From the NCBI GenBank assembly GCA_022447605.1, contig JAKVBG010000023.1, forward strand, positions 1 through 64,000: a DNA stretch of 64,000 nt, read 5' to 3'. A model generated the notes under the pieces. It made no database searches and was not told the origin of the DNA. It worked only from the letters and a program-made list of their open reading frames with translations. The position numbers and the translations under genes are program-made. Below, piece after piece: positions 1 through 64,000 of this stretch (position 1 is the first letter of the stretch; each line of letters begins with the position of its first letter). The DNA is from Mariniblastus sp. (GTDB lineage: Bacteria; Planctomycetota; Planctomycetia; Pirellulales; Pirellulaceae).

Positions 1-692
1 GAATATTTTGAGGCCGCCAGCGAGGCCGTCAGTTCCCGGGGCCAATCATCCAGTGGCTCATGGGTATCCCATTGCTGGACCAGGGCATGGGACAGGTCAT
101 CGACGGAAACAGGGATCTGCCCCACAAACTCGGCATGGCTCCGGTCGGCCCGGTAATCCGGCTGTCGCTCAGGTTGTCCGAGGCAGTCGGTGATCCACTC
201 CAGGTTCATGCCGTACAGCAATGTACCATGATAGAGCAGCCAGTCCTTTTTACACCGCAAGGCGTTGCCCGAAAACTTTCGGTTATCCATGGTCAGGTCG
301 GACGTACCTTGGAACTCCACCGAGACACCAAGCGAGCCGATTGCCGCCTGGATCGTCGACATCACGAACCGGTGGGCTTGCTCCAACATCCGCAACTCGG
401 GCCTTTTCCGGTAGCTTAACAGGACGGCGTACATCAGGCAGCCTGGGCCGGTAACGATCGTTGCGCCGCCACTGCATCGCCGAATCACGGGGATCTGTTC
501 GCGCTGGCAGTAATCCAGATTGACTTCACGGCTGAGGGACGAGCTGCGCCCCATCACAACCAGGGGCTCACTCGGATGCCAGAGTCGCAATACCTCACAG
601 TCGGCCTCGCCCCGTTCGTTGGTCTCCAGCAATGCCTCATCGAGGGCAATGTTCTGGTACGGATCATCCAACGTCAATTCGAGCAGTTGCAT
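1..692 (-). CDS. lipoate-protein ligase A family protein (partial)
   Basis: The minus strand is open from an ATG at 692 to the left window edge, giving 230 residues without a stop, so the C-terminus is outside the window. The translation begins MQLLELTLDDPYQNIALDEA, carries RRCSGGATIV (the RRxxGGG-like lipoyl-AMP binding motif of LplA/LipM/BPL enzymes) and RKFSGNALR, equivalent to the catalytic-lysine segment (xxKxxGxA) of the family. These enzymes attach lipoate or octanoate to E2/GcvH lysines in the cytoplasm. Whether this is a ligase (LplA) or an octanoyltransferase (LipM-like) cannot be settled from the visible part. It is transcribed away from the YTV gene across a 364-base divergent intergenic region. 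Confidence 0.88.
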   Translation of the reverse strand, partial: MQLLELTLDDPYQNIALDEALLETNERGEADCEVLRLWHPSEPLVVMGRSSSLSREVNLDYCQREQIPVIRRCSGGATIVTGPGCLMYAVLLSYRKRPELRMLEQAHRFVMSTIQAAIGSLGVSVEFQGTSDLTMDNRKFSGNALRCKKDWLLYHGTLLYGMNLEWITDCLGQPERQPDYRADRSHAEFVGQIPVSVDDLSHALVQQWDTHEPLDDWPRELTASLAASKY

Positions 693-1056
693 TGTTCCTC
701 ATCCCTGTGTCGAACCAAACGGCGGCCCTTTCCATCCAGGCCAACGGTCGGCGACAGACCCTGTTAAAGTCTACCGGTTGGGAAACCTGGTAGATGGTGT
801 CCCATGCTACCAACAACGGGCAAAAAACGAAATCGTCAAAGAACCGCCAGCATGCCAACCTTCAACGGAGTCAACTGCTGGCGGCTCTTGCCAGTCGAAC
901 CAGGGGAACGCTTTTCTGCAAACTTGCCGGAATCATGGAATTTCAGAGTAAGTAGTTTATGGCTGACGCCCCCGATTTTGGATACGATAGAGCAGGCTTT
1001 GAAAAAACTCCATGACTCGTTTTTCGCCCGTGTCAGCAAAAATTCAGAAGGTTGAA
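693..1056. other. divergent intergenic region, no gene seen
   Basis: This 364-base stretch separates the divergent lipoate ligase and YTV genes. The short ORFs on both strands have no recognisable protein character and no ribosome binding site. It should hold both promoters, but I could not identify convincing -35/-10 pairs. A Shine-Dalgarno AGAAGG at 1046-1051 belongs to the YTV gene. Confidence 0.5.
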
Positions 1057-2679
1057 ATGATGTCCGTCAAACATGCAGTTTATTGGACCACGCGTTTTTC
1101 AGTCACCATCGGCTTGTTGCTCGCCCTTTCATCGACAAGTTCCAGCTTGATGGGCCAGACTGATTGCGTGACCTATCAGTATGTTCCCCAGACCGTATAC
1201 GAGACGGTTCCCACCACCCGTTCACAGTGGGTGAACGAGACGGTCTATGAAACCCGGCAAGTGACCACCTACAAGCCGGTCTGGCAAACCGAAACGCGTG
1301 AGCGCAAGACGACCGTTCTCAAACCCGTTTACAAGACGAGCGAGCGGGAAGAGAAGTACATCGTGCGGCGCCCCGTCATTGAAACGACTTACGAAGAACG
1401 GGAAGTACGCGAAACGACCTACGAGACGGTCACGGAAATGCAAGAACAGCGTTATCTGGTGGAAAAACCGGTTATCGAAACCGAGTACCGGGAGGAACAG
1501 GTCGTGGTTCGCAAACCGGTCACAGAGCGGATGCTGAAAACAGAAAACATCACTACCTACAAACCGGTCAACGTGATGGAAACGGCTTATGTACCTTCCG
1601 TGGCTGTCAACAACGACTGGGTCTGGAACCCGGATGCCGGCAGGGCGCGGCTGCGACGCGTCTCCCCGGGCTACTACCTGGACCCGACGACCGGCCAGAT
1701 GGTCTACTCCGCTCGGCGCTTGGCCTGGGTCCGTCCGGGGGAATACCAAATGCAATCGACACTGGTCCCCGCGGTGACACCACAGGTGGTCAACCGCACG
1801 ACTTACATCCCGGAAACGGTACAGCGGCAAACTCCAGTCGAAATGACCACGTACAAGGAGACCGTCGAAACACGCAAAGTCCCCGTGCAGGTACAAAAAA
1901 CAACCCAGTCGATCGAGGTCCGCCAGGTACCGGTCACCGTGCAAAAACCGGTGGTCAAGATCCGCACCGAGAAAGTACCCGTGGAGAAGGTCACGTACCG
2001 CGATGAAGAGCGGGTACGCAAAATCCCGGTCAACGAAGTAACGTACGAACGGGTGGAGAAGATCGAACCGTACGAAGTTTCGACCTGCCAGTGGGTGGCC
2101 GAAACCCGTGAAGTTCGGGTTCCAAAAACAGTGACCCGTCGAGTCGATTACCAGGTCAACGAGACCGTTGCTCGCACGATCATGAAACGTGTGGCCGTTG
2201 ATGCGTGGGGAAACATCGTCAGTGAACCATCCAGCCAAACGGTCGTGACTTCCTCTTCGACCTACAACCAACCGGAGAATCCGTCATCGACCGTGGTTCG
2301 CCGAGTGGAATTGCCGGAGACCACACAATCGGAAGAGAAACCTCCGACCGTCTATTACGGCAAACCGATCTACGTCGACCCGCAAGGAAAGGAGACATCC
2401 GAATCGACCACCGCGTCCCAATCAGTCCTCTCCACTTCCAGTGAAGAGAAAGCTGGCCCCACCAAGACCGAAATGGCCCCGGTCACCTCGAAGGCCGAAC
2501 CGGCCAACGATGCCGACCAGGCAAATGACGAAGCGGCAGCCGACCCATCGAAAGCCGACGCCGATTCGAATGAACCGACGCAAGCCAGCCAGGAAGCCGA
2601 CCTCGATCAGAAGCCCAAAGCCGAGGCGGCCGACAACCCACCGCGTTTGGACGAACAGCCCAAAAAGGACAATCCTTAA
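1057..2679 (+). CDS. YTV-type repetitive secreted protein
   Basis: The protein is 540 aa. A signal-peptide-like segment (about residues 10-35, ending near SSSLMGQ) is followed by a long repetitive array rich in Tyr, Thr, Val, Glu, Lys and Arg, such as YETVPTTRSQWVNETVYETR and repeated KPVxxT blocks. A central non-repeat part (about 185-245, WVWNPDAGRARLRRV and YYLDPTTGQMVY) splits the array, and a second repeat block and an acidic, low-complexity Ala/Ser/Glu/Asp/Lys tail follow. This composition matches the YTV motif proteins of planctomycetes, which are associated with the proteinaceous cell wall. The start at 1057 (or ATG 1060) is chosen because AGAAGG lies 5-8 bases upstream; the more upstream ATG at 1012 would put extra residues ahead of the signal peptide. 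Structural role in the envelope is inference from the family. Confidence 0.8.
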   Translation: MMSVKHAVYWTTRFSVTIGLLLALSSTSSSLMGQTDCVTYQYVPQTVYETVPTTRSQWVNETVYETRQVTTYKPVWQTETRERKTTVLKPVYKTSEREEKYIVRRPVIETTYEEREVRETTYETVTEMQEQRYLVEKPVIETEYREEQVVVRKPVTERMLKTENITTYKPVNVMETAYVPSVAVNNDWVWNPDAGRARLRRVSPGYYLDPTTGQMVYSARRLAWVRPGEYQMQSTLVPAVTPQVVNRTTYIPETVQRQTPVEMTTYKETVETRKVPVQVQKTTQSIEVRQVPVTVQKPVVKIRTEKVPVEKVTYRDEERVRKIPVNEVTYERVEKIEPYEVSTCQWVAETREVRVPKTVTRRVDYQVNETVARTIMKRVAVDAWGNIVSEPSSQTVVTSSSTYNQPENPSSTVVRRVELPETTQSEEKPPTVYYGKPIYVDPQGKETSESTTASQSVLSTSSEEKAGPTKTEMAPVTSKAEPANDADQANDEAAADPSKADADSNEPTQASQEADLDQKPKAEAADNPPRLDEQPKKDNP

Positions 2680-2900
2680 CGGCAATTACCAGACAGGACC
2701 GCTGGCTGAACTGCCTACCAACAGCTTTTCAACAGGGCGGCACCCGTTCCAGAAAAATCACCCGTTTGACCGTTGCCAGTTGGCCCAAGCTGGGTAGATT
2801 CTAGGAAGCCCGTTTGACCTGGCCACGTTGGCCCGCTGCTACCCACGGACGCATTGCCCGAAACCAGGGGATGTGTACCGACACGAATCGAAGCATTGGC

Positions 2901-4109
2901 ATGAGTACGACCGAACCAACAACCCGAACATCGCCCATCGCCGACTGCAGAGTCGGCTTTGTTGGCAAGTTGGGTGGCGTCAACCGTAAAGAGGCGAGGC
3001 GGTTGGTGCGTGATTACGGTGGCGTCATGGTCGACCCGGTTGATGCCACGGTCGACCTGATCGTACTGGGTGCCGACGAGCTCCCGATCGGCGATCTCGA
3101 AGATCAAATCAACCCACAGATCCTGGAAGCGGTCAGCGCCGGAAAAATGACCGTTATCTCGGAAACCGAGCTCTGGCAACAACTCGGTTGCGTCGAAGAA
3201 GAATCGGATGCAAAGCGACTCTACACGCCAGCCATGCTGGCTCACCTGCTCGATGTCTCGATCACGACGATTCGCCGCTGGCACCGCCGCGGACTGATCA
3301 CTCCATCCCGCCAGGTCCACAAACTCCCCTACTTTGATTTCCAGGAAGTCTCCTCGGCACAGCGAATCGCCAAGCTGGTCTCGGCGGGTGCATCACCGGA
3401 TGCCATCGAGTCCAAGTTGATGTCGCTGGCCAGTCTTTATCCCAACATTGAACGACCGCTATCCCAGTTGAGCGTGATCGTCGAAGGTAAAAACCTGTTA
3501 CTGCAACAGGGGGGCGGATTGATCGAGCCGGGCGGACAGAAGTTGTTCGATTTTGATACCGATCAGGCTGAGGAGCAGGACACCCGCAATCCCGAAGTTC
3601 TCTCTTTTGAACCGGAACGACAGTCGATCGAACGTCTCAATACGCCGGACGAGTTCCTGGAGTTGGCCATCCAGTGTGAAGACGATGACGACCTGGATGC
3701 GGCCGCCGAGGTCTACCGCGCCATGTGCCTGGCGTTTGGCCCCGGTCCGGATGCCTGTTTCCGCCTGGCCGAGCTGCTCTACCAGCAAGGCGATTTGACG
3801 GGAGCCCGAGAGCGATATTTCATGGCGGTCGAACTCGATGAATCGTTTGTTGAGGCCCGGGCCAGCCTGGGCTGTGTGCTGGTCGAGCTGAGGCAACTGG
3901 AATTGGCTTATTCCGTCTTTTCGGGCGCCCTGCTGCACCATGAAGATTACCCCGACGTGCAATACCACATGGCAAGACTCCTGGATGAAATGCAGCAGTC
4001 GGAGGAAGCGGATTTGCATTGGCAACGGTTCCTGACGCTGGCGCCCAAGAGTCCCTGGGCCAACGAGGCCCGAGAGCGGCTCGGGCTGCAGCGGACTGAC
4101 GGAAACTAA
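2901..4109 (+). CDS. BRCT-MerR-TPR domain protein
   Basis: The protein is 402 aa with three parts. Residues about 15-90 resemble a BRCT domain (VGFVGKLGGVNRKEARRLV, then DATVDLIVLGADE and an exposed TVISETELWQQL). Residues about 100-175 form a MerR-type winged helix (YTPAMLAHLLDVSITTIRRW, HRRGLITPSRQVHKLPYFDF). The C-terminal part (about 240-395) is TPR-like, with AAEVYRAMCLAFGPGPDACF and later helices. The combination suggests a DNA-binding regulator or adaptor with protein-interaction modules; its target is unknown. The start is uncertain: ATG 2901 is chosen because the BRCT domain begins just after it, while ATG 2871 is also in frame; neither has a strong ribosome binding site. The stop is 2 bases before the next start, so the DUF389 gene is probably co-transcribed. 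Confidence 0.8.
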   Translation: MSTTEPTTRTSPIADCRVGFVGKLGGVNRKEARRLVRDYGGVMVDPVDATVDLIVLGADELPIGDLEDQINPQILEAVSAGKMTVISETELWQQLGCVEEESDAKRLYTPAMLAHLLDVSITTIRRWHRRGLITPSRQVHKLPYFDFQEVSSAQRIAKLVSAGASPDAIESKLMSLASLYPNIERPLSQLSVIVEGKNLLLQQGGGLIEPGGQKLFDFDTDQAEEQDTRNPEVLSFEPERQSIERLNTPDEFLELAIQCEDDDDLDAAAEVYRAMCLAFGPGPDACFRLAELLYQQGDLTGARERYFMAVELDESFVEARASLGCVLVELRQLELAYSVFSGALLHHEDYPDVQYHMARLLDEMQQSEEADLHWQRFLTLAPKSPWANEARERLGLQRTDGN

Positions 4110-4111
4110 CC

Positions 4112-5926
4112 ATGCGGATCGCCATCTTTGCAGCCGACGAGAACGATGCGGCTACGCTGGTTCCGTGGGGAATCCGTTTCGCCAGGGCCAACCATGACGA
4201 CCTGCTGGTCGTGCTGGGCAAACGGGCCAAGGGGAAGCCGAAATGGAAAGAGATCGAGCTGCCGGCGGAGCCTCATGAAAACCCGCTGATCCGCACGGTT
4301 CAGCAAGGGATCCAGGAAAGTCTCAGTGAAGTGCCGGCCGCGGCACCGGCAGACCAGGACCCGGTCCGACAGGAGAGCACGGCAGCGGGCGAAACCGCGG
4401 GCGAAAAATCGCACTCAATGAAATTTCGGGTTCAGCAGATCAACGCACCGTCTCCGGAACGCGAGTTCACCGAGTCGATGAAAAACCTGGAAGTCGGGCT
4501 GTTGCTCGTCCCGGCCCACGAGCCGAGCAAGTCCGACCGCAACGAAACGAACTGGGAACAACACCTGATGCGCCATGCCTCCTGCGAGACGATGATCGTC
4601 CGCGGACGGCCCCCGGCCGGGGACCAGCCACTGGCAATCCTGGTGGTCACGACGGGTGACGACGAAACGGATCTCGCGCTACTCCGCGCGCTCCAATTGA
4701 CGGACCGCCAACCCGAGCTGGTTTCCATCCTGTTCGTCAGCCGGCAGGTCGAACAGATTTCGGACGACCTCAACATCGAAACCACGGTCGCCGAGCGACA
4801 GTTTGAGCGGTTGCTGCAAAACATCAGGATCAACACGCAGGGAATGCAAAAGACGATCGTGATCGATGACAACCTGAGCTCGGCCATCGAGAAACATTGC
4901 CGGGGCAACCCGGTTGACCTGGTAATCATTGGTACGCGGAACCTGAAGAAGATCGAGAAACTGCTGCATGCCAGTGATGCGGGCCAATCCTCCTATGCCC
5001 TGGCGGGCGTCCGAGAAGGGGAGCCGCTGGTTCACCGGCTATGGAAAGGTCTCCGCAGCCAGATCCGCCGGCGGGTACCCCAGTTGCAACGGGAAGGCCG
5101 AATCCGGTTGGTCGAGTGGTTGCAAACCAGCTCCCGTTTCGATTTCGATTTCGTGGCCCTGCTCTCCCTCTCCACCTTGATCGCGACGCTCGGACTGATT
5201 CGCAATTCGACCTCGGTCGTGATTGGGGCGATGCTGGTAGCCCCCCTGATGACTCCGCTCATCGGTACCGGGTTTGCCCTGGTCCAGGGGAACGAGAAAC
5301 TGATCAGGAATGCCATCCGCTCCGTCTACCTCGGGTTCGCGTTGGCCTTCGGCTTGGCCATCCTGACCTCGTGGTTCGTTCCCGAGTTCCTCATCCAGAC
5401 CGAGATACTGTCGCGGGGCGCCCCCGACCTGCTCGACCTGATCGTCGCCTTCCTGAGCGGCGTGGCAGCTGCCTACGCGATGGGTCGTCCCAACCTGATC
5501 TCGGCCTTGCCCGGCGTCGCAATTGCCGCAGCCCTGGTACCGCCGATTGCCACCTCGGGGATCGGGGTCGGGCTTTGGATCGAAGATCTCCTCTGGTCGG
5601 AGGGAGCCAGCATCCTGTCGGATCGACTCGACCTCGCCGTCGGTGCCATGCTGCTGTTTCTGACCAACATTGTTGCCATCATACTCGGAACAGCGGTCGT
5701 CTTTTGGGCGGTCGGTATCGATTCGAGGGTCGAGGCAAAACCGGAAGATACCCGCCCGCGGAGAATTTGGCCCCGTTACTGGTTCATCGCCTGTGTGATT
5801 CTATCCATCCTGCTGGCGGGCTTGATGACCTGGCGCAACGGAATTCACCGGGCCCACGAGCGGGAGTCAGCCCCGCAACAAGTCGCGCCCGCCCCGGAAT
5901 TGCCTGCGGCAAACTCGATCAGATAG
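4112..5926 (+). CDS. DUF389 (TIGR00341-type) membrane protein with UspA-like N-terminal domains
   Basis: The protein is 604 aa. The first roughly 300 residues look like two UspA-like nucleotide-binding folds (MRIAIFAADENDAATLVPWG; AILVVTTGDDETDLALLRAL; DLVIIGTRNLKKIEKLLHAS). The second half is a DUF389 hydrophobic domain with about six to seven membrane segments, including NSTSVVIGAMLVAPLMTPL and AIAAALVPPIATSG, the conserved Pro/Gly-rich signatures of the family. DUF389 proteins have no firmly established function. The ATG at 4112 follows the stop of the BRCT-MerR-TPR gene by 2 bases, so the two are likely one operon; a stress-responsive transport or signalling role is only a guess. Confidence 0.82.
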   Translation: MRIAIFAADENDAATLVPWGIRFARANHDDLLVVLGKRAKGKPKWKEIELPAEPHENPLIRTVQQGIQESLSEVPAAAPADQDPVRQESTAAGETAGEKSHSMKFRVQQINAPSPEREFTESMKNLEVGLLLVPAHEPSKSDRNETNWEQHLMRHASCETMIVRGRPPAGDQPLAILVVTTGDDETDLALLRALQLTDRQPELVSILFVSRQVEQISDDLNIETTVAERQFERLLQNIRINTQGMQKTIVIDDNLSSAIEKHCRGNPVDLVIIGTRNLKKIEKLLHASDAGQSSYALAGVREGEPLVHRLWKGLRSQIRRRVPQLQREGRIRLVEWLQTSSRFDFDFVALLSLSTLIATLGLIRNSTSVVIGAMLVAPLMTPLIGTGFALVQGNEKLIRNAIRSVYLGFALAFGLAILTSWFVPEFLIQTEILSRGAPDLLDLIVAFLSGVAAAYAMGRPNLISALPGVAIAAALVPPIATSGIGVGLWIEDLLWSEGASILSDRLDLAVGAMLLFLTNIVAIILGTAVVFWAVGIDSRVEAKPEDTRPRRIWPRYWFIACVILSILLAGLMTWRNGIHRAHERESAPQQVAPAPELPAANSIR

Positions 5927-5982
5927 CCCGAGACGCGTCGTGTCGGACACCGAGCAGGCCGCCCCGTCGATGCCATGGGCTT

Positions 5983-7296
5983 TCAATCGGCGGCCAGGAA
6001 CTCCCTCAATGCCTGGCCGGTTGAGTGGGACATCGACTCGATATTCCGATTTTCCAGAACGAATTGACGGCCGGCCGACGACAGCCTCTGGCAGCATTCC
6101 CGGTCGTGGACCAATTTGGCAACCGTCTCGGCCAATGCCGTAGAACTTCCCGGCTCGAACAACAGGCCCCCGGCAGAAGCCGTGATCAATTCCGGGAAAC
6201 AGCCGTGGTCCGGCTGGATGATCGGCAAACCGGCCGCCATCGCTTCCAGGGCATACAGTCCTTTCGGTTCCAGGAATTCGGTGGGCACTGAAAACAGGTC
6301 GAGGCTGGCCAGGAATTTCAACTTGTCCTGCCGCTCGACAGAACCGAGGTAGGCAAACTCACCCTCCAGGCCGGCCGCCACCAGCTTTTCGAACTGCCGG
6401 TCGACATACGCCTGATGGTGCGGCCCCATCCAGCCGGCCAGTCTCAATTTCAGATGCTCGAAATCCGGTTTTTTACGCAACTCGATGAACGCATCGACCA
6501 GGTGATGCAAGCCTTTTTCCGGGCAGAGACGGGCCAGGTAACCGAGATTCAGTTCGGCCCGCTCAGGCCGGGTCGGCTCGAACTGGCGGAAATCAGCGAC
6601 ATCAATTCCGAGCGGAGTCACCAGGATCTTGGCCGGGTCGATCTCAAAGTAGTCGGCCATGTAAGACCGGAAGAACTCACTGTGAACCAGAAAGCCATCT
6701 ACCTGTTGGGCAAGTTGTCTGATGCGGGAGATGCACTGGCCACGATACGGCTCCGGCAGGCTGTCCAGGAAGATGTCATCTCCCTGCAAGGTCACCACGA
6801 TCGGGATCTCCAGCTGGCTCTTGATCTCCGGGATACAGCCACCGATCAACAGGTTGCTGAAAAGAACCAGATCGGGGGATTGGCTGGCCAGCCAGTGGCA
6901 AAGCCGGCGCACCTCTTTACGCTGATTTCCCTGCATCCCCTTCAGCATCGAATCGGACATCCGGCCCAGCGACCGAGGATCCATCTCCATCGCCCGGGAG
7001 GTGACCCGGCGAATCAGCCAGGGTCGATCCAGGATCCGGTCCATCACGGCCGGCAAATGTCGCAACAGGGGAATTCTCTGCTGCAGGTAGACGTTGATGC
7101 CGCCGAAAAAAACCTGGTCGACACTGATATCCGCTTCATCCGTTCGAATCGGCGTATAGGTGGGAACCAGTTGGAGATCCCAACCCTGGCCGGTCAAACC
7201 ACGGGCCAGCGTGTTGTCGTGCATGCAACTGCCGCAATACATACCGGCAGCGCCGGCAGTCAGGTAGACGATTTTTCCAGCATTTCCAGGATTCAT
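5983..7296 (-). CDS. glycosyltransferase family 4 protein
   Basis: The protein is 437 aa with a GT-B fold layout. The N-terminal domain starts with KIVYLTAGAAGMYCGSCMHD (glycine-rich acceptor-side loop). The C-terminal nucleotide-sugar domain has NLGYLARLCPEKGLHHLVDA and PTEFLEPKGLYALEAMAAGL, the E-x7-E region of family 4 enzymes. It would transfer a sugar from an NDP- or GDP-sugar to a glycan, lipid or small acceptor at the cytoplasmic side; donor and acceptor cannot be deduced. It lies downstream of pheT on the same strand with 156 bases between, so read-through is possible. A 14-bp tandem duplication overlaps its start codon (7291-7318). Confidence 0.85.
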   Translation of the reverse strand: MNPGNAGKIVYLTAGAAGMYCGSCMHDNTLARGLTGQGWDLQLVPTYTPIRTDEADISVDQVFFGGINVYLQQRIPLLRHLPAVMDRILDRPWLIRRVTSRAMEMDPRSLGRMSDSMLKGMQGNQRKEVRRLCHWLASQSPDLVLFSNLLIGGCIPEIKSQLEIPIVVTLQGDDIFLDSLPEPYRGQCISRIRQLAQQVDGFLVHSEFFRSYMADYFEIDPAKILVTPLGIDVADFRQFEPTRPERAELNLGYLARLCPEKGLHHLVDAFIELRKKPDFEHLKLRLAGWMGPHHQAYVDRQFEKLVAAGLEGEFAYLGSVERQDKLKFLASLDLFSVPTEFLEPKGLYALEAMAAGLPIIQPDHGCFPELITASAGGLLFEPGSSTALAETVAKLVHDRECCQRLSSAGRQFVLENRNIESMSHSTGQALREFLAAD

Positions 7297-7318
7297 CAGA
7301 CAGGATTCATCAGACAGG
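7291..7318. repeat. 14-bp perfect tandem duplication at glycosyltransferase start
   Basis: The unit ATTCATCAGACAGG occurs twice in direct succession. On the minus strand each copy contains an ATG. The upstream one opens a four-codon frame (M-N-P-V) ending in TGA, and this TGA overlaps the true start as TGATG. Confidence 0.9.
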
Positions 7319-7452
7319 ATTGTTCAACCGAAATTGACTCGTTTTTCTCAGCCTGCGCCACGGCGCATTGTCACCGTTTAACCACACAATCTCCACACGG
7401 ATCCACTGCTGGAAAATCGACCCGCCCGCGCCCATGCGCGGCCCGCCTTCGA

Positions 7453-9501
7453 CTACACCAACAATGCGGCAGCCAGTTTTTCCTGGCAACCCGAAACGAT
7501 CCCACGACTGACCTGATCAGCCATTTCACCGGTCAAGGTCTCGCTGGGAGATCGGAGGGTCACCGACAACAGAACTCGCTTCTTGCCATCACCGTCTTTT
7601 TCCTGGTCCCGGAAGGTCTCCCGGTATTCGACGTTTTCCAGCAGTTCCCCGGCGGCCTGGCGAACGGTCGATTCCAACTCGGACCAGCGAACGCCCTCGT
7701 CAACCACGAAATTGAAATCGCGGGAGATCGGGGGGAAGGGGCTCTGGTTGTGATGCAGTGGAACCAGGACAGCCAGTGATTCCAGTAAATCGAGTTTGCA
7801 TTCGGCCACGACAGCCGCCGATCGCAACCGGAACTGCTGCTTGCCACCGTCGGAGACCTGACCGACCAGCCCCAGTTTGTCCTCGCCGACCCAAAGTTCC
7901 ACCGCCAGATTGGTATCCAGCAAGGGGTGGTCAAGCGGCACCAGTTCGACCGTCAGGTTCGGGTTCAGCCGACTCACGACTTGCAGCAGAATCGCCTTGA
8001 CCTCGAAAAAGTCCCTCCCGCTTACCAGCGAGACCATCGTCGGTTGATCCGGGATCTCCTGCTCACCCAGGGGCAGGTAGACCTTGGCCGTCTCAAACAG
8101 CTCAATGTTCGTGTTGGAACGGTATTCGTTGATGCGACGGGCTTCCAACAGGCTCGGAATCAAGCTGCGTCGAATCCGGTCGACCGCCCCAATATTCTGC
8201 GAAGCTTTTTCCAGGACGCCCAGCATCGGCTGGGTGCTGATCAGGGCTGGCTGGTCGGTCCAGGGGGAAATGGCAGCGGACCATGGCTCTGGCACGAAAC
8301 TGGCCGTCAGGGCCTCGTCAAACCCAGCCCCCATCAGGACGTTGCGAACACGCTCCAAAACCCTGTCCCGCTTGGGCAGGTGCGAAGCCACCATCGGGAC
8401 CTGGGCTGTGTCAGGCACCTTGTCGTACCCGTAAATTCGCCCCACTTCTTCGACCAGATCAATCTCCCGGGTCAGATCGTGCCGCCAACTGGGGGGAATG
8501 GCCGTCACCGTGCCGTCCGCTTGGCCCGTGATTTCGAGTCCCAGGTCCGTCAGTGTTCGGAGTACAAACTCGTTCGGGATCGGGATCCCCAGAATCCTCT
8601 CCAACTCAGCGGTGCGGAGCGTGATGGGAGAGGGTGGTTCAGCCGGTTGCCCCGCCTGCACCACGCCGGGCGCCAATTCGCCACCGGCAATCTGCAAAAT
8701 GATCTCGGCACAGCGAAGGCTGGCCGAATCGAGTTGCTCCGGATCGATGGATCGTTCGAATCGGAACGAGGAAGGACTGTGCAAGTTGAGGGTCCGCGCC
8801 GTGTTGCGAACCGAGAGAGGATTGAAATGGGCCGCCTCAATCAGGACGTCGGTGGTGGACTCGGAGACTTCCGATTCGGCTCCCCCCATCACGCCGCCAA
8901 TGGCCAGCGGCGAGGCGGTATCGGCAATCACACACATCCCGGGAAGTAGCGAATACTTCCGGTGATCGATCGCTTCCATCTGTTCGTCCTTACTGGGCTC
9001 CCGGACCCTGATCTTCCCGTCGCTGACCTTGGAAAAATCAAAGGCGTGCAGCGGCTGCCCCGTTTCGAACATCACAAAATTGGTTGCATCAACGACGTTA
9101 TTGACCGAGGCAACGCCAATCACCTTGAGCCGATCAACCAACCAATCAGGGCTGGGCCCAACCTGGACATTGCGCACCAGGCGGGCCGTATACCGGTAGC
9201 AGAGTTCCGGGCATTCAATTTCGACCTGGCAACTCTGCGAGACATCGGCTCCCGTGACAGGCGGGTCCACCTGGGGCAGCTGCAACGGAAGTTGATAAAG
9301 GACGGCGATCTCCCTGGCGACCCCGATATGCCCCAGGCAATCCGGTCGGTTACTGGTCACCTCCAGGTCGATCGCCTGGTCACCCTCGATCTCCTCGGTC
9401 CCCTCGTGGTTGAGCCCGGACATGGTCAAACGATCGACCAAGTCCTCATAATCCATCTCCAGGTCCACGTATTGGGAAAGCCACTTCCAGGAAACTATCA
9501 T
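7453..9501 (-). CDS. pheT: phenylalanine--tRNA ligase beta subunit, short form
   Basis: The protein is 682 aa and begins MIVSWKWLSQYVDLEMDYED. After the first short segment it goes directly to the B3/B4 region (IDLEVTSNRPDCLGHIGVAR), so the EMAP-II-like tRNA-binding domain of roughly 110 residues found near the N-terminus of longer bacterial PheT is absent. B5 and core segments (DLVEEVGRIYGYDKVP; SSFRFERSIDPEQL) follow, and an FDX-ACB anticodon-binding domain closes the protein (about 590-682, PPISRDFNFVV). With PheS it forms the alpha2-beta2 enzyme charging tRNA-Phe. It lies 121 bases downstream of pheS in the same direction. Confidence 0.96.
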   Translation of the reverse strand: MIVSWKWLSQYVDLEMDYEDLVDRLTMSGLNHEGTEEIEGDQAIDLEVTSNRPDCLGHIGVAREIAVLYQLPLQLPQVDPPVTGADVSQSCQVEIECPELCYRYTARLVRNVQVGPSPDWLVDRLKVIGVASVNNVVDATNFVMFETGQPLHAFDFSKVSDGKIRVREPSKDEQMEAIDHRKYSLLPGMCVIADTASPLAIGGVMGGAESEVSESTTDVLIEAAHFNPLSVRNTARTLNLHSPSSFRFERSIDPEQLDSASLRCAEIILQIAGGELAPGVVQAGQPAEPPSPITLRTAELERILGIPIPNEFVLRTLTDLGLEITGQADGTVTAIPPSWRHDLTREIDLVEEVGRIYGYDKVPDTAQVPMVASHLPKRDRVLERVRNVLMGAGFDEALTASFVPEPWSAAISPWTDQPALISTQPMLGVLEKASQNIGAVDRIRRSLIPSLLEARRINEYRSNTNIELFETAKVYLPLGEQEIPDQPTMVSLVSGRDFFEVKAILLQVVSRLNPNLTVELVPLDHPLLDTNLAVELWVGEDKLGLVGQVSDGGKQQFRLRSAAVVAECKLDLLESLAVLVPLHHNQSPFPPISRDFNFVVDEGVRWSELESTVRQAAGELLENVEYRETFRDQEKDGDGKKRVLLSVTLRSPSETLTGEMADQVSRGIVSGCQEKLAAALLV

Positions 9502-9622
9502 GACGTCTTGTCTTTACTGAAAAACTAACAAACGTTCCGCTCGCTTTCATTCAATGGTGGGGCAAGCTGACCCGCTGACCATCGATGGGCGGCCAACGGG
9601 AACCGGCCCCGTCCAGGCGGAC

Positions 9623-10654
9623 CTAGAACTGCCGAAGAAAACGAACGTCATTGGTATACAAATAACGGATATCGGTGATTTGGTATCGAATCATGCATAA
9701 CCGCTCCACCCCCAAGCCAAAAGCGAACCCGGAAACCTCGTCAGGGTCGTAACCCACGGCGGCAAGAACATTCGGATCGACCACGCCGGCCCCCCCGAAC
9801 TCAACCCATTTTCCGTTCCAGTAATAGTCGGCCTCGACACTCGGTTCGGTAAACGGGAAGAAAGAGGGGCGAACCCGAACAGGAACTTCATCCCCCAGGT
9901 AGCTCGTGGCAAAGAGTTTGATCACGGTTTTCAAATCCGAGAGATTGACACCACGATCCACCATCAAGCCTTCCATCTGGTGGAACATCGGGAAGTGGGT
10001 TGCATCGGCCGTATCCGGCCGGTAAACCCTGCCCAGGGAAATGATGCGGATCGGTGGCTGCCGTTTTTCCATCACGCGAATCTGCACCGTGCTGGTCTGT
10101 GTTCTCATCAACAAAGGGTTGTCACCCAGTGCGGGAGCCGTGTTCTTGGCCGTAGCCAGGTAGAAGTTGTCCAGGGGATCACGGGCCGGGTGGATATCGG
10201 GAATGTTCAAAGCCTTGAAATTGTGCCAGTCATCTTCGATCTCCGGACCCTCGGCCGGAGAGAAGCCAAGACGCCCCATAATGTCCCGCAACTCGTCGAT
10301 CGTCTGGGTAATCGGGTGCAGCCTGCCGATATTTTGCGACGGGCCTGGCAGGGTCGCGTCGATGCGCAGATCGCGTTCCGTTCGGGCCGGACCAGAGACC
10401 AACCGTTCGCTCGCTTCGTCAAAAGAGGACTGGATTTCCTGCTTGACTTCGTTCAGCTTTTTCCCAGCCAGCGGCTTGTCATCGCGCTCGATTGACCCAA
10501 GCTGTTTTTGAACCGTCTTGAGACGCCCGTTCTTGGCACCCAGGTATTCCACCCGGGCCGACTCCAGTTCTTCGGAATCGCCCGCACCCATGAATGACTG
10601 ACGGGCTGACTGGGCGAGCTCATCGAGTTGCTCAATAAATTGTTGAAGTGACAT
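9623..10654 (-). CDS. pheS: phenylalanine--tRNA ligase alpha subunit
   Basis: The protein is 343 aa. A coiled-coil N-terminal arm (about 1-80, [20 protein letters not shown]) precedes a class II aminoacyl-tRNA synthetase core: motif 1 [19 protein letters not shown], motif 2 [20 protein letters not shown], and motif 3 [15 protein letters not shown]. It forms the catalytic subunit with PheT. The ATG at 10654 is taken rather than an in-frame TTG at 10663. An intrinsic terminator-like hairpin lies between rplT and this gene (10731-10760), so pheST may be partly uncoupled from the ribosomal protein genes. Confidence 0.96.
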
Positions 10655-10730
10655 GGCGCACAATAGAAATCGAAAAACGACGTGTTAACAACAACCGTTC
10701 CGCGGTCTGGCCGAGCGTTGCTCCTGTCCA

Positions 10731-10760
10731 CAAAAAAAGAGGAAAGACCTCGGCCTTTCC
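10731..10760 (-). terminator. intrinsic terminator between rplT and pheS
   Basis: On the minus strand GGAAAGGC pairs with GTCTTTCC around a CGAG loop and is followed by TCTTTTTTT. It ends transcription after rplT, or acts as a read-through or attenuation point before pheS. Confidence 0.75.
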
Positions 10761-10808
10761 CCCATCTTATCATTACTGGGCACTGCCCGGCGATACGACA
10801 TTGACGGA

Positions 10809-11165
10809 CTAATTGTCCAAGGCCCCCCGTGCCGTTTCCACGATGGTGTCAAACCCGGCCGGATCGCAAACGGCGATTTCAGCCAACGATTTTCGGTCCA
10901 GTTCCACTCCCGCCTTGAGCAGACCGTGGATGAATTGGCTATATCGCATTCCCCGCGAACGGCAGGCGGCACTGATGCGGGTGATCCAGAGACGACGAAA
11001 GTCACGTTTTCGGACCTTCCGATCCCGATAAGCATAGACGCCGGCCCTGACCAACGTTTCCTTGACGGTTCGGAGCAGGTTACCACGTCCGCCGCGATAG
11101 CCCTTTGCCCGTTTAAAGAGACGGTTCTTGGCTCGGTTTCGAGCCGCACCTTTTCTGGTTCTCAT
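10809..11165 (-). CDS. rplT: 50S ribosomal protein L20
   Basis: The protein is 118 aa with the usual L20 sequence: basic N-terminal extension ([20 protein letters not shown], then [20 protein letters not shown]) and the rRNA-binding globular part ([38 protein letters not shown]). It binds 23S rRNA early in 50S assembly. It is downstream of rpmI (123 bases between) in the conserved rpmI-rplT order. In E. coli and Bacillus L20 represses its own operon by binding the leader; the structured leader here (11741-11775) could serve that, which is inference. Confidence 0.97.
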
Positions 11166-11288
11166 TCGATTTCCTTCAGTGCGTCAGGCCCCAAGTTAAG
11201 CTTGGCGTTTGTTACCCACGAACTTGAATGGCGGCAAAACTGCCGCGGATAAATTAATTAAGCAACGCAATTCCGACAGGCAGGCGGA

Positions 11289-11495
11289 TCAACTGCTGTA
11301 TTTGCCGAGTGACTGCTGGACCTTTTGCTCCATGCACTCATCCAGAACGACCGTGCCGCGCAGGTTTCTCTTACGCTTTTGGCTGACTCGGACGTTTCGG
11401 TGACTGGTCCCGGCCGGGCGGTGCTTCGCCTTCCCTTTGGCCGTCAAGCGAAATCTCTTCTTGATACCCTTATGGGTCTTCATCTTGTTGGACAT
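11289..11495 (-). CDS. rpmI: 50S ribosomal protein L35
   Basis: The protein is 68 aa and shows the L35 pattern: MSNKMKTHKGIKKRFRLTAK, then GKAKHRPAGTSHRNVRVSQK and a basic tail. The start at 11495 is chosen because MxxKMKTHKG is the normal L35 N-terminus; an upstream in-frame start at 11525 would add ten unrelated residues. The usual infC gene (IF3) is not upstream; instead there is about 730 bases without a gene. Confidence 0.96.
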   Translation of the reverse strand: MSNKMKTHKGIKKRFRLTAKGKAKHRPAGTSHRNVRVSQKRKRNLRGTVVLDECMEQKVQQSLGKYSS

Positions 11496-11523
11496 GGATC
11501 CTACAGCTTCGACTAAATCAAGC

Positions 11524-11553
11524 AAATCTGATTCTACAAAATCTGACTCTACG
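11524..11553. repeat. 15-bp imperfect tandem repeat upstream of rpmI
   Basis: AAATCTGATTCTACA is followed directly by a near copy, AAATCTGACTCTACG. It lies about 30-60 bases upstream of the rpmI start on the minus strand. Confidence 0.8.
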
Positions 11554-11740
11554 GAATCGCGGATTTTACGTGGAAACGGCTCTTGATTGAAGGGGATTTA
11601 TTGGAAATCAAAAAATTGCCTGAAATCTGTCTGCCCCTCCATGTATCGAGCGGCCAAATCACCCCCACACGGCCCCACACGGGCCCCAGACAGACAACGC
11701 AGGCGAGGCGAATGGAGCGGGAGGGGCTTCAGCCGGATCC

Positions 11741-11775
11741 GGCCAAATCGGCCCACCTCGGCCGAGAGATTGGCC
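11741..11775 (-). promoter_or_regulatory. candidate structured leader element of rpmI-rplT
   Basis: An outer stem GGCCAA/TTGGCC and an inner stem TCGGCC/GGCCGA form a 12-bp hairpin with a 6-base loop and a small internal loop. It is about 250 bases upstream of rpmI. It is not followed by a T-run on the minus strand, so it is not a simple terminator. A role in L20 autoregulation is an inference. Confidence 0.4.
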
Positions 11776-12102
11776 ACAATCGTTCCAATAGGCCCAGAGA
11801 AATCCTGCAAAAGCTGGTTTTTTTCAGTATTTCCTGGGGGATTGGACACGTCGCTCAGACCTGTCGAACCGGATTTTGATAACGATCGGTTATAAGGAAC
11901 TGTTGGCTTCCTCACACAACAGAGGGCAGATTGCTATTGACAAGCGTACAGCTGACACCGTTTTTTCATAAAAAACCGGGCTATTGCGATCTGGATGGCT
12001 GAAGACCGATTCCTGGCTTGAGCCTCGGCCATCTCGCCGCCATCTTGATTTGGGGAAAAAAAGCAACCTTAAAGCTAATTTATGGTTTTTTTCATTGCAG
12101 GG

Positions 12103-12130
12103 TTGCATCAAAACGTTATTAGAATAAACT
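12103..12130 (+). promoter_or_regulatory. possible sigma70-type promoter for the DUF1559 gene
   Basis: TTGCAT at 12103-12108 and TAAACT at 12125-12130 are separated by 16 bases in an A+T-rich stretch, about 100 bases before the start. The match is weak and is offered only as the best candidate. Confidence 0.25.
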
Positions 12131-12231
12131 TTATTAAGAATTTGAGTATTTTCGCGGAACCCTAATTTATCATCCTTTGAATTTAGCCGTCCCGCGAAGC
12201 ATTTGTTTTTTTCTCATTAAGGGAGTGTTTT

Positions 12232-13398
12232 ATGTCAGTTTCTCGCAAGGGTTTCACCCTGGTTGAACTTCTGGTCGTAATCGCAATCATCGGTATTTTG
12301 ATTGGTATGCTTTTGCCAGCCGTTCAGCAGGTACGTGAAGCTGCACGTCGTACAGACTGTGCAAACCGAATTCGTCAGTTGGCCATCGCGGCCCACAATT
12401 ACCATGACGCTTACAAGCGTCTGCCCCCAGCCTCTTTGTGCCACTCAGGTGCTTCGGCTTGGTCGAGTGAATTCTTGAATTCATCTCACGAAGATTACTA
12501 CTGGATGAACCAGCAGAGCTCGGCTCTGACTCTGATCCAGCCTTTCATGGAACTCCAGGCAGTTGCAGAACTGTACGATCCGCATGCATTCGATTACCAC
12601 CAGAACTTGAATACATACACGGACGCTAGTGACACTCCAGTTTACACGATGTACCCAAATATCATCGATCACTGGACCCTGGCCTACATGGAAATCCCTC
12701 ACTACGAATGTCCTTCTGACGTTATCAACGACACGCGAGCACGAGCTGTTGGTATTGTTGCTCCTGTATACGTCGGTGGTGTCCCTGGTGACGTTGACCA
12801 GGACTACGTTGGTATCCTGACTTGGTACTGGCCTGGCGATTCGTCTGGCGAAGGCCGAAGTGACGAAGTTGGTCGAACCAACTACGGTTCTATCCTCGGT
12901 GCTAGCTCTGGTGGCCGTAACCGTACTAACGGTACTGCTAACGGCGAACTGGCAGCTTACGCTGGCGTTATGACTCCGCGTGAAAAAGAAGCTCTGGAAA
13001 CCATTCCTGACGGTTCTTCCAATAGCGCCATGTTCGCTGAGAACGTTGGTTCTATCACCATGAACCCAAACAATGGAATTCCTGACCGATCCTCAACTTG
13101 TATGTGGATCACTGGTGCTTCTATGCGTGGTCGTGGTAGTGTTGGTTGGAAAGTAGTTCCACCTCTCGGATACGGCCCCACGCCGAACTATCCTGGTGGA
13201 TACGATCCTCGTAACACGATCTTGGGTAACTCCAAGTACGCGAAAGCATGGGGAACCGGTTCTATGCACCCAGCAGGCGTTAACTTCGCCTTTGCTGATG
13301 GAGCTGTTCACAACCTGCAACGGTCTACCAACTGGGAAACCTTGTACGCCGTAATGGGCTCACGAGATGGCCAGATGGACTTTGATATTGAAAACTAA
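12232..13398 (+). CDS. DUF1559 pseudopilin-like secreted protein
   Basis: The protein is 388 aa. The N-terminus [20 protein letters not shown] is a type IV pilin/pseudopilin cleavage and methylation motif (cut before F, E at +5), followed by [20 protein letters not shown], typical of DUF1559 proteins. The C-terminus has [12 protein letters not shown], the DG motif that marks the domain end. The proteins are abundant in planctomycetes and probably sit on the cell surface through a type II secretion-like apparatus, but their function is unknown. A good ribosome binding site (AGGGAG) precedes the ATG. Codon use differs from the neighbours, with many T-ending codons (GGT, GTT, CGT, GCT), a sign of high expression. 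A terminator directly follows. Confidence 0.93.
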
Positions 13399-13425
13399 GT
13401 TGATTTTCGACATAGTTTAAAAGCG

Positions 13426-13456
13426 GGGTGTGCGTTTCGCACACCCTATTTTTTTA
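13426..13456 (+). terminator. intrinsic terminator after DUF1559 gene
   Basis: GGGTGTGCG (13426-13434), a TTT loop and CGCACACCC (13438-13446) form a perfect 9-bp stem followed by TATTTTTTT. It separates the DUF1559 gene from the small lipoprotein gene, so the latter would be expressed by read-through or from its own promoter. Confidence 0.9.
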
Positions 13457-13482
13457 ATACTTTTTTCGAGGTGGGAATTCAC

Positions 13483-13674
13483 ATGAAGACATTTCAAAAG
13501 ATACTTACTGCCTGCTGTATGGCCCTGTTTGTTGCAAGCGTAGCAGCTTGTTCCGGCGGTCCTGGTGAAATCAAGAAAGTTGATGAAGCCGATCGAACAC
13601 TGCCGCCAGCAGCCGCTAGTGGCAACGTCAACCCAGATGATCCCGACAGTGGCATCAACGCTTCTTTCGAATAG
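13483..13674 (+). CDS. small lipoprotein downstream of DUF1559 gene
   Basis: The protein is 63 aa: a signal peptide (MKTFQKILTACCMALFVASV) ends in a lipobox-like VAAC, followed by a short Gly/Pro/Asp-rich mature part ending in NASFE. It is predicted to be lipidated and exported. The start at ATG 13483 is chosen because CGAGGTGG lies about 8 bases upstream; a GTG at 13471 overlaps that site. It lies between two intrinsic terminators and shares the T-rich codon use of the preceding gene. Small lipoproteins often accompany DUF1559 genes in planctomycetes; a joint role is inferred only from position. Confidence 0.8.
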   Translation: MKTFQKILTACCMALFVASVAACSGGPGEIKKVDEADRTLPPAAASGNVNPDDPDSGINASFE

Positions 13675-13701
13675 AGAAGCAATTCATCAGAGTGACAATT
13701 C

Positions 13702-13741
13702 AAAGAAACGTGCAGCTGCCCAGCCGCACGTTTCTTTTTTT
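13702..13741 (+). terminator. intrinsic terminator after small lipoprotein gene
   Basis: AAAGAAACGTGC (13702-13713) pairs with GCACGTTTCTTT (13726-13737) around a 12-base loop and is followed by further T residues, about 30 bases after the stop codon. Confidence 0.88.
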
Positions 13742-13916
13742 ATGCTTTCACCCCGACTGCCAACCAGCGTGAAGCGACTGGTTTCAAGGCTTTTCCCATC
13801 GTTTTCTCCCGTTCCATCCGATCAAACTGCTCTGGCTCGAATCGGGCAAAAATCATATTATTTTCTCAGTTGAACTATCATTTATTGTCCATTGCTTTGG
13901 AAAAGGATGCCTGGCA

Positions 13917-15011
13917 ATGAAGCGATTAAACGAGCTTGCAAATCACGTCTCCGGGAACATCCTGGGAAATGCAGAGTGCCAAGTTACCGGTGCCGCCAGC
14001 TTGAACCGGGCGACCTGCTCCGAAATCACGTTTGCCACCAGTGAAAAGCACTTCACGGAGTTCCTGACCAGTCAGGCGATGGCGGCAATCATTCCCAAAG
14101 GCTTGAAACTGGACGATCTCGTCCTCGAACAGAAATCGTTTATCTGTGTCGATGACCCGGAAGCGGCCTTCACAGAAATCGTAAAACTGTTCCGGCCGAC
14201 AGTAAGCCGGAAACGGATTGGGGTCAGCCCCCAGGCTTACGTTAGCCCGACCGCTGAAATTTCAGAAGATGTCGACATCCATGCGGGGGTGCATATTGCC
14301 GATGGGGTTAAGATCGGCTGTGGTGCGGTTCTGTTTCCCAATGTAACCGTCTTGGAAAATACGGTGATTGGGGCCCATGTCAAAATCTACCCGAATGCGG
14401 TTCTCTATGAAAACACGGTGGTAGGTGACCGGGCGATCATTCATGCAGGTGCCGTGCTGGGTGCCTTCGGTTTTGGATATCGTTCCAACGAGTCGGGGCA
14501 TACGCTCTCAGCCCAGTTGGGTAATGTTGAAATCGAATCGGACGTTGAGATTGGGGCCAACACCACGATTGACCGGGGAACGTATGAACCGACCCGGATT
14601 GGCCAAGGCTCCAAGATTGACAACCAGGTGATGATTGCCCACAACTGCCAGATCGGTGACCAGAACCTCATCTGTTCGCAGGTTGGCATTGCCGGCAGTT
14701 CTACCACCGGCAACCGGGTCGTGATGGCGGGCCAAGTCGGGGTGGGAGACCACCTTTCAGTGGGCGATGAAGCAGTCCTGTGCGCTCAGTCCGGGATCAT
14801 GCACCATCTGGCCGGCGGCCAGGTCTACGCCGGGTCTCCTGCCGTCCCCGTTCGTCAGAACATGCAAAGCCATGCTCTGATTGCCAAGTTGCCCGAGATG
14901 CGGAAAAAGATCAAGTTGATGGAAAAGGCAATCCAACAAATCGAACTGAATTCATCAAACGGTTCCTTGGAAACAGCCGAAACCAAACCTGTATGTCAAG
15001 ATGCAGCCTGA
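13917..15011 (+). CDS. lpxD: UDP-3-O-acylglucosamine N-acyltransferase
   Basis: The protein is 364 aa. An N-terminal uridine-binding domain (about 1-100) is followed by a left-handed beta-helix of hexapeptide repeats ([40 protein letters not shown]) and a C-terminal helical segment ([20 protein letters not shown]). [20 protein letters not shown] corresponds to the family's IDRGT segment and the HNCQIG block carries the catalytic His. It adds the second 3-hydroxyacyl chain to UDP-glucosamine in lipid A biosynthesis. AAAGGA about 9 bases upstream supports the ATG at 13917. lpxI follows 33 bases downstream. Confidence 0.95.
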
Positions 15012-15044
15012 ACCGGACCGACGTGGGCAAGGACGTTGAATACC

Positions 15045-15932
15045 ATGAATTCCATGGGCACGAACAATCGAATCGGGCTGGTCGCGGGTTGGGGGCGCTT
15101 TCCGATCCAGGTCGCCAAGGCTTTGAAGGCTTCGGGCTATCGCGTCTACTGCTGCGGGGTTTACGGTCATGCCGATCCAAAACTCGAGGAAATCTGCGAT
15201 GAATTCGCCTGGTTTGGTATGGCCAAAATGGGTGCCCAAGTCCGCTTTTTGCGACGTCACAACGTTCAGTCGGCGACCATGGCGGGCAAGATATTCAAGA
15301 CACTCCTGTTCCAGAAATTTCATCTGCTCAAGCATTTCCCGGATTGGGAATGTCTCAAGCATTTTTACCCCGTCTATTTCTCGAAGAAGAAAGACCGACG
15401 GGATGACACTTTACTCTCAATCGTCACGGATCTTTATGCATCCAACGGGATACAGTTTTCTCCCGCGACCGATTACGCACCGGAGCTCCTTGTGAAAAAC
15501 GGACTACTTACCAAGAAATCACCCTCTCAGGCACAATTACTGGATATCAAATTTGCCTGGCAGATTGCCAAAGAGATGGGGCGACTCGATGTGGGTCAAT
15601 CGGTGGCCGTCAAAGGGAGAGCCGTCCTGGCAGTCGAAGCGGTGGAAGGAACGGACGATTGTATCCGTCGAGCTGGACAACTCTGCCCGGCAGGCGGATT
15701 TACGGTCGTGAAAGTTTCCAAACCACAACAGGACATGCGATTCGACGTTCCCACGATTGGTGTCGGTACGATTCAAACGATGAAAGATGCGGGCGGAAGC
15801 ATCTTGGCCATCGAGGCCGATCGAACGATTGTGCTGGATCAATCAGAACTGGTTGCCTATGCCAACCAGGTAGGAGTGACGGTACTGGCAATGGACCCCC
15901 CCGATGCCGACGTTCTGACCGGGGCCGCCTGA
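15045..15932 (+). CDS. lpxI: UDP-2,3-diacylglucosamine pyrophosphatase LpxI
   Basis: The protein is 295 aa of the DUF1009/LpxI family: GLVAGWGRFPIQVAKALKAS at the N-terminus, DDTLLSIVTDLYASNGI in the middle, and VKGRAVLAVEAVEGTDDCIR with FDVPTIGVGTIQTMKDAGGS, the conserved C-terminal domain segments. It hydrolyses UDP-2,3-diacylglucosamine to lipid X, the step done by LpxH in enterobacteria. Adjacency to lpxD fits. ATG 15045 is favoured by AAGGA at 15029-15033; TTG 15036 and ATG 15054 are alternatives in frame. Confidence 0.93.
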   Translation: MNSMGTNNRIGLVAGWGRFPIQVAKALKASGYRVYCCGVYGHADPKLEEICDEFAWFGMAKMGAQVRFLRRHNVQSATMAGKIFKTLLFQKFHLLKHFPDWECLKHFYPVYFSKKKDRRDDTLLSIVTDLYASNGIQFSPATDYAPELLVKNGLLTKKSPSQAQLLDIKFAWQIAKEMGRLDVGQSVAVKGRAVLAVEAVEGTDDCIRRAGQLCPAGGFTVVKVSKPQQDMRFDVPTIGVGTIQTMKDAGGSILAIEADRTIVLDQSELVAYANQVGVTVLAMDPPDADVLTGAA

Positions 15933-15999
15933 TCCCCGCCTTTAGACAAAGTCGACAGGTCAGTTTCCCACCGGCAACTAAGTTCATCGGGGCACCCAC

Positions 16000-16338
16000 T
16001 CACGAGCCGGTCAACAACTCGGGCAACTGGGTATTCAACTGGCCCCTCGTAATGACCCGGGGAAACGTCTCTCGTGCCCGCTTCAACATTCGAACGTTGA
16101 CATGCTGGGCAAATAGCACGGAGTCATTTAGCAGATCGGCCCCGGCAAGAACTGTTTGCAATTGCTCCAGCTGCAAACCGGGCATTTGCAGATCTACCAG
16201 GACGAGCCGAATTTCATTGGCTCCGGCCAGTTCCTGCAAACGCTGAACCGTGGCGGCCTGTTCCAATACACCTCCTGGCGGCAAGGCAGACCGCGCGTTG
16301 GACAGGATGATCAAGTCACGAGTCAGGAAAACAACCAT
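16000..16338 (-). CDS. degenerate receiver-like domain protein coupled to P-II
   Basis: The protein is 112 aa. It looks like a single CheY-type receiver fold: VVFLTRDLIILSNARSALP at the N-terminus and RLVLVDLQMPGLQLEQLQTV, where the D of VDLQMPG takes the phosphoacceptor position. The acidic pair after beta-1 is missing (TRD instead) and no conserved C-terminal Thr/Lys switch is evident, so canonical phosphotransfer is doubtful. Its ATG overlaps the stop of the P-II gene (TGATG), indicating translational coupling and probably a shared pathway. The partner is inferred from this arrangement; no domain beyond the receiver is present. Confidence 0.7.
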   Translation of the reverse strand: MVVFLTRDLIILSNARSALPPGGVLEQAATVQRLQELAGANEIRLVLVDLQMPGLQLEQLQTVLAGADLLNDSVLFAQHVNVRMLKRARETFPRVITRGQLNTQLPELLTGS

Positions 16339-16685
16339 CAGATCGCTCCTGGACCGCGAGTTTCCGGGCTAATCTGGATCGCCTCTTCCAGATTCAAAAC
16401 AAATATTTTTCCATCACCGTCCGTACCCCGGCTGCCCGTCTTGGCCACATGTTCGATGACCTCCAATGTGCGTTCCAGGTAGTCGTCGTTGACGGCTATC
16501 TCCAGCGTGATTTTACGCAGAATATTGGTGCGATACTCCAGGCCCCGGTAAATCGGATCACGCTCCACATGCTTGGCAAATTCCTGGGAGTCACAGATCG
16601 TGATCCGTTCCACCCCCGTATGGACGAGCGCCTGTTTCACAGCTCTCAATTTCGTAGGCTGGATAATGGCAATGATCAATTTCAT
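16338..16685 (-). CDS. P-II family signalling protein, atypical
   Basis: The protein is 115 aa. MKLIIAIIQPTKLRAVKQAL and IYRGLEY align with GlnB, and Tyr51 falls exactly at the E. coli uridylylation site (Y46-R-G-x-E-Y51). The Walker-like B-loop is TGSRGTDGDGKIF instead of TGKIGDGKIF, a three-residue insertion. The T-loop before Tyr46 (SQEFAKHVERDP) lacks the usual glycine/glutamine pattern, and the C-terminal arginines that contact ATP in GlnB (RIR) are replaced (QIS). It probably senses nucleotides and binds a partner, but effector and target could differ from nitrogen control. No amtB or glnA is adjacent. ATG 16685 starts the typical N-terminus; the ORF extends upstream without protein character. 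Confidence 0.88.
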   Translation of the reverse strand: MKLIIAIIQPTKLRAVKQALVHTGVERITICDSQEFAKHVERDPIYRGLEYRTNILRKITLEIAVNDDYLERTLEVIEHVAKTGSRGTDGDGKIFVLNLEEAIQISPETRGPGAI

Positions 16686-16934
16686 GTTTCGAGAGCCTGT
16701 GTCCTTCGAGTCGATCACGGAAATTCTATCAAGGAAAAGAACCGACCTGCGAATTGATAGCATAATTACCGGCCACTGCCTACGACGGGCAAAAAACCGT
16801 CGAAATGACGTTGAAGCTAACCACCCATTGCTGGTAGCCTTCGCGACCTGAAAATTTCAGTCAGTGGCAATCGCCAAGAGAACGGCTGTCATAAAATGCC
16901 GTGATGAATCGATCTATCATAAGGAAGCCTCAAC

Positions 16935-17492
16935 TTGTTGGACACGACAAAACACGCCTGTTGGGCAGGGTTGTTGCTTGGAATCGCATGCGGCCTGGCC
17001 TTGCCAATAAGTGCTGCGGGGCAATCGGTTGAAAACGAGCCCCGTTTGGCAGCCCGATACCATGTTGAATCGGGAACCAATCGTGGTTACCTGATTGTCA
17101 AAGCGGAAATGCCCGTTGGCAGTTACATCTACGGGATTTATCAGAGTGAGGAGAGCCCCTGTTCAAAAATTGAAATAGGTCAATCCAAACAATTCAAAGT
17201 ACTGGGAAAATTCAAAGCTGATAAAAAGGCCAAGGTAGTGGCCAAGGACCCGGTTTTCGAATCGAGGTTGGAAAAATACTATGACGTTGTCCAGTTCTAT
17301 GTCCCCATTGAACTGACAGATCAAGTGGACCCGGCGAAAATCAAACCGGTGGTTCGGTTTACCGGCCAAATCTGTTCGGACGAAGGTTACTGCATTCCGA
17401 TCCAGGGAAAGACCATGGCGGTCAAGTTCATGGGTTTTTTCCAGCGGCAGGCGAATGAGTCGAGTCTACGACAGAAGAAAATTCGCAAATAA
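16935..17492 (+). CDS. secreted stand-alone DsbD N-terminal (alpha) domain protein
   Basis: The protein is 185 aa. A signal peptide (about 1-28, LLLGIACGLALPISAAGQ) is followed by one DsbD-alpha-like immunoglobulin fold ending in FTGQICSDEGYCIPIQGK, with the paired cysteines (C-x5-C) that receive electrons from the DsbD membrane domain. No membrane or thioredoxin domain is attached. The start is TTG 16935 (or TTG 16938), preceded by AAGGAAG at 16921-16927; no in-frame ATG exists nearby. It is just upstream of the full DsbD gene and probably serves as an additional periplasmic thiol carrier or partner. That role is inference. Confidence 0.78.
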   Translation: MLDTTKHACWAGLLLGIACGLALPISAAGQSVENEPRLAARYHVESGTNRGYLIVKAEMPVGSYIYGIYQSEESPCSKIEIGQSKQFKVLGKFKADKKAKVVAKDPVFESRLEKYYDVVQFYVPIELTDQVDPAKIKPVVRFTGQICSDEGYCIPIQGKTMAVKFMGFFQRQANESSLRQKKIRK

Positions 17493-17666
17493 ACACGAGG
17501 CGGATGGGGAAATACTTCAGGGCAACTTGGTCACCAAATTGTATCGCCCATCGATATCCGTAGAGCAATCCTCATAATCTTGATATAATTCCGTGGCGGG
17601 CCAATTTGGGTCGTCTTAACCGACTCGTGGAAGCCGTGGGATCGTGGTGAGGGCAAACTCGTCGAG

Positions 17667-20147
17667 ATGAAAATACTTCAACAGTCAGAATCACGAATAG
17701 CCGATTTGATGAAGTCGATTGTTTCAATTTGCATTTTTTCCTGGCTTGGTTCGGCGGTGTTCCTGTCAACACCGACACTGCTGGCCCAGACCGACGCGCC
17801 GGGAGGCCTGTTGCTCCAGGATGAGTTTCAGGATTTGCCCGGGTTTGGTGGTGGGTTCGATGGCCAACCCGAATACACGTTCAGTGGTGATTTCACGTTG
17901 AACGAGGCGAGCCGCATTGGCAGCCTGAACATCACGCTCGACATCAAGCCGGATTGGCACGGCTACTCGCAGAAAAAGCTGGCTGGACAAAAACCGACCA
18001 AGTTCACCGTCACGGAATCAGAGCAATTCAAGGTCACAGGACCCTTTATCGCCAACGTCGATCCGATTCAGAAACAGAACGTCCTGGATGAACCGGTCGA
18101 AGAATTTTCAGGGAGTGTCACCTGGACAGCACCGATCGAACTGGCGGCCGGAGTGGACGAAAAGACGCTGGAAATCAATGTTCGGGTCAGTGGACAGGTC
18201 TGCAACGACAAAGCGGGCTGTATCCCGTTCGATCCCGGCCTGGCCACCTTGGACGCCGCCTTCTCCAAGTACGTGGACGTCGCCAAAAGCGCTGGCGAAA
18301 CCCGTTTCCGGGCACCCAATGGACATGCTGAAATTTCGGGCCAACTGGTCCAGGCCGCCGTTGCGCCGGGCGGGACAGCGCAGCTCAAGATCACCGCCAC
18401 GATGGACGCCGGCTGGCATATTTACCAGTTGGAGAGAAGCAAATCGGAAGAACGTTCCAGCATTCCGACGATGATCTACTTTCCCAGGAAATTTGGCTGG
18501 GTCACCAGTTGGCCTACCGCATCATCCGAACCGGAAAAACATGAGTTCGGCCTCAAGGATGAACCGTTCCAGTACTACCATGAAAACCAGGTCACCTGGA
18601 CAATGGACCTGGTTGCCCCTGCTGACGAGAAGGGAGATATCACGCTGGACGGCGTGATGGTCTACCAGGTCTGCGATGAAATGTGTGACCGCCCCCAGAC
18701 CATCCGGTTCCAGGTACCGATCACCGTTACCGACAACCCACAACCGGGCGAACCGGTTGCCATTGCCTTCGAGCCGGACAGTCTCAGCACCGCCAAGGTC
18801 AGCAAGGCCTCTCAAACGTATTGGCAGACGGTGGACGCTGGCAACGTCGTGGTACCGGAAATTCCACTGGCAGCCCTGATCACGTACCTCGGCATGGCGT
18901 TTGTCGCCGGCTTGATCCTGAACGCGATGCCCTGTGTCCTGCCGGTGATCGGCTTGAAGATCATGTCATTTGTGCAACAGGCGGGTGAGAGCCGGTTCAG
19001 AATTTTCATGCTGAACCTGGTGTTTTCGCTCGGCTTGATGACGGTTTTCTGGGTCTTGGCGACACTCGCCGCGTTTTTCGGCATGGGCTGGGGAGACTGG
19101 TTGACCAAGAGCATGACCGGTTCCATCATCATCACGGCCGTCGTGTTTGCGTTTGGATTGAGCATGCTGGGCGTCTGGGAATTACCGATTCCCGGTTTGT
19201 CCGGCGGAGCGGGACAAAAGACAGAAGAAGATGGCTTATTGGGCGCTTTTTTACTGGGGATTCTGACCACGGTCCTGGCCACTCCCTGCACCGGGCCTTT
19301 GCTGGTACCGGCCACCACCATCATTGCCGGGCAGCCTGTCTGGATCGCCTACACCGTCTTCACATTTCTCGGTTTGGGGATGGCCTCACCCTACCTGCTG
19401 ATTGGCCTGTTCCCGGTCGCCATCAAGTGGCTGCCAAAACCGGGGGCCTGGATGACCACCTTTAAACAGATTACCGGGTTTGTCTTGATGGGCACGGTCG
19501 TTTTCCTGTTAGCCTCCTTCACCGAGGAACCTTGGTCAGAGTACATGGTGGCAGTGATGACCTGCCTGTTGTTTATTTCCCTGGGTTGCTGGTGGATCGG
19601 CAGGACGTCTCTGGCTGCCGAGCTACCGGAAAGACTGAAAGCCTGGTCCTGGGGGATCGGGATCCTCGCCTGTGGCACCGCGCTCTCTTTTTACTTCCTC
19701 GTCCCGCCCAAGTATGAATTGAACTGGCAGGAATTTACCAAGGCCCGCCTGGGCGAATTGCAGGAGGAAAGCAGGATTGTATTCATTGACTTCACGGGTC
19801 CGAACTGAGCGACCTGCGACCTGAACGAGGCAGTTGCCTTAAACGTCCGAAAAACACACGACTTTTTTGCCAAGAACGATATCGTTGCCCTGAAGGCAGA
19901 CAAAGCGAAGTCGCCCGAGGTCGAGGAACAATTGGTGGCACTCGGAAACAGCCAGAAAGCGATTCCGTTTTACGCAATTTACGCCCCGGGACTCGACAAG
20001 CCGATTACGTTTTCAGGCCTGATCACATCGAGTGGCGTGATCAGGGAGCTGAGCCAGTTCATCCAGGCACAACCGGGTTCGGCAAGCGCACCGTCCAAGA
20101 AGGTTTCGCCACCGGTCACTTCTGCGGCAGCGGCAGCCACCAACTAG
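17667..20147 (+). CDS. selenocysteine-containing DsbD-type thiol:disulfide interchange protein (in-frame TGA)
   Basis: With TGA 19806-19808 read through, the protein is 826 aa. A signal peptide (possibly starting at the in-frame ATG 17709) is followed by two tandem DsbD-alpha domains, each with a Cys pair (VSGQVCNDKAGCIPF; VYQVCDEMCDRPQ), and an eight-helix transmembrane domain with AMPCVLPVIGLKI and ATPCTGPLLVPA. The C-terminal thioredoxin domain reads VFIDFTGPN-U-ATCDLNEAVAL, with cis-Pro IPFYAIYAPG. TGA replaces the first Cys of the CxxC seen in DsbD (DFTADWCxxC). The frame stays open for 112 further codons of homologous sequence to TAG 20145. DsbD carries cytoplasmic reducing power to periplasmic thiols. 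A conventional annotation would truncate it at 713 aa. Selenocysteine is inferred from position and the following stem-loop. Confidence 0.88.
19806..19837 (+). promoter_or_regulatory. SECIS-like stem-loop following in-frame TGA in dsbD-type gene
   Basis: Directly after the TGA, GCGAC (19809-19813) pairs with GTTGC (19833-19837), TG with CA, and CCT (19820-19822) with AGG (19828-19830) around a GAACG apical loop, with a CGA bulge. A G in the apical loop lies about 15 bases after TGA, close to the usual range for bacterial SECIS elements. The fold was built by eye. Confidence 0.55.
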
Positions 20148-20206
20148 CTCCATCCAGCCCGCGCCGAATCTCCCCGGCCGGGGACCGCGACAACAGCGAA
20201 ACCTGC

Positions 20207-21271
20207 TTACTGGTTGATGACCTTGACGGATTTCGTACCGGCCGTGACCGATCCGATCAGCCAGTTTTTCAGACCATTCCGATCCAACAGACGGCGAATC
20301 ACGTCGGCGTAGTACGGGCTGACGATCAACGCCAGGCCGATCCCCATGTTGAACACGCGGAACATTTCGTCGGTCGCTACGTTTCCATTCTCTTGCAACC
20401 ATTGAAAGATGGGAGGCCGCTCCCAGCTCGCCGCATCGACCTCGACCTGCATCCCCGCCGGCAAAATTCTCTCGATATTCTCGGCCAACCCGCCACCAGT
20501 GACATGGGCAATGCCGTGCACCACGCACTTGACCTTGTAATGATTGAGGACCTGACGGATCGCTTTGGCATAGATCACGGTCGGTTCCAGCAGGACATCT
20601 TCAAATGTCTGCCGATCATCAAAAGAGTCGGACAACTGCTTGCCCGCCGCTTCCAGAACAATCTTACGCACCAGACTGAATCCATTGGAATGAATCCCGC
20701 TGGAAGCAACACCAATCACCACATCATCAGCGGCAATCGTCTTGCCATCGATCAAGTGCTTCCGCTCTACAACACCGACACAAAAACCGGCCAAATCATA
20801 ATCACCCGGCTGATAGAGGTCCGGCATGATGGCCGTTTCACCACCCAGCAAGGCACAGTCAGACTGCAGACAACCATCACTGATCCCGCGGACAATCTGT
20901 TCCAGCACCACGGGGTCATCGTGGCTCATCGCCACGTAGTCGAGAAAAAAGAGTGGCTCGGCACCACAACAGATGGCGTCGTTAACGCACATGGCCACCA
21001 GATCGATTCCCACCGTATCACTGCGGCCTGTCATCTGGGCCAGCTTGAGCTTCGTTCCAACGCCATCGGTACAGGCCACCAGCATGGGGTCTTCGTAATT
21101 CCGACGGAACAGCCGATTGTCAAAATCGAGCTGAAACAGACCGGCAAATCCACCGTCCAGCGGTCGCACCCGGGGTGAAAACGTCCGATGCATCAACGAC
21201 GGAAGCCGCTTCATCGCTTCATTATAAACGTCGAGATCGACGCCAGAATCTTTATAGGAAAGACCACTCAT
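20207..21271 (-). CDS. purM: phosphoribosylformylglycinamidine cyclo-ligase
   Basis: The protein is 354 aa (AIR synthetase). It begins [20 protein letters not shown], has the ATP/FGAM-binding [50 protein letters not shown] loop ([20 protein letters not shown]) and [16 protein letters not shown]. It closes the imidazole ring in purine synthesis. The start at 21271 matches the SYKDSGVD N-terminus of the family; the longer frame to 21322 adds unrelated residues. It converges on the DsbD-type gene (60 bases apart). Confidence 0.96.
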
Positions 21272-21489
21272 GGGCAAATTTGACAGACGGACGACGGTGA
21301 CGGAAGAAAGGGTCATTTTCACCGATGACTCTTTTTACAGCAACCGCCTAGGGCCGATCACGCCCACATTCGTCGAGACTTCAAGGAAGCCTTGCCGGCA
21401 ACCGAACAGCGGCAAAAAAGAACGCCCACCACGTCCCGGGGCGGATTACCGATTGCAAAATCTGGGTAAATCGAACAGGGTTAAGGACT

Positions 21490-23583
21490 ATGGGCCCGAA
21501 ACAAACCGCCAACCAATACAACTATTCCTTGCCTTACGGGGCTGTTTTACAGCAGGCCGGTGTTCGATTCTCCGTTTTCAGCCGACAGGCGACCCAGATG
21601 CGCCTGTTACTTTACGACCGGGTCGAAGACCTGGAACCGTCAGAAATTGTCGCATTTGACCCGCTGAAAAACCGCTGGGGCGATATCTGGTCCCTCCTCC
21701 GCCCCGGGCTACAGCCTGGCCAATTGTACCACTTTCAATCAACGGGTCCCGATGACCCGGAAAACGGGCTGAGGTTTCAACCGGAAGCCAGGTTGATCGA
21801 CCCGTATGCCAAAGCCCTGGCAGGAGAGTTTCAGCCTTCGCCGGACGGGATCATCCGGCCACCCAAGTGCGTTGTGGTCGATGACCATTTTGACTGGGAG
21901 GGGGATCGGCACCTGAAACACTGTATGTCCGAAACCGTCATCTACGAACTTCATGTTCGAGGTTTTACCCGAGATCCCAGCAGCCAGGTGGACCACCCCG
22001 GGACCTATCTCGGTCTGATCGAGAAGATCCCCTACCTCAAATCACTGGGAGTGACCGCCGTCGAACTGTTGCCCGTACATGAATTCCCGATCAACCAATT
22101 CGATGGCTCCCGGGGCGCACGGCAAAATTACTGGGGATATGATCCGCTGGCGTTTTTTGCTCCCCATCGCGGCTACGCTTTCGACCGGCAACCGGGGGGA
22201 CAAGTGCAGGAATTCAAACAGATGGTCAAGGCGCTACACGCTGCCGGAATCGAGGTGATTCTGGACGTCGTGTTTAATCATACATGTGAAGGTAATGAAC
22301 AAGGGCCCGTGCTCAACTTCAAAGGACTGGCCAATCCGATTTACTACATGCTGGAACCAGACCGCCAGTTTTACCGAAACTTTTCCGGCTGTGGTAACAC
22401 GGTTAATGGAAATCACCCGATCGTCCGCGAGATGATCTTTCACTGCCTCAGGTACTGGGTTCACAATTACCACGTGGATGGATTCCGGTTTGACCTCGCC
22501 TCGATCTTGAATCGCGATCAGGAGGGCAAACTGGTTCCCAACCTGCCGTTGGTCGAAGCGATTGGCGAAGATCCTCTATTAGCCGATACCAAGATCATTG
22601 CCGAGGCATGGGACGCGGCCGGGGCCTACCAGGTTGGCAGCTTTGGCGATGGGCGGTGGGCGGAATGGAATGGCAGGTACCGTGATGATGTACGTCGCTA
22701 TTGGCGAGGAGCCCCAGCAACCCGGGGCGCCCTGGCAACCCGCCTGTCAGGATCGGCCGACCTGTACCAGGACGACGGGCGTGGCCCATTTTCCAGTATC
22801 AACTTCATCACGTCCCACGACGGGTTCACATTGAATGACCTGGTCAGCTACCGTGACAAACACAACTGGGCTAACGGCGAAGAGAACCGCGATGGAGAGA
22901 ACCAGAACCACAGTGAAAATTTTGGGGCAGAAGGTCCGACCGACCAGCCTCAAATCGAGAAAGCCAGGCAGCGGCAAATAAAAAACCTGTTGGCCACGCT
23001 ATTGCTCAGCCAGGGGGTGCCCATGCTCGTAGCCGGTGACGAATTTCGCCGAACCCAACAGGGAAACAACAATGCCTACTGCCAGGACAATGAGATCTCG
23101 TGGCTGGACTGGTCGTTGGAAAATCAGCACGAGCACCTGGTCCGGTTTATCCAGGCACTGATCCGCTTCCGACTGCTTCAACCTGCCATTCGCCGGCTTG
23201 ATTTTCTCTCCGGCCAACCCCAGGCCGATGGAAAACCGGATGTGAGCTGGTTCAATCGGTTTGGCAGCGAGATCGACTGGGGGAACCACGAGGAACTACC
23301 GATCGTCTGTCTGCTGAAAGCTCCATCGCGACAGGCTGATCCGGAGTGTCGTGGCCGAAACCTCTTGTTCCTGTTCAACAGCGCTGGTTTGCCTCACCGC
23401 TTCTGCCTGCCTGCCGCCGTGAACAACTTGTCCTGGAACCTGTTTGTCAACACTTCAGCGGAATCTCCCGGCGATATTTATCCGGCTACAGATGGACCGG
23501 AACTGACAGACACCATCGACCTGTGCGAAAGGTCAATGGCCGTATTCGTCGGTCAAGCCACCATGGAAAAACTGGAAAGATAG
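21490..23583 (+). CDS. glgX: glycogen debranching enzyme / isoamylase-type GH13
   Basis: The protein is 697 aa. An N-terminal CBM48-like domain (about 1-110, YGAVLQQAGVRFSVFSRQAT) precedes a GH13 barrel with VILDVVFNHTCEGN (region I), DGFRFDLASILNRD (region II, nucleophile Asp), IIAEAWDAAGAYQVG (region III, acid/base Glu) and NFITSHDGFTLNDLVSYRDK (region IV). It hydrolyses alpha-1,6 branches of glycogen, consistent with GlgX. TTAAGGA upstream of the ATG supports this start. No other glycogen gene is adjacent. Confidence 0.93.
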   Translation: MGPKQTANQYNYSLPYGAVLQQAGVRFSVFSRQATQMRLLLYDRVEDLEPSEIVAFDPLKNRWGDIWSLLRPGLQPGQLYHFQSTGPDDPENGLRFQPEARLIDPYAKALAGEFQPSPDGIIRPPKCVVVDDHFDWEGDRHLKHCMSETVIYELHVRGFTRDPSSQVDHPGTYLGLIEKIPYLKSLGVTAVELLPVHEFPINQFDGSRGARQNYWGYDPLAFFAPHRGYAFDRQPGGQVQEFKQMVKALHAAGIEVILDVVFNHTCEGNEQGPVLNFKGLANPIYYMLEPDRQFYRNFSGCGNTVNGNHPIVREMIFHCLRYWVHNYHVDGFRFDLASILNRDQEGKLVPNLPLVEAIGEDPLLADTKIIAEAWDAAGAYQVGSFGDGRWAEWNGRYRDDVRRYWRGAPATRGALATRLSGSADLYQDDGRGPFSSINFITSHDGFTLNDLVSYRDKHNWANGEENRDGENQNHSENFGAEGPTDQPQIEKARQRQIKNLLATLLLSQGVPMLVAGDEFRRTQQGNNNAYCQDNEISWLDWSLENQHEHLVRFIQALIRFRLLQPAIRRLDFLSGQPQADGKPDVSWFNRFGSEIDWGNHEELPIVCLLKAPSRQADPECRGRNLLFLFNSAGLPHRFCLPAAVNNLSWNLFVNTSAESPGDIYPATDGPELTDTIDLCERSMAVFVGQATMEKLER

Positions 23584-23669
23584 TCTCTATTCCTTGACTG
23601 GGCACGGTCCTAGAATGACTACTGGCTTGTCTGCCAAGCAACTCACGAAGTCAATTTGAAAAGAACGAA

Positions 23670-25508
23670 ATGCGCCGTAGTAAAACTATTAGAACCGCGA
23701 TCCTGCCCTCTCTTTTCTTACTCGGGTGGGGGTTTTCATGCCCCTGTACGAGCTGGGCCGATGAGACTTCACCGTCCACAACCACCGAAGCCATCCCTGT
23801 CGAACTGAAACAGGTGAATGGCAACTGGCAGTTGTCTCGCGGTGGAAAACCGTACACCATCAAGGGAGTCGGCGGCAACGGCTCTCTGACACTACTGGCC
23901 TCCTGCGGGGGCAATTCGCTTCGGACCTGGGGAGTCGATCAGCGCACCCGGACACTTCTCGATGAAGCCCACCGCAATGGAATCAGCGTGGCCCTGGGAA
24001 TCTGGCTGGGACAGGAGCGACAGGGGTTTGACTACGACAACCCGCAATCGCTGGACAGGCAAACCGAGGCTGTCTTGCAAGCCGTCCGCCAGTACAAAGA
24101 CCACCCGGCCATCCTGGTTTGGGGTATTGGCAATGAAATGGAGGGGCACGGAACAGGTGACAACCCGAAGATATGGAAACATATCGAAGAATTGTGCCAA
24201 CGGATTAAACAGGAAGACCCGAATCATCCCGTCATGAGCGTGATTGCTGAAATCGGCGGCAACAAGTTACCCGCGATTCAAGAGCATTGCCCCAGCCTGG
24301 ACATCATCGGGATCAACTCGTATGCCGGGGCCGGCTCCTTGCCTCAGCGGTATGCCCAGGCAGGTGGCACCAAACCGTATATCGTGACGGAATTTGGCCC
24401 CCCGGGGACCTGGGAGGTCGGCAAGAACAACCTCGATTCGATCGACGAGCCAAGCAGCAACCAGAAGGCAAAAACGTATCTGGAATCTTACCGGAGTCTT
24501 CAGCAGGATCGCAAATTCTGTCTCGGTTCGTATGCTTTCCTGTGGGGCAACAAGCAGGAGGGGACTCCCACCTGGTTCGGGATGTTACTGCCTGACGGCA
24601 AAAAGACAAGCTCGGTTGACGTGATTGCCGAGCAGTGGTCGGGGCGACCTCTCGAGAACCTGAGCCCCGTCATTGACGAACTGAAAATCGCAGGTTCCAA
24701 CCAGGTCAAGGGTAATGAACTGGTGAAAATCGTTTTGTCAGCCCGGGACCCCGAGGGTGACGACACCGAAACTCGCTGGGTCCTGCTACCCGATACAAAA
24801 GAGTACATGACATACGGTGATCGCCAGGCGACCCCGCTGCCAGTTCCCGACACGATCCAGCAGTCCAGCCCGCGAGGCGCCACGGTTAAAATGCCGGAAA
24901 CAAGTGGGCTATATCGCGTCTATGCGTATATCGATGACGGGCAAGGAGCGGCTGTGGCCAACGTCGTCGTGAAGGTCGACGGCAAGCCGGCCGGCAAGAC
25001 GGGTGTCAAGGTCAAGTTGCCTTACGTGGTCTATGACGAAGGTGACCAACCCGGAGCCTACGTCCCCTCGGGTTGGATGGGTGACACCTCGGCTATCCGC
25101 CTCGACCCCCAGGCAACCGTCCAGCCAAAGATGGGAGAAACTTGTCTGCAATGCGAATTCAACCAAGTGAACGGTTGGGGAGGCGTTGTCTGGCAGAATC
25201 CCGAAAACGATTGGGGAGACAAAATCGGGGGGCTCGATCTGACCGGTGCCAAGAAACTGAAATTCTGGGTCCGTGGCGACCAGGGTGGTGAACTGGTCAA
25301 GTTTGGCTTTGGCCTGATTGGACGGGACCAGAATTATTACGACACCGCTAAACAGGAGATTGAAATCCGCCTTGACCAGGAGTGGCAGCCAATTGAAATC
25401 GACCTGTCTGAAAAAGAGTTACAACGAATCAAGACCGGGTTCTATTGGGTCGCGGCAGGCCAGGGAGAGCCGATCAAGTTTTACATCGACCGTGTCGTTT
25501 TCGAATAG
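23670..25508 (+). CDS. secreted glycoside hydrolase (GH2/GH5-like TIM barrel)
   Basis: The protein is 612 aa. A signal peptide (about 1-30) is followed by a TIM-barrel catalytic domain (about 45-320) with LVWGIGNEMEGHGT (NE acid/base pair) and PYIVTEFGPPGTWE (nucleophile Glu), the clan A pattern of GH2/GH5 retaining enzymes. The rest contains an Ig-like region (about 330-450, VKIVLSARDPEGDDTETRWV) and a C-terminal beta-sandwich resembling a carbohydrate-binding module (about 460-612, GGLDLTGAKKLKFWVRGDQG). The substrate is unknown; a plant or algal polysaccharide would fit the group's habits. A 15-bp tandem repeat overlaps the stop codon. Confidence 0.8.
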   Translation: MRRSKTIRTAILPSLFLLGWGFSCPCTSWADETSPSTTTEAIPVELKQVNGNWQLSRGGKPYTIKGVGGNGSLTLLASCGGNSLRTWGVDQRTRTLLDEAHRNGISVALGIWLGQERQGFDYDNPQSLDRQTEAVLQAVRQYKDHPAILVWGIGNEMEGHGTGDNPKIWKHIEELCQRIKQEDPNHPVMSVIAEIGGNKLPAIQEHCPSLDIIGINSYAGAGSLPQRYAQAGGTKPYIVTEFGPPGTWEVGKNNLDSIDEPSSNQKAKTYLESYRSLQQDRKFCLGSYAFLWGNKQEGTPTWFGMLLPDGKKTSSVDVIAEQWSGRPLENLSPVIDELKIAGSNQVKGNELVKIVLSARDPEGDDTETRWVLLPDTKEYMTYGDRQATPLPVPDTIQQSSPRGATVKMPETSGLYRVYAYIDDGQGAAVANVVVKVDGKPAGKTGVKVKLPYVVYDEGDQPGAYVPSGWMGDTSAIRLDPQATVQPKMGETCLQCEFNQVNGWGGVVWQNPENDWGDKIGGLDLTGAKKLKFWVRGDQGGELVKFGFGLIGRDQNYYDTAKQEIEIRLDQEWQPIEIDLSEKELQRIKTGFYWVAAGQGEPIKFYIDRVVFE

Positions 25509-25530
25509 TACGGACTCGAATAGTACGGAG
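25501..25530. repeat. 15-bp tandem repeat at glycoside hydrolase stop codon
   Basis: TCGAATAGTACGGAC is followed by TCGAATAGTACGGAG, a 14 of 15 match. The gene's TAG stop lies in the first copy. Confidence 0.9.
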
Positions 25531-25617
25531 CAGATACATTCGGAGCACCCTCTTTGCATGGGATGCTGAAACCGCCAGATCGGGCAACCTGGTTCACCCA
25601 AAAATCATTCATCCAAA

Positions 25618-25650
25618 ACAAAACGGCCCACCAATCGGCGGGCCGTTTTC
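25618..25650. terminator. bidirectional intrinsic terminator
   Basis: AAACGGCCC and GGGCCGTTTT form a 9-10 bp stem around a 10-base loop, with T-runs on both strands. It lies between the convergent glycoside hydrolase and Cys-rich protein genes. Confidence 0.85.
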
Positions 25651-25677
25651 GGATATAATATATGGTATGAGTTGAGC

Positions 25678-26220
25678 CTAGTTGGCACCACAGCCTGGCT
25701 CACAACCACAACCAGCATCAACACCACAACCAGCATCAACGCCACAGCCAGCGTCAACAGTGTTGCAGCAACGAGCGTGACGTCGACCAAAATGGTGACG
25801 CAAAATTCGTCGGTGACTTCCAGAATCACAACCACAAGTGTTTTCAGTGTTGTCACAACCACAAGTGTTTTCAGTGCTGTCACAACCACAAGTGTTTTCA
25901 GTACCGTCGCAACCACAGTTGTTGTCACAACCATGTCGCTTGGCAACAGCTACGCGAGCCAATCGCATGCGATTAACGTTTTTCGTGTAACAAACTTTCT
26001 TGATTGAACGGCGTCCGCATTCATCTACACAGCACTCAAGCTTGTGGCGTTTAACTTCTTTGCATTCGCGAACCAATTTGAGACGCGTTCGGCAACATTG
26101 ATCCTGACAGGGATCACAACATTCTACGGTTTCGTTACAACCACAGTCATTATCTGCAGTTGCAATGCACGGCATCGAAAAAACGACACCCAGTACAAAA
26201 AGTGATGCTAATCGTAACAT
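25678..26220 (-). CDS. secreted cysteine-rich repeat protein
   Basis: The protein is 180 aa with 29 cysteines (16 percent). A signal peptide (MLRLASLFVLGVVFSMPCIA) is followed by a Cys-rich N-terminal part (NDCGCNETVECCDPCQDQCC), a basic middle, and two repeat sets: CGCDxTENT repeated three times and VDAGCG repeated three times at the C-terminus. The family is not one I recognise. The composition recalls the disulfide-rich proteinaceous planctomycete wall, and metal binding is another option. GGAGAAG immediately upstream gives a normal ribosome binding site, but a perfect TAAGGAGGTG lies 30 bases upstream (26251-26260). Confidence 0.78.
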   Translation of the reverse strand: MLRLASLFVLGVVFSMPCIATADNDCGCNETVECCDPCQDQCCRTRLKLVRECKEVKRHKLECCVDECGRRSIKKVCYTKNVNRMRLARVAVAKRHGCDNNCGCDGTENTCGCDSTENTCGCDNTENTCGCDSGSHRRILRHHFGRRHARCCNTVDAGCGVDAGCGVDAGCGCEPGCGAN

Positions 26221-26250
26221 TATCTTCTCCAGTTAGAGATTATCTAAATT

Positions 26251-26260
26251 CACCTCCTTA
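26251..26260 (-). promoter_or_regulatory. orphan perfect Shine-Dalgarno sequence
   Basis: On the minus strand TAAGGAGGTG fully matches the 16S anti-Shine-Dalgarno complement but is 30 bases upstream of the Cys-rich gene's ATG, too far to serve it directly. No ATG, GTG or TTG stands at normal spacing behind it. Confidence 0.5.
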
Positions 26261-26482
26261 AAATTGCGCGCAGGCAAGGACCATGTCGGTAGTTTCTGCA
26301 ATTTGGGCAACAATTTTTGTCTCAGCAGACGGAACAGGCTCTCGAAATCAGACAACTGTTACGACCCGAATTTCGCGGCACTGAAAAAACCGGCACAAAG
26401 CGATTTACCCCCCAACCAGCTTGATCCGTCGTTCAAATGCGCTCAAACGCCAGTGTTGCGGCAAGGAAAAGAGGTTTCGAGC

Positions 26483-27955
26483 TCACTCCGCAGCATTCGG
26501 CTGGTCAACCGACGCCTTGCCGGCTTTCCCGAGAAAACAACCGATTCCGGTAATCGCCAGGAACGCAGCAACCACCAGGTTGATCAAGGAAAGCAGTTGC
26601 CAATGCCAATAATCGGAAAACGGGACCCCCAGCGTCGCCACCATAAACAGAGAGGTCGCGGTCCAGGGAATCACGCTCTCGATCATGGTACCGGCATCCT
26701 CCAGAGATCGCGAAAGCACCTTCCGGGGAATTCCCAGTCGATCGTACTTGTTCTTGAAGGCATCTCCCACGATGAAACTCGTAGCATATTGGTTGGACGT
26801 CAGGGCATTGGTAATCCCGGTACAGACCAGCGTAGTCAGAATGGTCGTTCGGGCCGTGTGAACCAGGGAGAGCAGACGATTGACGACCGTCGGCATGGCA
26901 CGAATATGGTCCATCGCCCCGATAAAAACAAAGACCATGAACGCAGTGATAATCGCATCATTCAGCGCGTACAGCCCACCTCGATCAAGCAGGACGCTGA
27001 CTTGCGGGGGAACGTGCTCGACCCAGGTCACCATCGTCGCTGTGTTGAATCCCTGGTACATCGAAGCGACGACATCCGTAATCGAAAATGGCTGGACCAT
27101 CAGCGCCAGCAGGCAGGCCGCGATTACCGAGGCCGCCAGCACCGGCACCGTTGGCATTTTTCGCAGGGAACCAAATAGCACAATCGCAGGTGGCAATAGA
27201 AGTAACCAACTGAAATGGAAAATGGAACCAAGGCCGACCAGATATGGTTGCACTGTTTCCAGGTCGGCCTGTGTCGCCAAGGGTGGATCGACCCACCCCA
27301 TCACGAAATAGACCATTCCAGCCAGGAGGGCTGAGGGGAACGTGGTAATCATCATTGACTGAATATGCTCAAACAGGTCGACATCAGCGGCCAGGGCAGC
27401 CAGGTTCGTCGTGTCCGATAAAGGAGACATCTTGTCACCAAAATACGCCCCTCCGATGATGGCCCCGGCAGTAATCCCCAGGTTGGCCTGTAAAGCGGTG
27501 GCGATCCCCAGGATCACGACACCAATGGTTCCTACCGATCCCCAGGAGGTACCGGTCAATGTTGAAAAGATGACGGGTGCCAGGAAGGCAACCAGGTAAA
27601 GGTAGCTCGGGTCAATAATCTCCAGTCCCCAGGCAACCAGCATCGGAATTGTCCCACAGACAATCCAGCTGGCGATAATCAAACCGATACAGAAAAGGAT
27701 AAAGAACGCCGGCAAGGCCCGGGCCAACTTGTCGACAATCGAAGCCTGGATCGCCTTCCAGCCATACCCCAACAGGAACAGTTGACCTACCGTCAAGGCT
27801 GCCGCGAGAATGAAAATAATCTCCAAAGGGATCGCGGGCTCTCCCAGCCAGAGGGGCCTCAGGATCAAACCGTAGACGATCAATGCAGCCAGAACCAGAA
27901 TCGGAAACAGGGCCTGCAGAAACGGTGTTTCTGGTCGCTGATCGGTCACGTACAC
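26483..27955 (-). CDS. NhaC family Na+/H+ antiporter
   Basis: The protein is 490 aa with about 11-12 predicted membrane helices. Family features include APVIFSTLTGTSWGSVGTIG, GAIIGGAYFGDKMSPLSDTT and ITNALTSNQYATSFIVGDAF, typical of NhaC antiporters. It would expel Na+ in exchange for protons at the cytoplasmic membrane, plausible for a marine organism. The start is GTG 27955, preceded by GAGGGG; GTG 27949 is also in frame. Substrate may be another cation or an organic pair (malate/lactate type), since the family includes such members. Confidence 0.88.
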   Translation of the reverse strand: MYVTDQRPETPFLQALFPILVLAALIVYGLILRPLWLGEPAIPLEIIFILAAALTVGQLFLLGYGWKAIQASIVDKLARALPAFFILFCIGLIIASWIVCGTIPMLVAWGLEIIDPSYLYLVAFLAPVIFSTLTGTSWGSVGTIGVVILGIATALQANLGITAGAIIGGAYFGDKMSPLSDTTNLAALAADVDLFEHIQSMMITTFPSALLAGMVYFVMGWVDPPLATQADLETVQPYLVGLGSIFHFSWLLLLPPAIVLFGSLRKMPTVPVLAASVIAACLLALMVQPFSITDVVASMYQGFNTATMVTWVEHVPPQVSVLLDRGGLYALNDAIITAFMVFVFIGAMDHIRAMPTVVNRLLSLVHTARTTILTTLVCTGITNALTSNQYATSFIVGDAFKNKYDRLGIPRKVLSRSLEDAGTMIESVIPWTATSLFMVATLGVPFSDYWHWQLLSLINLVVAAFLAITGIGCFLGKAGKASVDQPNAAE

Positions 27956-28114
27956 CCCTCAGTTTCCCCGGAATCACCTGCCGACAACAAGGCAGGGCTG
28001 AATACTTCCACTTTAACAGATTGGCGGGCCTGAATGGGCAGCCGATCCAGGCAAACTGAAAAGGTCGCCCGCCCTCCCGGCGACTGGGAAATCAAGCCGT
28101 GCCGGATCGGGGCC

Positions 28115-31060
28115 TTACTTGATCTCAAATTCCTGTTGCATCGTCTGGTCACCCACCTTCAATTCGACGGTGTAATTGCCCGCGCGAGCGCTACTGCGAC
28201 CTCGCGACCGTCCCCCGCGACCGCCCCGAGATGACTGCCTTGGCTGTGGGAAATAGACCCGGTGCAGCCCGGCGTCCCGGGAATCTGACAGGTTGGCCAC
28301 TTCCTTCCCTGCCTTGTCTTTTACTATCAAGGAAAAATCGTCCTCATCGACCTGGTCGGGCAATTGATACCAAATCGCCACGCCGGTAGCGGGAGGCGGG
28401 GCGAGTCGTTTCCGGTCGCCCGCGAACATGCTTGAATTGGATCGCGCGACCCGCGTCCAGTCTCGCACCGGGTAAAGCTGCGGCTGATCCTGTTGCCCGG
28501 TGTCAAAATGCTGAAACGGGGCAACCCCATCCATCACATAAATACCGCGACCGTGGGTTCCAATGACCAGGTCACCATCGCGGGGATGAACCAACAGGTC
28601 CTGCACCGAAACACGGGGCAATCCCTGGTCCAAAGCGTGCCAACGCTTCCCCTTATCGAGGGACACGAAAACGCCAAACTCGGTACCCACGTACAGGGTC
28701 GTCGGGTTTTCCGGATCCTGCTTGATCACATTCACCGGTCCTTCCGGAAGATTGCTGGCGATGGCCTCCCAGGTTTGGCCCGCATCGGTCGTCTTAAAAA
28801 CGAAGGGCCGAAAATCATCTTCCCGGTAACCGGTGAACGAGGCATATGCAGTATCCTTGTCGTCCGTGGCAAATTCCACGCGACTGCACCACCAGTTGGG
28901 AGGGCGGAAAGGAAAGCGGTCGGTCAGATCCGTCCAGCTCTCGCCACCATCCAGGGTGATCTGGACCTTGCCGTCATCGGTCCCCACCAGCAAACGCTTC
29001 TTGTCCTTCCTCGATTCCGCAATCGTGGTGATGGTGCAGTGGGGGACGTTGCCAGCAATTCTCTCCGGGTCGGCGGTCGTCAGGTCCCCACTGATTTCCA
29101 GCCAGTCATCACCCCGGTTGAATGACTTGAACAACTTGTTGCCAGCAAAGTAGATGACCCGCGGGTCATGGGTCGACATCAGAATGGGTGAATTCCAGTT
29201 GTAGCGATGTGCGGCGCCCTCGGTCTGGGGCGGACGGATCGAACGACTGGCTCCCGTAGCCCGGTTCCTTCGGCCGATCGCCCCAAATTGTGATTCACTG
29301 AATACGATGTTCGAGTCTTCCGGGTCGACCTGAACATAGAAACCATCTCCTCCCCCTACGCGATACCACTCCTGTCGACCGACACTGCCACTCGATTTTG
29401 AGGGCCCTCCCCAGGATCCGTTATCCTGGAGCCCACCGTACACGTGGTACGGTTCCTGCATGTCAACACCGATCGCATAGAACTGGGCAAGCGGCAGATT
29501 ATAGACGTAATCCCAGGTCTTGGACTGGTCGTAACTGATATGAAAGCCACCGTCGTTTCCCAACATCATGTGGTTCGGGTTGTCCGGGTTGATCCACAGG
29601 GCATGATGGTCGACATGAACCGTCGGCGCACCATCGGATGAAAACGTCTTGCCACCGTCCGACGAGACGTAGACCGGCACACTCAGGACGTAAACCCGCT
29701 GATCATCGACCGGGTCGACACGGATCTGACCGTAATAGTAGGCCGGGTTGCCGCCCACCGGCTCACGGTTGACCTTGGTCCATGTGGCACCGGCATCCTC
29801 CGATCGGTAGATCTCGCCACCGATCGGCCGGCCCGGCGCCGTGGCAACTGTTTTTGCGGCGGTCAGTGTCGCACTAACCGCCTGGCCATCCTTCTCAACA
29901 ACCACAGTCACCTCGTCACCGTCACGGTGGTTCTTCAACGCCGATGCAATAAGTTCGACATTCTCGGTATAGATTCCTCCCACTGATACAATCTTGTTCC
30001 CGTCACGAATCCCGGCACGATAGGCGGCACTTCCCCGTTGAACTTCCTTGACGGCTGCCCCCACCTCAAACAATTCGACGCGGAAACCGAGCTTGGTATC
30101 GACAATCGAACCTTCATCCGCATCGTCTTGGGACGGATCCTCTTCCTGTCGGGGATTCTCAGGGTCTGCCGACTTCTCTTCCCCCGCCTCGTCCGTACTT
30201 CGGCGGGAGCGACTCCGGCGGGGAGCCGGGTTCTGATTGGAGACCGTGGCGTACATGATCTTGGAATTACCTGGAAAAATTGCCAGGCCAATTCGGCCGA
30301 TTTCACCCGACGGCAACCCACCGTCCAGACGGTTCCAGGTATCCCCCCCATCAGTCGACTTGTAGACCGCCGATCCCGGACCTGCCCCGTCGAAATCCCA
30401 TGCGCGGCGTAGCCGCTCGTAACTGGCCGCGAAAACGTGGTTCGGATTGGCCGGGTCAACCACGACATCTACCACACCGACCTGCGGTGAAATGTAGAGA
30501 ACCTTCTGCCAGGTTTCACCACCATCCTGTGTACGATACAGACCCCGTTCCTCGTTTCCCGAATACAACTTGCCGAGGGCGGCAACATAAACCACCTCGG
30601 AGTTGGTCGGATCAACCACGATCCGACCAATATGATGCGTCTCCTTCAAACCGGTGTTCGTCCATGACTTGCCCCCGTCGGTCGACTTGTAGACACCATC
30701 ACCCCACAGGGAACTCCGCTGATTATTGGCTTCACCCGTACCGACCCAGATCGTCTGTGGGTTCTGGGGATCGATGGCAATATCGCCAATGGAAATCGTT
30801 CCTTCATTCTCAAAGATACAATTCCAGGTTGTGCCGTTGTTGACGGTCTCCCATAAACCACCGGACGCGCTGGCCACCAGAATATGATGCGGGTTCTGAG
30901 GGTGGACTTCAATGTCGGTGACACGACCACCTGTCGCCGTCGGCCCAACTTCGCGCCACTGAAAATCCTTGAACCAGGAATCGTCGGCAGCCAAGGGAAG
31001 GCACAGGGTAAATATCAACATCAGGGCGACTGGGATTTCCCAGCTGTTTCGGTCGTTCAT
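28115..31060 (-). CDS. secreted BNR/WD40-like repeat protein with inserted PDZ domain
   Basis: The protein is 981 aa. A signal peptide (about 1-26) precedes BNR/Asp-box repeats such as GVYKSTDGGKSWTNTG, GLYRTQDGGETWQKVL and AVYKSTDGGDTWNRLD, forming sortilin/VPS10-like beta-propellers. An acidic low-complexity linker and a PDZ-like domain (about 320-410, GFRVELFEVGAAVKEVQRGS, GDEVTVVVEKDGQAV) are inserted between the propeller blocks. A C-terminal beta domain ends in QTMQQEFEIK. It is probably surface-exposed or periplasmic; BNR repeats occur in sialidases, but no sialidase catalytic set is visible, so enzyme function is not claimed. Confidence 0.82.
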   Translation of the reverse strand: MNDRNSWEIPVALMLIFTLCLPLAADDSWFKDFQWREVGPTATGGRVTDIEVHPQNPHHILVASASGGLWETVNNGTTWNCIFENEGTISIGDIAIDPQNPQTIWVGTGEANNQRSSLWGDGVYKSTDGGKSWTNTGLKETHHIGRIVVDPTNSEVVYVAALGKLYSGNEERGLYRTQDGGETWQKVLYISPQVGVVDVVVDPANPNHVFAASYERLRRAWDFDGAGPGSAVYKSTDGGDTWNRLDGGLPSGEIGRIGLAIFPGNSKIMYATVSNQNPAPRRSRSRRSTDEAGEEKSADPENPRQEEDPSQDDADEGSIVDTKLGFRVELFEVGAAVKEVQRGSAAYRAGIRDGNKIVSVGGIYTENVELIASALKNHRDGDEVTVVVEKDGQAVSATLTAAKTVATAPGRPIGGEIYRSEDAGATWTKVNREPVGGNPAYYYGQIRVDPVDDQRVYVLSVPVYVSSDGGKTFSSDGAPTVHVDHHALWINPDNPNHMMLGNDGGFHISYDQSKTWDYVYNLPLAQFYAIGVDMQEPYHVYGGLQDNGSWGGPSKSSGSVGRQEWYRVGGGDGFYVQVDPEDSNIVFSESQFGAIGRRNRATGASRSIRPPQTEGAAHRYNWNSPILMSTHDPRVIYFAGNKLFKSFNRGDDWLEISGDLTTADPERIAGNVPHCTITTIAESRKDKKRLLVGTDDGKVQITLDGGESWTDLTDRFPFRPPNWWCSRVEFATDDKDTAYASFTGYREDDFRPFVFKTTDAGQTWEAIASNLPEGPVNVIKQDPENPTTLYVGTEFGVFVSLDKGKRWHALDQGLPRVSVQDLLVHPRDGDLVIGTHGRGIYVMDGVAPFQHFDTGQQDQPQLYPVRDWTRVARSNSSMFAGDRKRLAPPPATGVAIWYQLPDQVDEDDFSLIVKDKAGKEVANLSDSRDAGLHRVYFPQPRQSSRGGRGGRSRGRSSARAGNYTVELKVGDQTMQQEFEIK

Positions 31061-31273
31061 GGTGCATGCTCAAAAGAAAAACATCTTCATGGCCGACCCT
31101 CGGAAGCGATGACCGGCATCTACCACGATCGTAGTTGAACTTCCGACCGATTGCCATTTCTGCCCGTACCGCCGGCGGCAAACAGCCAGAAATTGGCCAA
31201 AAAATTACCCGCCATTTTGCCATTGGCAAGTCCCAGGTTCCTTCCGGGCCGAGTGACCCGCTCAGCACCCGAT

Positions 31274-32482
31274 CTACGAGACCGGTCCGGTCGCTGAACG
31301 GATCGAACTGCTCTTGATACCGATCGCCATCAACCCAGACAGGACCAGGAAGCTGGCTACCACCAGGAAACCGGCCGACAGGTTGATGGACTGGACAGTG
31401 ATCTCGGCAATTCGCGGACCCATCGAGGCCACCGCCCAGGCCGCGCCCAGCATCAAGGCGGATCCCAGGCTGGTATGAAAGGGCATCATCCGTTGGCCCA
31501 GACTGATCGCCACCGGCGTCATGGCGGCAAACCCAATTCCCGCCAGGCAACAGACCGCGTAACCGAGCGCGCCGGGCGTCACCAGCGAAAAACAGGCAAC
31601 CACTGGGGCAAACAGGATCGGCACCACGACCATCGCCCATTTTTCATGGCCTGCCTTCAGCAGGGCACCGGCCGACAAACCGCCGATCGCTTGACCAACG
31701 ATCATCGTCGCATTGGCCCAACCAACCTTCGGCGCCGAGAAATCGGCAATCTCCTCAGTGGTCCAATCCGGATGTTGGCCGGCGACATGAAGTTCTGTCC
31801 ATCGCAGCAACAGGTAAATCAGCCCCATATTGACCATGAAACGGAAAACTGACGAAAGATAAAGGAAAGAAATCGAACGCCAATCGTAGTCCCTCAGAGA
31901 AACCGATTCGTGCTGCTGGACCTGACGCTTGTGGGAGATATTTCGAATCGAGAAATAGAGCAGCACCCCGACCACGATACCGGGAAGCAAAAGGTAGACA
32001 AGGTTTTGCAATGACCCGGAACCACTGGCCAGTCCAGGCCCCACTAACGATCCGGTAAACCAGCCCCCCATACCAAACACGAAAAACCAGCTGATCGCCC
32101 AACTTCGCCGATCACCGGCCAGCCGCCCAATCGTCGACACGGCAACCGGGTGATACATGCCCACCCCCATCATCCCCAGAGCATAAAGTGCAAATAACAG
32201 CGTAGGCGAACCGGCATAGCCGATCAGCGTCACCCCCAGCCCGCCCAGCAACACGCCGAGACTGGCAAAAATACGGGTGTTCAGGCGATCGCTAAGCCAG
32301 GCATACAGTGGTTGCGCAAGCCCGCTGAACAGGGCACCCGATCCCAGGAACAGCGCCGTCCACTGCGGCGTCAGCTGGAAACTCGTTTCCACTACGCCCA
32401 GCAGGGGAGGCACCAAAGCCGTGTAGGTATCCACGACATAGTGGCTGACCAGGATCAGCAACCCGGCTAACAACATCGCCAA
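31274..32482 (-). CDS. MFS transporter (fosmidomycin-resistance-like)
   Basis: The protein is about 402 aa with 12 predicted membrane helices. ALYALGMMGVGMYHPVAVST is typical of the Fsr-type branch, and AWLSDRLNTRIFASLGVLLG is the helix 2-3 MFS motif. It exports or imports a small molecule; substrate is not predictable. The start is uncertain. The listed TTG 32482 and the ATG 32476 lie inside a frame that stays open and protein-like upstream (DRFQQLTPLA) to a stop near 32540 without ATG, GTG or TTG. A rarer start such as ATT, or a sequencing error, is possible. Confidence 0.82.
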   Translation of the reverse strand: MAMLLAGLLILVSHYVVDTYTALVPPLLGVVETSFQLTPQWTALFLGSGALFSGLAQPLYAWLSDRLNTRIFASLGVLLGGLGVTLIGYAGSPTLLFALYALGMMGVGMYHPVAVSTIGRLAGDRRSWAISWFFVFGMGGWFTGSLVGPGLASGSGSLQNLVYLLLPGIVVGVLLYFSIRNISHKRQVQQHESVSLRDYDWRSISFLYLSSVFRFMVNMGLIYLLLRWTELHVAGQHPDWTTEEIADFSAPKVGWANATMIVGQAIGGLSAGALLKAGHEKWAMVVVPILFAPVVACFSLVTPGALGYAVCCLAGIGFAAMTPVAISLGQRMMPFHTSLGSALMLGAAWAVASMGPRIAEITVQSINLSAGFLVVASFLVLSGLMAIGIKSSSIRSATGPVS

Positions 32483-32962
32483 CGGGGTTAGCTGCTGGAA
32501 GCGATCCGCCTGGGTCGATAGGGTCGGGGTAGGAATGGCTCAATCCGCGTGGGAAACTGTCTCGCTCAAAGTTCACGGCTATCTGGCAAGTATTCATCTC
32601 AGGCTAATCTCTATTGGCCCCTATCGATAGCGGGTAGACCAGCCCAGCGGTTGCCGAGCAAGCCGAAAGGACCGTTTCCTGGCCAACGGCTCAACAACAA
32701 CCGACGATCTTCAATATGCAGAATAAAAGCTGACCGGCTAACACGTCGTCCAACCCGATGGAGGACATAAATTTGAAGAATTTGGGAGAATTTGCAGCCG
32801 GTAACGGGACGAACCCGTTTTGCATTGACAAGTCTTCCAATAAAGTCAGCCTGTTAAAAGATTTTTCCAATATTGAGAAACACTTTTCATGCAGAATCAG
32901 GTTCCATTACTGAACCCAACCAATAAGCAAACCAACAAGCAATTTTGAACGAGGAGTATTTG
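32483..32962. other. intergenic region, no gene seen
   Basis: These 480 bases separate the divergent MFS transporter gene and the RG-rich protein gene. The last 200 bases are A+T-rich and probably hold the promoter of the latter. A 12-bp near-perfect tandem repeat is at 32918-32941. No RNA gene was recognised. Confidence 0.5.
32918..32941. repeat. 12-bp near-perfect tandem repeat
   Basis: AACCAATAAGCA is followed directly by AACCAACAAGCA (11 of 12), just upstream of the ribosome binding site of the RG-rich protein gene. Confidence 0.75.
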
Positions 32963-33754
32963 ATGCAACTTAAATCAGCAGCCTTCTGTGTGGCCATCAT
33001 CGCGTTGATGGCGATTGGCTCAACACTCGAAGCCCAGGAGCGAAACCAGCGTCAAGGTCGCAGCAACCGCGGCGCCAGCCAGCAGAGAATGTCACGATCT
33101 GCGTTATTAAGAGCCGAAGTCGTTCGAGACGAACTTGAAATCAGCGAAGAACAGATGACCGAATTGAGCGAAATGGCCGGCCAGCGCCGAAGAGGTGGTG
33201 GAGAACGTGGCGGAGAACGTGGCGAGCGTGGCGGAGAACGTGGTGAGCGCGGCGGAGAACGTGGAACACAACGATCTTCGGCTGATCGAATTCAGGCCGA
33301 ACTGGATCTTTTAGGTGAAGTCCTCGAAGCAGATCAGATCGAGCGTCTGAATCAAATTTTTGTTCAGGTTGCGGGGGTCTCGGCACTGCAAGATCCTATG
33401 GTTGCTAAAAAGTTGGCTATCAGCGAAGAGCAGGTAGAAGAGATGCGACAAATGCGCGACGAGATGCGATCGGAGCTTCGCGAAATGGCTCGCGAAGGTG
33501 ACCGTGAATCGATGCGGGAGAAGTTCCAGGAGATGAACGAGGAATTGGGTGAAAAGCTGATGGGCATCCTGACCGATAGCCAGCAGGATGATCTCGATGA
33601 GATGAAAGGGAAACCTTTCGACATGCCCGAAGATGCCATGCCCCAGCGGCGCGGAAGGAGTCGAGGCCAAGGCGGTGAAGGCCGGGGCGGTGAAGGCCGG
33701 GGCGGTGAAGGCCGTGGAGGCCGTGGCGATGGAGGCCGAGGAGACGGTAACTAG
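32963..33754 (+). CDS. secreted RG-rich coiled-coil protein
   Basis: The protein is 263 aa. A signal peptide (MQLKSAAFCVAIIALMAIGS) is followed by two similar helical segments containing ISEEQ (ELEISEEQMTELSEMAGQ; KLAISEEQVEEMRQMRDEMR). Two Gly/Arg/Glu-rich low-complexity tracts are present: GGERGERGGERGE-type near residue 80 and GGEGRGGEGRGG at the C-terminus. The helical parts recall Spy/CpxP-like LTxxQ proteins that bind unfolded or metal-loaded partners in the periplasm, but this resemblance is weak. GAGGAG 6 bases before the ATG at 32963 decides the start. DNA encoding the repeats is itself tandemly repetitive. Confidence 0.72.
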   Translation: MQLKSAAFCVAIIALMAIGSTLEAQERNQRQGRSNRGASQQRMSRSALLRAEVVRDELEISEEQMTELSEMAGQRRRGGGERGGERGERGGERGERGGERGTQRSSADRIQAELDLLGEVLEADQIERLNQIFVQVAGVSALQDPMVAKKLAISEEQVEEMRQMRDEMRSELREMAREGDRESMREKFQEMNEELGEKLMGILTDSQQDDLDEMKGKPFDMPEDAMPQRRGRSRGQGGEGRGGEGRGGEGRGGRGDGGRGDGN

Positions 33755-33786
33755 TCACTGGCCCAACCAAACAGCAGGCAAAAAAA

Positions 33787-33823
33787 TTAGCGGTTGTCGA
33801 CCATAACGGCAACCGCTTTTTTT
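33787..33823. terminator. bidirectional intrinsic terminator
   Basis: AGCGGTTG (33789-33796) pairs with CAACCGCT (33810-33817), with an A-run before and a T-run after. It serves the convergent RG-rich protein and symporter-fusion genes. Confidence 0.85.
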
Positions 33824-33853
33824 CTGCGCTTCTCCCTGTGGCGGCTGTGCCGG

Positions 33854-36049
33854 TTATCGAATCCAGTGCAACACATCCCGGGCAATGCACCAACGGGGCT
33901 GGGCCTTCTTGATGCTTTGCCCAAGAATCCAGTAATCGTACAGGACCTGAAATGTGCCACTCGATTTCTTCAGGGTCAGCCAGTTCTGCAGGAAAAACTC
34001 GAACTTGAAATCGGTGGCCGTCACGTAATAGAGCGGTACTTTGACTTCGCCCTGCAGCGGGTTGGTAACCGAGAAGCGCGGCCTGCGGATCGTCCAGGCC
34101 GATCCGGATTCGGCACTGATCACCAGACCGTCGGTCTCCTGGTAAACCCGATCAAAGTAATCAACCGCCGATTCCACTTCGACAATCTCCACCGTTTCAG
34201 GCAGTACCTTGCAGGCGCAGCCGGCAAAATAACTCCCCTTGACCGCCGCCAGGCGAACATGAGGCTGGTCGAGAATGTCTTCGACACTTTCAAACATCCG
34301 TTTTTGATGGTCGGGAACCACGATGGCCAGGTTGACCATCAAGTACGGCTCCACGGCCGGCAACTTGGCAGCCAGGTCGACAGTCCCTTCAATCTCGGAC
34401 ATGGCCACATCGAAATGGTCTTCGGCAAGTTGCTGGTGCCACCTTTCTTTGTGGATCGGTACAAACTCGATATTGACTCCCAGATCATCCGCCAGGTAAT
34501 AGGCCAACTCGATATCGAATCCGATCAAGCGGGAATCCGAGTTGAAATAGCAGAACGGCATCCGGGTCGGATCGTATCCGATACGGATCGAACCGTACCT
34601 CTTGATCCGTTCGATCCGGCTCTCGCCTGGCTGAATCGGGTCCGGATTGGGCGACGACTCCTTCAGTATCACCGGCTTGACGACGGTCAGTGGACGGTAG
34701 GTCGGGAAAACCAGTTCCCGCTCATTGACCAGGTTCTCTTTGGAATAATTCTCCTTGAAGTTGTTCTCCAGGTAATACCTGATCCCGGCAATCGACAAAA
34801 CAACCAGCAGCAAAGCCAGGGGCAAGCCTACCAGTACCCGGCGCCAGCCGATGCGCGCCGTTCCATTCAGAAAACAGCTGACCAGCACGGAAAAAGCGAT
34901 CAGGTGCATGCACTTCATCAGGTCACTGAATCGCGCTGCCACCACACCGGAGGCGAGAAACAGGTTGAAAATATCGTTGGGCAATCGGGCTACTTCCAGC
35001 AACAACGGGATGGTGATGATCGGTTTTCCGAACGATCCGAGGAAACCGACTCCCAACAAGGCAGGGAACTGATCTGCCTGGATCGCGGTGCCATAGAACC
35101 AGGCGGCAAAGGGAATGAAAATCAACCCGACAATCCTGCCCACATCCGGAAATGGATAGGCCAACGGCACGAGGTAATCCGGTTCGTTGTTGCCATCCAG
35201 CTGCAATCCCTCCTCTTCCATCAGCTTGCGGACTGATTCAATGATCATCGGCAGGACCACAAACGTGTTACCGATGACAAAGGCCGCAATCATCGGGTCA
35301 CGGGATACACGCCAAACCGCCCCAAATTTTATCGGGGTAATCGACGAAACCAGCAGCGGCAGGACCACCAGGGAAACCAGCAGGGCCGAGACACAGAAGA
35401 CCAGCAGGTAACCCTGGATCAGATTGAATTGCTCGAAGTCGATCGTCCCGGCCGTGTAACCGACAATCCCGAACAGGCCCAATGGCGTCAGCCGAACGAC
35501 CAGCTTGTTCAAGCGGGAGAGGGCCTCGATGATCACATCCATCGGGGCCAGCAGACTCTGCTTGTTCGGAATTGACATCAAGGCAACCCCGACCCCCAGG
35601 GAAAAAACCACCGCGGCCGGAATCAGGTTTTCCGACAGGGAACGGAACGGGTTGGATGGCACGAACAGTTCCAACCAGTCCGGCTGCTCCGGCTGCTCCG
35701 TGAAACTGTTACTGAAAAAAGACCCCGTGTCCCAGTGCGGGAACGCTTGGGTCATCATGGCCAATATGGCCAATCCGACCCCCCACAGTAACAACAGTGT
35801 CAGGAAAGAGACTTTCAACAGGCGGGCTCCCTGGGACAGCGAGAGCCGGCCAACGTTGGCAATCAGGGAGAGAACCACGTAGGGGAGAATGGCCATTTGC
35901 AACAAGCCAACATAGATATCCCCAATCCACTTGACCCAACCGCCATACTCGCCAAAGAAAATCCCCCAGGCGATACCCGCCAGCAGGCCGATGACAATCC
36001 AGGTTGTCAGGCTTGTTCGGAATCGGGTTGGCGGCTTTTCTTGGGTCAT
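33854..36049 (-). CDS. dicarboxylate/amino-acid symporter (SDF/DAACS) fused to a solute-binding domain
   Basis: The protein is 731 aa. Residues about 10-440 are a sodium:dicarboxylate symporter-like membrane domain (TTWIVIGLLAGIAWGIFFGE; LVVRLTPLGLFGIVGYTAGT; FLGSFGKPIITIPLLLEVAR). Residues about 490-731 resemble a periplasmic amino-acid-binding protein of the SBP_bac_3 type (YGSIRIGYDPTRMPFCYFNS; IGFDIELAYYLADDLGVNIE; HFDVAMSEIEGTVDLAAKLP). Symporters of this family normally work without a binding protein, so the fusion is unusual; the domain may deliver substrate or sense it. The start ATG 36049 is preferred to an upstream TTG at 36091. Confidence 0.84.
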   Translation of the reverse strand: MTQEKPPTRFRTSLTTWIVIGLLAGIAWGIFFGEYGGWVKWIGDIYVGLLQMAILPYVVLSLIANVGRLSLSQGARLLKVSFLTLLLLWGVGLAILAMMTQAFPHWDTGSFFSNSFTEQPEQPDWLELFVPSNPFRSLSENLIPAAVVFSLGVGVALMSIPNKQSLLAPMDVIIEALSRLNKLVVRLTPLGLFGIVGYTAGTIDFEQFNLIQGYLLVFCVSALLVSLVVLPLLVSSITPIKFGAVWRVSRDPMIAAFVIGNTFVVLPMIIESVRKLMEEEGLQLDGNNEPDYLVPLAYPFPDVGRIVGLIFIPFAAWFYGTAIQADQFPALLGVGFLGSFGKPIITIPLLLEVARLPNDIFNLFLASGVVAARFSDLMKCMHLIAFSVLVSCFLNGTARIGWRRVLVGLPLALLLVVLSIAGIRYYLENNFKENYSKENLVNERELVFPTYRPLTVVKPVILKESSPNPDPIQPGESRIERIKRYGSIRIGYDPTRMPFCYFNSDSRLIGFDIELAYYLADDLGVNIEFVPIHKERWHQQLAEDHFDVAMSEIEGTVDLAAKLPAVEPYLMVNLAIVVPDHQKRMFESVEDILDQPHVRLAAVKGSYFAGCACKVLPETVEIVEVESAVDYFDRVYQETDGLVISAESGSAWTIRRPRFSVTNPLQGEVKVPLYYVTATDFKFEFFLQNWLTLKKSSGTFQVLYDYWILGQSIKKAQPRWCIARDVLHWIR

Positions 36050-36193
36050 TCTTGCTCGGCCGAAAAAACGGCTAGAGACAGTCACTTTCAACCGACGGTC
36101 GTTTCACCCAATATAAATAGGAAACGCCAGAATGACATACCCAACCTCCCAGGCGAAACGGCTCGAGGCCCGACCAGTTTTTCCCGTCCCGGT

Positions 36194-37231
36194 TCAAGGC
36201 GTTTGGTGATCATGCAACTGGTGGTGTCGCTTCAGCCAGTCGATGCCAAAATCATTCTGCAAGTCGCGCCAAACGGTATGCACATGGTTGGCTTGATTCT
36301 GCGTATTGTCATACTCCATCACGAAGGTCGGTCCCTGGATTGAGAAGTAATGCGGTTTCCCCTTGTCCGTAGAACCGGCCCAGGCGAAAAACAGGTTCTC
36401 CCGGCCCGCCGCTTCAATCTTCTGCAGATCCTGCTCGGCCAGTTCCCGTCGCAAACGTCCCAGGTAACGATCGACCAACTGCATCAGCCGCGCCTGCTGA
36501 GCGGCGTTCATCTCGCCGTACGGCAACCCTTTTGGCTCGAGCGGCTTGGCATCCCGCCCAGGACCATTGATCACGTCGCGGGGCGCCTTGACCGCAATCA
36601 CGGCCTTTTCCCGCTGCTTGTCCGATAGACTGTTGACCAATTCCCGTCCCAGATCCTCCTGCGGCCCCAATACCCGCCAACCTTTCATTGGCCCTGCGCG
36701 GACTTCGGCCGGATTGGAACCGATGAAGGCCGGGGTGGCCACCACTTTTTTTCCGCCCACGATGGTGAAGTTCAACGAGAGGTGATGGCCTTCGACCCGC
36801 CAGCCCCAATTCCCGGTCGATGAAGGCTTGCCAAAGAGGAAGAAGTGGTACTTGCCCGGGTCGCGGATCGGGTTCTGGTTTTCCAATTCGTGTAACACCT
36901 GTTCCAGGGCCATCACCTGCAGCGACTGAGAAAAACCGCGGTGGCTCAGCGCCGTTTGCAAGAGCGACATCGCCAGCAGCTTCTGGTCCGTTTGCATTTC
37001 GCCAAACGCCAGGCCACGGCGATCCATCGGGACAAACTGCCAATCCTGGCGGAAACTGTCGTCGAACTCAAACTCAATCGCCTGGGCCTGCTCTGGATCC
37101 AACGACTTGAGCAGCCGGCCAAACCCGCGCTGCATTTCGTCGGCAATATCGTGAGTTCGCGCCAGGACGCCCGGCAATGCGCTGCCGAGACTCATCATGA
37201 CCAGGACAAGAGGGAAACCGATACGGCACAT
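36194..37231 (-). CDS. DUF3500 domain secreted protein
   Basis: The protein is 345 aa. A signal-peptide-like N-terminus (MCRIGFPLVLVMMSLGSALP) is followed by a DUF3500 domain across the length, with FGKPSSTGNWGWRVEGHHLS, HYFSIQGPTFVMEYDNTQNQ and ANHVHTVWRD, which are conserved in that family. Function is unknown. The gene ends about 145 bases before the symporter-fusion gene in the same direction. Confidence 0.82.
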   Translation of the reverse strand: MCRIGFPLVLVMMSLGSALPGVLARTHDIADEMQRGFGRLLKSLDPEQAQAIEFEFDDSFRQDWQFVPMDRRGLAFGEMQTDQKLLAMSLLQTALSHRGFSQSLQVMALEQVLHELENQNPIRDPGKYHFFLFGKPSSTGNWGWRVEGHHLSLNFTIVGGKKVVATPAFIGSNPAEVRAGPMKGWRVLGPQEDLGRELVNSLSDKQREKAVIAVKAPRDVINGPGRDAKPLEPKGLPYGEMNAAQQARLMQLVDRYLGRLRRELAEQDLQKIEAAGRENLFFAWAGSTDKGKPHYFSIQGPTFVMEYDNTQNQANHVHTVWRDLQNDFGIDWLKRHHQLHDHQTP

Positions 37232-37517
37232 TGAAAACTACCTCCAGCAGGGGACCATCGGAAACGGAGCCGGCACTCGGGCGACAGCAACAAGCCGGTC
37301 GCCTTAGCACCCAATTCGACCGTTGTCCGGACTAACAGAACTTAAACCGTGCGCTCGCTGCTGAGTATCCCCTGCCCGGAGAAAAAGAGTGGGCCGATCT
37401 GGCTCTTACTGGAACATCACCGGACGTCGAATCGAAAAACGGATTCGATTCTGTTAAAATCTGGACGGGCCATCAATCAACCACCAACACTTTCCATTTC
37501 CCTATGAGGATTCCGGC

Positions 37518-38591
37518 ATGTCCGTCCAACCGCTTCCCTTTGCCCTGGCAACCATGTTCCTGGCCACATGCTGGATGCCAACGCATCTCAACGCTCAACA
37601 ACCGGACCGAAACTTCAAGCAGTGGGACCGGAATCGTGATGGCCGGCTGGTCGTGCAAGAGCTGCCCGAGAAACTCCGCCCGAACTTCAAGCGGGTCGAT
37701 CGGAACCAGGATGGCTTTATCTCCCTGGAAGAACACTTGCGCTTCGTCGGCCGCGATCGTCCAGATCGGGGATCGAAGCCAGGAACCGATTATCGGTCCC
37801 ACCTCGACATCGCCTATGTCACCGACGGCCACCCGCGGCAAAAACTCGACCTGCATCTACCACCTGGCAAGTCGGATCGACTGTTCCCCTTGGTGATCTA
37901 CGTGCACGGGGGGGGCTGGAAGGGGGGCGACAAGAGGTCCGCTCCGGTGGTCGAATTCATCGACCGTGGTTTCGCGGTAGCCAGTCTCAATTATCGCCTC
38001 AGCCAGCACGGCACCTTTCCGGCTCAAATCGACGATTGCCAGATGGCCGTCCGCTGGTTGCGAGACCACGCCCAACAGTACCAACTCAACCCGAATCGTT
38101 TCGGTGCCTTTGGCAAATCGGCAGGCGGGCACCTGGTCTGCCTGCTCGGCACACAGGGCAACCGGGCAACCGAAAATCCCGGATCAGCGGTACCGACCAG
38201 CAGCCGGGTGCAAGCCGTTTGCAGCTGGTACGGGCCGACCGAGCTGCTCAGCATGAACCGCCAATCCGGACCGGACAGCCAGATTGATCACGATGACAAA
38301 AATTCGCCCGAGTCCCGACTGGTAGGCGGCCCCTTGCAGGAGAACGGGGAGCTGGCCAGGTCGGCCAGTCCGCTGCAACATGTGACGGCCGACGACGCAC
38401 CGACGCTGCTGATGCACGGCAACCGGGACCGCCTGGTCCCCTGGCAGCAGAGCGAAAAACTCCACCAGAAACTGGAGTCTGCCGGTGTCCAGTCCCGATT
38501 GATGATCATCGAGGGTGCGGGCCACGGATTCGATCACCGACAGCACCTGCCCGGGGTGATCCAGTTTTTCCAGAAAGAACTTTCCGACTGA
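37518..38591 (+). CDS. secreted alpha/beta hydrolase (BD-FAE-like esterase) with EF-hand pair
   Basis: The protein is 357 aa. After a signal peptide (about 1-26) come two EF-hand loops (DRNRDGRLVVQE; DRNQDGFISLEE), probably binding calcium. The alpha/beta hydrolase domain (about 95-357) has the oxyanion HGGGW (VIYVHGGGWKGG), nucleophile elbow GKSAGG, acid in HGNRDRLVPWQQ and His in GAGHGFDHR. It would act extracytoplasmically on ester-linked substituents, perhaps of polysaccharides. The ATG is preceded by TGAGGATTCCGGC, including GAGGA. Confidence 0.87.
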   Translation: MSVQPLPFALATMFLATCWMPTHLNAQQPDRNFKQWDRNRDGRLVVQELPEKLRPNFKRVDRNQDGFISLEEHLRFVGRDRPDRGSKPGTDYRSHLDIAYVTDGHPRQKLDLHLPPGKSDRLFPLVIYVHGGGWKGGDKRSAPVVEFIDRGFAVASLNYRLSQHGTFPAQIDDCQMAVRWLRDHAQQYQLNPNRFGAFGKSAGGHLVCLLGTQGNRATENPGSAVPTSSRVQAVCSWYGPTELLSMNRQSGPDSQIDHDDKNSPESRLVGGPLQENGELARSASPLQHVTADDAPTLLMHGNRDRLVPWQQSEKLHQKLESAGVQSRLMIIEGAGHGFDHRQHLPGVIQFFQKELSD

Positions 38592-38685
38592 CCGGAACCG
38601 CCCTGCCAGGCCGGAAACGAACGGGAAACCGCCTGAACCTCACCCACTCTTTTCGGACGAACCGATTACCGTCAGAATAGCTGCC

Positions 38686-39795
38686 ATGACCACTAAAAAG
38701 AAGAAAAAAAAGAAGAGCGCCAAATTGCCAAAATTCACTCGGCGACCCGAACCGGGCGCCTTGCCCGGCACGCTCTCCATATCGCAGGACGCCGATGCAC
38801 CCACGATCAAGATCGTACAGTACAACGCCGACCGAGTGGTTGAGGAGACGGTCACCGACGTGGAGAGCATTACCGGTTTCATGGACGAGGAGACAGTCAC
38901 CTGGGTTGCTGTGCAGGGCGTGGGAGATGCAGCGACCTTTCGACAACTGAGCAAGCTGTTTGGTGTGCACCGTCTGGCGATGGAGGATGCGGTCAATGGG
39001 ATGCAGCGGTCGAAAATCGAGAGTTATGGTGAAAACATCTTTATCGTCGTCCGAATCCTGACGATGGTAGCCAACCACCTTCGCAACGACCAATTGAGTC
39101 TTTTCCTGGGTCACAATTTTCTGCTCAGCATCCAAGAAAAACCGAGCGATCATTTCGAATCGATCCTGAAACAGATCCACGAGGACAAGGGGTGCATTCG
39201 CGAGTCCGGATCGGACTACTTGGCCTATGCCTTGATCGATGCCGTGGTCGATAGCTATTTCCCTGTGGTTGGCGATTTCGGGGAAGAGATTGAAATGGTG
39301 GACGAACAGCTCTCCTCCGGCGTGCGGCTCAACTATATGGAGAAGATCCATGACCTGCGGGGTAACCTGATGACGCTCCGTCGGTCAATCCGCCCACTGA
39401 GAGATGCCCTGATCGCCATCAAACCGACTCATATCGGCCTATTCACCGAAGATACGAAGATCTACCTGCGCGACTGTTACGACCACGCCAACCAGCTGGT
39501 TGACCTGCTGGATAATTACCGCGAGCTCTGCTCGCATCTGCGCGATTACCACATGTCGATCGTCAGTAACCGGATGAACGAGGTGATGAAAGTCCTCACG
39601 ATCACCGGAACACTGTTTATCCCACTCAGTTTCATCACCGGGCTGTACGGGATGAATTTCGACACCTCCCTGCCCGGCAATATGCCGTTGTTGACCGTCC
39701 CCTTTGGCTACGTGATGGCACTCTCTCTGATGTTGACCGTCACCATCGGCATGTTGATCTTTATCTGGCGCAAGGGCTGGTTCCGATCGGTCTGA
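38686..39795 (+). CDS. corA: CorA family magnesium/cobalt transporter
   Basis: The protein is 369 aa. A lysine-rich N-terminus (seven consecutive Lys after MTT) is followed by the cytoplasmic funnel domain and two C-terminal membrane helices with the YGMNF gate signature (FITGLYGMNFDTSLPGNMPL) ending in KGWFRSV. It mediates passive Mg2+ (or Co2+/Ni2+) uptake as a pentamer. The A-run encoding the Lys tract (38694-38714) is a possible slippage site. It stands alone, followed by a tRNA gene on the opposite strand. Confidence 0.94.
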   Translation: MTTKKKKKKKSAKLPKFTRRPEPGALPGTLSISQDADAPTIKIVQYNADRVVEETVTDVESITGFMDEETVTWVAVQGVGDAATFRQLSKLFGVHRLAMEDAVNGMQRSKIESYGENIFIVVRILTMVANHLRNDQLSLFLGHNFLLSIQEKPSDHFESILKQIHEDKGCIRESGSDYLAYALIDAVVDSYFPVVGDFGEEIEMVDEQLSSGVRLNYMEKIHDLRGNLMTLRRSIRPLRDALIAIKPTHIGLFTEDTKIYLRDCYDHANQLVDLLDNYRELCSHLRDYHMSIVSNRMNEVMKVLTITGTLFIPLSFITGLYGMNFDTSLPGNMPLLTVPFGYVMALSLMLTVTIGMLIFIWRKGWFRSV

Positions 39796-39829
39796 ACGAA
39801 AAACGTGAACGCAGGAATGAAAAGAAAAA

Positions 39830-39903
39830 TAGGCCGGGCAGGACTCGAACCCGCGACAAAGGGATTATGAGTCCCCTGCTCTAACCAACTGAGCTACCGG
39901 CCC
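39830..39903 (-). tRNA. tRNA with CAU anticodon (elongator Met or Ile2)
   Basis: A complete cloverleaf is readable on the minus strand: acceptor GGGCCGG/CCGGCCT (first pair G-U), D-arm GCTCAGTTGGTTAGAGC, anticodon loop CTCATAA (anticodon CAU), and T-arm GCGGG-TTCGAGT-CCTGC. A73 is the discriminator and CCA is not encoded. It is an elongator type by its D and anticodon arms. Whether it is tRNA-Met or the lysidine-modified tRNA-Ile2 cannot be settled by eye. Confidence 0.95.
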
Positions 39904-40116
39904 CTCTGATTTCGTCCCGGTATTGGCCCTACGGCCAGCTGCCCAGCGTTCACCCTGGCAGCCGAAGCGTACACGAATCTTCCCGACCAGGTGGAAAGAA
40001 GGGCGATCAGGGCGGCCATCCCGGAACTGGTCGATTGTACCGGCTAAGCGCCAACGATCAAAGGGATGCTGTCCGCGCGCCAGCCCAATCCTGCCAAAAG
40101 CACTCGCAGACGAGTA

Positions 40117-41082
40117 TCAACGGCGCCGTCGACCGATCCCTGCAAAACCCAGCAACAAGGTCCACAACAAAGCAGAAGACGGTTCGGGGACCGTCGATGG
40201 CTGAGGTGCAAAACCGGCCAATGTATCGAGCTCGTAGATATTCTGAGGCGGATTACTCGGGTCATACGGCGACCCGGCCTGGTTGAAGTTGTACTCGTCA
40301 TTCCAGAAGTAATTCTGCGGATCGGTCAAACCCTGGTTCGCCTCAAAGATAAAGTGGGAAAACGTATCTGCGTCGATGCCGAAACCGCCGTAGTTCAGAG
40401 CCAACTCGACCGAGTCGCCCACGATACGGGAACGGATCCGGTTCGAGTCCCCTTCGCTGGTAAATTCATCGTAGCCCCGGGTCCCCTCGCCCGTCGTCGT
40501 CAGGCCGGTACCCGTCACCCAGGAGGGAGAGAGATCACTCCACATCTGTGTCGACTTGTAACTGTCGGACCTGTCGAACGAGTTGCCTACCGAATTGCCG
40601 TACGGATCCTTGACGCCGAACATGTAACCACCAAAAAACTCCGCGTTACCAGAAACGCGGATCCGGTAAAAGTGTTTGAAACCAACAAAGTCGGAACTGC
40701 CATCGGCGGTCTTCTCATCCTGGCCGTTCAGGTTGATCGAGAAATAGGCCACCTCGTTCAAGGCGTCGACAGCAAACTGACCGCTGACAATGTCCAGAGA
40801 CTCGTGGTATTTATCAAAGGCGGGCAGACCGTTGACAGTCGATTGGAATCCCTGGCTGGTCGGCCGCTCGTATTGCTCACGAAAATAGTCGTCGGCACCC
40901 GGTTCAATCGTCCACCCCTTCTTGGAGGTAAAGCGGGATCCGGTCACCGAGTCGGCGTAACTGGAAACGAACAGATCGGATTTCCAATTGTTGTTGTAGA
41001 TCGAGGCGATCGCTCCGTTATCCCCAGAAGTGATGAACAGGGCGGCCAACAAGAGAGAACCAACAAATAAATTGATGCGCAC
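40117..41082 (-). CDS. PEP-CTERM sorting domain protein
   Basis: The protein is 321 aa. A signal peptide (about 1-28) precedes an all-beta-looking domain without a clear family. The C-terminus VPEPSSALLWTLLLGFAGIG followed by RRRR is a PEP-CTERM signal: PEP motif, hydrophobic helix, Arg-rich tail. It implies processing by an exosortase encoded elsewhere, since none is in the window. Mature function is unknown. Confidence 0.88.
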   Translation of the reverse strand: MRINLFVGSLLLAALFITSGDNGAIASIYNNNWKSDLFVSSYADSVTGSRFTSKKGWTIEPGADDYFREQYERPTSQGFQSTVNGLPAFDKYHESLDIVSGQFAVDALNEVAYFSINLNGQDEKTADGSSDFVGFKHFYRIRVSGNAEFFGGYMFGVKDPYGNSVGNSFDRSDSYKSTQMWSDLSPSWVTGTGLTTTGEGTRGYDEFTSEGDSNRIRSRIVGDSVELALNYGGFGIDADTFSHFIFEANQGLTDPQNYFWNDEYNFNQAGSPYDPSNPPQNIYELDTLAGFAPQPSTVPEPSSALLWTLLLGFAGIGRRRR

Positions 41083-41296
41083 GATAATTCCTGTGAGGTT
41101 AAATCCAATGAACGGTCGATTGCACGATGAGGCACTGTTTGACCGCTCGGTGCCGGCTAATGCGTTGACCCCAGCAAGTATATTTGATCGCCCAACACCG
41201 TCCAGTAGAGAGATGGCAAACTGGAAAAAACAGGGGCAGATGGTCTGTATTCGGCCGGCACTGCCCTCGGCTGGGGAACAAAATCGTCGGGTCCGA

Positions 41297-42301
41297 TCAC
41301 TCCCCGGCCTGTGACTCGTCCCGGCCAGGTGGATTCAAAAAGGGCGTCCCGATCTTGCCGGCCGCCTGCCGGTCAATCTGTCCCAGTTCTACCAGTTGCT
41401 GCTGGAGTTCTTCCCATCGCTGGGCCGTCATCCAGCCAATCGAATGCTGTTGGGTATCACTGGATTCAACGAACGCAGGCAAACGGGAACTCGATTTTTC
41501 CAGCACCTCCATCGTCATGTCCGGGTTCAAGCCGTGCATGTACTGGTTCGTCTTGGCCGGTGATTTCAGGTAGGACTCCCAGCCCCGCCGTAAGGCGCTG
41601 GTAAAACCACTCACTCGCTCCGGGTGTTTCTCCAGGAAAGCGTCATTCACAGCGATGACGGTGACATACGGGTTATAGCCGGTGTCGGCCACCAGGAAGA
41701 CCGTATTGGGCACACCCTCCAGTTCGAGTTGCACCGCCTCGGCGGTGGCAAAGCATTGCATGGCATCGACTTTTTTTCCGATAAACGGTGCCAAGGATCC
41801 GGTGTAGGGTACGAACGAGAGTTTCTGGCCACCGTACTCCCGGTTCAGCCACTTGATAAAGGCCAGCCCGTCTTCACCCATCACGGTGGCCGAACTCTTC
41901 CAGAGTGAATCCAGGCTCGTGTAAGGCGAGTCCTGGTGCACCACGATCCCGCGGGGATTCCTTTGAAACGTGGAAAAGATAGCCGTGACCTTGGCCCCTT
42001 GGGACCGCAAGGTCAGTAGTTGGGGTCCCGACACAACGGCAAAGTCGACCTGACCACTGGCCACCATCTGGGCAGCCGGAACACTCGGTCCCCCCTTGAG
42101 CAGTTCAACCTGCAGTCCGGCCTGCTTGAACCAGCCGTTCTGCTCAGCTTCGTAAAGACCGCCAAACTCCGATTCCGGGAACCAGTTCAGCTGGACCTGG
42201 ACCGTCATCGGACCCGGGGTGGATTCCGTTGTGGTTTCTTTTTCGGAACGGCAACCGAACAGCCCGGCAATCAGCAAGAGAAGCAGACAACGAAACCCCA
42301 T
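41297..42301 (-). CDS. ABC transporter substrate-binding lipoprotein (NMT1/SsuA-like)
   Basis: The protein is 334 aa. A lipoprotein signal peptide ends in LFGC (MGFRCLLLLLIAGLFGC); a periplasmic-binding fold follows with VQVQLNWFPESEFGGLYEAE, FAVVSGPQLLTLRSQGAKVT and GIVVHQDSPYTSLDSLWKSS. This pattern matches the NMT1/ThiY/SsuA group that binds pyrimidines, sulfonates, nitrate or similar. The start ATG 42301 matches the signal peptide; the frame extends upstream without protein character. It follows the permease gene (32 bases between) in one operon with the ATPase. Confidence 0.9.
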   Translation of the reverse strand: MGFRCLLLLLIAGLFGCRSEKETTTESTPGPMTVQVQLNWFPESEFGGLYEAEQNGWFKQAGLQVELLKGGPSVPAAQMVASGQVDFAVVSGPQLLTLRSQGAKVTAIFSTFQRNPRGIVVHQDSPYTSLDSLWKSSATVMGEDGLAFIKWLNREYGGQKLSFVPYTGSLAPFIGKKVDAMQCFATAEAVQLELEGVPNTVFLVADTGYNPYVTVIAVNDAFLEKHPERVSGFTSALRRGWESYLKSPAKTNQYMHGLNPDMTMEVLEKSSSRLPAFVESSDTQQHSIGWMTAQRWEELQQQLVELGQIDRQAAGKIGTPFLNPPGRDESQAGE

Positions 42302-42333
42302 ATGATACAACTCCCGCGTGTTTCCTGAAAAAA

Positions 42334-43116
42334 TCAATGAACCGACGTATGCCAACGTCGCAATAGCCACCACCCCAGTAGGTTGACCAATCCAAACAGG
42401 GCAAACCCCAGCGCGGCCGCCAAGGCAATCGCAGCAAACACGACATCGGTCCGGGTTTGCTTGAGTGCACTGGTGATGACCGAACCGAGTGGCGCTTGGT
42501 CACCTCCGTAGGAACCGACAAATTCTCCCACAATCGCGCCAATCACGGCAAGCCCCGCCGCGATTCTCAAGCCGGTAAAGATATTGGGTAAGGCGGCTGG
42601 AAAACCGAGCATCCACCAGGTTCTCATCTTCCCCGCCCCGTAGATCCGGAACAGTTCTCTCAAGCCTGGGTCCACCGATTGCAAACCATCCAGGGTGCTG
42701 GCGATCACCGGAAAGATGGAAACGATGCAGGCCGCTGCAATCACACTCGGAATCCCCCAGCCAAACCAGACAACCAGCATCGGCGCGATCGCCACCAGCG
42801 GGACCATCTGCAGGATGAGTGTCAGGGGGTAGACCCCGCGCCGCGCCAGCGGGACCCAGGTCAGGCAGCTTCCCAATACGATTCCCCCTATGGCAGAACA
42901 GGCAAACCCGACCAGCATGGCCATCGCCGTTCGCCCGGTGGCCGCCAAAAGACGGGACGGCTCATCCACCAGCGCCTGCAGTACCTGAACCGGTGAGGGA
43001 AGCATATAGGGAGGGATGGAAAACAAACCAACGGCTACTTGCCAGATGATTAGCAACAGGCAAACCACCAACAGGGGTGGCCAGCTCAACGACCAGAACC
43101 GCGCTCCTCCCTTCAT
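42334..43116 (-). CDS. ABC transporter permease (SsuC/TauC-like)
   Basis: The protein is 260 aa with about six membrane helices and the BPD_transp_1 EAA-like loop (SVDPGLRELFRIYGAGKMRT, then FPAALPNIFTGLRIAAGLAV). It forms the channel of the importer with the ATPase and binding lipoprotein. The start ATG 43116 is chosen because it overlaps the ATPase stop (ATGA), indicating translational coupling; the frame extends upstream within the ATPase gene only as a shadow. Confidence 0.9.
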   Translation of the reverse strand: MKGGARFWSLSWPPLLVVCLLLIIWQVAVGLFSIPPYMLPSPVQVLQALVDEPSRLLAATGRTAMAMLVGFACSAIGGIVLGSCLTWVPLARRGVYPLTLILQMVPLVAIAPMLVVWFGWGIPSVIAAACIVSIFPVIASTLDGLQSVDPGLRELFRIYGAGKMRTWWMLGFPAALPNIFTGLRIAAGLAVIGAIVGEFVGSYGGDQAPLGSVITSALKQTRTDVVFAAIALAAALGFALFGLVNLLGWWLLRRWHTSVH

Positions 43117-43865
43117 ACCGGTTCTCCCATGCCGGCTCGCAGCGCCTCGTAAACCTGGGAAGTCAACCGGGCGAACTCCGGGGTCGCCCGCCACTGCGGC
43201 AGCCGCTCCCCAAAATCAACCTGGAACCGCTCGACGACCTGTGCCGGGCGGGGTGATAAGACGATCACCTCGTCCGCCAGGAAAACCGCTTCACTAATCG
43301 AATGGGTCACCATCAAGGAGGTCGTATCCCGGCCGCGAACCAGGCGGGCCACATCTTCATCCAGACGGAACCGGGTCACTTCGTCCAGGGCACCAAACGG
43401 CTCGTCCAGCAACAGCAGGTCCGGGCTGGAAACCAGGGCCCGCGCCAGCGACGTCCGCATCTTCATGCCACCCGACAGGGCAGCCGGCATCCGCTCAGCC
43501 GCATCGGTCAACTCGACCAGTTCCAACACGTCATTGACCACCTCGTCCAACTCGTGATGGCGGGCCAGTTCCAGCGGCAGGCCGACGTTACGGCGCACAT
43601 TCCGCCAGGGTAGCAGGCGGGGTTCCTGGAAACAGAATGCCGTCCGGGGCGCAGATTGGGTGAACCGGATCTCTCCCTCGTCGGGACATTCCAGGCCACC
43701 CACCATGCGCAGAATCGTGGTCTTGCCACACCCGGTCGGACCGAGCAGGACGACGAATTTGCCGGCCGGGATCGTCAAGTCGACACGATCGACGACGTCG
43801 ATACTGTCGTCAAATCGCTTGCTGACCCCAACCAGCTCGACTCCCGGGGCTAACCCTGCTTCCAC
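43113..43865 (-). CDS. ABC transporter ATP-binding protein (SsuB/TauB-like)
   Basis: The protein is 250 aa with Walker A GPTGCGKTT, Q-loop AFCFQEPRLLPWRNV, signature LSGGMKMRTSLARAL, Walker B LLLLDEPFGALDE and H-loop SLMVTHSISEA. It powers the importer encoded by the two following genes. The start is GTG 43865; AAGG lies directly before it, so the true start could be a few codons later. The nitrate/sulfonate/pyrimidine group is suggested by the overall sequence, but no substrate gene is adjacent. Confidence 0.92.
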   Translation of the reverse strand: MEAGLAPGVELVGVSKRFDDSIDVVDRVDLTIPAGKFVVLLGPTGCGKTTILRMVGGLECPDEGEIRFTQSAPRTAFCFQEPRLLPWRNVRRNVGLPLELARHHELDEVVNDVLELVELTDAAERMPAALSGGMKMRTSLARALVSSPDLLLLDEPFGALDEVTRFRLDEDVARLVRGRDTTSLMVTHSISEAVFLADEVIVLSPRPAQVVERFQVDFGERLPQWRATPEFARLTSQVYEALRAGMGEPV

Positions 43866-44090
43866 CTTGGCACCCTCCGATTGTGTTAGTTATGGTCGAC
43901 AAGTGTCAACCAATCTGTCGATTCCCAGTCTACCACTGAAAACATCCGTGAGGCAGGGCCAACCATTGCACGGTCATATGTTTCCCGGTGCAGCGGGCTG
44001 GTATAATCAAGAGAATCTTACTGCCAAGTCCCGATTGATCATCTGCGATCGGGAACCGGTTTCGTGTCGATCATTTCGAGGACAGATTTC

Positions 44091-45953
44091 ATGGGATTCC
44101 GATTGCTTGTTTCATTCCTGTTCGCGCTGCTGGCAGCACTTGCGGGCAACCGCCTGGCCACAGCTCAGGATACTGAGTTCGGGGTCGATGCCAACATCCT
44201 GATTGTGACGGTGGACGACATGAGCTGCGACTCGGTCGGCGCGTTTGGCTGCCAGTTGCCAGGCACCACGCCCAATATCGACAAACTGGCCAGCCAGGGG
44301 CTTCGCTACCATCACGCCCACGTGCAAACGGGAAGCTGTTACCCTTCCCGCAATGTCCTGTTTTCCGGTCGGTATTCCCACAACACGGGCGTCGAGGGAT
44401 TTTACCAGGTCAAGGATGCCAACTACCCTCACCTTGTCGACCTGATGAAAGGGGCCGGTTATTTTGTCGGCATCCGGGGCAAGGTCTCGCATTCGACACC
44501 TTATCAGCCGTATGCCTGGGATGCCGACCTGACGCTGATCGACGGTGAGAAGCAGCATATCAAGGACCCACAAAGTTATTACCGTTCGACAAAACGCGGG
44601 ATCGAAATGGCCAAGCAGGCAGGAAAACCGTTCTGCCTGAACGTCAACATTTCGGATCCCCACAAGCCGTTTTACGGCATCAACAACAAAGGGAAAAAAA
44701 TCGACGATCCCCATGTCCCAACCCGGGTCTACCAACCGGATGAAGTCCCGATCCCGGGCTTCCTGTTCGATCACCCCGACATCCGCACCGAGTTGGCCCA
44801 CTATTATTCGTCCGTCAGGCGCGCCGATGATTGTGTGGCCCAGATCATGAAAGGACTGGAGGAATCGGGCGAGGCAGAGAACACGATCGTGTTCTTCCTG
44901 TCCGATCATGGCATGCCCCTCCCCTTTGCCAAGACGGCGGTCTGGCATCACAGTACGCGGACTCCCTGGATTGTCCGCTGGCCCGGTATCACCGAGCCAG
45001 ACAGCGTCGATCGGGACCATATGATCTCGGCCGTCGACCTGGTGCCGACACTGCTGGAAATCATCGGCGCCGACGTGCCCAATGGCCTCGATGGCCGATC
45101 CTTCCTGCCCACCCTGCGCGGCAAGAAACAAAAGGGCCGGGATGTGGTCTACAAGTTCCACAACGAAAACTCGGGCCGCAACCGCAGCCCGATGAGAAGC
45201 GTCGAATCGAAGAAATACGGCTACATCTTCAACCCCTGGTCCGACGGGAAACGGACCTTCCAGACAGCCACACGGGGGACGATGGCGTTCCGGGCCATGA
45301 ACCAGGTCGCCCCCGACAACCCCGCTGTCGCCGCGCGGCTCAAACTTTTTGAGCACGGTGTCCCGGAAGAGTTCTACGATTACGAGAACGACCCGGACGC
45401 GCTGCACAACCTGGTGGATGACCCAGCTTACGCCGAACCATTGGCCCGCCATCGGCAGGCGATGGAAAGAATCATGCGGGAATCGAACGATCCATTGCTG
45501 CCCGTTTTTCAGAATCGCAACGATCCCGCGTTTGTCAGCACCTTCGTCGACAAGTTACAAGCAGAAGCAAACGAGAGAAGGGCTAAAGAGCGAGTTAACA
45601 AACCGGGAAACCAGCGGAACAACAAGCAACAAAATAATCCAAAGAGAAAGAACCTGTTCCAGCTGGAATTGCCCAAGCAGGCCCAGGCAGGCCAACCGTT
45701 CCCGATCCTCATCCGTCACAAGCTGGGCAACGCATTGGGATCCCAAAAGTTCCATGTGACTCTCAAGGATGCCGAGGGACAGCGGATCGAGCGGATCGTC
45801 CAGTCGGCCGAAGGGAGAGGGGAATTGAAGGTGACCTTTCAAATTCCGCCCAACTATCCGCTGGACACAGTCCGGGTCTCTGCCTTTGTCGGCGAGGATT
45901 ACCCGACTAATCTGCAGCATCTTACCGAGGGACCGGTCCCGGTCACCCAGTGA
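44091..45953 (+). CDS. secreted sulfatase
   Basis: The protein is 620 aa. A signal peptide (about 1-27) is followed by the alkaline-phosphatase-superfamily fold: metal-site VTVDDMSCDS, the formylglycine motif CYPSR (GSCYPSRNVLFSGR, type I C-x-P-S-R), NISDPHKPFY, and the later metal site FLSDHGMPLPFAKT. The Cys must be converted to formylglycine by a maturase outside the window. The C-terminal extension (about 500-620) is Lys/Asn-rich then beta-like. It hydrolyses sulfate esters, probably of sulfated polysaccharides. The ATG at 44091 is preferred to GTG 44064 because GAGGAC is about 10 bases upstream. Confidence 0.93.
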   Translation: MGFRLLVSFLFALLAALAGNRLATAQDTEFGVDANILIVTVDDMSCDSVGAFGCQLPGTTPNIDKLASQGLRYHHAHVQTGSCYPSRNVLFSGRYSHNTGVEGFYQVKDANYPHLVDLMKGAGYFVGIRGKVSHSTPYQPYAWDADLTLIDGEKQHIKDPQSYYRSTKRGIEMAKQAGKPFCLNVNISDPHKPFYGINNKGKKIDDPHVPTRVYQPDEVPIPGFLFDHPDIRTELAHYYSSVRRADDCVAQIMKGLEESGEAENTIVFFLSDHGMPLPFAKTAVWHHSTRTPWIVRWPGITEPDSVDRDHMISAVDLVPTLLEIIGADVPNGLDGRSFLPTLRGKKQKGRDVVYKFHNENSGRNRSPMRSVESKKYGYIFNPWSDGKRTFQTATRGTMAFRAMNQVAPDNPAVAARLKLFEHGVPEEFYDYENDPDALHNLVDDPAYAEPLARHRQAMERIMRESNDPLLPVFQNRNDPAFVSTFVDKLQAEANERRAKERVNKPGNQRNNKQQNNPKRKNLFQLELPKQAQAGQPFPILIRHKLGNALGSQKFHVTLKDAEGQRIERIVQSAEGRGELKVTFQIPPNYPLDTVRVSAFVGEDYPTNLQHLTEGPVPVTQ

Positions 45954-46135
45954 ATTCCCCGGGCCGGACATGGCAGCGAAGCTTGACGATCAAAATCGCC
46001 GGCCGGGCAGTTGCCGCATCTCACTTGGCGGAGGTGATTTTTTTCCCAATTCGGTGTCCACGAACGTGAATCATTACGTGTATTATGTTACCGAAGGCAG
46101 CAGGCGACAGCACAGGGATTCCTGGGGATACGATC

Positions 46136-47260
46136 ATGATCAGAACATTGGTTTGGGGCATCGGTTTGACACTCTTGTGGGGGTCGTTCGTTGAGGCCCA
46201 CCCGCAACGTGACCGCCAGCGGGCAGGTCAACGCGGTGCGCGTCAAATGGGTGGACAGCCGGATGGGAAGCGGGACCTGCTGGGCGATGCCGATTCCAAC
46301 CCGCTGGCCATCGGGGATGCGGGTGTGGCTTGGTACACCACCTGGGAGACTGGCCTGGCCGAGGCGCAACGCTCCAACCGACCGATCTTCTTCATGTCGG
46401 CCGCCACGACCTGTTCCGGTGTGCCAGGCGTCTTCTGACCGGGCTACACCAAAGCGCAGAACAGTCTGTTCTCCACCACCGAATTTATCGAAGCCTCGCG
46501 GGATTTTGTCTGCATTCGGATCGAGACGTTTGAAAACAAGGAATCGGAGGCACTGGTCAGGAAAGTCCTGAACGGGAACCTGGCCAACACGGCGTTTGTC
46601 ATTCTCAGCCCCAATGGAACCGAACCACTCACGGCCGCAGGACGATCACCCGGCATGGCCATGATCCGAGGCCGAAGTCGAACGGATACCAGCGGAAATC
46701 AGAACGACTCGATCATCAACCAGATGCAACGGATTGCCAGTCGGTACACGCCCCGGCAAAACGGTCTCGTTACCGGCTTACAGGATTTCCACTCGCTGCG
46801 ACAGGCTTTGAATTGTGCGTCGGCCGATCAACGTCCCCTGGTCGTGATCTCTACAAAAACGACTGACCGCGCCGACGTGGAAAAAAAATTGAAATCGTTA
46901 TTCAACGAGGATGAGATCATCGGGAAGTTCCATCTCGATTTTATCGATCGCCGAACGGACCGTGGTTGGCAGGCAGTGATTGAGGGTGCGGATCGTGATT
47001 CGGGCATCCTGATCGTCCGCTCGAGTCAGTTCGGGCTGAATGGTAAAGTCCTTCAGCAGGTCCCACTGGACGCCGACACGGCGAAGATCAAGCAGGCCTT
47101 GCTGAAAGCCAACCGGGACTTTGCCCAGGTCGAAGTTCGTAAAAACTACGAACAGCACGTCCAGGCCGGCAGGCGTCAACGGATTCAGTTCGAGAACGAG
47201 GTCTCCAACGATGGTGCCATCGACAACCGCCAGAATCGCCAGCGCCGGGGGAGGCGATAA
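46136..47260 (+). CDS. secreted two-domain thioredoxin-like protein with in-frame TGA (probable selenoprotein)
   Basis: With TGA 46436-46438 read through, the protein is 374 aa. A signal peptide (about 1-22, LVWGIGLTLLWGSFVEA) and a low-complexity linker precede a thioredoxin-like domain: RPIFFMSAATTCSGVPGVF-U-PGYTKA, where C93 is at the usual first-cysteine position and U101 follows after seven residues. The fold continues with DFVCIRIETFENKESEALV and a cis-Pro-like strand (ANTAFVILSPNG). A second, Cys-poor thioredoxin-like domain (about 200-330, RPLVVISTKTTDRADVEKKL) and a basic tail end the protein. The frame remains open for 273 codons after TGA. Ordinary annotation would split it into 100 aa and 201 aa pieces. 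GGGGA about 8 bases before the ATG supports the start. A C-x7-U redox pair is unusual. Confidence 0.85.
46436..46472 (+). promoter_or_regulatory. SECIS-like stem-loop following in-frame TGA
   Basis: Nineteen bases after the TGA, AGAAC (46458-46462) pairs with GTTCT (46468-46472) around an AGTCT loop. The loop G is 26 bases after TGA, within the range of bacterial SECIS elements, and AGUCU resembles the AGGUCU apex of the E. coli fdhF SECIS. Confidence 0.65.
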
Positions 47261-47518
47261 ACAGAGGCCAAAGCGTTAAGTGACGCTAGGTGGCTGCCCG
47301 CCAAGCCGCACCGCTTGAATGGGCCCTGCCCGGGGCCCTCAAAGGCCCAGATTCTCGGATAGATTGTTCAACAGAACCGTATCTTGGGATACGCTTGTGA
47401 CTCAGGGCCCAGCCGTCCGACTACCCGCTGGTCAGTCGGAAAGGTAAACTGGTAGATAGCCCGACATCGGGCCGCAAGTATCCCCTCCTTCCCCGAATGT
47501 GTCTCGAGGCTTTCCTTC

Positions 47519-48820
47519 ATGCCGAAGCATTTCTCCAGGCGGCAGTTTGTCGGTCAATCTACCCTGTTGGCAGCAGGCCTGCCCTGGTTGCAGCGGCCAG
47601 CGATCGCTCTGTCCGAGCGGCCCCGGGCGCGGGTCGAGCGGGCCGGCATCGCTGCGATCGGCATGCGGTACCAAGGGAGCGTAATCACTGAAAAGGCGCG
47701 ACTGTATGGGGATATCGTGGCCATTGCCGATGTCGACCGTCATGTGCGGGAACAGGCCCGATCCAGCTTTGGCAGCACACCGCGGATTTTCGAAGATTAC
47801 CGGGATATGCTAAACAACCCGGCCATCGATGTCGTCTTGATCGGCGCACCGGACCATTGGCATACGCAGATGCTGATCGATGCGGTGGCGGCCGGCAAAG
47901 ATGTCTACTGTGAAAAGCCGCTGACGTTAACGATCGATGAAGGGAAGGTCCTGCGCGACAAGGTAGGCCAGTCGAACCAGGTCGTGCAGGTCGGGACCTG
48001 GCAACGGAGCGATTCCCGTTTTCGCCGAGCGGTCGAGATGGTCCGCCAGGGACGGATCGGCAAACTCCGCAAAGTCACCTGCAACACCGACAAGAATCCA
48101 ACAGGCGGCCCTTTTAAAACGGCCCCCGTTCCATCCCACATCAACTGGGACCTGTGGCAGGGTCAAACGCCCGACGTCCCGTACATCCCGGAACGTTGTC
48201 ATTACACGTTTCGCTGGTGGATGGAATACTCCGGCGGCAAGATGACCGACTGGGGCGCCCATCATATCGATATCGCCCAGTGGGCGATCGACAGCCTACC
48301 GGTCCAGGTAACCGCTCGAGGCGGGTTTCCTGACGTCGCCGATGGCTACAACGTGCCGACTCATTTTGCGGCCACCATCCGCTATGCCAACGGGGTCGAA
48401 TTGCAGGTCGCCGACCAGGGCCGTCGCGGTATCCTGTTCGAGGGGGACCGGGGGCGGATCTTTGTCAACCGTGGAACACTGTCGGGGGCACCGGTCGAGG
48501 CCCTGGCAGAGAACCCGCTCCCGCGTGACAATTTCACGCTCTATCCCCAGGACAACCTGGAGCGTCCGGAAAGGTCGGGAAAACTGGACGCCATCATCAA
48601 CCATATGGGTAACTTTTTCGATTGCATCGACAGCCGGAAAACGCCGATCTCGGACCTGGAAAGCCAACATCGCAGCGTCAGCACCTGTCACCTGGTCAAT
48701 ATTGCCCTGCGCGTGAACCGCCCGCTTGACTGGGACCCGGTGCGGGAAGAATTCGTCAACGACCCGCCTGCGAATGCCCATCTGAAGCGGGAACAACGTC
48801 GCGGTTTTGAGATCGGCTAA
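47519..48820 (+). CDS. Tat-exported Gfo/Idh/MocA family oxidoreductase
   Basis: The protein is 433 aa. A Tat signal (SRRQFVGQSTLLAAGLPW) precedes a Rossmann NAD-binding domain (AGIAAIGMRYQGS; IVAIADVDRHVREQARSSFG; DVVLIGAPDHWHTQMLIDAV; VYCEKPLTLT, with the EKP motif) and a C-terminal alpha/beta domain with WWMEYSGGKMTDWGAHHID. Members interconvert sugars or cyclitols with bound NAD. The protein is probably folded in the cytoplasm and exported. The next gene (a Tat-exported isomerase-like protein) starts 17 bases after its stop, so they are likely one catabolic unit. Confidence 0.9.
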   Translation: MPKHFSRRQFVGQSTLLAAGLPWLQRPAIALSERPRARVERAGIAAIGMRYQGSVITEKARLYGDIVAIADVDRHVREQARSSFGSTPRIFEDYRDMLNNPAIDVVLIGAPDHWHTQMLIDAVAAGKDVYCEKPLTLTIDEGKVLRDKVGQSNQVVQVGTWQRSDSRFRRAVEMVRQGRIGKLRKVTCNTDKNPTGGPFKTAPVPSHINWDLWQGQTPDVPYIPERCHYTFRWWMEYSGGKMTDWGAHHIDIAQWAIDSLPVQVTARGGFPDVADGYNVPTHFAATIRYANGVELQVADQGRRGILFEGDRGRIFVNRGTLSGAPVEALAENPLPRDNFTLYPQDNLERPERSGKLDAIINHMGNFFDCIDSRKTPISDLESQHRSVSTCHLVNIALRVNRPLDWDPVREEFVNDPPANAHLKREQRRGFEIG

Positions 48821-48837
48821 GTGACGGGAGGAGACCG

Positions 48838-49791
48838 ATGCAGGAACCAGGCAAATGTACGGACCGGCCAATCGACCGTAGGGAATTCGGCCGTACCACC
48901 GCTGCGGCCTGTGCCGTGCCACTGCTCGGATCCGAACTTGGCGACCACCAGCAGAAACCGTTTGAGTTGAAGTACCTGTTGGCCTCCTGCATGTACGGCT
49001 ACCTCTACCTGGGCGAGATCCTGCCGGAAGTCAGCCGAACAGGGGCCACGGCGATCGACCTGTGGCCGAAGGTCCACGGGAATCAACGGGAACAGCTGGA
49101 CGATCTGGGAGAAACGCGGTTTGGCGAGTTGCTGCAAAAAAACCAGGTCCAACTCGGTTGCCTGACCCAGTACAAGCTGGGGCCCTTCGGCCTGAAAGAG
49201 GAGCTGAAGCTGGCCCATCGATTTGGCTGTCGGACGATCGTGACCGGGGGCGGTGGACCGGCCGGACTGCAAGGCGCGTCGCTGAAGGAAGCGGTTAAAG
49301 GTTTCGTGGAAAAGATGAAACCGCACCTCGAGTTGGCCGCGGCGTGCGACGTGACGATCGCCATCGAAAATCATGCCAACGGCCTGTTCGAATCGGCCGA
49401 TTCACTCAAGTGGCTGGTCGACTTGCGGCCGAACGAACAACTCGGCGTGGCGCTGGCCCCGTATCACCTGCCGCAGGACGCCCAGGCGATCGCCGCCCTG
49501 ATCGGATCGCTGGGCAGCGCGATCGAGGTCTTCTACGCCTGGCAACATGGAGACGGCTGTCACCAGCGTCTGCCGAAGGAACAGGAGCTGCTCCAATTGC
49601 CCGGCCGGGGTCCGCTCGACTTCCAACCGATCCTCGAGGCACTGAAACAGATCGACTACGCTGGCTGGACCGAGATTTTCATGCACCCGGTTCCACGGGG
49701 AATACCGATTCTTGAATCGGCGACACTGGTGACCCAGGAAATCAACCGAAGCCGAGCCTACCTTCAGCAGCTATTAACGAAGATTAAGTGA
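48838..49791 (+). CDS. Tat-exported sugar phosphate isomerase/epimerase family protein
   Basis: The protein is 317 aa. An N-terminal RREFGRTTAAACAVPLLG is a Tat-type signal. The rest is a xylose-isomerase-like TIM barrel: LLASCMYGYLYLGEILPEVS, CRTIVTGGGGPAGL, CDVTIAIENHANGLFESADS and GWTEIFMHPVPRGIP, with the Glu and His positions of metal-dependent AP2Ec barrels. It probably isomerises or epimerises a sugar derivative made by the preceding Gfo/Idh/MocA protein; substrate unknown. ATG follows GGGAGGAGACCG, a strong ribosome binding site. Confidence 0.87.
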   Translation: MQEPGKCTDRPIDRREFGRTTAAACAVPLLGSELGDHQQKPFELKYLLASCMYGYLYLGEILPEVSRTGATAIDLWPKVHGNQREQLDDLGETRFGELLQKNQVQLGCLTQYKLGPFGLKEELKLAHRFGCRTIVTGGGGPAGLQGASLKEAVKGFVEKMKPHLELAAACDVTIAIENHANGLFESADSLKWLVDLRPNEQLGVALAPYHLPQDAQAIAALIGSLGSAIEVFYAWQHGDGCHQRLPKEQELLQLPGRGPLDFQPILEALKQIDYAGWTEIFMHPVPRGIPILESATLVTQEINRSRAYLQQLLTKIK

Positions 49792-49877
49792 TTGGCCACT
49801 GAAACCAGGGAACCGCTGATTGGGTACCGATCCCCTGACAACCGTTCCCTGTCTTCTCTTCAAAAAAGGAGTACTCG

Positions 49878-50150
49878 ATGAACCCGAACCGAAAAACTCA
49901 TGGACATGCTTTGGCAGATTTTCTGGTGATCGTGGGGATTGGACTATCCCTGCTCGGCATTCTTCATTTCGGTGCGATGGTGTCCCTGATTCAGATCGAA
50001 AATTTCATCAGTTTGGTGATGGTTGTCTCGAGTTCCCTACCGACCCTGGTAGGTGGAATCCTCGTGATCGGGATCGGCAAAATCCTGATCAACCAGAGCA
50101 AACTTTTGAACCGGGTCGATGCCGAGCCAGTCACTCCCGAGGATTCTTGA
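49878..50150 (+). CDS. small membrane protein, two helices
   Basis: The protein is 90 aa with two predicted membrane segments (FLVIVGIGLSLLGILHFGAM and LVGGILVIGIGKILI) and a short polar C-terminus. No family is recognised. AAGGAG 6-7 bases before the ATG makes it likely to be translated. It lies between the isomerase gene and the convergent DUF1501 gene. Confidence 0.62.
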   Translation: MNPNRKTHGHALADFLVIVGIGLSLLGILHFGAMVSLIQIENFISLVMVVSSSLPTLVGGILVIGIGKILINQSKLLNRVDAEPVTPEDS

Positions 50151-50180
50151 ACGCTTCCCTGCCCCGTCGGTTCGAGAGCA

Positions 50181-51686
50181 TCAGCTCAGGACATCGTGCA
50201 CGACGTGACCGTGCACATTGGTCAGGCGGCGTTCGAGTCCATTGTGATAGAACGTCAGTCGCTCATGGTCCAGACCCATCAGGTGCAACAGCGTGGCGTT
50301 GAAATCGTAGACCGACGTTGGATGCACGGCCGCCTTGAACCCGAAATCATCACTCTCCCCGTAGCTGAAGCCTGGCTTCACGCCGGCACCGGCCAGGAAA
50401 CAGGTAAAGGCTCCCGGGTTGTGGTCGCGACCGGTCCCGTTGGCCTGCAGGAACGGCATCCGTCCAAATTCGGTTGCCCAGACGACCAGTGTATGATCCA
50501 GCATGCCGCGCTGTTTCAAATCGCTAATCAGGGCTGCGGTCGGCTGGTCCATGATCTCCGCCTGCATCGCATGCGTCTTGGCAATATTGGCATGGGAATC
50601 CCAGTTGGTAATCCCATTACCACCGGCCGGGTCGCTACCGTTGAACAACTGGACGACCCGTACACCCTGTTCCAGCAGGCGCCGCGCCAGGATGCAGTTG
50701 CGTGCATACTCGCCCCGCAGCGGACTACCACCCTCCACGCCATACGCCTTGAGCGTCGCTTCGGTCTCACCCGTAAGATCCATTACCTGGGGAACGGAGG
50801 TCTGCATTTTGCCAGCCAACTCGTAACTGGCGATGCGCCCGGCCAGGTCGGCATCACCCGGAAAACGTTGCAGGTGTTGCGCGTTGAGCTGTTGCAACAG
50901 TTCCACGGTTTGCCGATCGGCCTCGGCCGATACGCGGCCCGGTCGCTGCAGGTTAGCCGGCGGATGTTTGGCGTTGAAGTCGGTCCCCTGGAAGGCAGCG
51001 GGCAGAAAACCGTTGCCAAAATTGTTCTTGCCACTGCGGGCCAACCCGCGGGGATCATTGATGGCCACAAAAGCGGGTAACTGCTGGTTTTCGGTTCCCA
51101 GGGCGTAAGTCACCCACGCTCCCAGCGAAGGGAAGCCCTCCATCGTGAACCCGGTGTTGAAGAAATTCTCGCCTTGCGGGTGGGCGCTGGTCTCGGTGGT
51201 CAGCGCGTGAAAGAAACAGAAGTCGTCCACCTGCTCGGCCAGGTGGGGCAACAGTTCGGAGACCATCTTGCCCGTTTCCCCGCGCGGTTTGAATTCCCAG
51301 AACGGTTGGGCAATGTTGCCAGAGGGACCTTCGAAGGTGACCGCCGGCAGGCCCGGTGGTTTCTTGCCATGCTGTTGGAATAAGGCGGGCTTGTAGTCAA
51401 ACGTATCGATATGACTGACCGCACCGGGGCAATAGATCACCAGCACCTGTTTGGCTGGCATCTCGAAATGGGCGGGCCGCGGCGCGTACGGCCGGTTCGG
51501 ATTGATGTCGGGGCGAATGGGAACTTTGCCCCCGGCCGTGAGCGGCTTGTCATCAGCCAGCAGGCCGTCCTGATCGAGCAGGCTGGCCAGGGCCATCCCG
51601 CTGATCGACAAACCGGCCGTTCCCAGAAAAAAGCGCCGATCGAGCAGGCGCCGGCCCTGGTTCGAAAGTCGTTCTGCGTTGTGCAT
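50181..51686 (-). CDS. DUF1501 domain protein (Tat-exported)
   Basis: The protein is 501 aa. The Tat-like signal RRFFLGTAGLSISGMALASL is followed by the DUF1501 (sulfatase-like/alkaline-phosphatase-superfamily) domain, with VLVIYCPGAVSHIDTFDYKP, FEGPSGNIAQPFWEFKPRGE and HTLVVWATEFGRMPFLQANG. DUF1501 proteins are a planctomycete expansion of unknown activity. It is downstream of the DUF1553 gene with 26 bases between, the usual order for this pair. A 13-bp tandem duplication fills that gap. Confidence 0.91.
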   Translation of the reverse strand: MHNAERLSNQGRRLLDRRFFLGTAGLSISGMALASLLDQDGLLADDKPLTAGGKVPIRPDINPNRPYAPRPAHFEMPAKQVLVIYCPGAVSHIDTFDYKPALFQQHGKKPPGLPAVTFEGPSGNIAQPFWEFKPRGETGKMVSELLPHLAEQVDDFCFFHALTTETSAHPQGENFFNTGFTMEGFPSLGAWVTYALGTENQQLPAFVAINDPRGLARSGKNNFGNGFLPAAFQGTDFNAKHPPANLQRPGRVSAEADRQTVELLQQLNAQHLQRFPGDADLAGRIASYELAGKMQTSVPQVMDLTGETEATLKAYGVEGGSPLRGEYARNCILARRLLEQGVRVVQLFNGSDPAGGNGITNWDSHANIAKTHAMQAEIMDQPTAALISDLKQRGMLDHTLVVWATEFGRMPFLQANGTGRDHNPGAFTCFLAGAGVKPGFSYGESDDFGFKAAVHPTSVYDFNATLLHLMGLDHERLTFYHNGLERRLTNVHGHVVHDVLS

Positions 51687-51696
51687 CGGCCGATCC

Positions 51697-51722
51697 GTTC
51701 TACTGGAGGGTTCTACTGGAGG
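51697..51722. repeat. 13-bp perfect tandem duplication between DUF1553 and DUF1501 genes
   Basis: GTTCTACTGGAGG occurs twice in succession. On the minus strand each copy carries a TAG; the first to be read is the DUF1553 stop codon. Confidence 0.9.
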
Positions 51723-54487
51723 AGTGAAAATTCATTCGAATTGAGGATCGCCCGGCAAACGAGCGTCAAACCGTGGTCACGGGCCAGTTCGAGACAACCG
51801 GCCAATTCGTCCTCTGCTGCATCTCGCCCGAGGAGCAGCTGGAAACAGCGTTGAACCGCCTCCGGTAGATCCTGGTCCGATTCCTGCATCGCGCGTTGGG
51901 CAATCAGCTCGGACTGGCTCATCACGAAATCACTGTTCAACAGGTTGAGCGCCTGTAGCGGTGTGGTCGAAATGGGCCGTTGAGGTCGCACCTGGCCACA
52001 GTCGGGAAAATCAAAGGCAGTGAACATCTGGTCATCGACCCGCCGCATCCGTTCCTGGTAGATCATCCGCCTCCAGGTGGCGGGCCCGTGATTGTCGAGC
52101 ACTTTCCATTGGGCGTACCGTTTCTTGACATTGTGGATGCGGTAGCCCTTGCCACCGATTTGCAGGTCGAGGGAACCGGATGCCTGCAGGATCGAATCGC
52201 GAATCGCCTCGGCCGTCAGACGACGGGGTGGAAACCGCCACAACCAGAGCGAATCGGCGTCCTTGGCGATGGCCTCGGGATTCGGGCGATGGTCCTGACG
52301 AAAGGCGCGGGACAGGACCATCTGGCGAAGCAGATGCTTGACCGACCACGGCTGGACATCCGGATCCTTCGGCTGTCGCAACTCGCTGGCCAACCAATCG
52401 AGTAACTCCGGGTGACTGGGCCGACTACCGGCCAATCCAAAATCAGCGGTGGTCGCCACGATCCCGCTACCAAAGACGTGATACCACAAGCGATTGGCAG
52501 CCACGCGGGCCGTCAACGGGTGCTGGCCACCGGTCAACCAGCGAGCAAACGCTTGCCGTTTGGCGGGCCCGCTCGCGTCGATCGGCAAACCGAGTCCGCC
52601 CTCCAGTTCTTCCAGGCCAGCCGCGTGAACCTCGTCTCGCGGATCTTCCGGACTGCCACGCTGCAAGACGTACGACTTGGCAGGCTCAATCCGTTTGCCG
52701 ACGAAACTTGGCTGGGGACCTTCCTCCGACAATTTCTCGATCGTCGCCTGGATCGTCGCCAACGCGGGTTCACGCTCCGGGTGTTGCTTGTCCAGCTGAG
52801 GCAACCGACCCGGCACAAATACCTTCTTCCAATTGCCCTCGGCATCCAGGGTTTCGACTACCAGTGGGCTGACGTTAAAACGGCCCATCCCTTCCAGGTA
52901 ATCCGTCTGCATCGCATCCTGCCGATTGGAACTGTACCGAATCCGGTTCACGACCTGCGGCTCGGAAAACGTGAATTCGACCCACGGTTTCTCTTTCCCG
53001 TCCTGAGGCCATTTGACCGCCCAAGCCTCGGTCCCATATTGACCGTCGTTGATCTTCCAGAGTTCGCCCCGTGGTTGTTCGTAAGCCTTGACCGATTTTG
53101 CCTGGGTCCCGTCGCGGGCCAGCGCCAGGTTCTTCTGCCATTGGCGCGGACCGAGGATTTCCAGCTCGTCGACCCGGGCACCCTTCCATTGGAACGAAAT
53201 GCGGACCGCCCCGGTCTTCGTCTTGGGAAAGTGAAGTTCGCGATACCCATTCCAATCTTCCTGCCAGGGCCCCGTAGTGCGCAATACGGCCCGCTGCTCG
53301 GCCAGTTCGTCGCGCAACACGTTTCCCCGCATTTTCCTGGGGTGTTGCGGCGACAGTTCCGGGAGACGACTGCCGAACTCGATGTCCTGGAAGACATCCG
53401 ACATGGCATAGTAATCCCGGATCGAAATCGGGTCGAATTTGTGATTGTGGCAACGGGCACAGCCAATCGACAAACCGAGCGCCGATGCCCCCACGGTTTG
53501 CAGGATCTCGTCCATCCGGTCGGCCCGCGCCTGTCGCCGCGCCACCGGTTCCTGGCCGACCGTAGCGACCGGAACGTGCGGCCCAGCCACCAGGTAACCG
53601 GTCGCCTCCCCCACCCCGAGCCTATCCCCGGCCAGTTGTTCGCGGAGAAACTGGTCATACGGCTTGTCTTCATTGAACGAGCGAATCACATAGTCCCGGT
53701 AGATCCAGGCATTCTTGCGATACAGGTTACTTTCAGAACCGTTGGTCTCGGCCCAGCGGATTACGTCGAGCCAATGTTGGGCCCAGCGTTCACCGAAATG
53801 AGGTGAGGCCAGCAAACGCTCGACCAGTTCTTCGTAGGCAGTTGTCGGATCTTGTCGATAGTCACGTTCAAATGCCTGGATCTGCCCGCTGGTGGGTGGC
53901 AGCCCCGTCAGGACGATCGAGGCGCGACGAATCAAGTTGGCCGGAATCGCCTCCTCAGAGAAACCGAGGCCTTCCCGCTGCAAGCGCCTCTGCAGGAAGG
54001 CATCGATAGGAGAAAGACTGGCCACTTGCGGCACGGTCGGTCGCTCGATCGGCTGGAACGCCCAGTGCGTCGATTTTTCTCGAGTCACCTTCTCCATTTG
54101 ACCCGGCCAGGGAGCGCCCTGTTCAATCCAGCGCTGCAATCGTTCAATCATCTCCGGCGGTAATTTTTCTCCGTCGGGCGGCATCGCCATCTCTTCGTCG
54201 AGATGATTGACCACTTCCAGCAGGTAGCTTTTGCCCGGCTTCCCAGGCACGATCGCCGGTTGACCGTAGTCCCCGCCTGCCAGCATCGATTGTCGAAGGT
54301 CCAGCCGCAGCCCCGATTCCTGTTCGTCGGCACCGTGGCAGTGCCAGCAGTGTTCTTCCAAAATTGGTTGGATGTCCCGCTCGAAATCGACTCGCTCCTG
54401 GGCCTTCGCCCCTGGCACGGCGAGCATCATCCAGGCGATCGAGAGACCGCAGGCTCTGCAAAACAACCGAACTCTTACTGGCTTCAT
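51713..54487 (-). CDS. cytochrome-c-like DUF1549/DUF1553 (PSCyt1/PSCyt2/PSD1) protein
   Basis: The protein is 924 aa. A signal peptide (about 1-30) precedes a PSCyt1 domain with a single CxxCH heme motif (ILEEHCWHCHGADEQESGLR) and MPPDGEKLPPEMI, whose Met may be the axial ligand. DUF1549 (PSCyt2, about 140-350; LDVIRWAETNGSESNLYRKN) and DUF1553 (PSD1, about 640-900; NRLWYHVFGSGIVATTADFG) follow, typical of the planctomycete family. It is probably a periplasmic heme protein working with the downstream DUF1501 protein, and the pair is linked with sulfatase and sugar degradation loci; activity is unproven. Start ATG 54487 fits the signal peptide. Confidence 0.92.
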   Translation of the reverse strand: MKPVRVRLFCRACGLSIAWMMLAVPGAKAQERVDFERDIQPILEEHCWHCHGADEQESGLRLDLRQSMLAGGDYGQPAIVPGKPGKSYLLEVVNHLDEEMAMPPDGEKLPPEMIERLQRWIEQGAPWPGQMEKVTREKSTHWAFQPIERPTVPQVASLSPIDAFLQRRLQREGLGFSEEAIPANLIRRASIVLTGLPPTSGQIQAFERDYRQDPTTAYEELVERLLASPHFGERWAQHWLDVIRWAETNGSESNLYRKNAWIYRDYVIRSFNEDKPYDQFLREQLAGDRLGVGEATGYLVAGPHVPVATVGQEPVARRQARADRMDEILQTVGASALGLSIGCARCHNHKFDPISIRDYYAMSDVFQDIEFGSRLPELSPQHPRKMRGNVLRDELAEQRAVLRTTGPWQEDWNGYRELHFPKTKTGAVRISFQWKGARVDELEILGPRQWQKNLALARDGTQAKSVKAYEQPRGELWKINDGQYGTEAWAVKWPQDGKEKPWVEFTFSEPQVVNRIRYSSNRQDAMQTDYLEGMGRFNVSPLVVETLDAEGNWKKVFVPGRLPQLDKQHPEREPALATIQATIEKLSEEGPQPSFVGKRIEPAKSYVLQRGSPEDPRDEVHAAGLEELEGGLGLPIDASGPAKRQAFARWLTGGQHPLTARVAANRLWYHVFGSGIVATTADFGLAGSRPSHPELLDWLASELRQPKDPDVQPWSVKHLLRQMVLSRAFRQDHRPNPEAIAKDADSLWLWRFPPRRLTAEAIRDSILQASGSLDLQIGGKGYRIHNVKKRYAQWKVLDNHGPATWRRMIYQERMRRVDDQMFTAFDFPDCGQVRPQRPISTTPLQALNLLNSDFVMSQSELIAQRAMQESDQDLPEAVQRCFQLLLGRDAAEDELAGCLELARDHGLTLVCRAILNSNEFSLLQ

Positions 54488-54532
54488 GAGGATCACAGGG
54501 GCTGGGAACGGACGAAGAACAGTGGCTACAGT

Positions 54533-54559
54533 ACCGATGCAGAACCGATGCAGAACCGA
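54533..54559. repeat. 11-bp tandem repeat upstream of DUF1553 gene
   Basis: ACCGATGCAGA occurs twice and is followed by ACCGA, a partial third copy. It lies about 45 bases upstream of the DUF1553 start. Confidence 0.85.
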
Positions 54560-54786
54560 ATTGCCCACTCGATTATTCTAACCGGAATCGAAAAAAAACA
54601 AACTCAAACGCCAGTTCATCCGCTTCTATCAGACCGCGGGGTACGACAGACAGCCTGGCAATCGTCCCGTGGGGAACTTGATTGAAATCTGGAAATTTCA
54701 AGAATAGACATGTTTGGGCTAGTATCCTAATACCATCGCGTGACGCCCATTGTAAATACTATTTCAGGTGCCCGGACCCGATTCCC

Positions 54787-56610
54787 ATGAATCCCATACT
54801 CAGAACTGCCACACTGTTTTTCCTGGCTACAGGAATCGCCGGACTCGGCACAGCTTGTTTACCGGCCGACCAGCCCAACGTTCTCTTGATTGTTTGCGAT
54901 GACCTGAACGACTACGTGGAGGGGTATGACGGACACCCACAAACCAGAACCCCCAACATTCAGCGTTTGAGCCAAACCGGCGTTCGTTTCCTGCAAGCCC
55001 ACTGCACGATCCCGATCTGCGGGCCATCGCGGGCCAGTTTTTTCACCGGCATCTACCCTCACCATTCCGGCTGTTTCGGCTTCACGCGTTGGAACACGTA
55101 TGAAGTCCTGAACAACTCGCGAACCTTGATGGAACATTTTGGCGCCAATGGCTATCACACTCTGGGTACGGGTAAACTGATGCACCAACTCGACCGTAAG
55201 CAGTGGGAGACGTTCGGCAATCGGGCTGATTACGGACCGTTTGCTTTCGACGGAAAACAACGGGTGGCCCACCCGGATGTACCGGCCCCATTCCGGGAAA
55301 TCGGTCAGATTGATGGTTCCTTCGGCCCTCTGGTTGATTTTCAGGATCGCACCTTTCCCGACGGGAAACAGTACCGTTGGCTGACCGGAGGCTGGAACGA
55401 CGTCCAACCGCTGGTCCCTGGTGTCGAGGGACGAGCCGGGATGACGGCCGATGAAAGGAACGGGCAATGGGCGGTCGACCAACTGCAGTCTCTGGCCGAG
55501 GAAAAATCGGGACGCCCGTTTTTCATGGGAATCGGTTTCATTCGACCGCACACGCCGCTGATCGTTCCGCAGCGTTTCTTTGACATGTTCCCGCTGGACG
55601 AGATCCGTTTGCCCGAGATCCTGGAAGACGACGTCGCCGATACGTACGCGCACACGGTCCGCGGTCTGCCGTCGGAAAAAGAACCGAGCTCCGAGCGGAC
55701 TGCCGATATGGGAACACGGTTGTTTACGCAGTTGGCGGCCTCGTACGCAGAATCCGACGAAGGGCTGCGACGGTTTATCCAGGCGTATCTGGCAAGTGTT
55801 GCCTCGGTCGATGAACAGGTTGGAAAGATCCTCGATGCGCTCGAGGAAACAGGTCTGGATGAGAATACGATCGTCATCCTGACCAGTGACCACGGCTGGG
55901 GTATGGGCGAAAAAGATTACCTTTACAAAAATTCGCTCTGGCAGGAGAGCACTCGCGTGCCCTTGATCATTCGTGCCCCGGGCGCCGCGGCGCCCAACAC
56001 GTTCTGTCGTCAAGCTGTCTCCCTGGTCGATCTCTACCCCACCCTGGTCGAACTTTGCCGCCTTGAGGGAGAGACACGCAAGACCGAGGCGGGCCACCCC
56101 TTGGACGGCCATTCCCTGGCGCCTCTCCTGTCGGATCCTGCCCGCGGAAAATGGTCGGGGCCGGAGGCCGCCCTGACCGCCCTGTACAAGTGGCGAGCCA
56201 AATACGACCCATCCCGGGAAAGCTATTCCCTCCGGTCCGAAGACTGGCGGTATATCCGCTATGAAAACGGCAAGGAAGAACTGTACCGGACCTCCGAAGA
56301 TCCCCACGAATGGATGAACCTGGCCGAAAGACCCGACCTGCAATCGCGTCTGCAGGAATTCCGGGAACAGTTAACCAACCGGCTCAATTCCCCAAAAAAA
56401 CTGCTGGTTCCGCCACAACCTGCCTGGCAGCCCCAGGAGAAATCAGCTGCCGGACAGAAAACGACCGAACGCGATGCAGCCTACTGGAAAGACCGGCACT
56501 TCAAGAAACACCCCGAGGCCGATACCGATCAGGATGGTCAATTGAGCTGGCCCGAATTCAAGGCCCACAAGGCGAAACTCGATTCCGAGAAAACAGGCAA
56601 GGGGAAATAA
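54787..56610 (+). CDS. secreted sulfatase with C-terminal EF-hand
   Basis: The protein is 607 aa. A signal peptide (about 1-25) precedes a type I sulfatase with VLLIVCDDLNDYVEGYDGHP (metal Asp pair), the formylglycine motif CGPSR (IPICGPSRASFFTG), and VILTSDHGWGMGEKDYLYKN. The overall sequence is of the iduronate-2-sulfatase/choline-sulfatase type. A single EF-hand loop (DTDQDGQLSWPEF) lies at the very C-terminus. It would hydrolyse sulfate esters outside the cytoplasm. ATG 54787 is taken; the frame extends upstream to a TTG without a ribosome binding site. It is divergent from the DUF1553 gene across 299 bases. Confidence 0.93.
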   Translation: MNPILRTATLFFLATGIAGLGTACLPADQPNVLLIVCDDLNDYVEGYDGHPQTRTPNIQRLSQTGVRFLQAHCTIPICGPSRASFFTGIYPHHSGCFGFTRWNTYEVLNNSRTLMEHFGANGYHTLGTGKLMHQLDRKQWETFGNRADYGPFAFDGKQRVAHPDVPAPFREIGQIDGSFGPLVDFQDRTFPDGKQYRWLTGGWNDVQPLVPGVEGRAGMTADERNGQWAVDQLQSLAEEKSGRPFFMGIGFIRPHTPLIVPQRFFDMFPLDEIRLPEILEDDVADTYAHTVRGLPSEKEPSSERTADMGTRLFTQLAASYAESDEGLRRFIQAYLASVASVDEQVGKILDALEETGLDENTIVILTSDHGWGMGEKDYLYKNSLWQESTRVPLIIRAPGAAAPNTFCRQAVSLVDLYPTLVELCRLEGETRKTEAGHPLDGHSLAPLLSDPARGKWSGPEAALTALYKWRAKYDPSRESYSLRSEDWRYIRYENGKEELYRTSEDPHEWMNLAERPDLQSRLQEFREQLTNRLNSPKKLLVPPQPAWQPQEKSAAGQKTTERDAAYWKDRHFKKHPEADTDQDGQLSWPEFKAHKAKLDSEKTGKGK

Positions 56611-56685
56611 GCAGCAACCCGGCGCACACTGAGGGTTCCCGGCATCAGCCATCCCAGTCGATCTTCCCGCGCTGCGCCACAACTC

Positions 56686-57507
56686 TCAAACGGGTGGACT
56701 GGCGTCCGAGCTCGAATGATCGTCATGAACGGAACGGGGTGGACCGGGAAAAAAAGCATTGGTCGATCGAATGTAATCACGGTAGCCAGGTCGACGCTGC
56801 TCGATATCTTTTTCCAGCAGGGCAACACCGGAAACCTTGATCAACAGGAACGACATCAGGGCCGGGCTGAGCAGGGTCCACCAGGCACCCGCCGCACAGG
56901 CGACAAGGTAGAGTCCCCACCAGACCATAAAATCACCAAAATAATTCGGGTGACGAGTCAAACTCCACAGACCTCGGTCCATGACCTTCCCGCGATTTTC
57001 CGGATCTGATTTAAACTGGGCCATCTGGTAATCGCCCACCGACTCGAACAGCAACCCGATCAACCAGACCAGCAAACCGACCCCATCGAGCAATCCCAGC
57101 GGCAGGCCCGTCGCGAAAAACATCCCCGCCTGGATCGGCAGCGATACGAACCACATGATCGCGCCCTGCAGGAAAAAGACGCTGAACAGGCTGTACCACC
57201 AGAATCGATCCCCCTGCTTTTCCCGCATCGCCACGTACCGTCGATCTTCTCCCTTGCCACGATTGCGGAGCGTCAAGTAGAAGCTCAAGCGACAGCCCCA
57301 GATGACGACCATGCCCATCAACAGCCAAACCCGGGCATCCGGCACGTCGACCAGCAGGGCGGAGACGACCGCCAGAACAGCAAAACCGGCTCCCCAAAAT
57401 GGATCGACCACCGAGGCATCTTTACGGATCACGCTGATGATCCACAACTGGGCCATCAGGCCCAGCGCGACGGCCAGGTTAATCAGGGTGAACAGCGTGA
57501 AACTCAT
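56686..57507 (-). CDS. DUF1295 (steroid 5-alpha-reductase-like) membrane protein
   Basis: The protein is 273 aa with about seven membrane helices. SLTRHPNYFGDFMVWWGLYL and DIEQRRPGYRDYIRSTNAFF are the DUF1295/ICMT-like C-terminal signature (RHPNYxGE type and YxxYxxxT). The fold is shared with steroid reductases and isoprenylcysteine methyltransferases; NADPH-dependent reduction of a lipid is possible but not shown. It converges on the second sulfatase gene. Confidence 0.88.
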   Translation of the reverse strand: MSFTLFTLINLAVALGLMAQLWIISVIRKDASVVDPFWGAGFAVLAVVSALLVDVPDARVWLLMGMVVIWGCRLSFYLTLRNRGKGEDRRYVAMREKQGDRFWWYSLFSVFFLQGAIMWFVSLPIQAGMFFATGLPLGLLDGVGLLVWLIGLLFESVGDYQMAQFKSDPENRGKVMDRGLWSLTRHPNYFGDFMVWWGLYLVACAAGAWWTLLSPALMSFLLIKVSGVALLEKDIEQRRPGYRDYIRSTNAFFPGPPRSVHDDHSSSDASPPV

Positions 57508-58167
57508 GACCAGAACTCAAATTATGCACTTCACGAAACCAGCACGGCACAGGCATTGGTTGTACCGCCTAGCAACGGCTGCAACAAGCGGATCCAGAAT
57601 CCGAGACGACCGAGCCGCTGTTGATGGAGCGGCCGGGAAAGAGAGCCAGTGACAACCACGGCGCATAAAAAAACCGCAAAGACGAATTCGTACAATGCGG
57701 CATTTATTAGATACTCCAGCAAGATGTAGCGATGGGAGCTACTGGGAGACAGGCGAAAATCCGACGTGCTGAGCACTAGCCGATAATGATTTTGGCCTAC
57801 CCAAAAAAATGGTCCCTCAGCCGTATGTTGCCGGAGGTATCTGATTCTTTGAACCGGAATGAACCGGCCTGAATTAACTATACATCAAAACATGAAGTTG
57901 GGGTTTAGCCCAAGTGAACTTTTCTGTTTATCGGCACCTTGAACACTCAATATTTGCCCTTAGTCACAAAAAAAAATTTCGTTTCCGGTTGTTTTAACGG
58001 ACACGTTTAAAACCACCGTAAAAACAGGACGGGCAGTTTATAGACCAATTTAATCCGCCCGTCGATACGGATTTTACCGGCATCCGTCGGCTGGGCGAGA
58101 ACAGGCCGATCCGGGTGCCCTTAATCAGGATAGATCAGACCAGGATGAACGAACCGGAAGGGCTCAA
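57508..58167. other. long intergenic region, no supported gene
   Basis: These 660 bases lie between the DUF1295 gene start and the rsmG stop. An ORF at 57531-57776 (-) with a GTG start and one hydrophobic stretch has no ribosome binding site or recognised family. The part 57780-58080 is A+T-rich. GACGGGC (58028-58034) and GCCCGTC (58057-58063) are an inverted repeat around a 22-base A+T-rich loop. It is probably an rsmG-side terminator zone plus promoter of DUF1295. Confidence 0.5.
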
Positions 58168-58824
58168 TCAGGGAAGTTCTGGCCTGGCTCGCATCTCGAG
58201 AATCACGCTCTTCCATTCGGTTCCCGGACTGGCGTACTCTTTGAGCGGGGTCACCGTGATCCCGCCTGTCACATTCGCCTGGTTCGCCTGCTCCAGTTCC
58301 TCTGGCCATTTCGGCCCCTTGATCGCCAACAAGCGACCGACCGAAGGCCAGTGACCTTCAAACCAACGGCAGATTTTTACCATTGGTCCTACCGCCCGGG
58401 CGATCGTGACGTCAAATCGCACGTCCTCCAAGACCGCTTCTGCCCGCTCATTATAGATCTCAACATCCATTTCCAGGGCGGCGGCAAACTCTCCCAAGGC
58501 GGCCGCCTTTTTACCGACGGAATCAGTAAGCGTCAATTTGAGATCCGGCCGCAAGATCGCCAGCAACAGACCGGGAACGCCCCCACCCGAGCCGACGTCG
58601 AGCACCTCGATGTCAGGGGGAATCAAGGATGACAGTTCCACCGTATCCAACAGGTCCCTCGCCACAAACTGCTCCCACGTGGTGTGCCGGGTCAGGTTCA
58701 TTTGCTGGTTCTTGATCCACAACAGCACCGCGTATTGGCGAACCTTGTGCAAACAGGCGTCATCCAGATCGGCCAAGGCTTCAGCGAGCCCCAGCTGTTC
58801 AATCGCTGCTTTAATATCTTCCAT
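58168..58824 (-). CDS. rsmG: 16S rRNA (guanine527-N7)-methyltransferase
   Basis: The protein is 218 aa. SAM-binding motif I DVGSGGGVPGLLLAILRPDL and TIARAVGPMVKICRWFEGHW (the GidB RAV/RAF segment) identify RsmG, with NLTRHTTWEQFVARDLLDTV (the NLT and H.xDSL-like motif) at the N-terminus. It methylates G527 of 16S rRNA; loss gives low-level streptomycin resistance in other bacteria. It is downstream of plsC/cdsA on the same strand, 43 bases from cdsA. Confidence 0.94.
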   Translation of the reverse strand: MEDIKAAIEQLGLAEALADLDDACLHKVRQYAVLLWIKNQQMNLTRHTTWEQFVARDLLDTVELSSLIPPDIEVLDVGSGGGVPGLLLAILRPDLKLTLTDSVGKKAAALGEFAAALEMDVEIYNERAEAVLEDVRFDVTIARAVGPMVKICRWFEGHWPSVGRLLAIKGPKWPEELEQANQANVTGGITVTPLKEYASPGTEWKSVILEMRARPELP

Positions 58825-58867
58825 AGACCTGAATCCAATCCCTCTGCCTGAGTTTAATTAATTGCTA

Positions 58868-59938
58868 TCAAGTCAAAAGGAAATTCAGGAACTGGGCGAC
58901 GATTCCGTCAGGATCCCGCACGACGGTCGGTTCGGCCAGGCAAAAACGGGTGACGTGGAAAAATATGGGTGCGGCAAAACAGACGGAGTCAATCCGATCG
59001 AGAACGCCCGCGTGACCGGTCACAAGCGTTCCGTAGTCCTTGATTCCCCGGTCCCGTTTAATGGCCGACATCGTCATACTCCCAGAGGACGCCATCACGC
59101 TGATCAGTACGGCCATGAAACCGGCACCGTACCAGGTGAACGGGGTCACGTCAGGCAACAGCAACTGGATCAGCATGCCGACCACTGCCGTGCTACAAAC
59201 CGTTCCAATCAAGCCTTCCCAGGTCTTGGTCGGGTTGATGGCCGCGGCGATCACGTATCGACCAAACAGCCGATCCCAGACGAAATGCAAGGTGTCACTC
59301 ACCTGGACCATCACAATGAAAAAGAACAGCAGTCCAGTCGGCTTACCGCTCCACGGCTCCCAGACACCGGTCGACTGATTGTATTTCACCAAGTCGAGGT
59401 ACAAGAGCGCGGGGGCATGGCTCAGGGCGTAAACGCAGATCAAAACACCAAATTGAATTTTGGCAGAACGCTCAAGGAAGCGTTTGTGATCTCCGGTAAA
59501 TGCGATCCTTGCTGGGATAAACAACGAAACGTAAACGGGGATCAGAATCGTGTAAAAGTTGTACCAGTCAAGACCGACCAGGACATATTGCATCGGTGTA
59601 AAAACGAAAAACACCCAGAACAAGGTTCGATGATCCGCCCGACGGGTCGGCGTCATCGTAATGAACTCTCGCAGTGCCCAAAACGAAAGAACGCCAAAGA
59701 AGACAACTGTCACCACCTTGCTCAGGCAGAGTGCCACCACCAACATGACGCAGATCGTCAGCCACGCGCCAACCCGGCGGTTGAAGGTCCGTATGATCGC
59801 CTTGTCAAAATTTGATTCCGGTTGCCGACGCAATATTTGCCCGGCAGTAAACAGCGCACCAAGCACAACGAACACGATCAGGATCAGGATGATCGTGGCC
59901 CAATCGAGCGATTCGAAATCAAAAAAGGAATCCAGCAC
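58868..59938 (-). CDS. cdsA: phosphatidate cytidylyltransferase
   Basis: The protein is 356 aa with about eight to nine membrane helices. SAIKRDRGIKDYGTLVTGHA followed by GVLDRID is the CDP-diglyceride synthetase signature (S-x-x-KR-x4-KD through H-x-G-x-x-DR-x-D). It makes CDP-diacylglycerol from phosphatidic acid. The acyltransferase gene that supplies phosphatidic acid is just upstream (11 bases), so both form a phospholipid operon. The His-Gly of the signature reads GHAGVLDR, a common variant. Confidence 0.94.
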   Translation of the reverse strand: MLDSFFDFESLDWATIILILIVFVVLGALFTAGQILRRQPESNFDKAIIRTFNRRVGAWLTICVMLVVALCLSKVVTVVFFGVLSFWALREFITMTPTRRADHRTLFWVFFVFTPMQYVLVGLDWYNFYTILIPVYVSLFIPARIAFTGDHKRFLERSAKIQFGVLICVYALSHAPALLYLDLVKYNQSTGVWEPWSGKPTGLLFFFIVMVQVSDTLHFVWDRLFGRYVIAAAINPTKTWEGLIGTVCSTAVVGMLIQLLLPDVTPFTWYGAGFMAVLISVMASSGSMTMSAIKRDRGIKDYGTLVTGHAGVLDRIDSVCFAAPIFFHVTRFCLAEPTVVRDPDGIVAQFLNFLLT

Positions 59939-59949
59939 GTCTTCTCTTT

Positions 59950-60555
59950 TTACTGTTTCAGGTTAAGGACGGCTTGGCGCGCCCGGGTGAGAAATTCGTT
60001 TTTTCCTTCACCGGCTTCCAGCCAGATTGGAGAACCAATAGAAATGCTACTGAGTAACGGCACCGGGAGGAACTCACCCTTGGGCATGACTCGATTCAGG
60101 TTGTCAAAATAAACGGGAACCAGTTCGAGGTCAGGCCGCTTTTTTCCCAGGTAGTACAAACCACTCTTGAAGTCACGTAATTCCCCGGTGGGGTTCCTCC
60201 CGCCCTCAGGGAAAACGATCAGCGAGTACTTGTCCCTGATCTCGCGTATCATCATGTCGATCGGACTATTGTGAACTTTGATCTTCGTCCGATCAATCAA
60301 CAGCGCGTTAAAAACACTGGCCATGTACCGGCGGACGGGGCCCGCCTGCCAATAATCGGCCGCCGCCACCGGCCGCGTCAGGTTCCTCAATTGCTTCGGC
60401 AATGAGGCCCATAAAACAAGCGCATCAAGGTGACTGGTATGATTGGCGAAATAGACTCGCTGGCAAATATCCGGCTCGCAATCGACCCAGCGCACCGTGG
60501 CTCCGCTCAGGATTTTTGCCAAATTCGCTAAAAAAGGTACGGTGATCTGTTTCAT
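59950..60555 (-). CDS. PlsC-like 1-acylglycerol-3-phosphate acyltransferase
   Basis: The protein is 201 aa. It has the acyltransferase HxxxxD motif (YFANHTSHLDALVLW) and the PEGGR block (YSLIVFPEGGRNPTGELRDF), where Glu/Gly bind the glycerol phosphate. The sequence is short for PlsC and has few hydrophobic helices. It would acylate lysophosphatidic acid for the adjacent CdsA; an alternative acyl acceptor is possible. The ATG at 60555 starts the similarity (MKQITVPFLANLA); 11 bases separate it from cdsA. Confidence 0.88.
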   Translation of the reverse strand: MKQITVPFLANLAKILSGATVRWVDCEPDICQRVYFANHTSHLDALVLWASLPKQLRNLTRPVAAADYWQAGPVRRYMASVFNALLIDRTKIKVHNSPIDMMIREIRDKYSLIVFPEGGRNPTGELRDFKSGLYYLGKKRPDLELVPVYFDNLNRVMPKGEFLPVPLLSSISIGSPIWLEAGEGKNEFLTRARQAVLNLKQ

Positions 60556-61119
60556 GGAACCAGGGACCCGTGAGCGGGCCTGGGCCTTCGCCCGAAATCG
60601 TGTGTCAACGGGTTACGCAATGACCGGGACCATAATAGTTGAAACCGTGATTTCCTCCGATATGAATTGCCGCCAACAAGGCCGATAAACGGTAAATGAG
60701 GGGCTAGTTAAGCAAAAACAGCCCCGATTCTTGATCGCCAGCACTCTATCGGTTCTTGTCAGGCAGTGCAGCGATAGCGGACCTGCCTTTGCCCAAGCGT
60801 CCTACAAGAAAGCGGGTCGGACCGAATCGAAGGTGCGGGACCTTCTCTGCAGGGCGCGACCCGCTATCAATCCAACCACCTCAGGGCACGCTGGAACGAA
60901 CTCCCGTAGTTGGACTTTTACGTAAACCCAAACCGATGAGAAAAGTTTCAGAAATTGACCGTTTGTTGGAAATTTGGTTTGGCTTGGTGCAACCACCCAG
61001 CGAGGTTCCTTAAATGGCCCCTTAAAGTTGACGCCAAAAGAAACAGAAAGGGCAGAAAAAAAACGGCAAATCGGTTACAAAGAGATCCGTCATTTTGTTC
61101 AATCGATACAGGGATGCCG
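60556..61119. other. divergent intergenic region with nested hairpin
   Basis: These 564 bases lie between the plsC-like gene start and rhaB start. No gene is supported. At 60811-60865 a nested structure is present: outer AGCGGGTCG/CGACCCGCT (9 bp) and inner AAGGT/ACCTT with a GCGGG loop. The part near rhaB is A-rich. Confidence 0.5.
60811..60865. other. nested inverted repeat (possible structured RNA or regulatory site)
   Basis: AGCGGGTCG (60811-60819) pairs perfectly with CGACCCGCT (60857-60865); inside, AAGGT (60830-60834) pairs with ACCTT (60840-60844). It does not fit a tRNA or a simple terminator. Confidence 0.45.
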
Positions 61120-62616
61120 ATGTCCAAGGCTTTTATTGCCGTTGACCTTGGGGCAGAATCTGGCCGGGTCATCGTGGTGACGCTCGACCAGGGCCAGGTC
61201 GAATTCAGTGAAGTCCACCGCTTTCCGAATTCCGTCATTCACCTGCCGACAGGTCTGCACTGGAACCTGCCCGAACTTTGGCGTGAAATTGTCGCCGGCC
61301 TGGAACGGGCAGCCGACTGGTGTGCTCAACAGTCGCGACAACCCGTCTCGGTTGGGGTAGATACCTGGGGTGTCGATTGGGCACTGGTTTCGGCCGATGG
61401 TGAACTGTGCGGCTTACCGCACACCTACCGAGACGCCCGGAACCCGGCCGCATTTGAACAGGTAGTTCAACAACTGGGCGCGGACCGTCTCTACCAGACG
61501 ACCGGCATCCAATTGATGCACATCAACTCACTCTACTCGCTGTATGCGCAGTTTGCTGCAGACCCGGTACTGGTCCAACAGTCAGCGCGTCTGATGTTCA
61601 TTCCCGACCTGCTGCACTACTGGTTGAGCGGACAATTCAGCTGTGAACACACGATCGCCTCCACCAGCCAGATGCTGAACGTCCATACCGGGGAATGGGC
61701 CAAGGATCTGCTTGAGGCGTTAAAAATGCCCACGCATATCTGCCACGACGTCACACCACCGGCAACGCGCATCGGGACCATCCTGCCAGGCCTGGCCGAA
61801 CAGACAGGGCTGCCCGCCACGGTCCAGGTCGTGCTGCCGCCTTCGCACGATACGGCCGCTGCAGTAGCCTCTGTGCCAGCCGGACCAGGCTCTGACTGGG
61901 CTTATATTTCCAGCGGTACCTGGTCATTGCTGGGAGCCGAATTGACCGATCCCTGCGTTTCTGAGGCAGCCCAGGCAGCCATGTTTACCAATGAGGTCGG
62001 TATCGATGGAACAATCCGCTTCCTGAAAAATATCGCCGGTCTCTGGCTCGTCCAACAATGCCGGGCCGGACTGGTCGAAGGTGGCCAGGAATTCAGCTAT
62101 GCCGAACTGACCGAGGCCGCCCGGCAGAGCCCTCCCTTCCGAACGCTATTGAACCCGCAGCACGCGCCCCTCTCTCTGACCGGGGGCATGCTGGAGAAAA
62201 TCAACCAGTACGCCATCGCCACCGGCCAGCCGGAATGTGAGACTCCGGGCCAGTACATCCGCTGTTGCCTGGAAAGCTTGGCCATGGCCTACCATCAGAA
62301 CGTGGAATCACTCGAATCGGTGCTCGACCGCCAATTCGATTGCATTCATGTGGTGGGTGGCGGCGGCCGCAACAGCCTGCTGAACCAGTTAACCGCCGAC
62401 GTGGCAGGCAAGACCGTAGTGGTTGGCCCGTTCGAGGCAACCGCTGTCGGCAATGGACTGGTCCAGGCAATGGCCTGCGGAGAAATTGCCAACCTGGCCG
62501 ATTTGAGGAGCGTTGTCAGGAACTCGTTCGAGTTGGAAACGTATCATCCGAACCCGAACGACTCGATCCAGGCCAATTACCAGAGGTATTGCCAGTTGCC
62601 GGTCGACCCTTGTTAA
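61120..62616 (+). CDS. rhaB: rhamnulokinase
   Basis: The protein is 498 aa of the FGGY kinase family. AFIAVDLGAESGRVIVVTLD (phosphate-1), VGVDTWGVDWALVSADGELC, LPPSHDTAAAVASVPAGPG and ISSGTWSLLGAELTDPCVSE, with IHVVGGGGRNSLLNQLTAD (adenosine), follow E. coli RhaB closely. It phosphorylates L-rhamnulose in L-rhamnose catabolism. The neighbours do not include rhaA or rhaD. The start ATG 61120 (AGGG 6 bases upstream) is preferred to ATG 61114 and to the longer frame that begins at 60955. L-fuculokinase is less likely on similarity. Confidence 0.93.
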   Translation: MSKAFIAVDLGAESGRVIVVTLDQGQVEFSEVHRFPNSVIHLPTGLHWNLPELWREIVAGLERAADWCAQQSRQPVSVGVDTWGVDWALVSADGELCGLPHTYRDARNPAAFEQVVQQLGADRLYQTTGIQLMHINSLYSLYAQFAADPVLVQQSARLMFIPDLLHYWLSGQFSCEHTIASTSQMLNVHTGEWAKDLLEALKMPTHICHDVTPPATRIGTILPGLAEQTGLPATVQVVLPPSHDTAAAVASVPAGPGSDWAYISSGTWSLLGAELTDPCVSEAAQAAMFTNEVGIDGTIRFLKNIAGLWLVQQCRAGLVEGGQEFSYAELTEAARQSPPFRTLLNPQHAPLSLTGGMLEKINQYAIATGQPECETPGQYIRCCLESLAMAYHQNVESLESVLDRQFDCIHVVGGGGRNSLLNQLTADVAGKTVVVGPFEATAVGNGLVQAMACGEIANLADLRSVVRNSFELETYHPNPNDSIQANYQRYCQLPVDPC

Positions 62617-62676
62617 AACAGAGCGCAAGGTTCAGGGGTTCAGCTATCTCTTCCCCCACCTGCACCAGGAAACTTG

Positions 62677-63177
62677 TTACCAACCGCGGTCCGTCGACTG
62701 GCGCGATTCAGCCACCGGCATACTCCGACCACCACCGGACTTGCCAAACCTCAGGATAAACAGGGTCCCAACCAATCCTGCCAGAACGATGATCCAGGTG
62801 ATCCAGACAGGGCTGTTACCCACGTACCGCAGCAGCAGGCAACTGACGCCAATGCTGGTCCACATCAGCAGAATCGAAATGAGGCGGGCCCGAGTTGACA
62901 TTTCACTCGTCCCGTCCAGGTACGGCAGGTACTTGGCAAAGAATGGATTGCGGACCAATCGGCGTTCCAGGCGAGGGCTGCTCTTGGTCAAAAAGAGCGA
63001 GGCCAGGATCAACGGGCCAACCGTCGGGATACCGGGCAAGAAAACACCAATCCCGGCCACACCGACAAACAGGATCCCGATACAGGCCAGCACGGCCCGC
63101 TTGAGGCGACTTGAACCAGGTGTTGGTGGCACCGGCTGAACCTCAGGTCGCGTTGGGTGAGATGTGGGCCGTGTCAT
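62677..63177 (-). CDS. YbaN/DUF454 family membrane protein
   Basis: The protein is 166 aa with about four membrane helices. ACIGILFVGVAGIGVFLPGI and PTVGPLILASLFLTKSSPRL are the DUF454 signature (GxxGxxLPxxPTxPFLLLA type), followed by LERRLVRNPFFAKYLPYL. Function is unknown. ATG 63177 (MTRPTSH) is preferred to GTG 63210 because the family region begins later and a Pro-rich cytoplasmic tail already precedes it. Confidence 0.88.
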   Translation of the reverse strand: MTRPTSHPTRPEVQPVPPTPGSSRLKRAVLACIGILFVGVAGIGVFLPGIPTVGPLILASLFLTKSSPRLERRLVRNPFFAKYLPYLDGTSEMSTRARLISILLMWTSIGVSCLLLRYVGNSPVWITWIIVLAGLVGTLFILRFGKSGGGRSMPVAESRQSTDRGW

Positions 63178-63278
63178 CGAAAACCATCCATCGTCGTTTC
63201 GTTTGCCCACAGTCTAACAAAAAATGACTACCGAGATGAAACCGGCCCTGCCGGGCCTCGATAACTACTGAATCGGGA

Positions 63279-63312
63279 CAAAAAAAAAGCAGCCTGGCGA
63301 ACCAGGCTGCTG
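63279..63312 (-). terminator. intrinsic terminator after lipoprotein gene
   Basis: On the minus strand AGCAGCCTGG/CCAGGCTGCT forms a 10-bp stem with a 4-base loop followed by eight T residues. It ends the lipoprotein transcript. Confidence 0.93.
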
Positions 63313-63334
63313 CTGATTATCGGAAATCGAATGG

Positions 63335-63811
63335 CTAGGAACCGTCCGACTTAAGATCAAAATTAAAGACGTTTTCACCATCGCTGGTCACTTTCGCCTT
63401 CAGCTTGCTGTTGCGACCCTTGTAGGACGGGTGTACTTTCTCCGGGGTCGCTTGCTCTTCTTCGACTCCCTCGACACCCCCACCGTCACCGGCAGGTTCC
63501 GCGTAAGTCGAAATCGAGACAATGTACTCTCCCGGAAGACATCCCTCCGTTTCGCGCACCAGCATTACGTAGCTGCCTTGGTCGTTGGTAAACCCGATCG
63601 CGCCGCGTGCAGGTTTATCCCCGCTCGTGTTCAAATCAGGCATGAACTCGATCGTAGCCGACTTGAGTGGATTCCCATCCAAGGTCACCTTGCCCTTGGT
63701 CGAATAGTAAGGACCCCCTTCGGAACCCCCACAACCAACCTGCAAGACAAACAAGCAGGGCAAAACGAGCATCAAGGCAAACGCGCTGTTTTTAACGAAA
63801 GTCATCTTCAT
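63335..63811 (-). CDS. lipoprotein with carboxypeptidase-regulatory-like domain
   Basis: The protein is about 158 aa. A signal peptide ends in the lipobox LQVGCGG, followed by a beta-sandwich-type domain starting YYSTKGKVTLDGNPLKSATI, typical of the carboxypeptidase-regulatory-like domains widespread among planctomycete lipoproteins, and an acidic loop (GGGVEGVEEEQAT). It is probably anchored in the outer or inner membrane. Start ATG 63811 (GGAAG just upstream) is preferred; ATG 63832 and 63805 are in frame. It is directly downstream of a DUF1559 gene (partly in the window), the same arrangement as at 12.2-13.7 kb. Confidence 0.82.
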   Translation of the reverse strand: MKMTFVKNSAFALMLVLPCLFVLQVGCGGSEGGPYYSTKGKVTLDGNPLKSATIEFMPDLNTSGDKPARGAIGFTNDQGSYVMLVRETEGCLPGEYIVSISTYAEPAGDGGGVEGVEEEQATPEKVHPSYKGRNSKLKAKVTSDGENVFNFDLKSDGS

Positions 63812-63849
63812 CAATCTTCCATATCTTTCCATGATATCAAACCAATCCT

Positions 63850-64000
63850 TTAGTATTCACCCGTGATAACCTGGTTGTCGTCGACAGCAATCAACTGAGC
63901 ATAAACGCTGTTCACTTGACCGAATCCACCGTTCCATTCGATCGTTTCTTTGATGAAACGGACCGAACCATCACAAAAACCAGAGTTGACACCAGCCGGG
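63850..64000 (-). CDS. DUF1559 family protein, C-terminal part
   Basis: The minus strand is open from the right edge to a TAA at 63850-63852, encoding PAGVNSGFCDGSVRFIKETI and onwards to DDNQVITGEY. The GVNxxFxDGSVRFI pattern is the DUF1559 C-terminal motif (the DG domain end). Codons are again T-rich. The N-terminal pseudopilin part lies outside the window. Confidence 0.85.
   Translation of the reverse strand, partial: PAGVNSGFCDGSVRFIKETIEWNGGFGQVNSVYAQLIAVDDNQVITGEY

What the first reader, a model, noticed from the sequence alone, without database searches (positions are those of the whole stretch)
17667..20147. DsbD with selenocysteine in place of the first catalytic Cys (UxxC)
Seen: the frame is broken only by TGA 19806-19808, at the position of the first Cys in the DsbD gamma-domain motif (FTGPN-U-ATC), and runs on for 112 codons of thioredoxin-like sequence with a cis-Pro segment to TAG. 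Known: DsbD uses CxxC here, and Sec usually replaces a redox Cys. Inference: this DsbD is a selenoenzyme. A Sec in the DsbD periplasmic domain would change the potential and rate of the main route for reducing extracytoplasmic thiols. Standard annotation would truncate it.
Basis: partly seen in the sequence, partly recalled or inferred. Interest (0 to 1): 0.93.

Follow-up and report, generated by a model that had tools for sequence, protein, structure and literature searches.

The report
DsbD-type membrane relay with selenocysteine
In a bacterium that is likely a planctomycete, a membrane protein of the kind thought to carry reducing power out of the cell has a TGA codon exactly where relatives have their first active-site cysteine; the codon is predicted to be read as selenocysteine, and 42 of the 120 best-matching database proteins end at that very spot, so a likely selenium enzyme has been recorded as a truncated protein.

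Summary
In detail: one in-frame TGA (19806-19808) splits an 826-residue DsbD/ScsB-type protein at the first Cys of its C-terminal thioredoxin motif (FTGPN-U-ATC). The genome has SelA, SelB, SelD, tRNA-Sec(UCA) and a second protein of a curated selenoprotein family. Of 143 classified DsbD-type loci from 147 genomes (own and relatives), 44 carry TGA here and 99 Cys. All 44 TGA genes have a short hairpin with GU in its loop about 28 nt after the U; 0 of 99 Cys genes do. Nine further TGA genes from a separate scan, including Verrucomicrobia and Candidatus Kuenenia records, have it too. Codons after the TGA evolve under purifying selection in the orthologue pairs tested. Two close paralogues in one genome differ as expected: the TGA copy has the hairpin, the Cys copy does not. 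Of 120 listed public homologues, 42 end just before this residue. The Sec reading is strongly supported by sequence; insertion, redox effect and clients are untested. UxxC fragments of (from memory) the DsbD-gamma domain were tabulated in 2008 ocean data, so I call this a new variant of a known kind: a full-length transmembrane Sec relay.

The parts
17667..20147 (+). Sec-containing DsbD/ScsB-type gene, 826 aa with U714, stop TAG
   Evidence: translation; Pfam; model med9f50c5b587 mean pLDDT 83.2
17919..18236 (+). first N-terminal alpha-type domain (DsbD_N, residues 85-190) with Cys179-x5-Cys185
   Evidence: Pfam; C179 and C185 invariant in 33 rows. A second DsbD_N stretch is reported without coordinates; Cys336/Cys340 are nearly invariant
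18882..19514 (+). transmembrane beta domain (DsbD_TM, residues 406-616) with Cys423 and Cys541
   Evidence: Pfam; CcdA 5vkv match to residues 408-615; both Cys invariant
19725..19988 (+). C-terminal thioredoxin-fold gamma domain (Thioredoxin_7, residues 687-774)
   Evidence: Pfam; gamma profile matches E. coli DsbD gamma 2fwe, E 1.1e-10; Foldseek 1uc7 TM 0.72 by target, rmsd 2.5
19806..19808 (+). TGA codon, predicted selenocysteine 714, first position of UxxC
   Evidence: Cys in 99 of 143 classified loci
19815..19817 (+). Cys717, second residue of UxxC
19827..19840 (+). predicted SECIS hairpin GAGGC(AGUU)GCCUU, +21 to +34 from the U of UGA
   Evidence: such a hairpin in 44 of 44 TGA genes, 0 of 99 Cys genes; synonymous-shuffle rate 0.204 for TGA genes, 0.028 for Cys genes
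19965..19967 (+). Pro767, the predicted cis-Pro of the thioredoxin fold
   Evidence: invariant; just before strand 768-772 of the model; cis geometry not measured
16935..17492 (+). separate 185-aa DsbD_N protein immediately upstream with Cys-x5-Cys (CSDEGYC), possible extra alpha-domain partner
   Evidence: Pfam 27.4 bits, cut-off 25; translation; a homologue lies upstream in L023 and L024, 76 and 67% identical

Best explanation
This gene encodes a full-length DsbD/ScsB-type membrane protein, a likely thiol relay, whose in-frame TGA is predicted to be read as selenocysteine, giving the C-terminal active site Sec714-x-x-Cys717. During translation SelB with Sec-tRNA would recognise the hairpin 21-34 nt after the UGA and insert Sec instead of terminating. 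By analogy with E. coli DsbD, electrons would pass from cytoplasmic thioredoxin to the membrane pair Cys423/Cys541, then to Sec714-Cys717, then to Cys179/Cys185 of the N-terminal domain, and on to periplasmic clients. Sec714 sits where the first Cys of the gamma motif would attack, so it would speed or shift the hand-over between membrane and N-terminal domain. Shown by sequence: codon position, homology, Sec genes, hairpin, conservation. Inferred: insertion, electron flow, kinetic effect, clients.
For: SelA 473 bits, SelB 377 bits, SelD 271 bits and tRNA-Sec with TCA anticodon in the same genome, plus a second protein of curated family NF041199 (393 bits, cut-off 300) with two TGAs and a hairpin in a similar place. 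TGA at this codon in 44 and Cys in 99 of 143 classified loci; 10 changes on the tree against 37.8 for shuffled labels. Hairpin with GU loop, centre 27.9 nt (sd 0.8) after the U, in 44 of 44 TGA genes and 0 of 99 Cys genes. It is also in 17 of 17 full-length TGA genes of a separate pattern scan, 8 of which are genes already counted and 9 new and distinct. Downstream dN/dS 0.068 (L022/L023) and 0.050 (L022/L024), with the five hairpin codons identical in the latter pair although pS is 0.74. SelB over cut-off in 38 of 43 TGA genomes against 39 of 94 Cys-only genomes, Fisher p 1.2e-7. Full-length Cys homologue FTGPGCLTC in P0006. Gamma profile and fold match E. coli DsbD gamma.
Against: No expression, mass-spectrometry or selenium data. 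The window's own 3' region folds no better than shuffles (z -0.27, -0.95, 0.39), its stem is only 5 bp with one G-U, and RNAfold prefers another pairing; the support is comparative, and the hairpin rule was set after seeing the TGA sequences. Five TGA genomes lack SelB over the cut-off; four of them have tRNA-Sec or SelA over cut-off (G023 only a SelA fragment), but G004 (80% complete) has none. With relatedness removed, the SelB link rests on 10 independent pairs (4.3 with, 0.2 against, 5.5 equal; median p 0.125). The window comes from a draft assembly of 203 contigs.
Confidence: 0.93

Rival explanations
1. Pseudogene or sequencing error: the TGA is a nonsense mutation or a miscalled TGC/TGT and the gene is dead or simply Cys-containing.
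For: Draft assembly of 203 contigs; TGA differs from TGC/TGT by one base.
Against: The same codon is TGA in 44 of 143 classified loci and in 9 further genes; purifying selection downstream; the hairpin tracks TGA, 44 of 44 against 0 of 99.
Confidence: 0.02
2. The UGA is a functional stop: the organism makes a truncated alpha-beta protein, and the gamma domain arises only by occasional read-through.
For: Public gene calls end here in 42 of 120 listed homologues, but those are predictions. Bacterial Sec insertion is often incomplete (recalled).
Against: Downstream codons are constrained as coding sequence; a hairpin is seen with TGA and not with Cys; the domain would be cut at its first active-site residue.
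Confidence: 0.03
3. UGA is generally recoded (for example to Trp or Cys) in this lineage rather than to Sec here.
For: Only that the frame stays open.
Against: 3 of 9 neighbouring genes checked end in TGA and none of the nine has an in-frame TGA; tRNA-Sec and SelB are present; the homologous residue is Cys, and Trp already fills the preceding position in 34 of 44 TGA and 98 of 99 Cys forms.
Confidence: 0.01
4. It is a Sec-containing ScsB-type copper-tolerance relay feeding a ScsC-like isomerase rather than a general DsbD (compatible with the Sec reading; it changes the client).
For: Top Foldseek match of the model is the ScsB N-terminal domain 6c29 (E 1.6e-6); several homologues are named 'suppressor for copper-sensitivity B' by JGI; two DsbD_N stretches.
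Against: The 6c29 superposition is loose (rmsd 10.2); no ScsC-like protein among the nine neighbours scanned; the JGI names come without evidence, and other homologues are named DsbD.
Confidence: 0.3

Closest known systems
E. coli DsbD (protein-disulfide reductase; gamma domain 2fwe, 1uc7)
   Same: alpha, beta and gamma order, six redox positions, gamma fold and active-site position
   Different: Sec predicted for the first gamma Cys; GPN instead of ADW before it; two N-terminal domain stretches; below the NCBIfam DsbD cut-off (100.9 of 330 bits)
ScsB (suppressor of copper sensitivity B)
   Same: alpha, transmembrane beta and gamma domains (PMC8900818, passages read); 6c29 is the top fold match
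   Different: Sec in place of Cys (that known ScsB uses Cys is recalled); no ScsC-like gene among the nine neighbours scanned
TsoB, rhodanese/DsbD fusion-like selenoprotein (NF045694)
   Same: DsbD-type part in a selenoprotein; 147.6 bits over residues 397-756
   Different: Far below its cut-off of 805; listed with motif UxxxxU and two Sec (PMC13188914, passages read)
GOS 'Trx-like 2 (Thiol disulfide interchange protein)', cd02953, UxxC, 22 sequences in 13 samples
   Same: UxxC in a domain that is, from memory, CDD's DsbD gamma model (PMC2398784, passages read)
   Different: A table row from ocean metagenome sequences; the passages that I saw give no full-length membrane protein or host for this family
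Trx7/PDZ (seleno)protein NF041199
   Same: A Thioredoxin_7 protein with TGA in this same genome
   Different: PDZ-type rather than DsbD_TM partner domain; TGA at both active-site positions

Membership tests
bacterial selenoprotein | in-frame UGA at a position held by Cys in homologues | tested here: met
bacterial selenoprotein | stem-loop just downstream of UGA with a small apical loop containing G | tested here: met
   44 of 44 against 0 of 99, though not as the window's own minimum-energy fold; criterion as worded in PMC1088965 (passages)
bacterial selenoprotein | SelA, SelB, SelD and tRNA-Sec in the genome | tested here: met
bacterial selenoprotein | Sec found in the protein | not testable with these tools
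   needs mass spectrometry or 75Se
DsbD-type relay (broad) | alpha domain, DsbD_TM, C-terminal thioredoxin domain | tested here: met
   Pfam; gamma fold
DsbD-type relay (broad) | six redox positions conserved | tested here: met
   C179, C185, C423, C541, U714 (as Cys), C717 invariant in 33 rows
NCBIfam DsbD subfamily (PRK00293) | score over 330 bits | tested here: not met
   100.9 bits; four Cys homologues tried also fail, 101.9-132.8
TsoB (NF045694) | score over 805 bits | tested here: not met
   147.6 bits
ScsB | ScsB-like N-terminal domain | tested here: inconclusive
   6c29 E 1.6e-6 but rmsd 10.2
ScsB | reduces ScsC and supports copper tolerance | not testable with these tools
   needs assay
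GOS Trx-like 2 (cd02953) | match to CDD cd02953 | not testable with these tools
   CDD is not on hand; identity of cd02953 with DsbD gamma is recalled

The most novel reading that the evidence does not exclude
A widespread class of selenocysteine-containing transmembrane thiol relays, cut short in protein databases, puts selenium supply in control of periplasmic reduction: with selenium the whole relay is made, without it translation stops before the gamma domain and electrons cannot leave the membrane, some genomes keeping a Cys paralogue as backup.
Probability: 0.3. Interest if true: 0.82.

Novelty: new variant of a known kind. Interest (0 to 1): 0.64.

Why it matters
DsbD-type proteins are a main route by which bacteria send reducing power across the membrane. 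Sec at the relay step that joins membrane and periplasm would tie selenium to extracytoplasmic protein folding, cytochrome maturation or metal tolerance in planctomycetes and others. Natural Sec/Cys pairs, including two close copies in one genome, make the question 'what does Sec buy over Cys' directly testable. At least 42 database proteins look truncated and could be re-annotated. The 53 TGA genes with their hairpins (44 and 9) are a ready set for modelling SECIS elements in Planctomycetota.

Tried and rejected
Single-sequence folding of the window's downstream region gave no significant structure; only the comparison across relatives did. A plasmid DNA search returned one short match (97 bases, 4% of the query). 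An Rfam scan of the window found only a tRNA. phmmer of the whole protein against PDB found only CcdA; the gamma profile was needed. Folding energy against codon-matched shuffles separates TGA from Cys genes at 36 nt (p 1.4e-11) and 45 nt (p 8.6e-6) but not at 60 nt (p 0.11); relatedness is not removed there. dN/dS was computed for seven pairs: downstream values could be given for four (0.050, 0.068, 0.117, 0.213), the others being saturated; the upstream value for L156/L158 (0.925) is very likely an ungapped misalignment. Two loci (L224, L228) could not be classified and were dropped before counts; 10 of 147 genomes gave no classified locus. For most genomes only the best match was classified, so Cys paralogues in TGA genomes are undercounted. 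The 17 full-length genes of the pattern scan were picked by hand (long upstream frame and long match to DsbD references). Considered and rejected: pseudogene, general recoding, functional stop (see rivals).

Literature: ten searches of the open library. I saw passages (what=find) of PMC13188914, PMC4807772, PMC1794560, PMC2398784, PMC9312934, PMC1088965, PMC3420020 and PMC8900818; other papers as listings only. Nothing that I saw describes a full-length Sec-containing DsbD, but supplementary tables (such as S9 of PMC4807772, selenoprotein candidates of two planctomycetes) were not available, so a prior mention there is possible.

Full report
Observation. The frame 17667-20147 read with TGA=U gives 826 residues with a single U at 714 in FTGPN-U-ATC and ends at TAG. 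Pfam finds two DsbD_N stretches, DsbD_TM and Thioredoxin_7. The window lies on contig C120 of a 4.99 Mb, 203-contig assembly, 94% complete. Five same-genus loci (L033, L037, L039, L045 and L117) are identical over 120 nt around the TGA with records titled 'uncultured Pirellulaceae bacterium' (L060, L064, L099, L084, L109), so the host is very probably a member of Pirellulaceae.

Machinery. The genome has SelA (473 bits), SelB (377 bits, over its cut-off), SelD (271 bits) and a tRNA-Sec with anticodon TCA. It also holds L239, a Trx7/PDZ protein that passes NCBIfam NF041199 '(seleno)protein' (393 bits, cut-off 300) and has TGA at two neighbouring positions (FR-U-IP-U-HAC). After its second TGA lies a stem with loop GGU at +20 to +40. 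The Sec system is therefore present and apparently used elsewhere in the genome.

Relatives. A search of 147 genomes (the window's own and 146 relatives) found a match in 145. I classified the first active-site residue in 145 loci (30, 115 stretches): 44 TGA, 99 Cys, 2 unclassified. By genome, 43 have a TGA form (own included), 94 Cys only, 10 none classified. SelB over its cut-off is present in 38 of 43 against 39 of 94 (Fisher p 1.2e-7). Of the five TGA genomes without SelB (completeness 70-89%), G002 and G051 have tRNA-Sec over cut-off, G051 and G143 a full SelA, G023 a SelA fragment; G004 has neither over cut-off. On a FastTree tree of 143 rows the label changes 10 times against 37.8 for shuffles; gain and loss cannot be told apart. 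With independent pairs the SelB link points the right way but is not significant (median p 0.125).

Two gene lineages. Besides the lineage of the window there is a divergent paralogue lineage (DYTADWUPTCK and similar) with 14 TGA and 3 Cys rows. Genomes G015, G025 and G034 hold both a TGA and a Cys form. In G034 the two copies share 239 of 280 positions compared without gaps; the TGA copy has the hairpin GAGCA(GUU)UGCUC, the Cys copy has none that passes.

SECIS. In the 51 nt from each TGA or Cys codon the best uninterrupted stem was picked by one score for all loci; the criterion (5 bp or more, GU in the loop) was set after seeing the TGA sequences. It is met by 44 of 44 TGA genes and 0 of 99 Cys genes; synonymous shuffles meet it in 20.4% and 2.8%. 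The centre lies 27.9 nt from the U (sd 0.8). Different sequences and registers build it: GAGGC(AGUU)GCCUU in the window, CAGAGCG(GUU)CGCUCUG in L033, CGAGAAG(CGUGU)CUUCUCG in L210. Folding energy corrected for codon use is lower in TGA genes at 36 nt (z -1.39 against -0.09). The window's own copy is at the weak end (5 bp, one G-U), and its single-sequence fold is not significant. A separate scan of the genome collection with a degenerate FTADWUxxCK-like pattern gave 62 stretches and 63 places; 17 are full-length DsbD-type genes (picked by hand). All 17 meet the criterion, against 11 of the other 46 places. Eight of the 17 are genes already counted; the nine others match no counted gene at more than 105 of 120 nt and differ from each other. 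They include two records titled Verrucomicrobia/Verrucomicrobiia and one titled Candidatus Kuenenia. I searched 13 of the 17 genomes for SelB: 11 are over cut-off; four of the 13 hold genes already counted, and of the nine others 8 have SelB (not that of L085).

Translation past the codon. Between the window gene and its closest orthologues the 85 codons after the TGA have dN/dS 0.068 (L023) and 0.050 (L024) and no stops; the five hairpin codons are identical in L022 and L024 although pS over the 85 codons is 0.74. In the public protein set, the search listed the best 120 of 1132 proteins: 42 end right before this residue (...DFTGPN and similar), 76 carry CxxC by pattern and the other 2 carry it on inspection. 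The DNA behind the 42 was not inspected. P0006, the best full-length one, reads FTGPGCLTC.

Structure and mechanism. In the AlphaFold2 model (mean pLDDT 83.2, pTM 0.58) ten of the eleven 10-residue blocks of 691-800 are at 90 or more, the block with the active site at 86; a helix starts right after residue 714 and a strand right after Pro767. Foldseek's best matches include ScsB's N-terminal domain (6c29) and DsbD gamma (1uc7, TM 0.72 by target, rmsd 2.5; 1vrs chain E, 0.77) among many hits to unrelated beta-rich proteins. A gamma profile finds E. coli DsbD gamma best (2fwe, E 1.1e-10), with the U/C column on the first Cys of ADWCVACK. C179, C185, C423, C541, C717 and the U column are invariant in 33 full-length rows. 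PMC3420020 (passages) gives the order thioredoxin, membrane domain, C-terminal domain, N-terminal domain for E. coli. By that analogy Sec714 is the attacking residue of the middle carrier; this step is inference. Trp just before the active residue is lost in 10 of 44 TGA forms and 1 of 99 Cys forms, as if Sec relaxed a constraint; the counts are not corrected for relatedness.

Known work. A 2026 review lists many prokaryotic selenoprotein families; its one mention of DsbD is TsoB (PMC13188914, passages). The 2008 ocean survey has a row 'Trx-like 2 (Thiol disulfide interchange protein), cd02953, UxxC, 22 sequences' (PMC2398784, passages); I recall cd02953 as the DsbD gamma model, so the domain-level idea is probably not new. 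What I did not find in print is the full-length transmembrane protein with its SECIS, its spread in Planctomycetota, the Sec/Cys paralogue pair, and the database truncation. The protein fails the NCBIfam cut-offs for DsbD and TsoB, as do the four Cys homologues tried, so I file it as a DsbD/ScsB-type relay in the broad sense.

Verdict. Sec in this protein is likely (0.93); its biochemical advantage, clients and selenium gating are open.

Noticed in passing
L239 (own genome contig C1), 1369-2697: Trx7/PDZ protein of NF041199 with two TGAs (FR-U-IP-U-HAC), a likely double selenoprotein, with a hairpin after the second TGA.
   Followed up: partly
L188 and L189 (genome G034): Close DsbD-type paralogues (239 of 280 positions alike), one with TGA and hairpin, one with Cys and none: a natural Sec/Cys pair.
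   Followed up: partly
window 16935-17492: Stand-alone DsbD_N protein upstream of the Sec gene, with a homologue upstream in L023 and L024; possibly an extra alpha domain.
   Followed up: partly
L207-L223: A second, divergent DsbD-type lineage in the same genus and a few others, 14 TGA and 3 Cys rows (DYTADWUPTCK and similar).
   Followed up: partly
L055, L057, L059, L062, L076, L077, L091, L097, L101 and others: Small thioredoxin-like ORFs with FYADWUxxCK in records titled Melainabacteria, Obscuribacterales, Acidobacteria, Zixiibacteriota and others; 35 of the 46 places that are not full-length DsbD lack this GU hairpin, so they have another SECIS type, are not Sec, or are chance matches.
   Followed up: no
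all 143 classified loci: The Trp before the active residue is lost in 10 of 44 TGA forms but only 1 of 99 Cys forms.
   Followed up: partly
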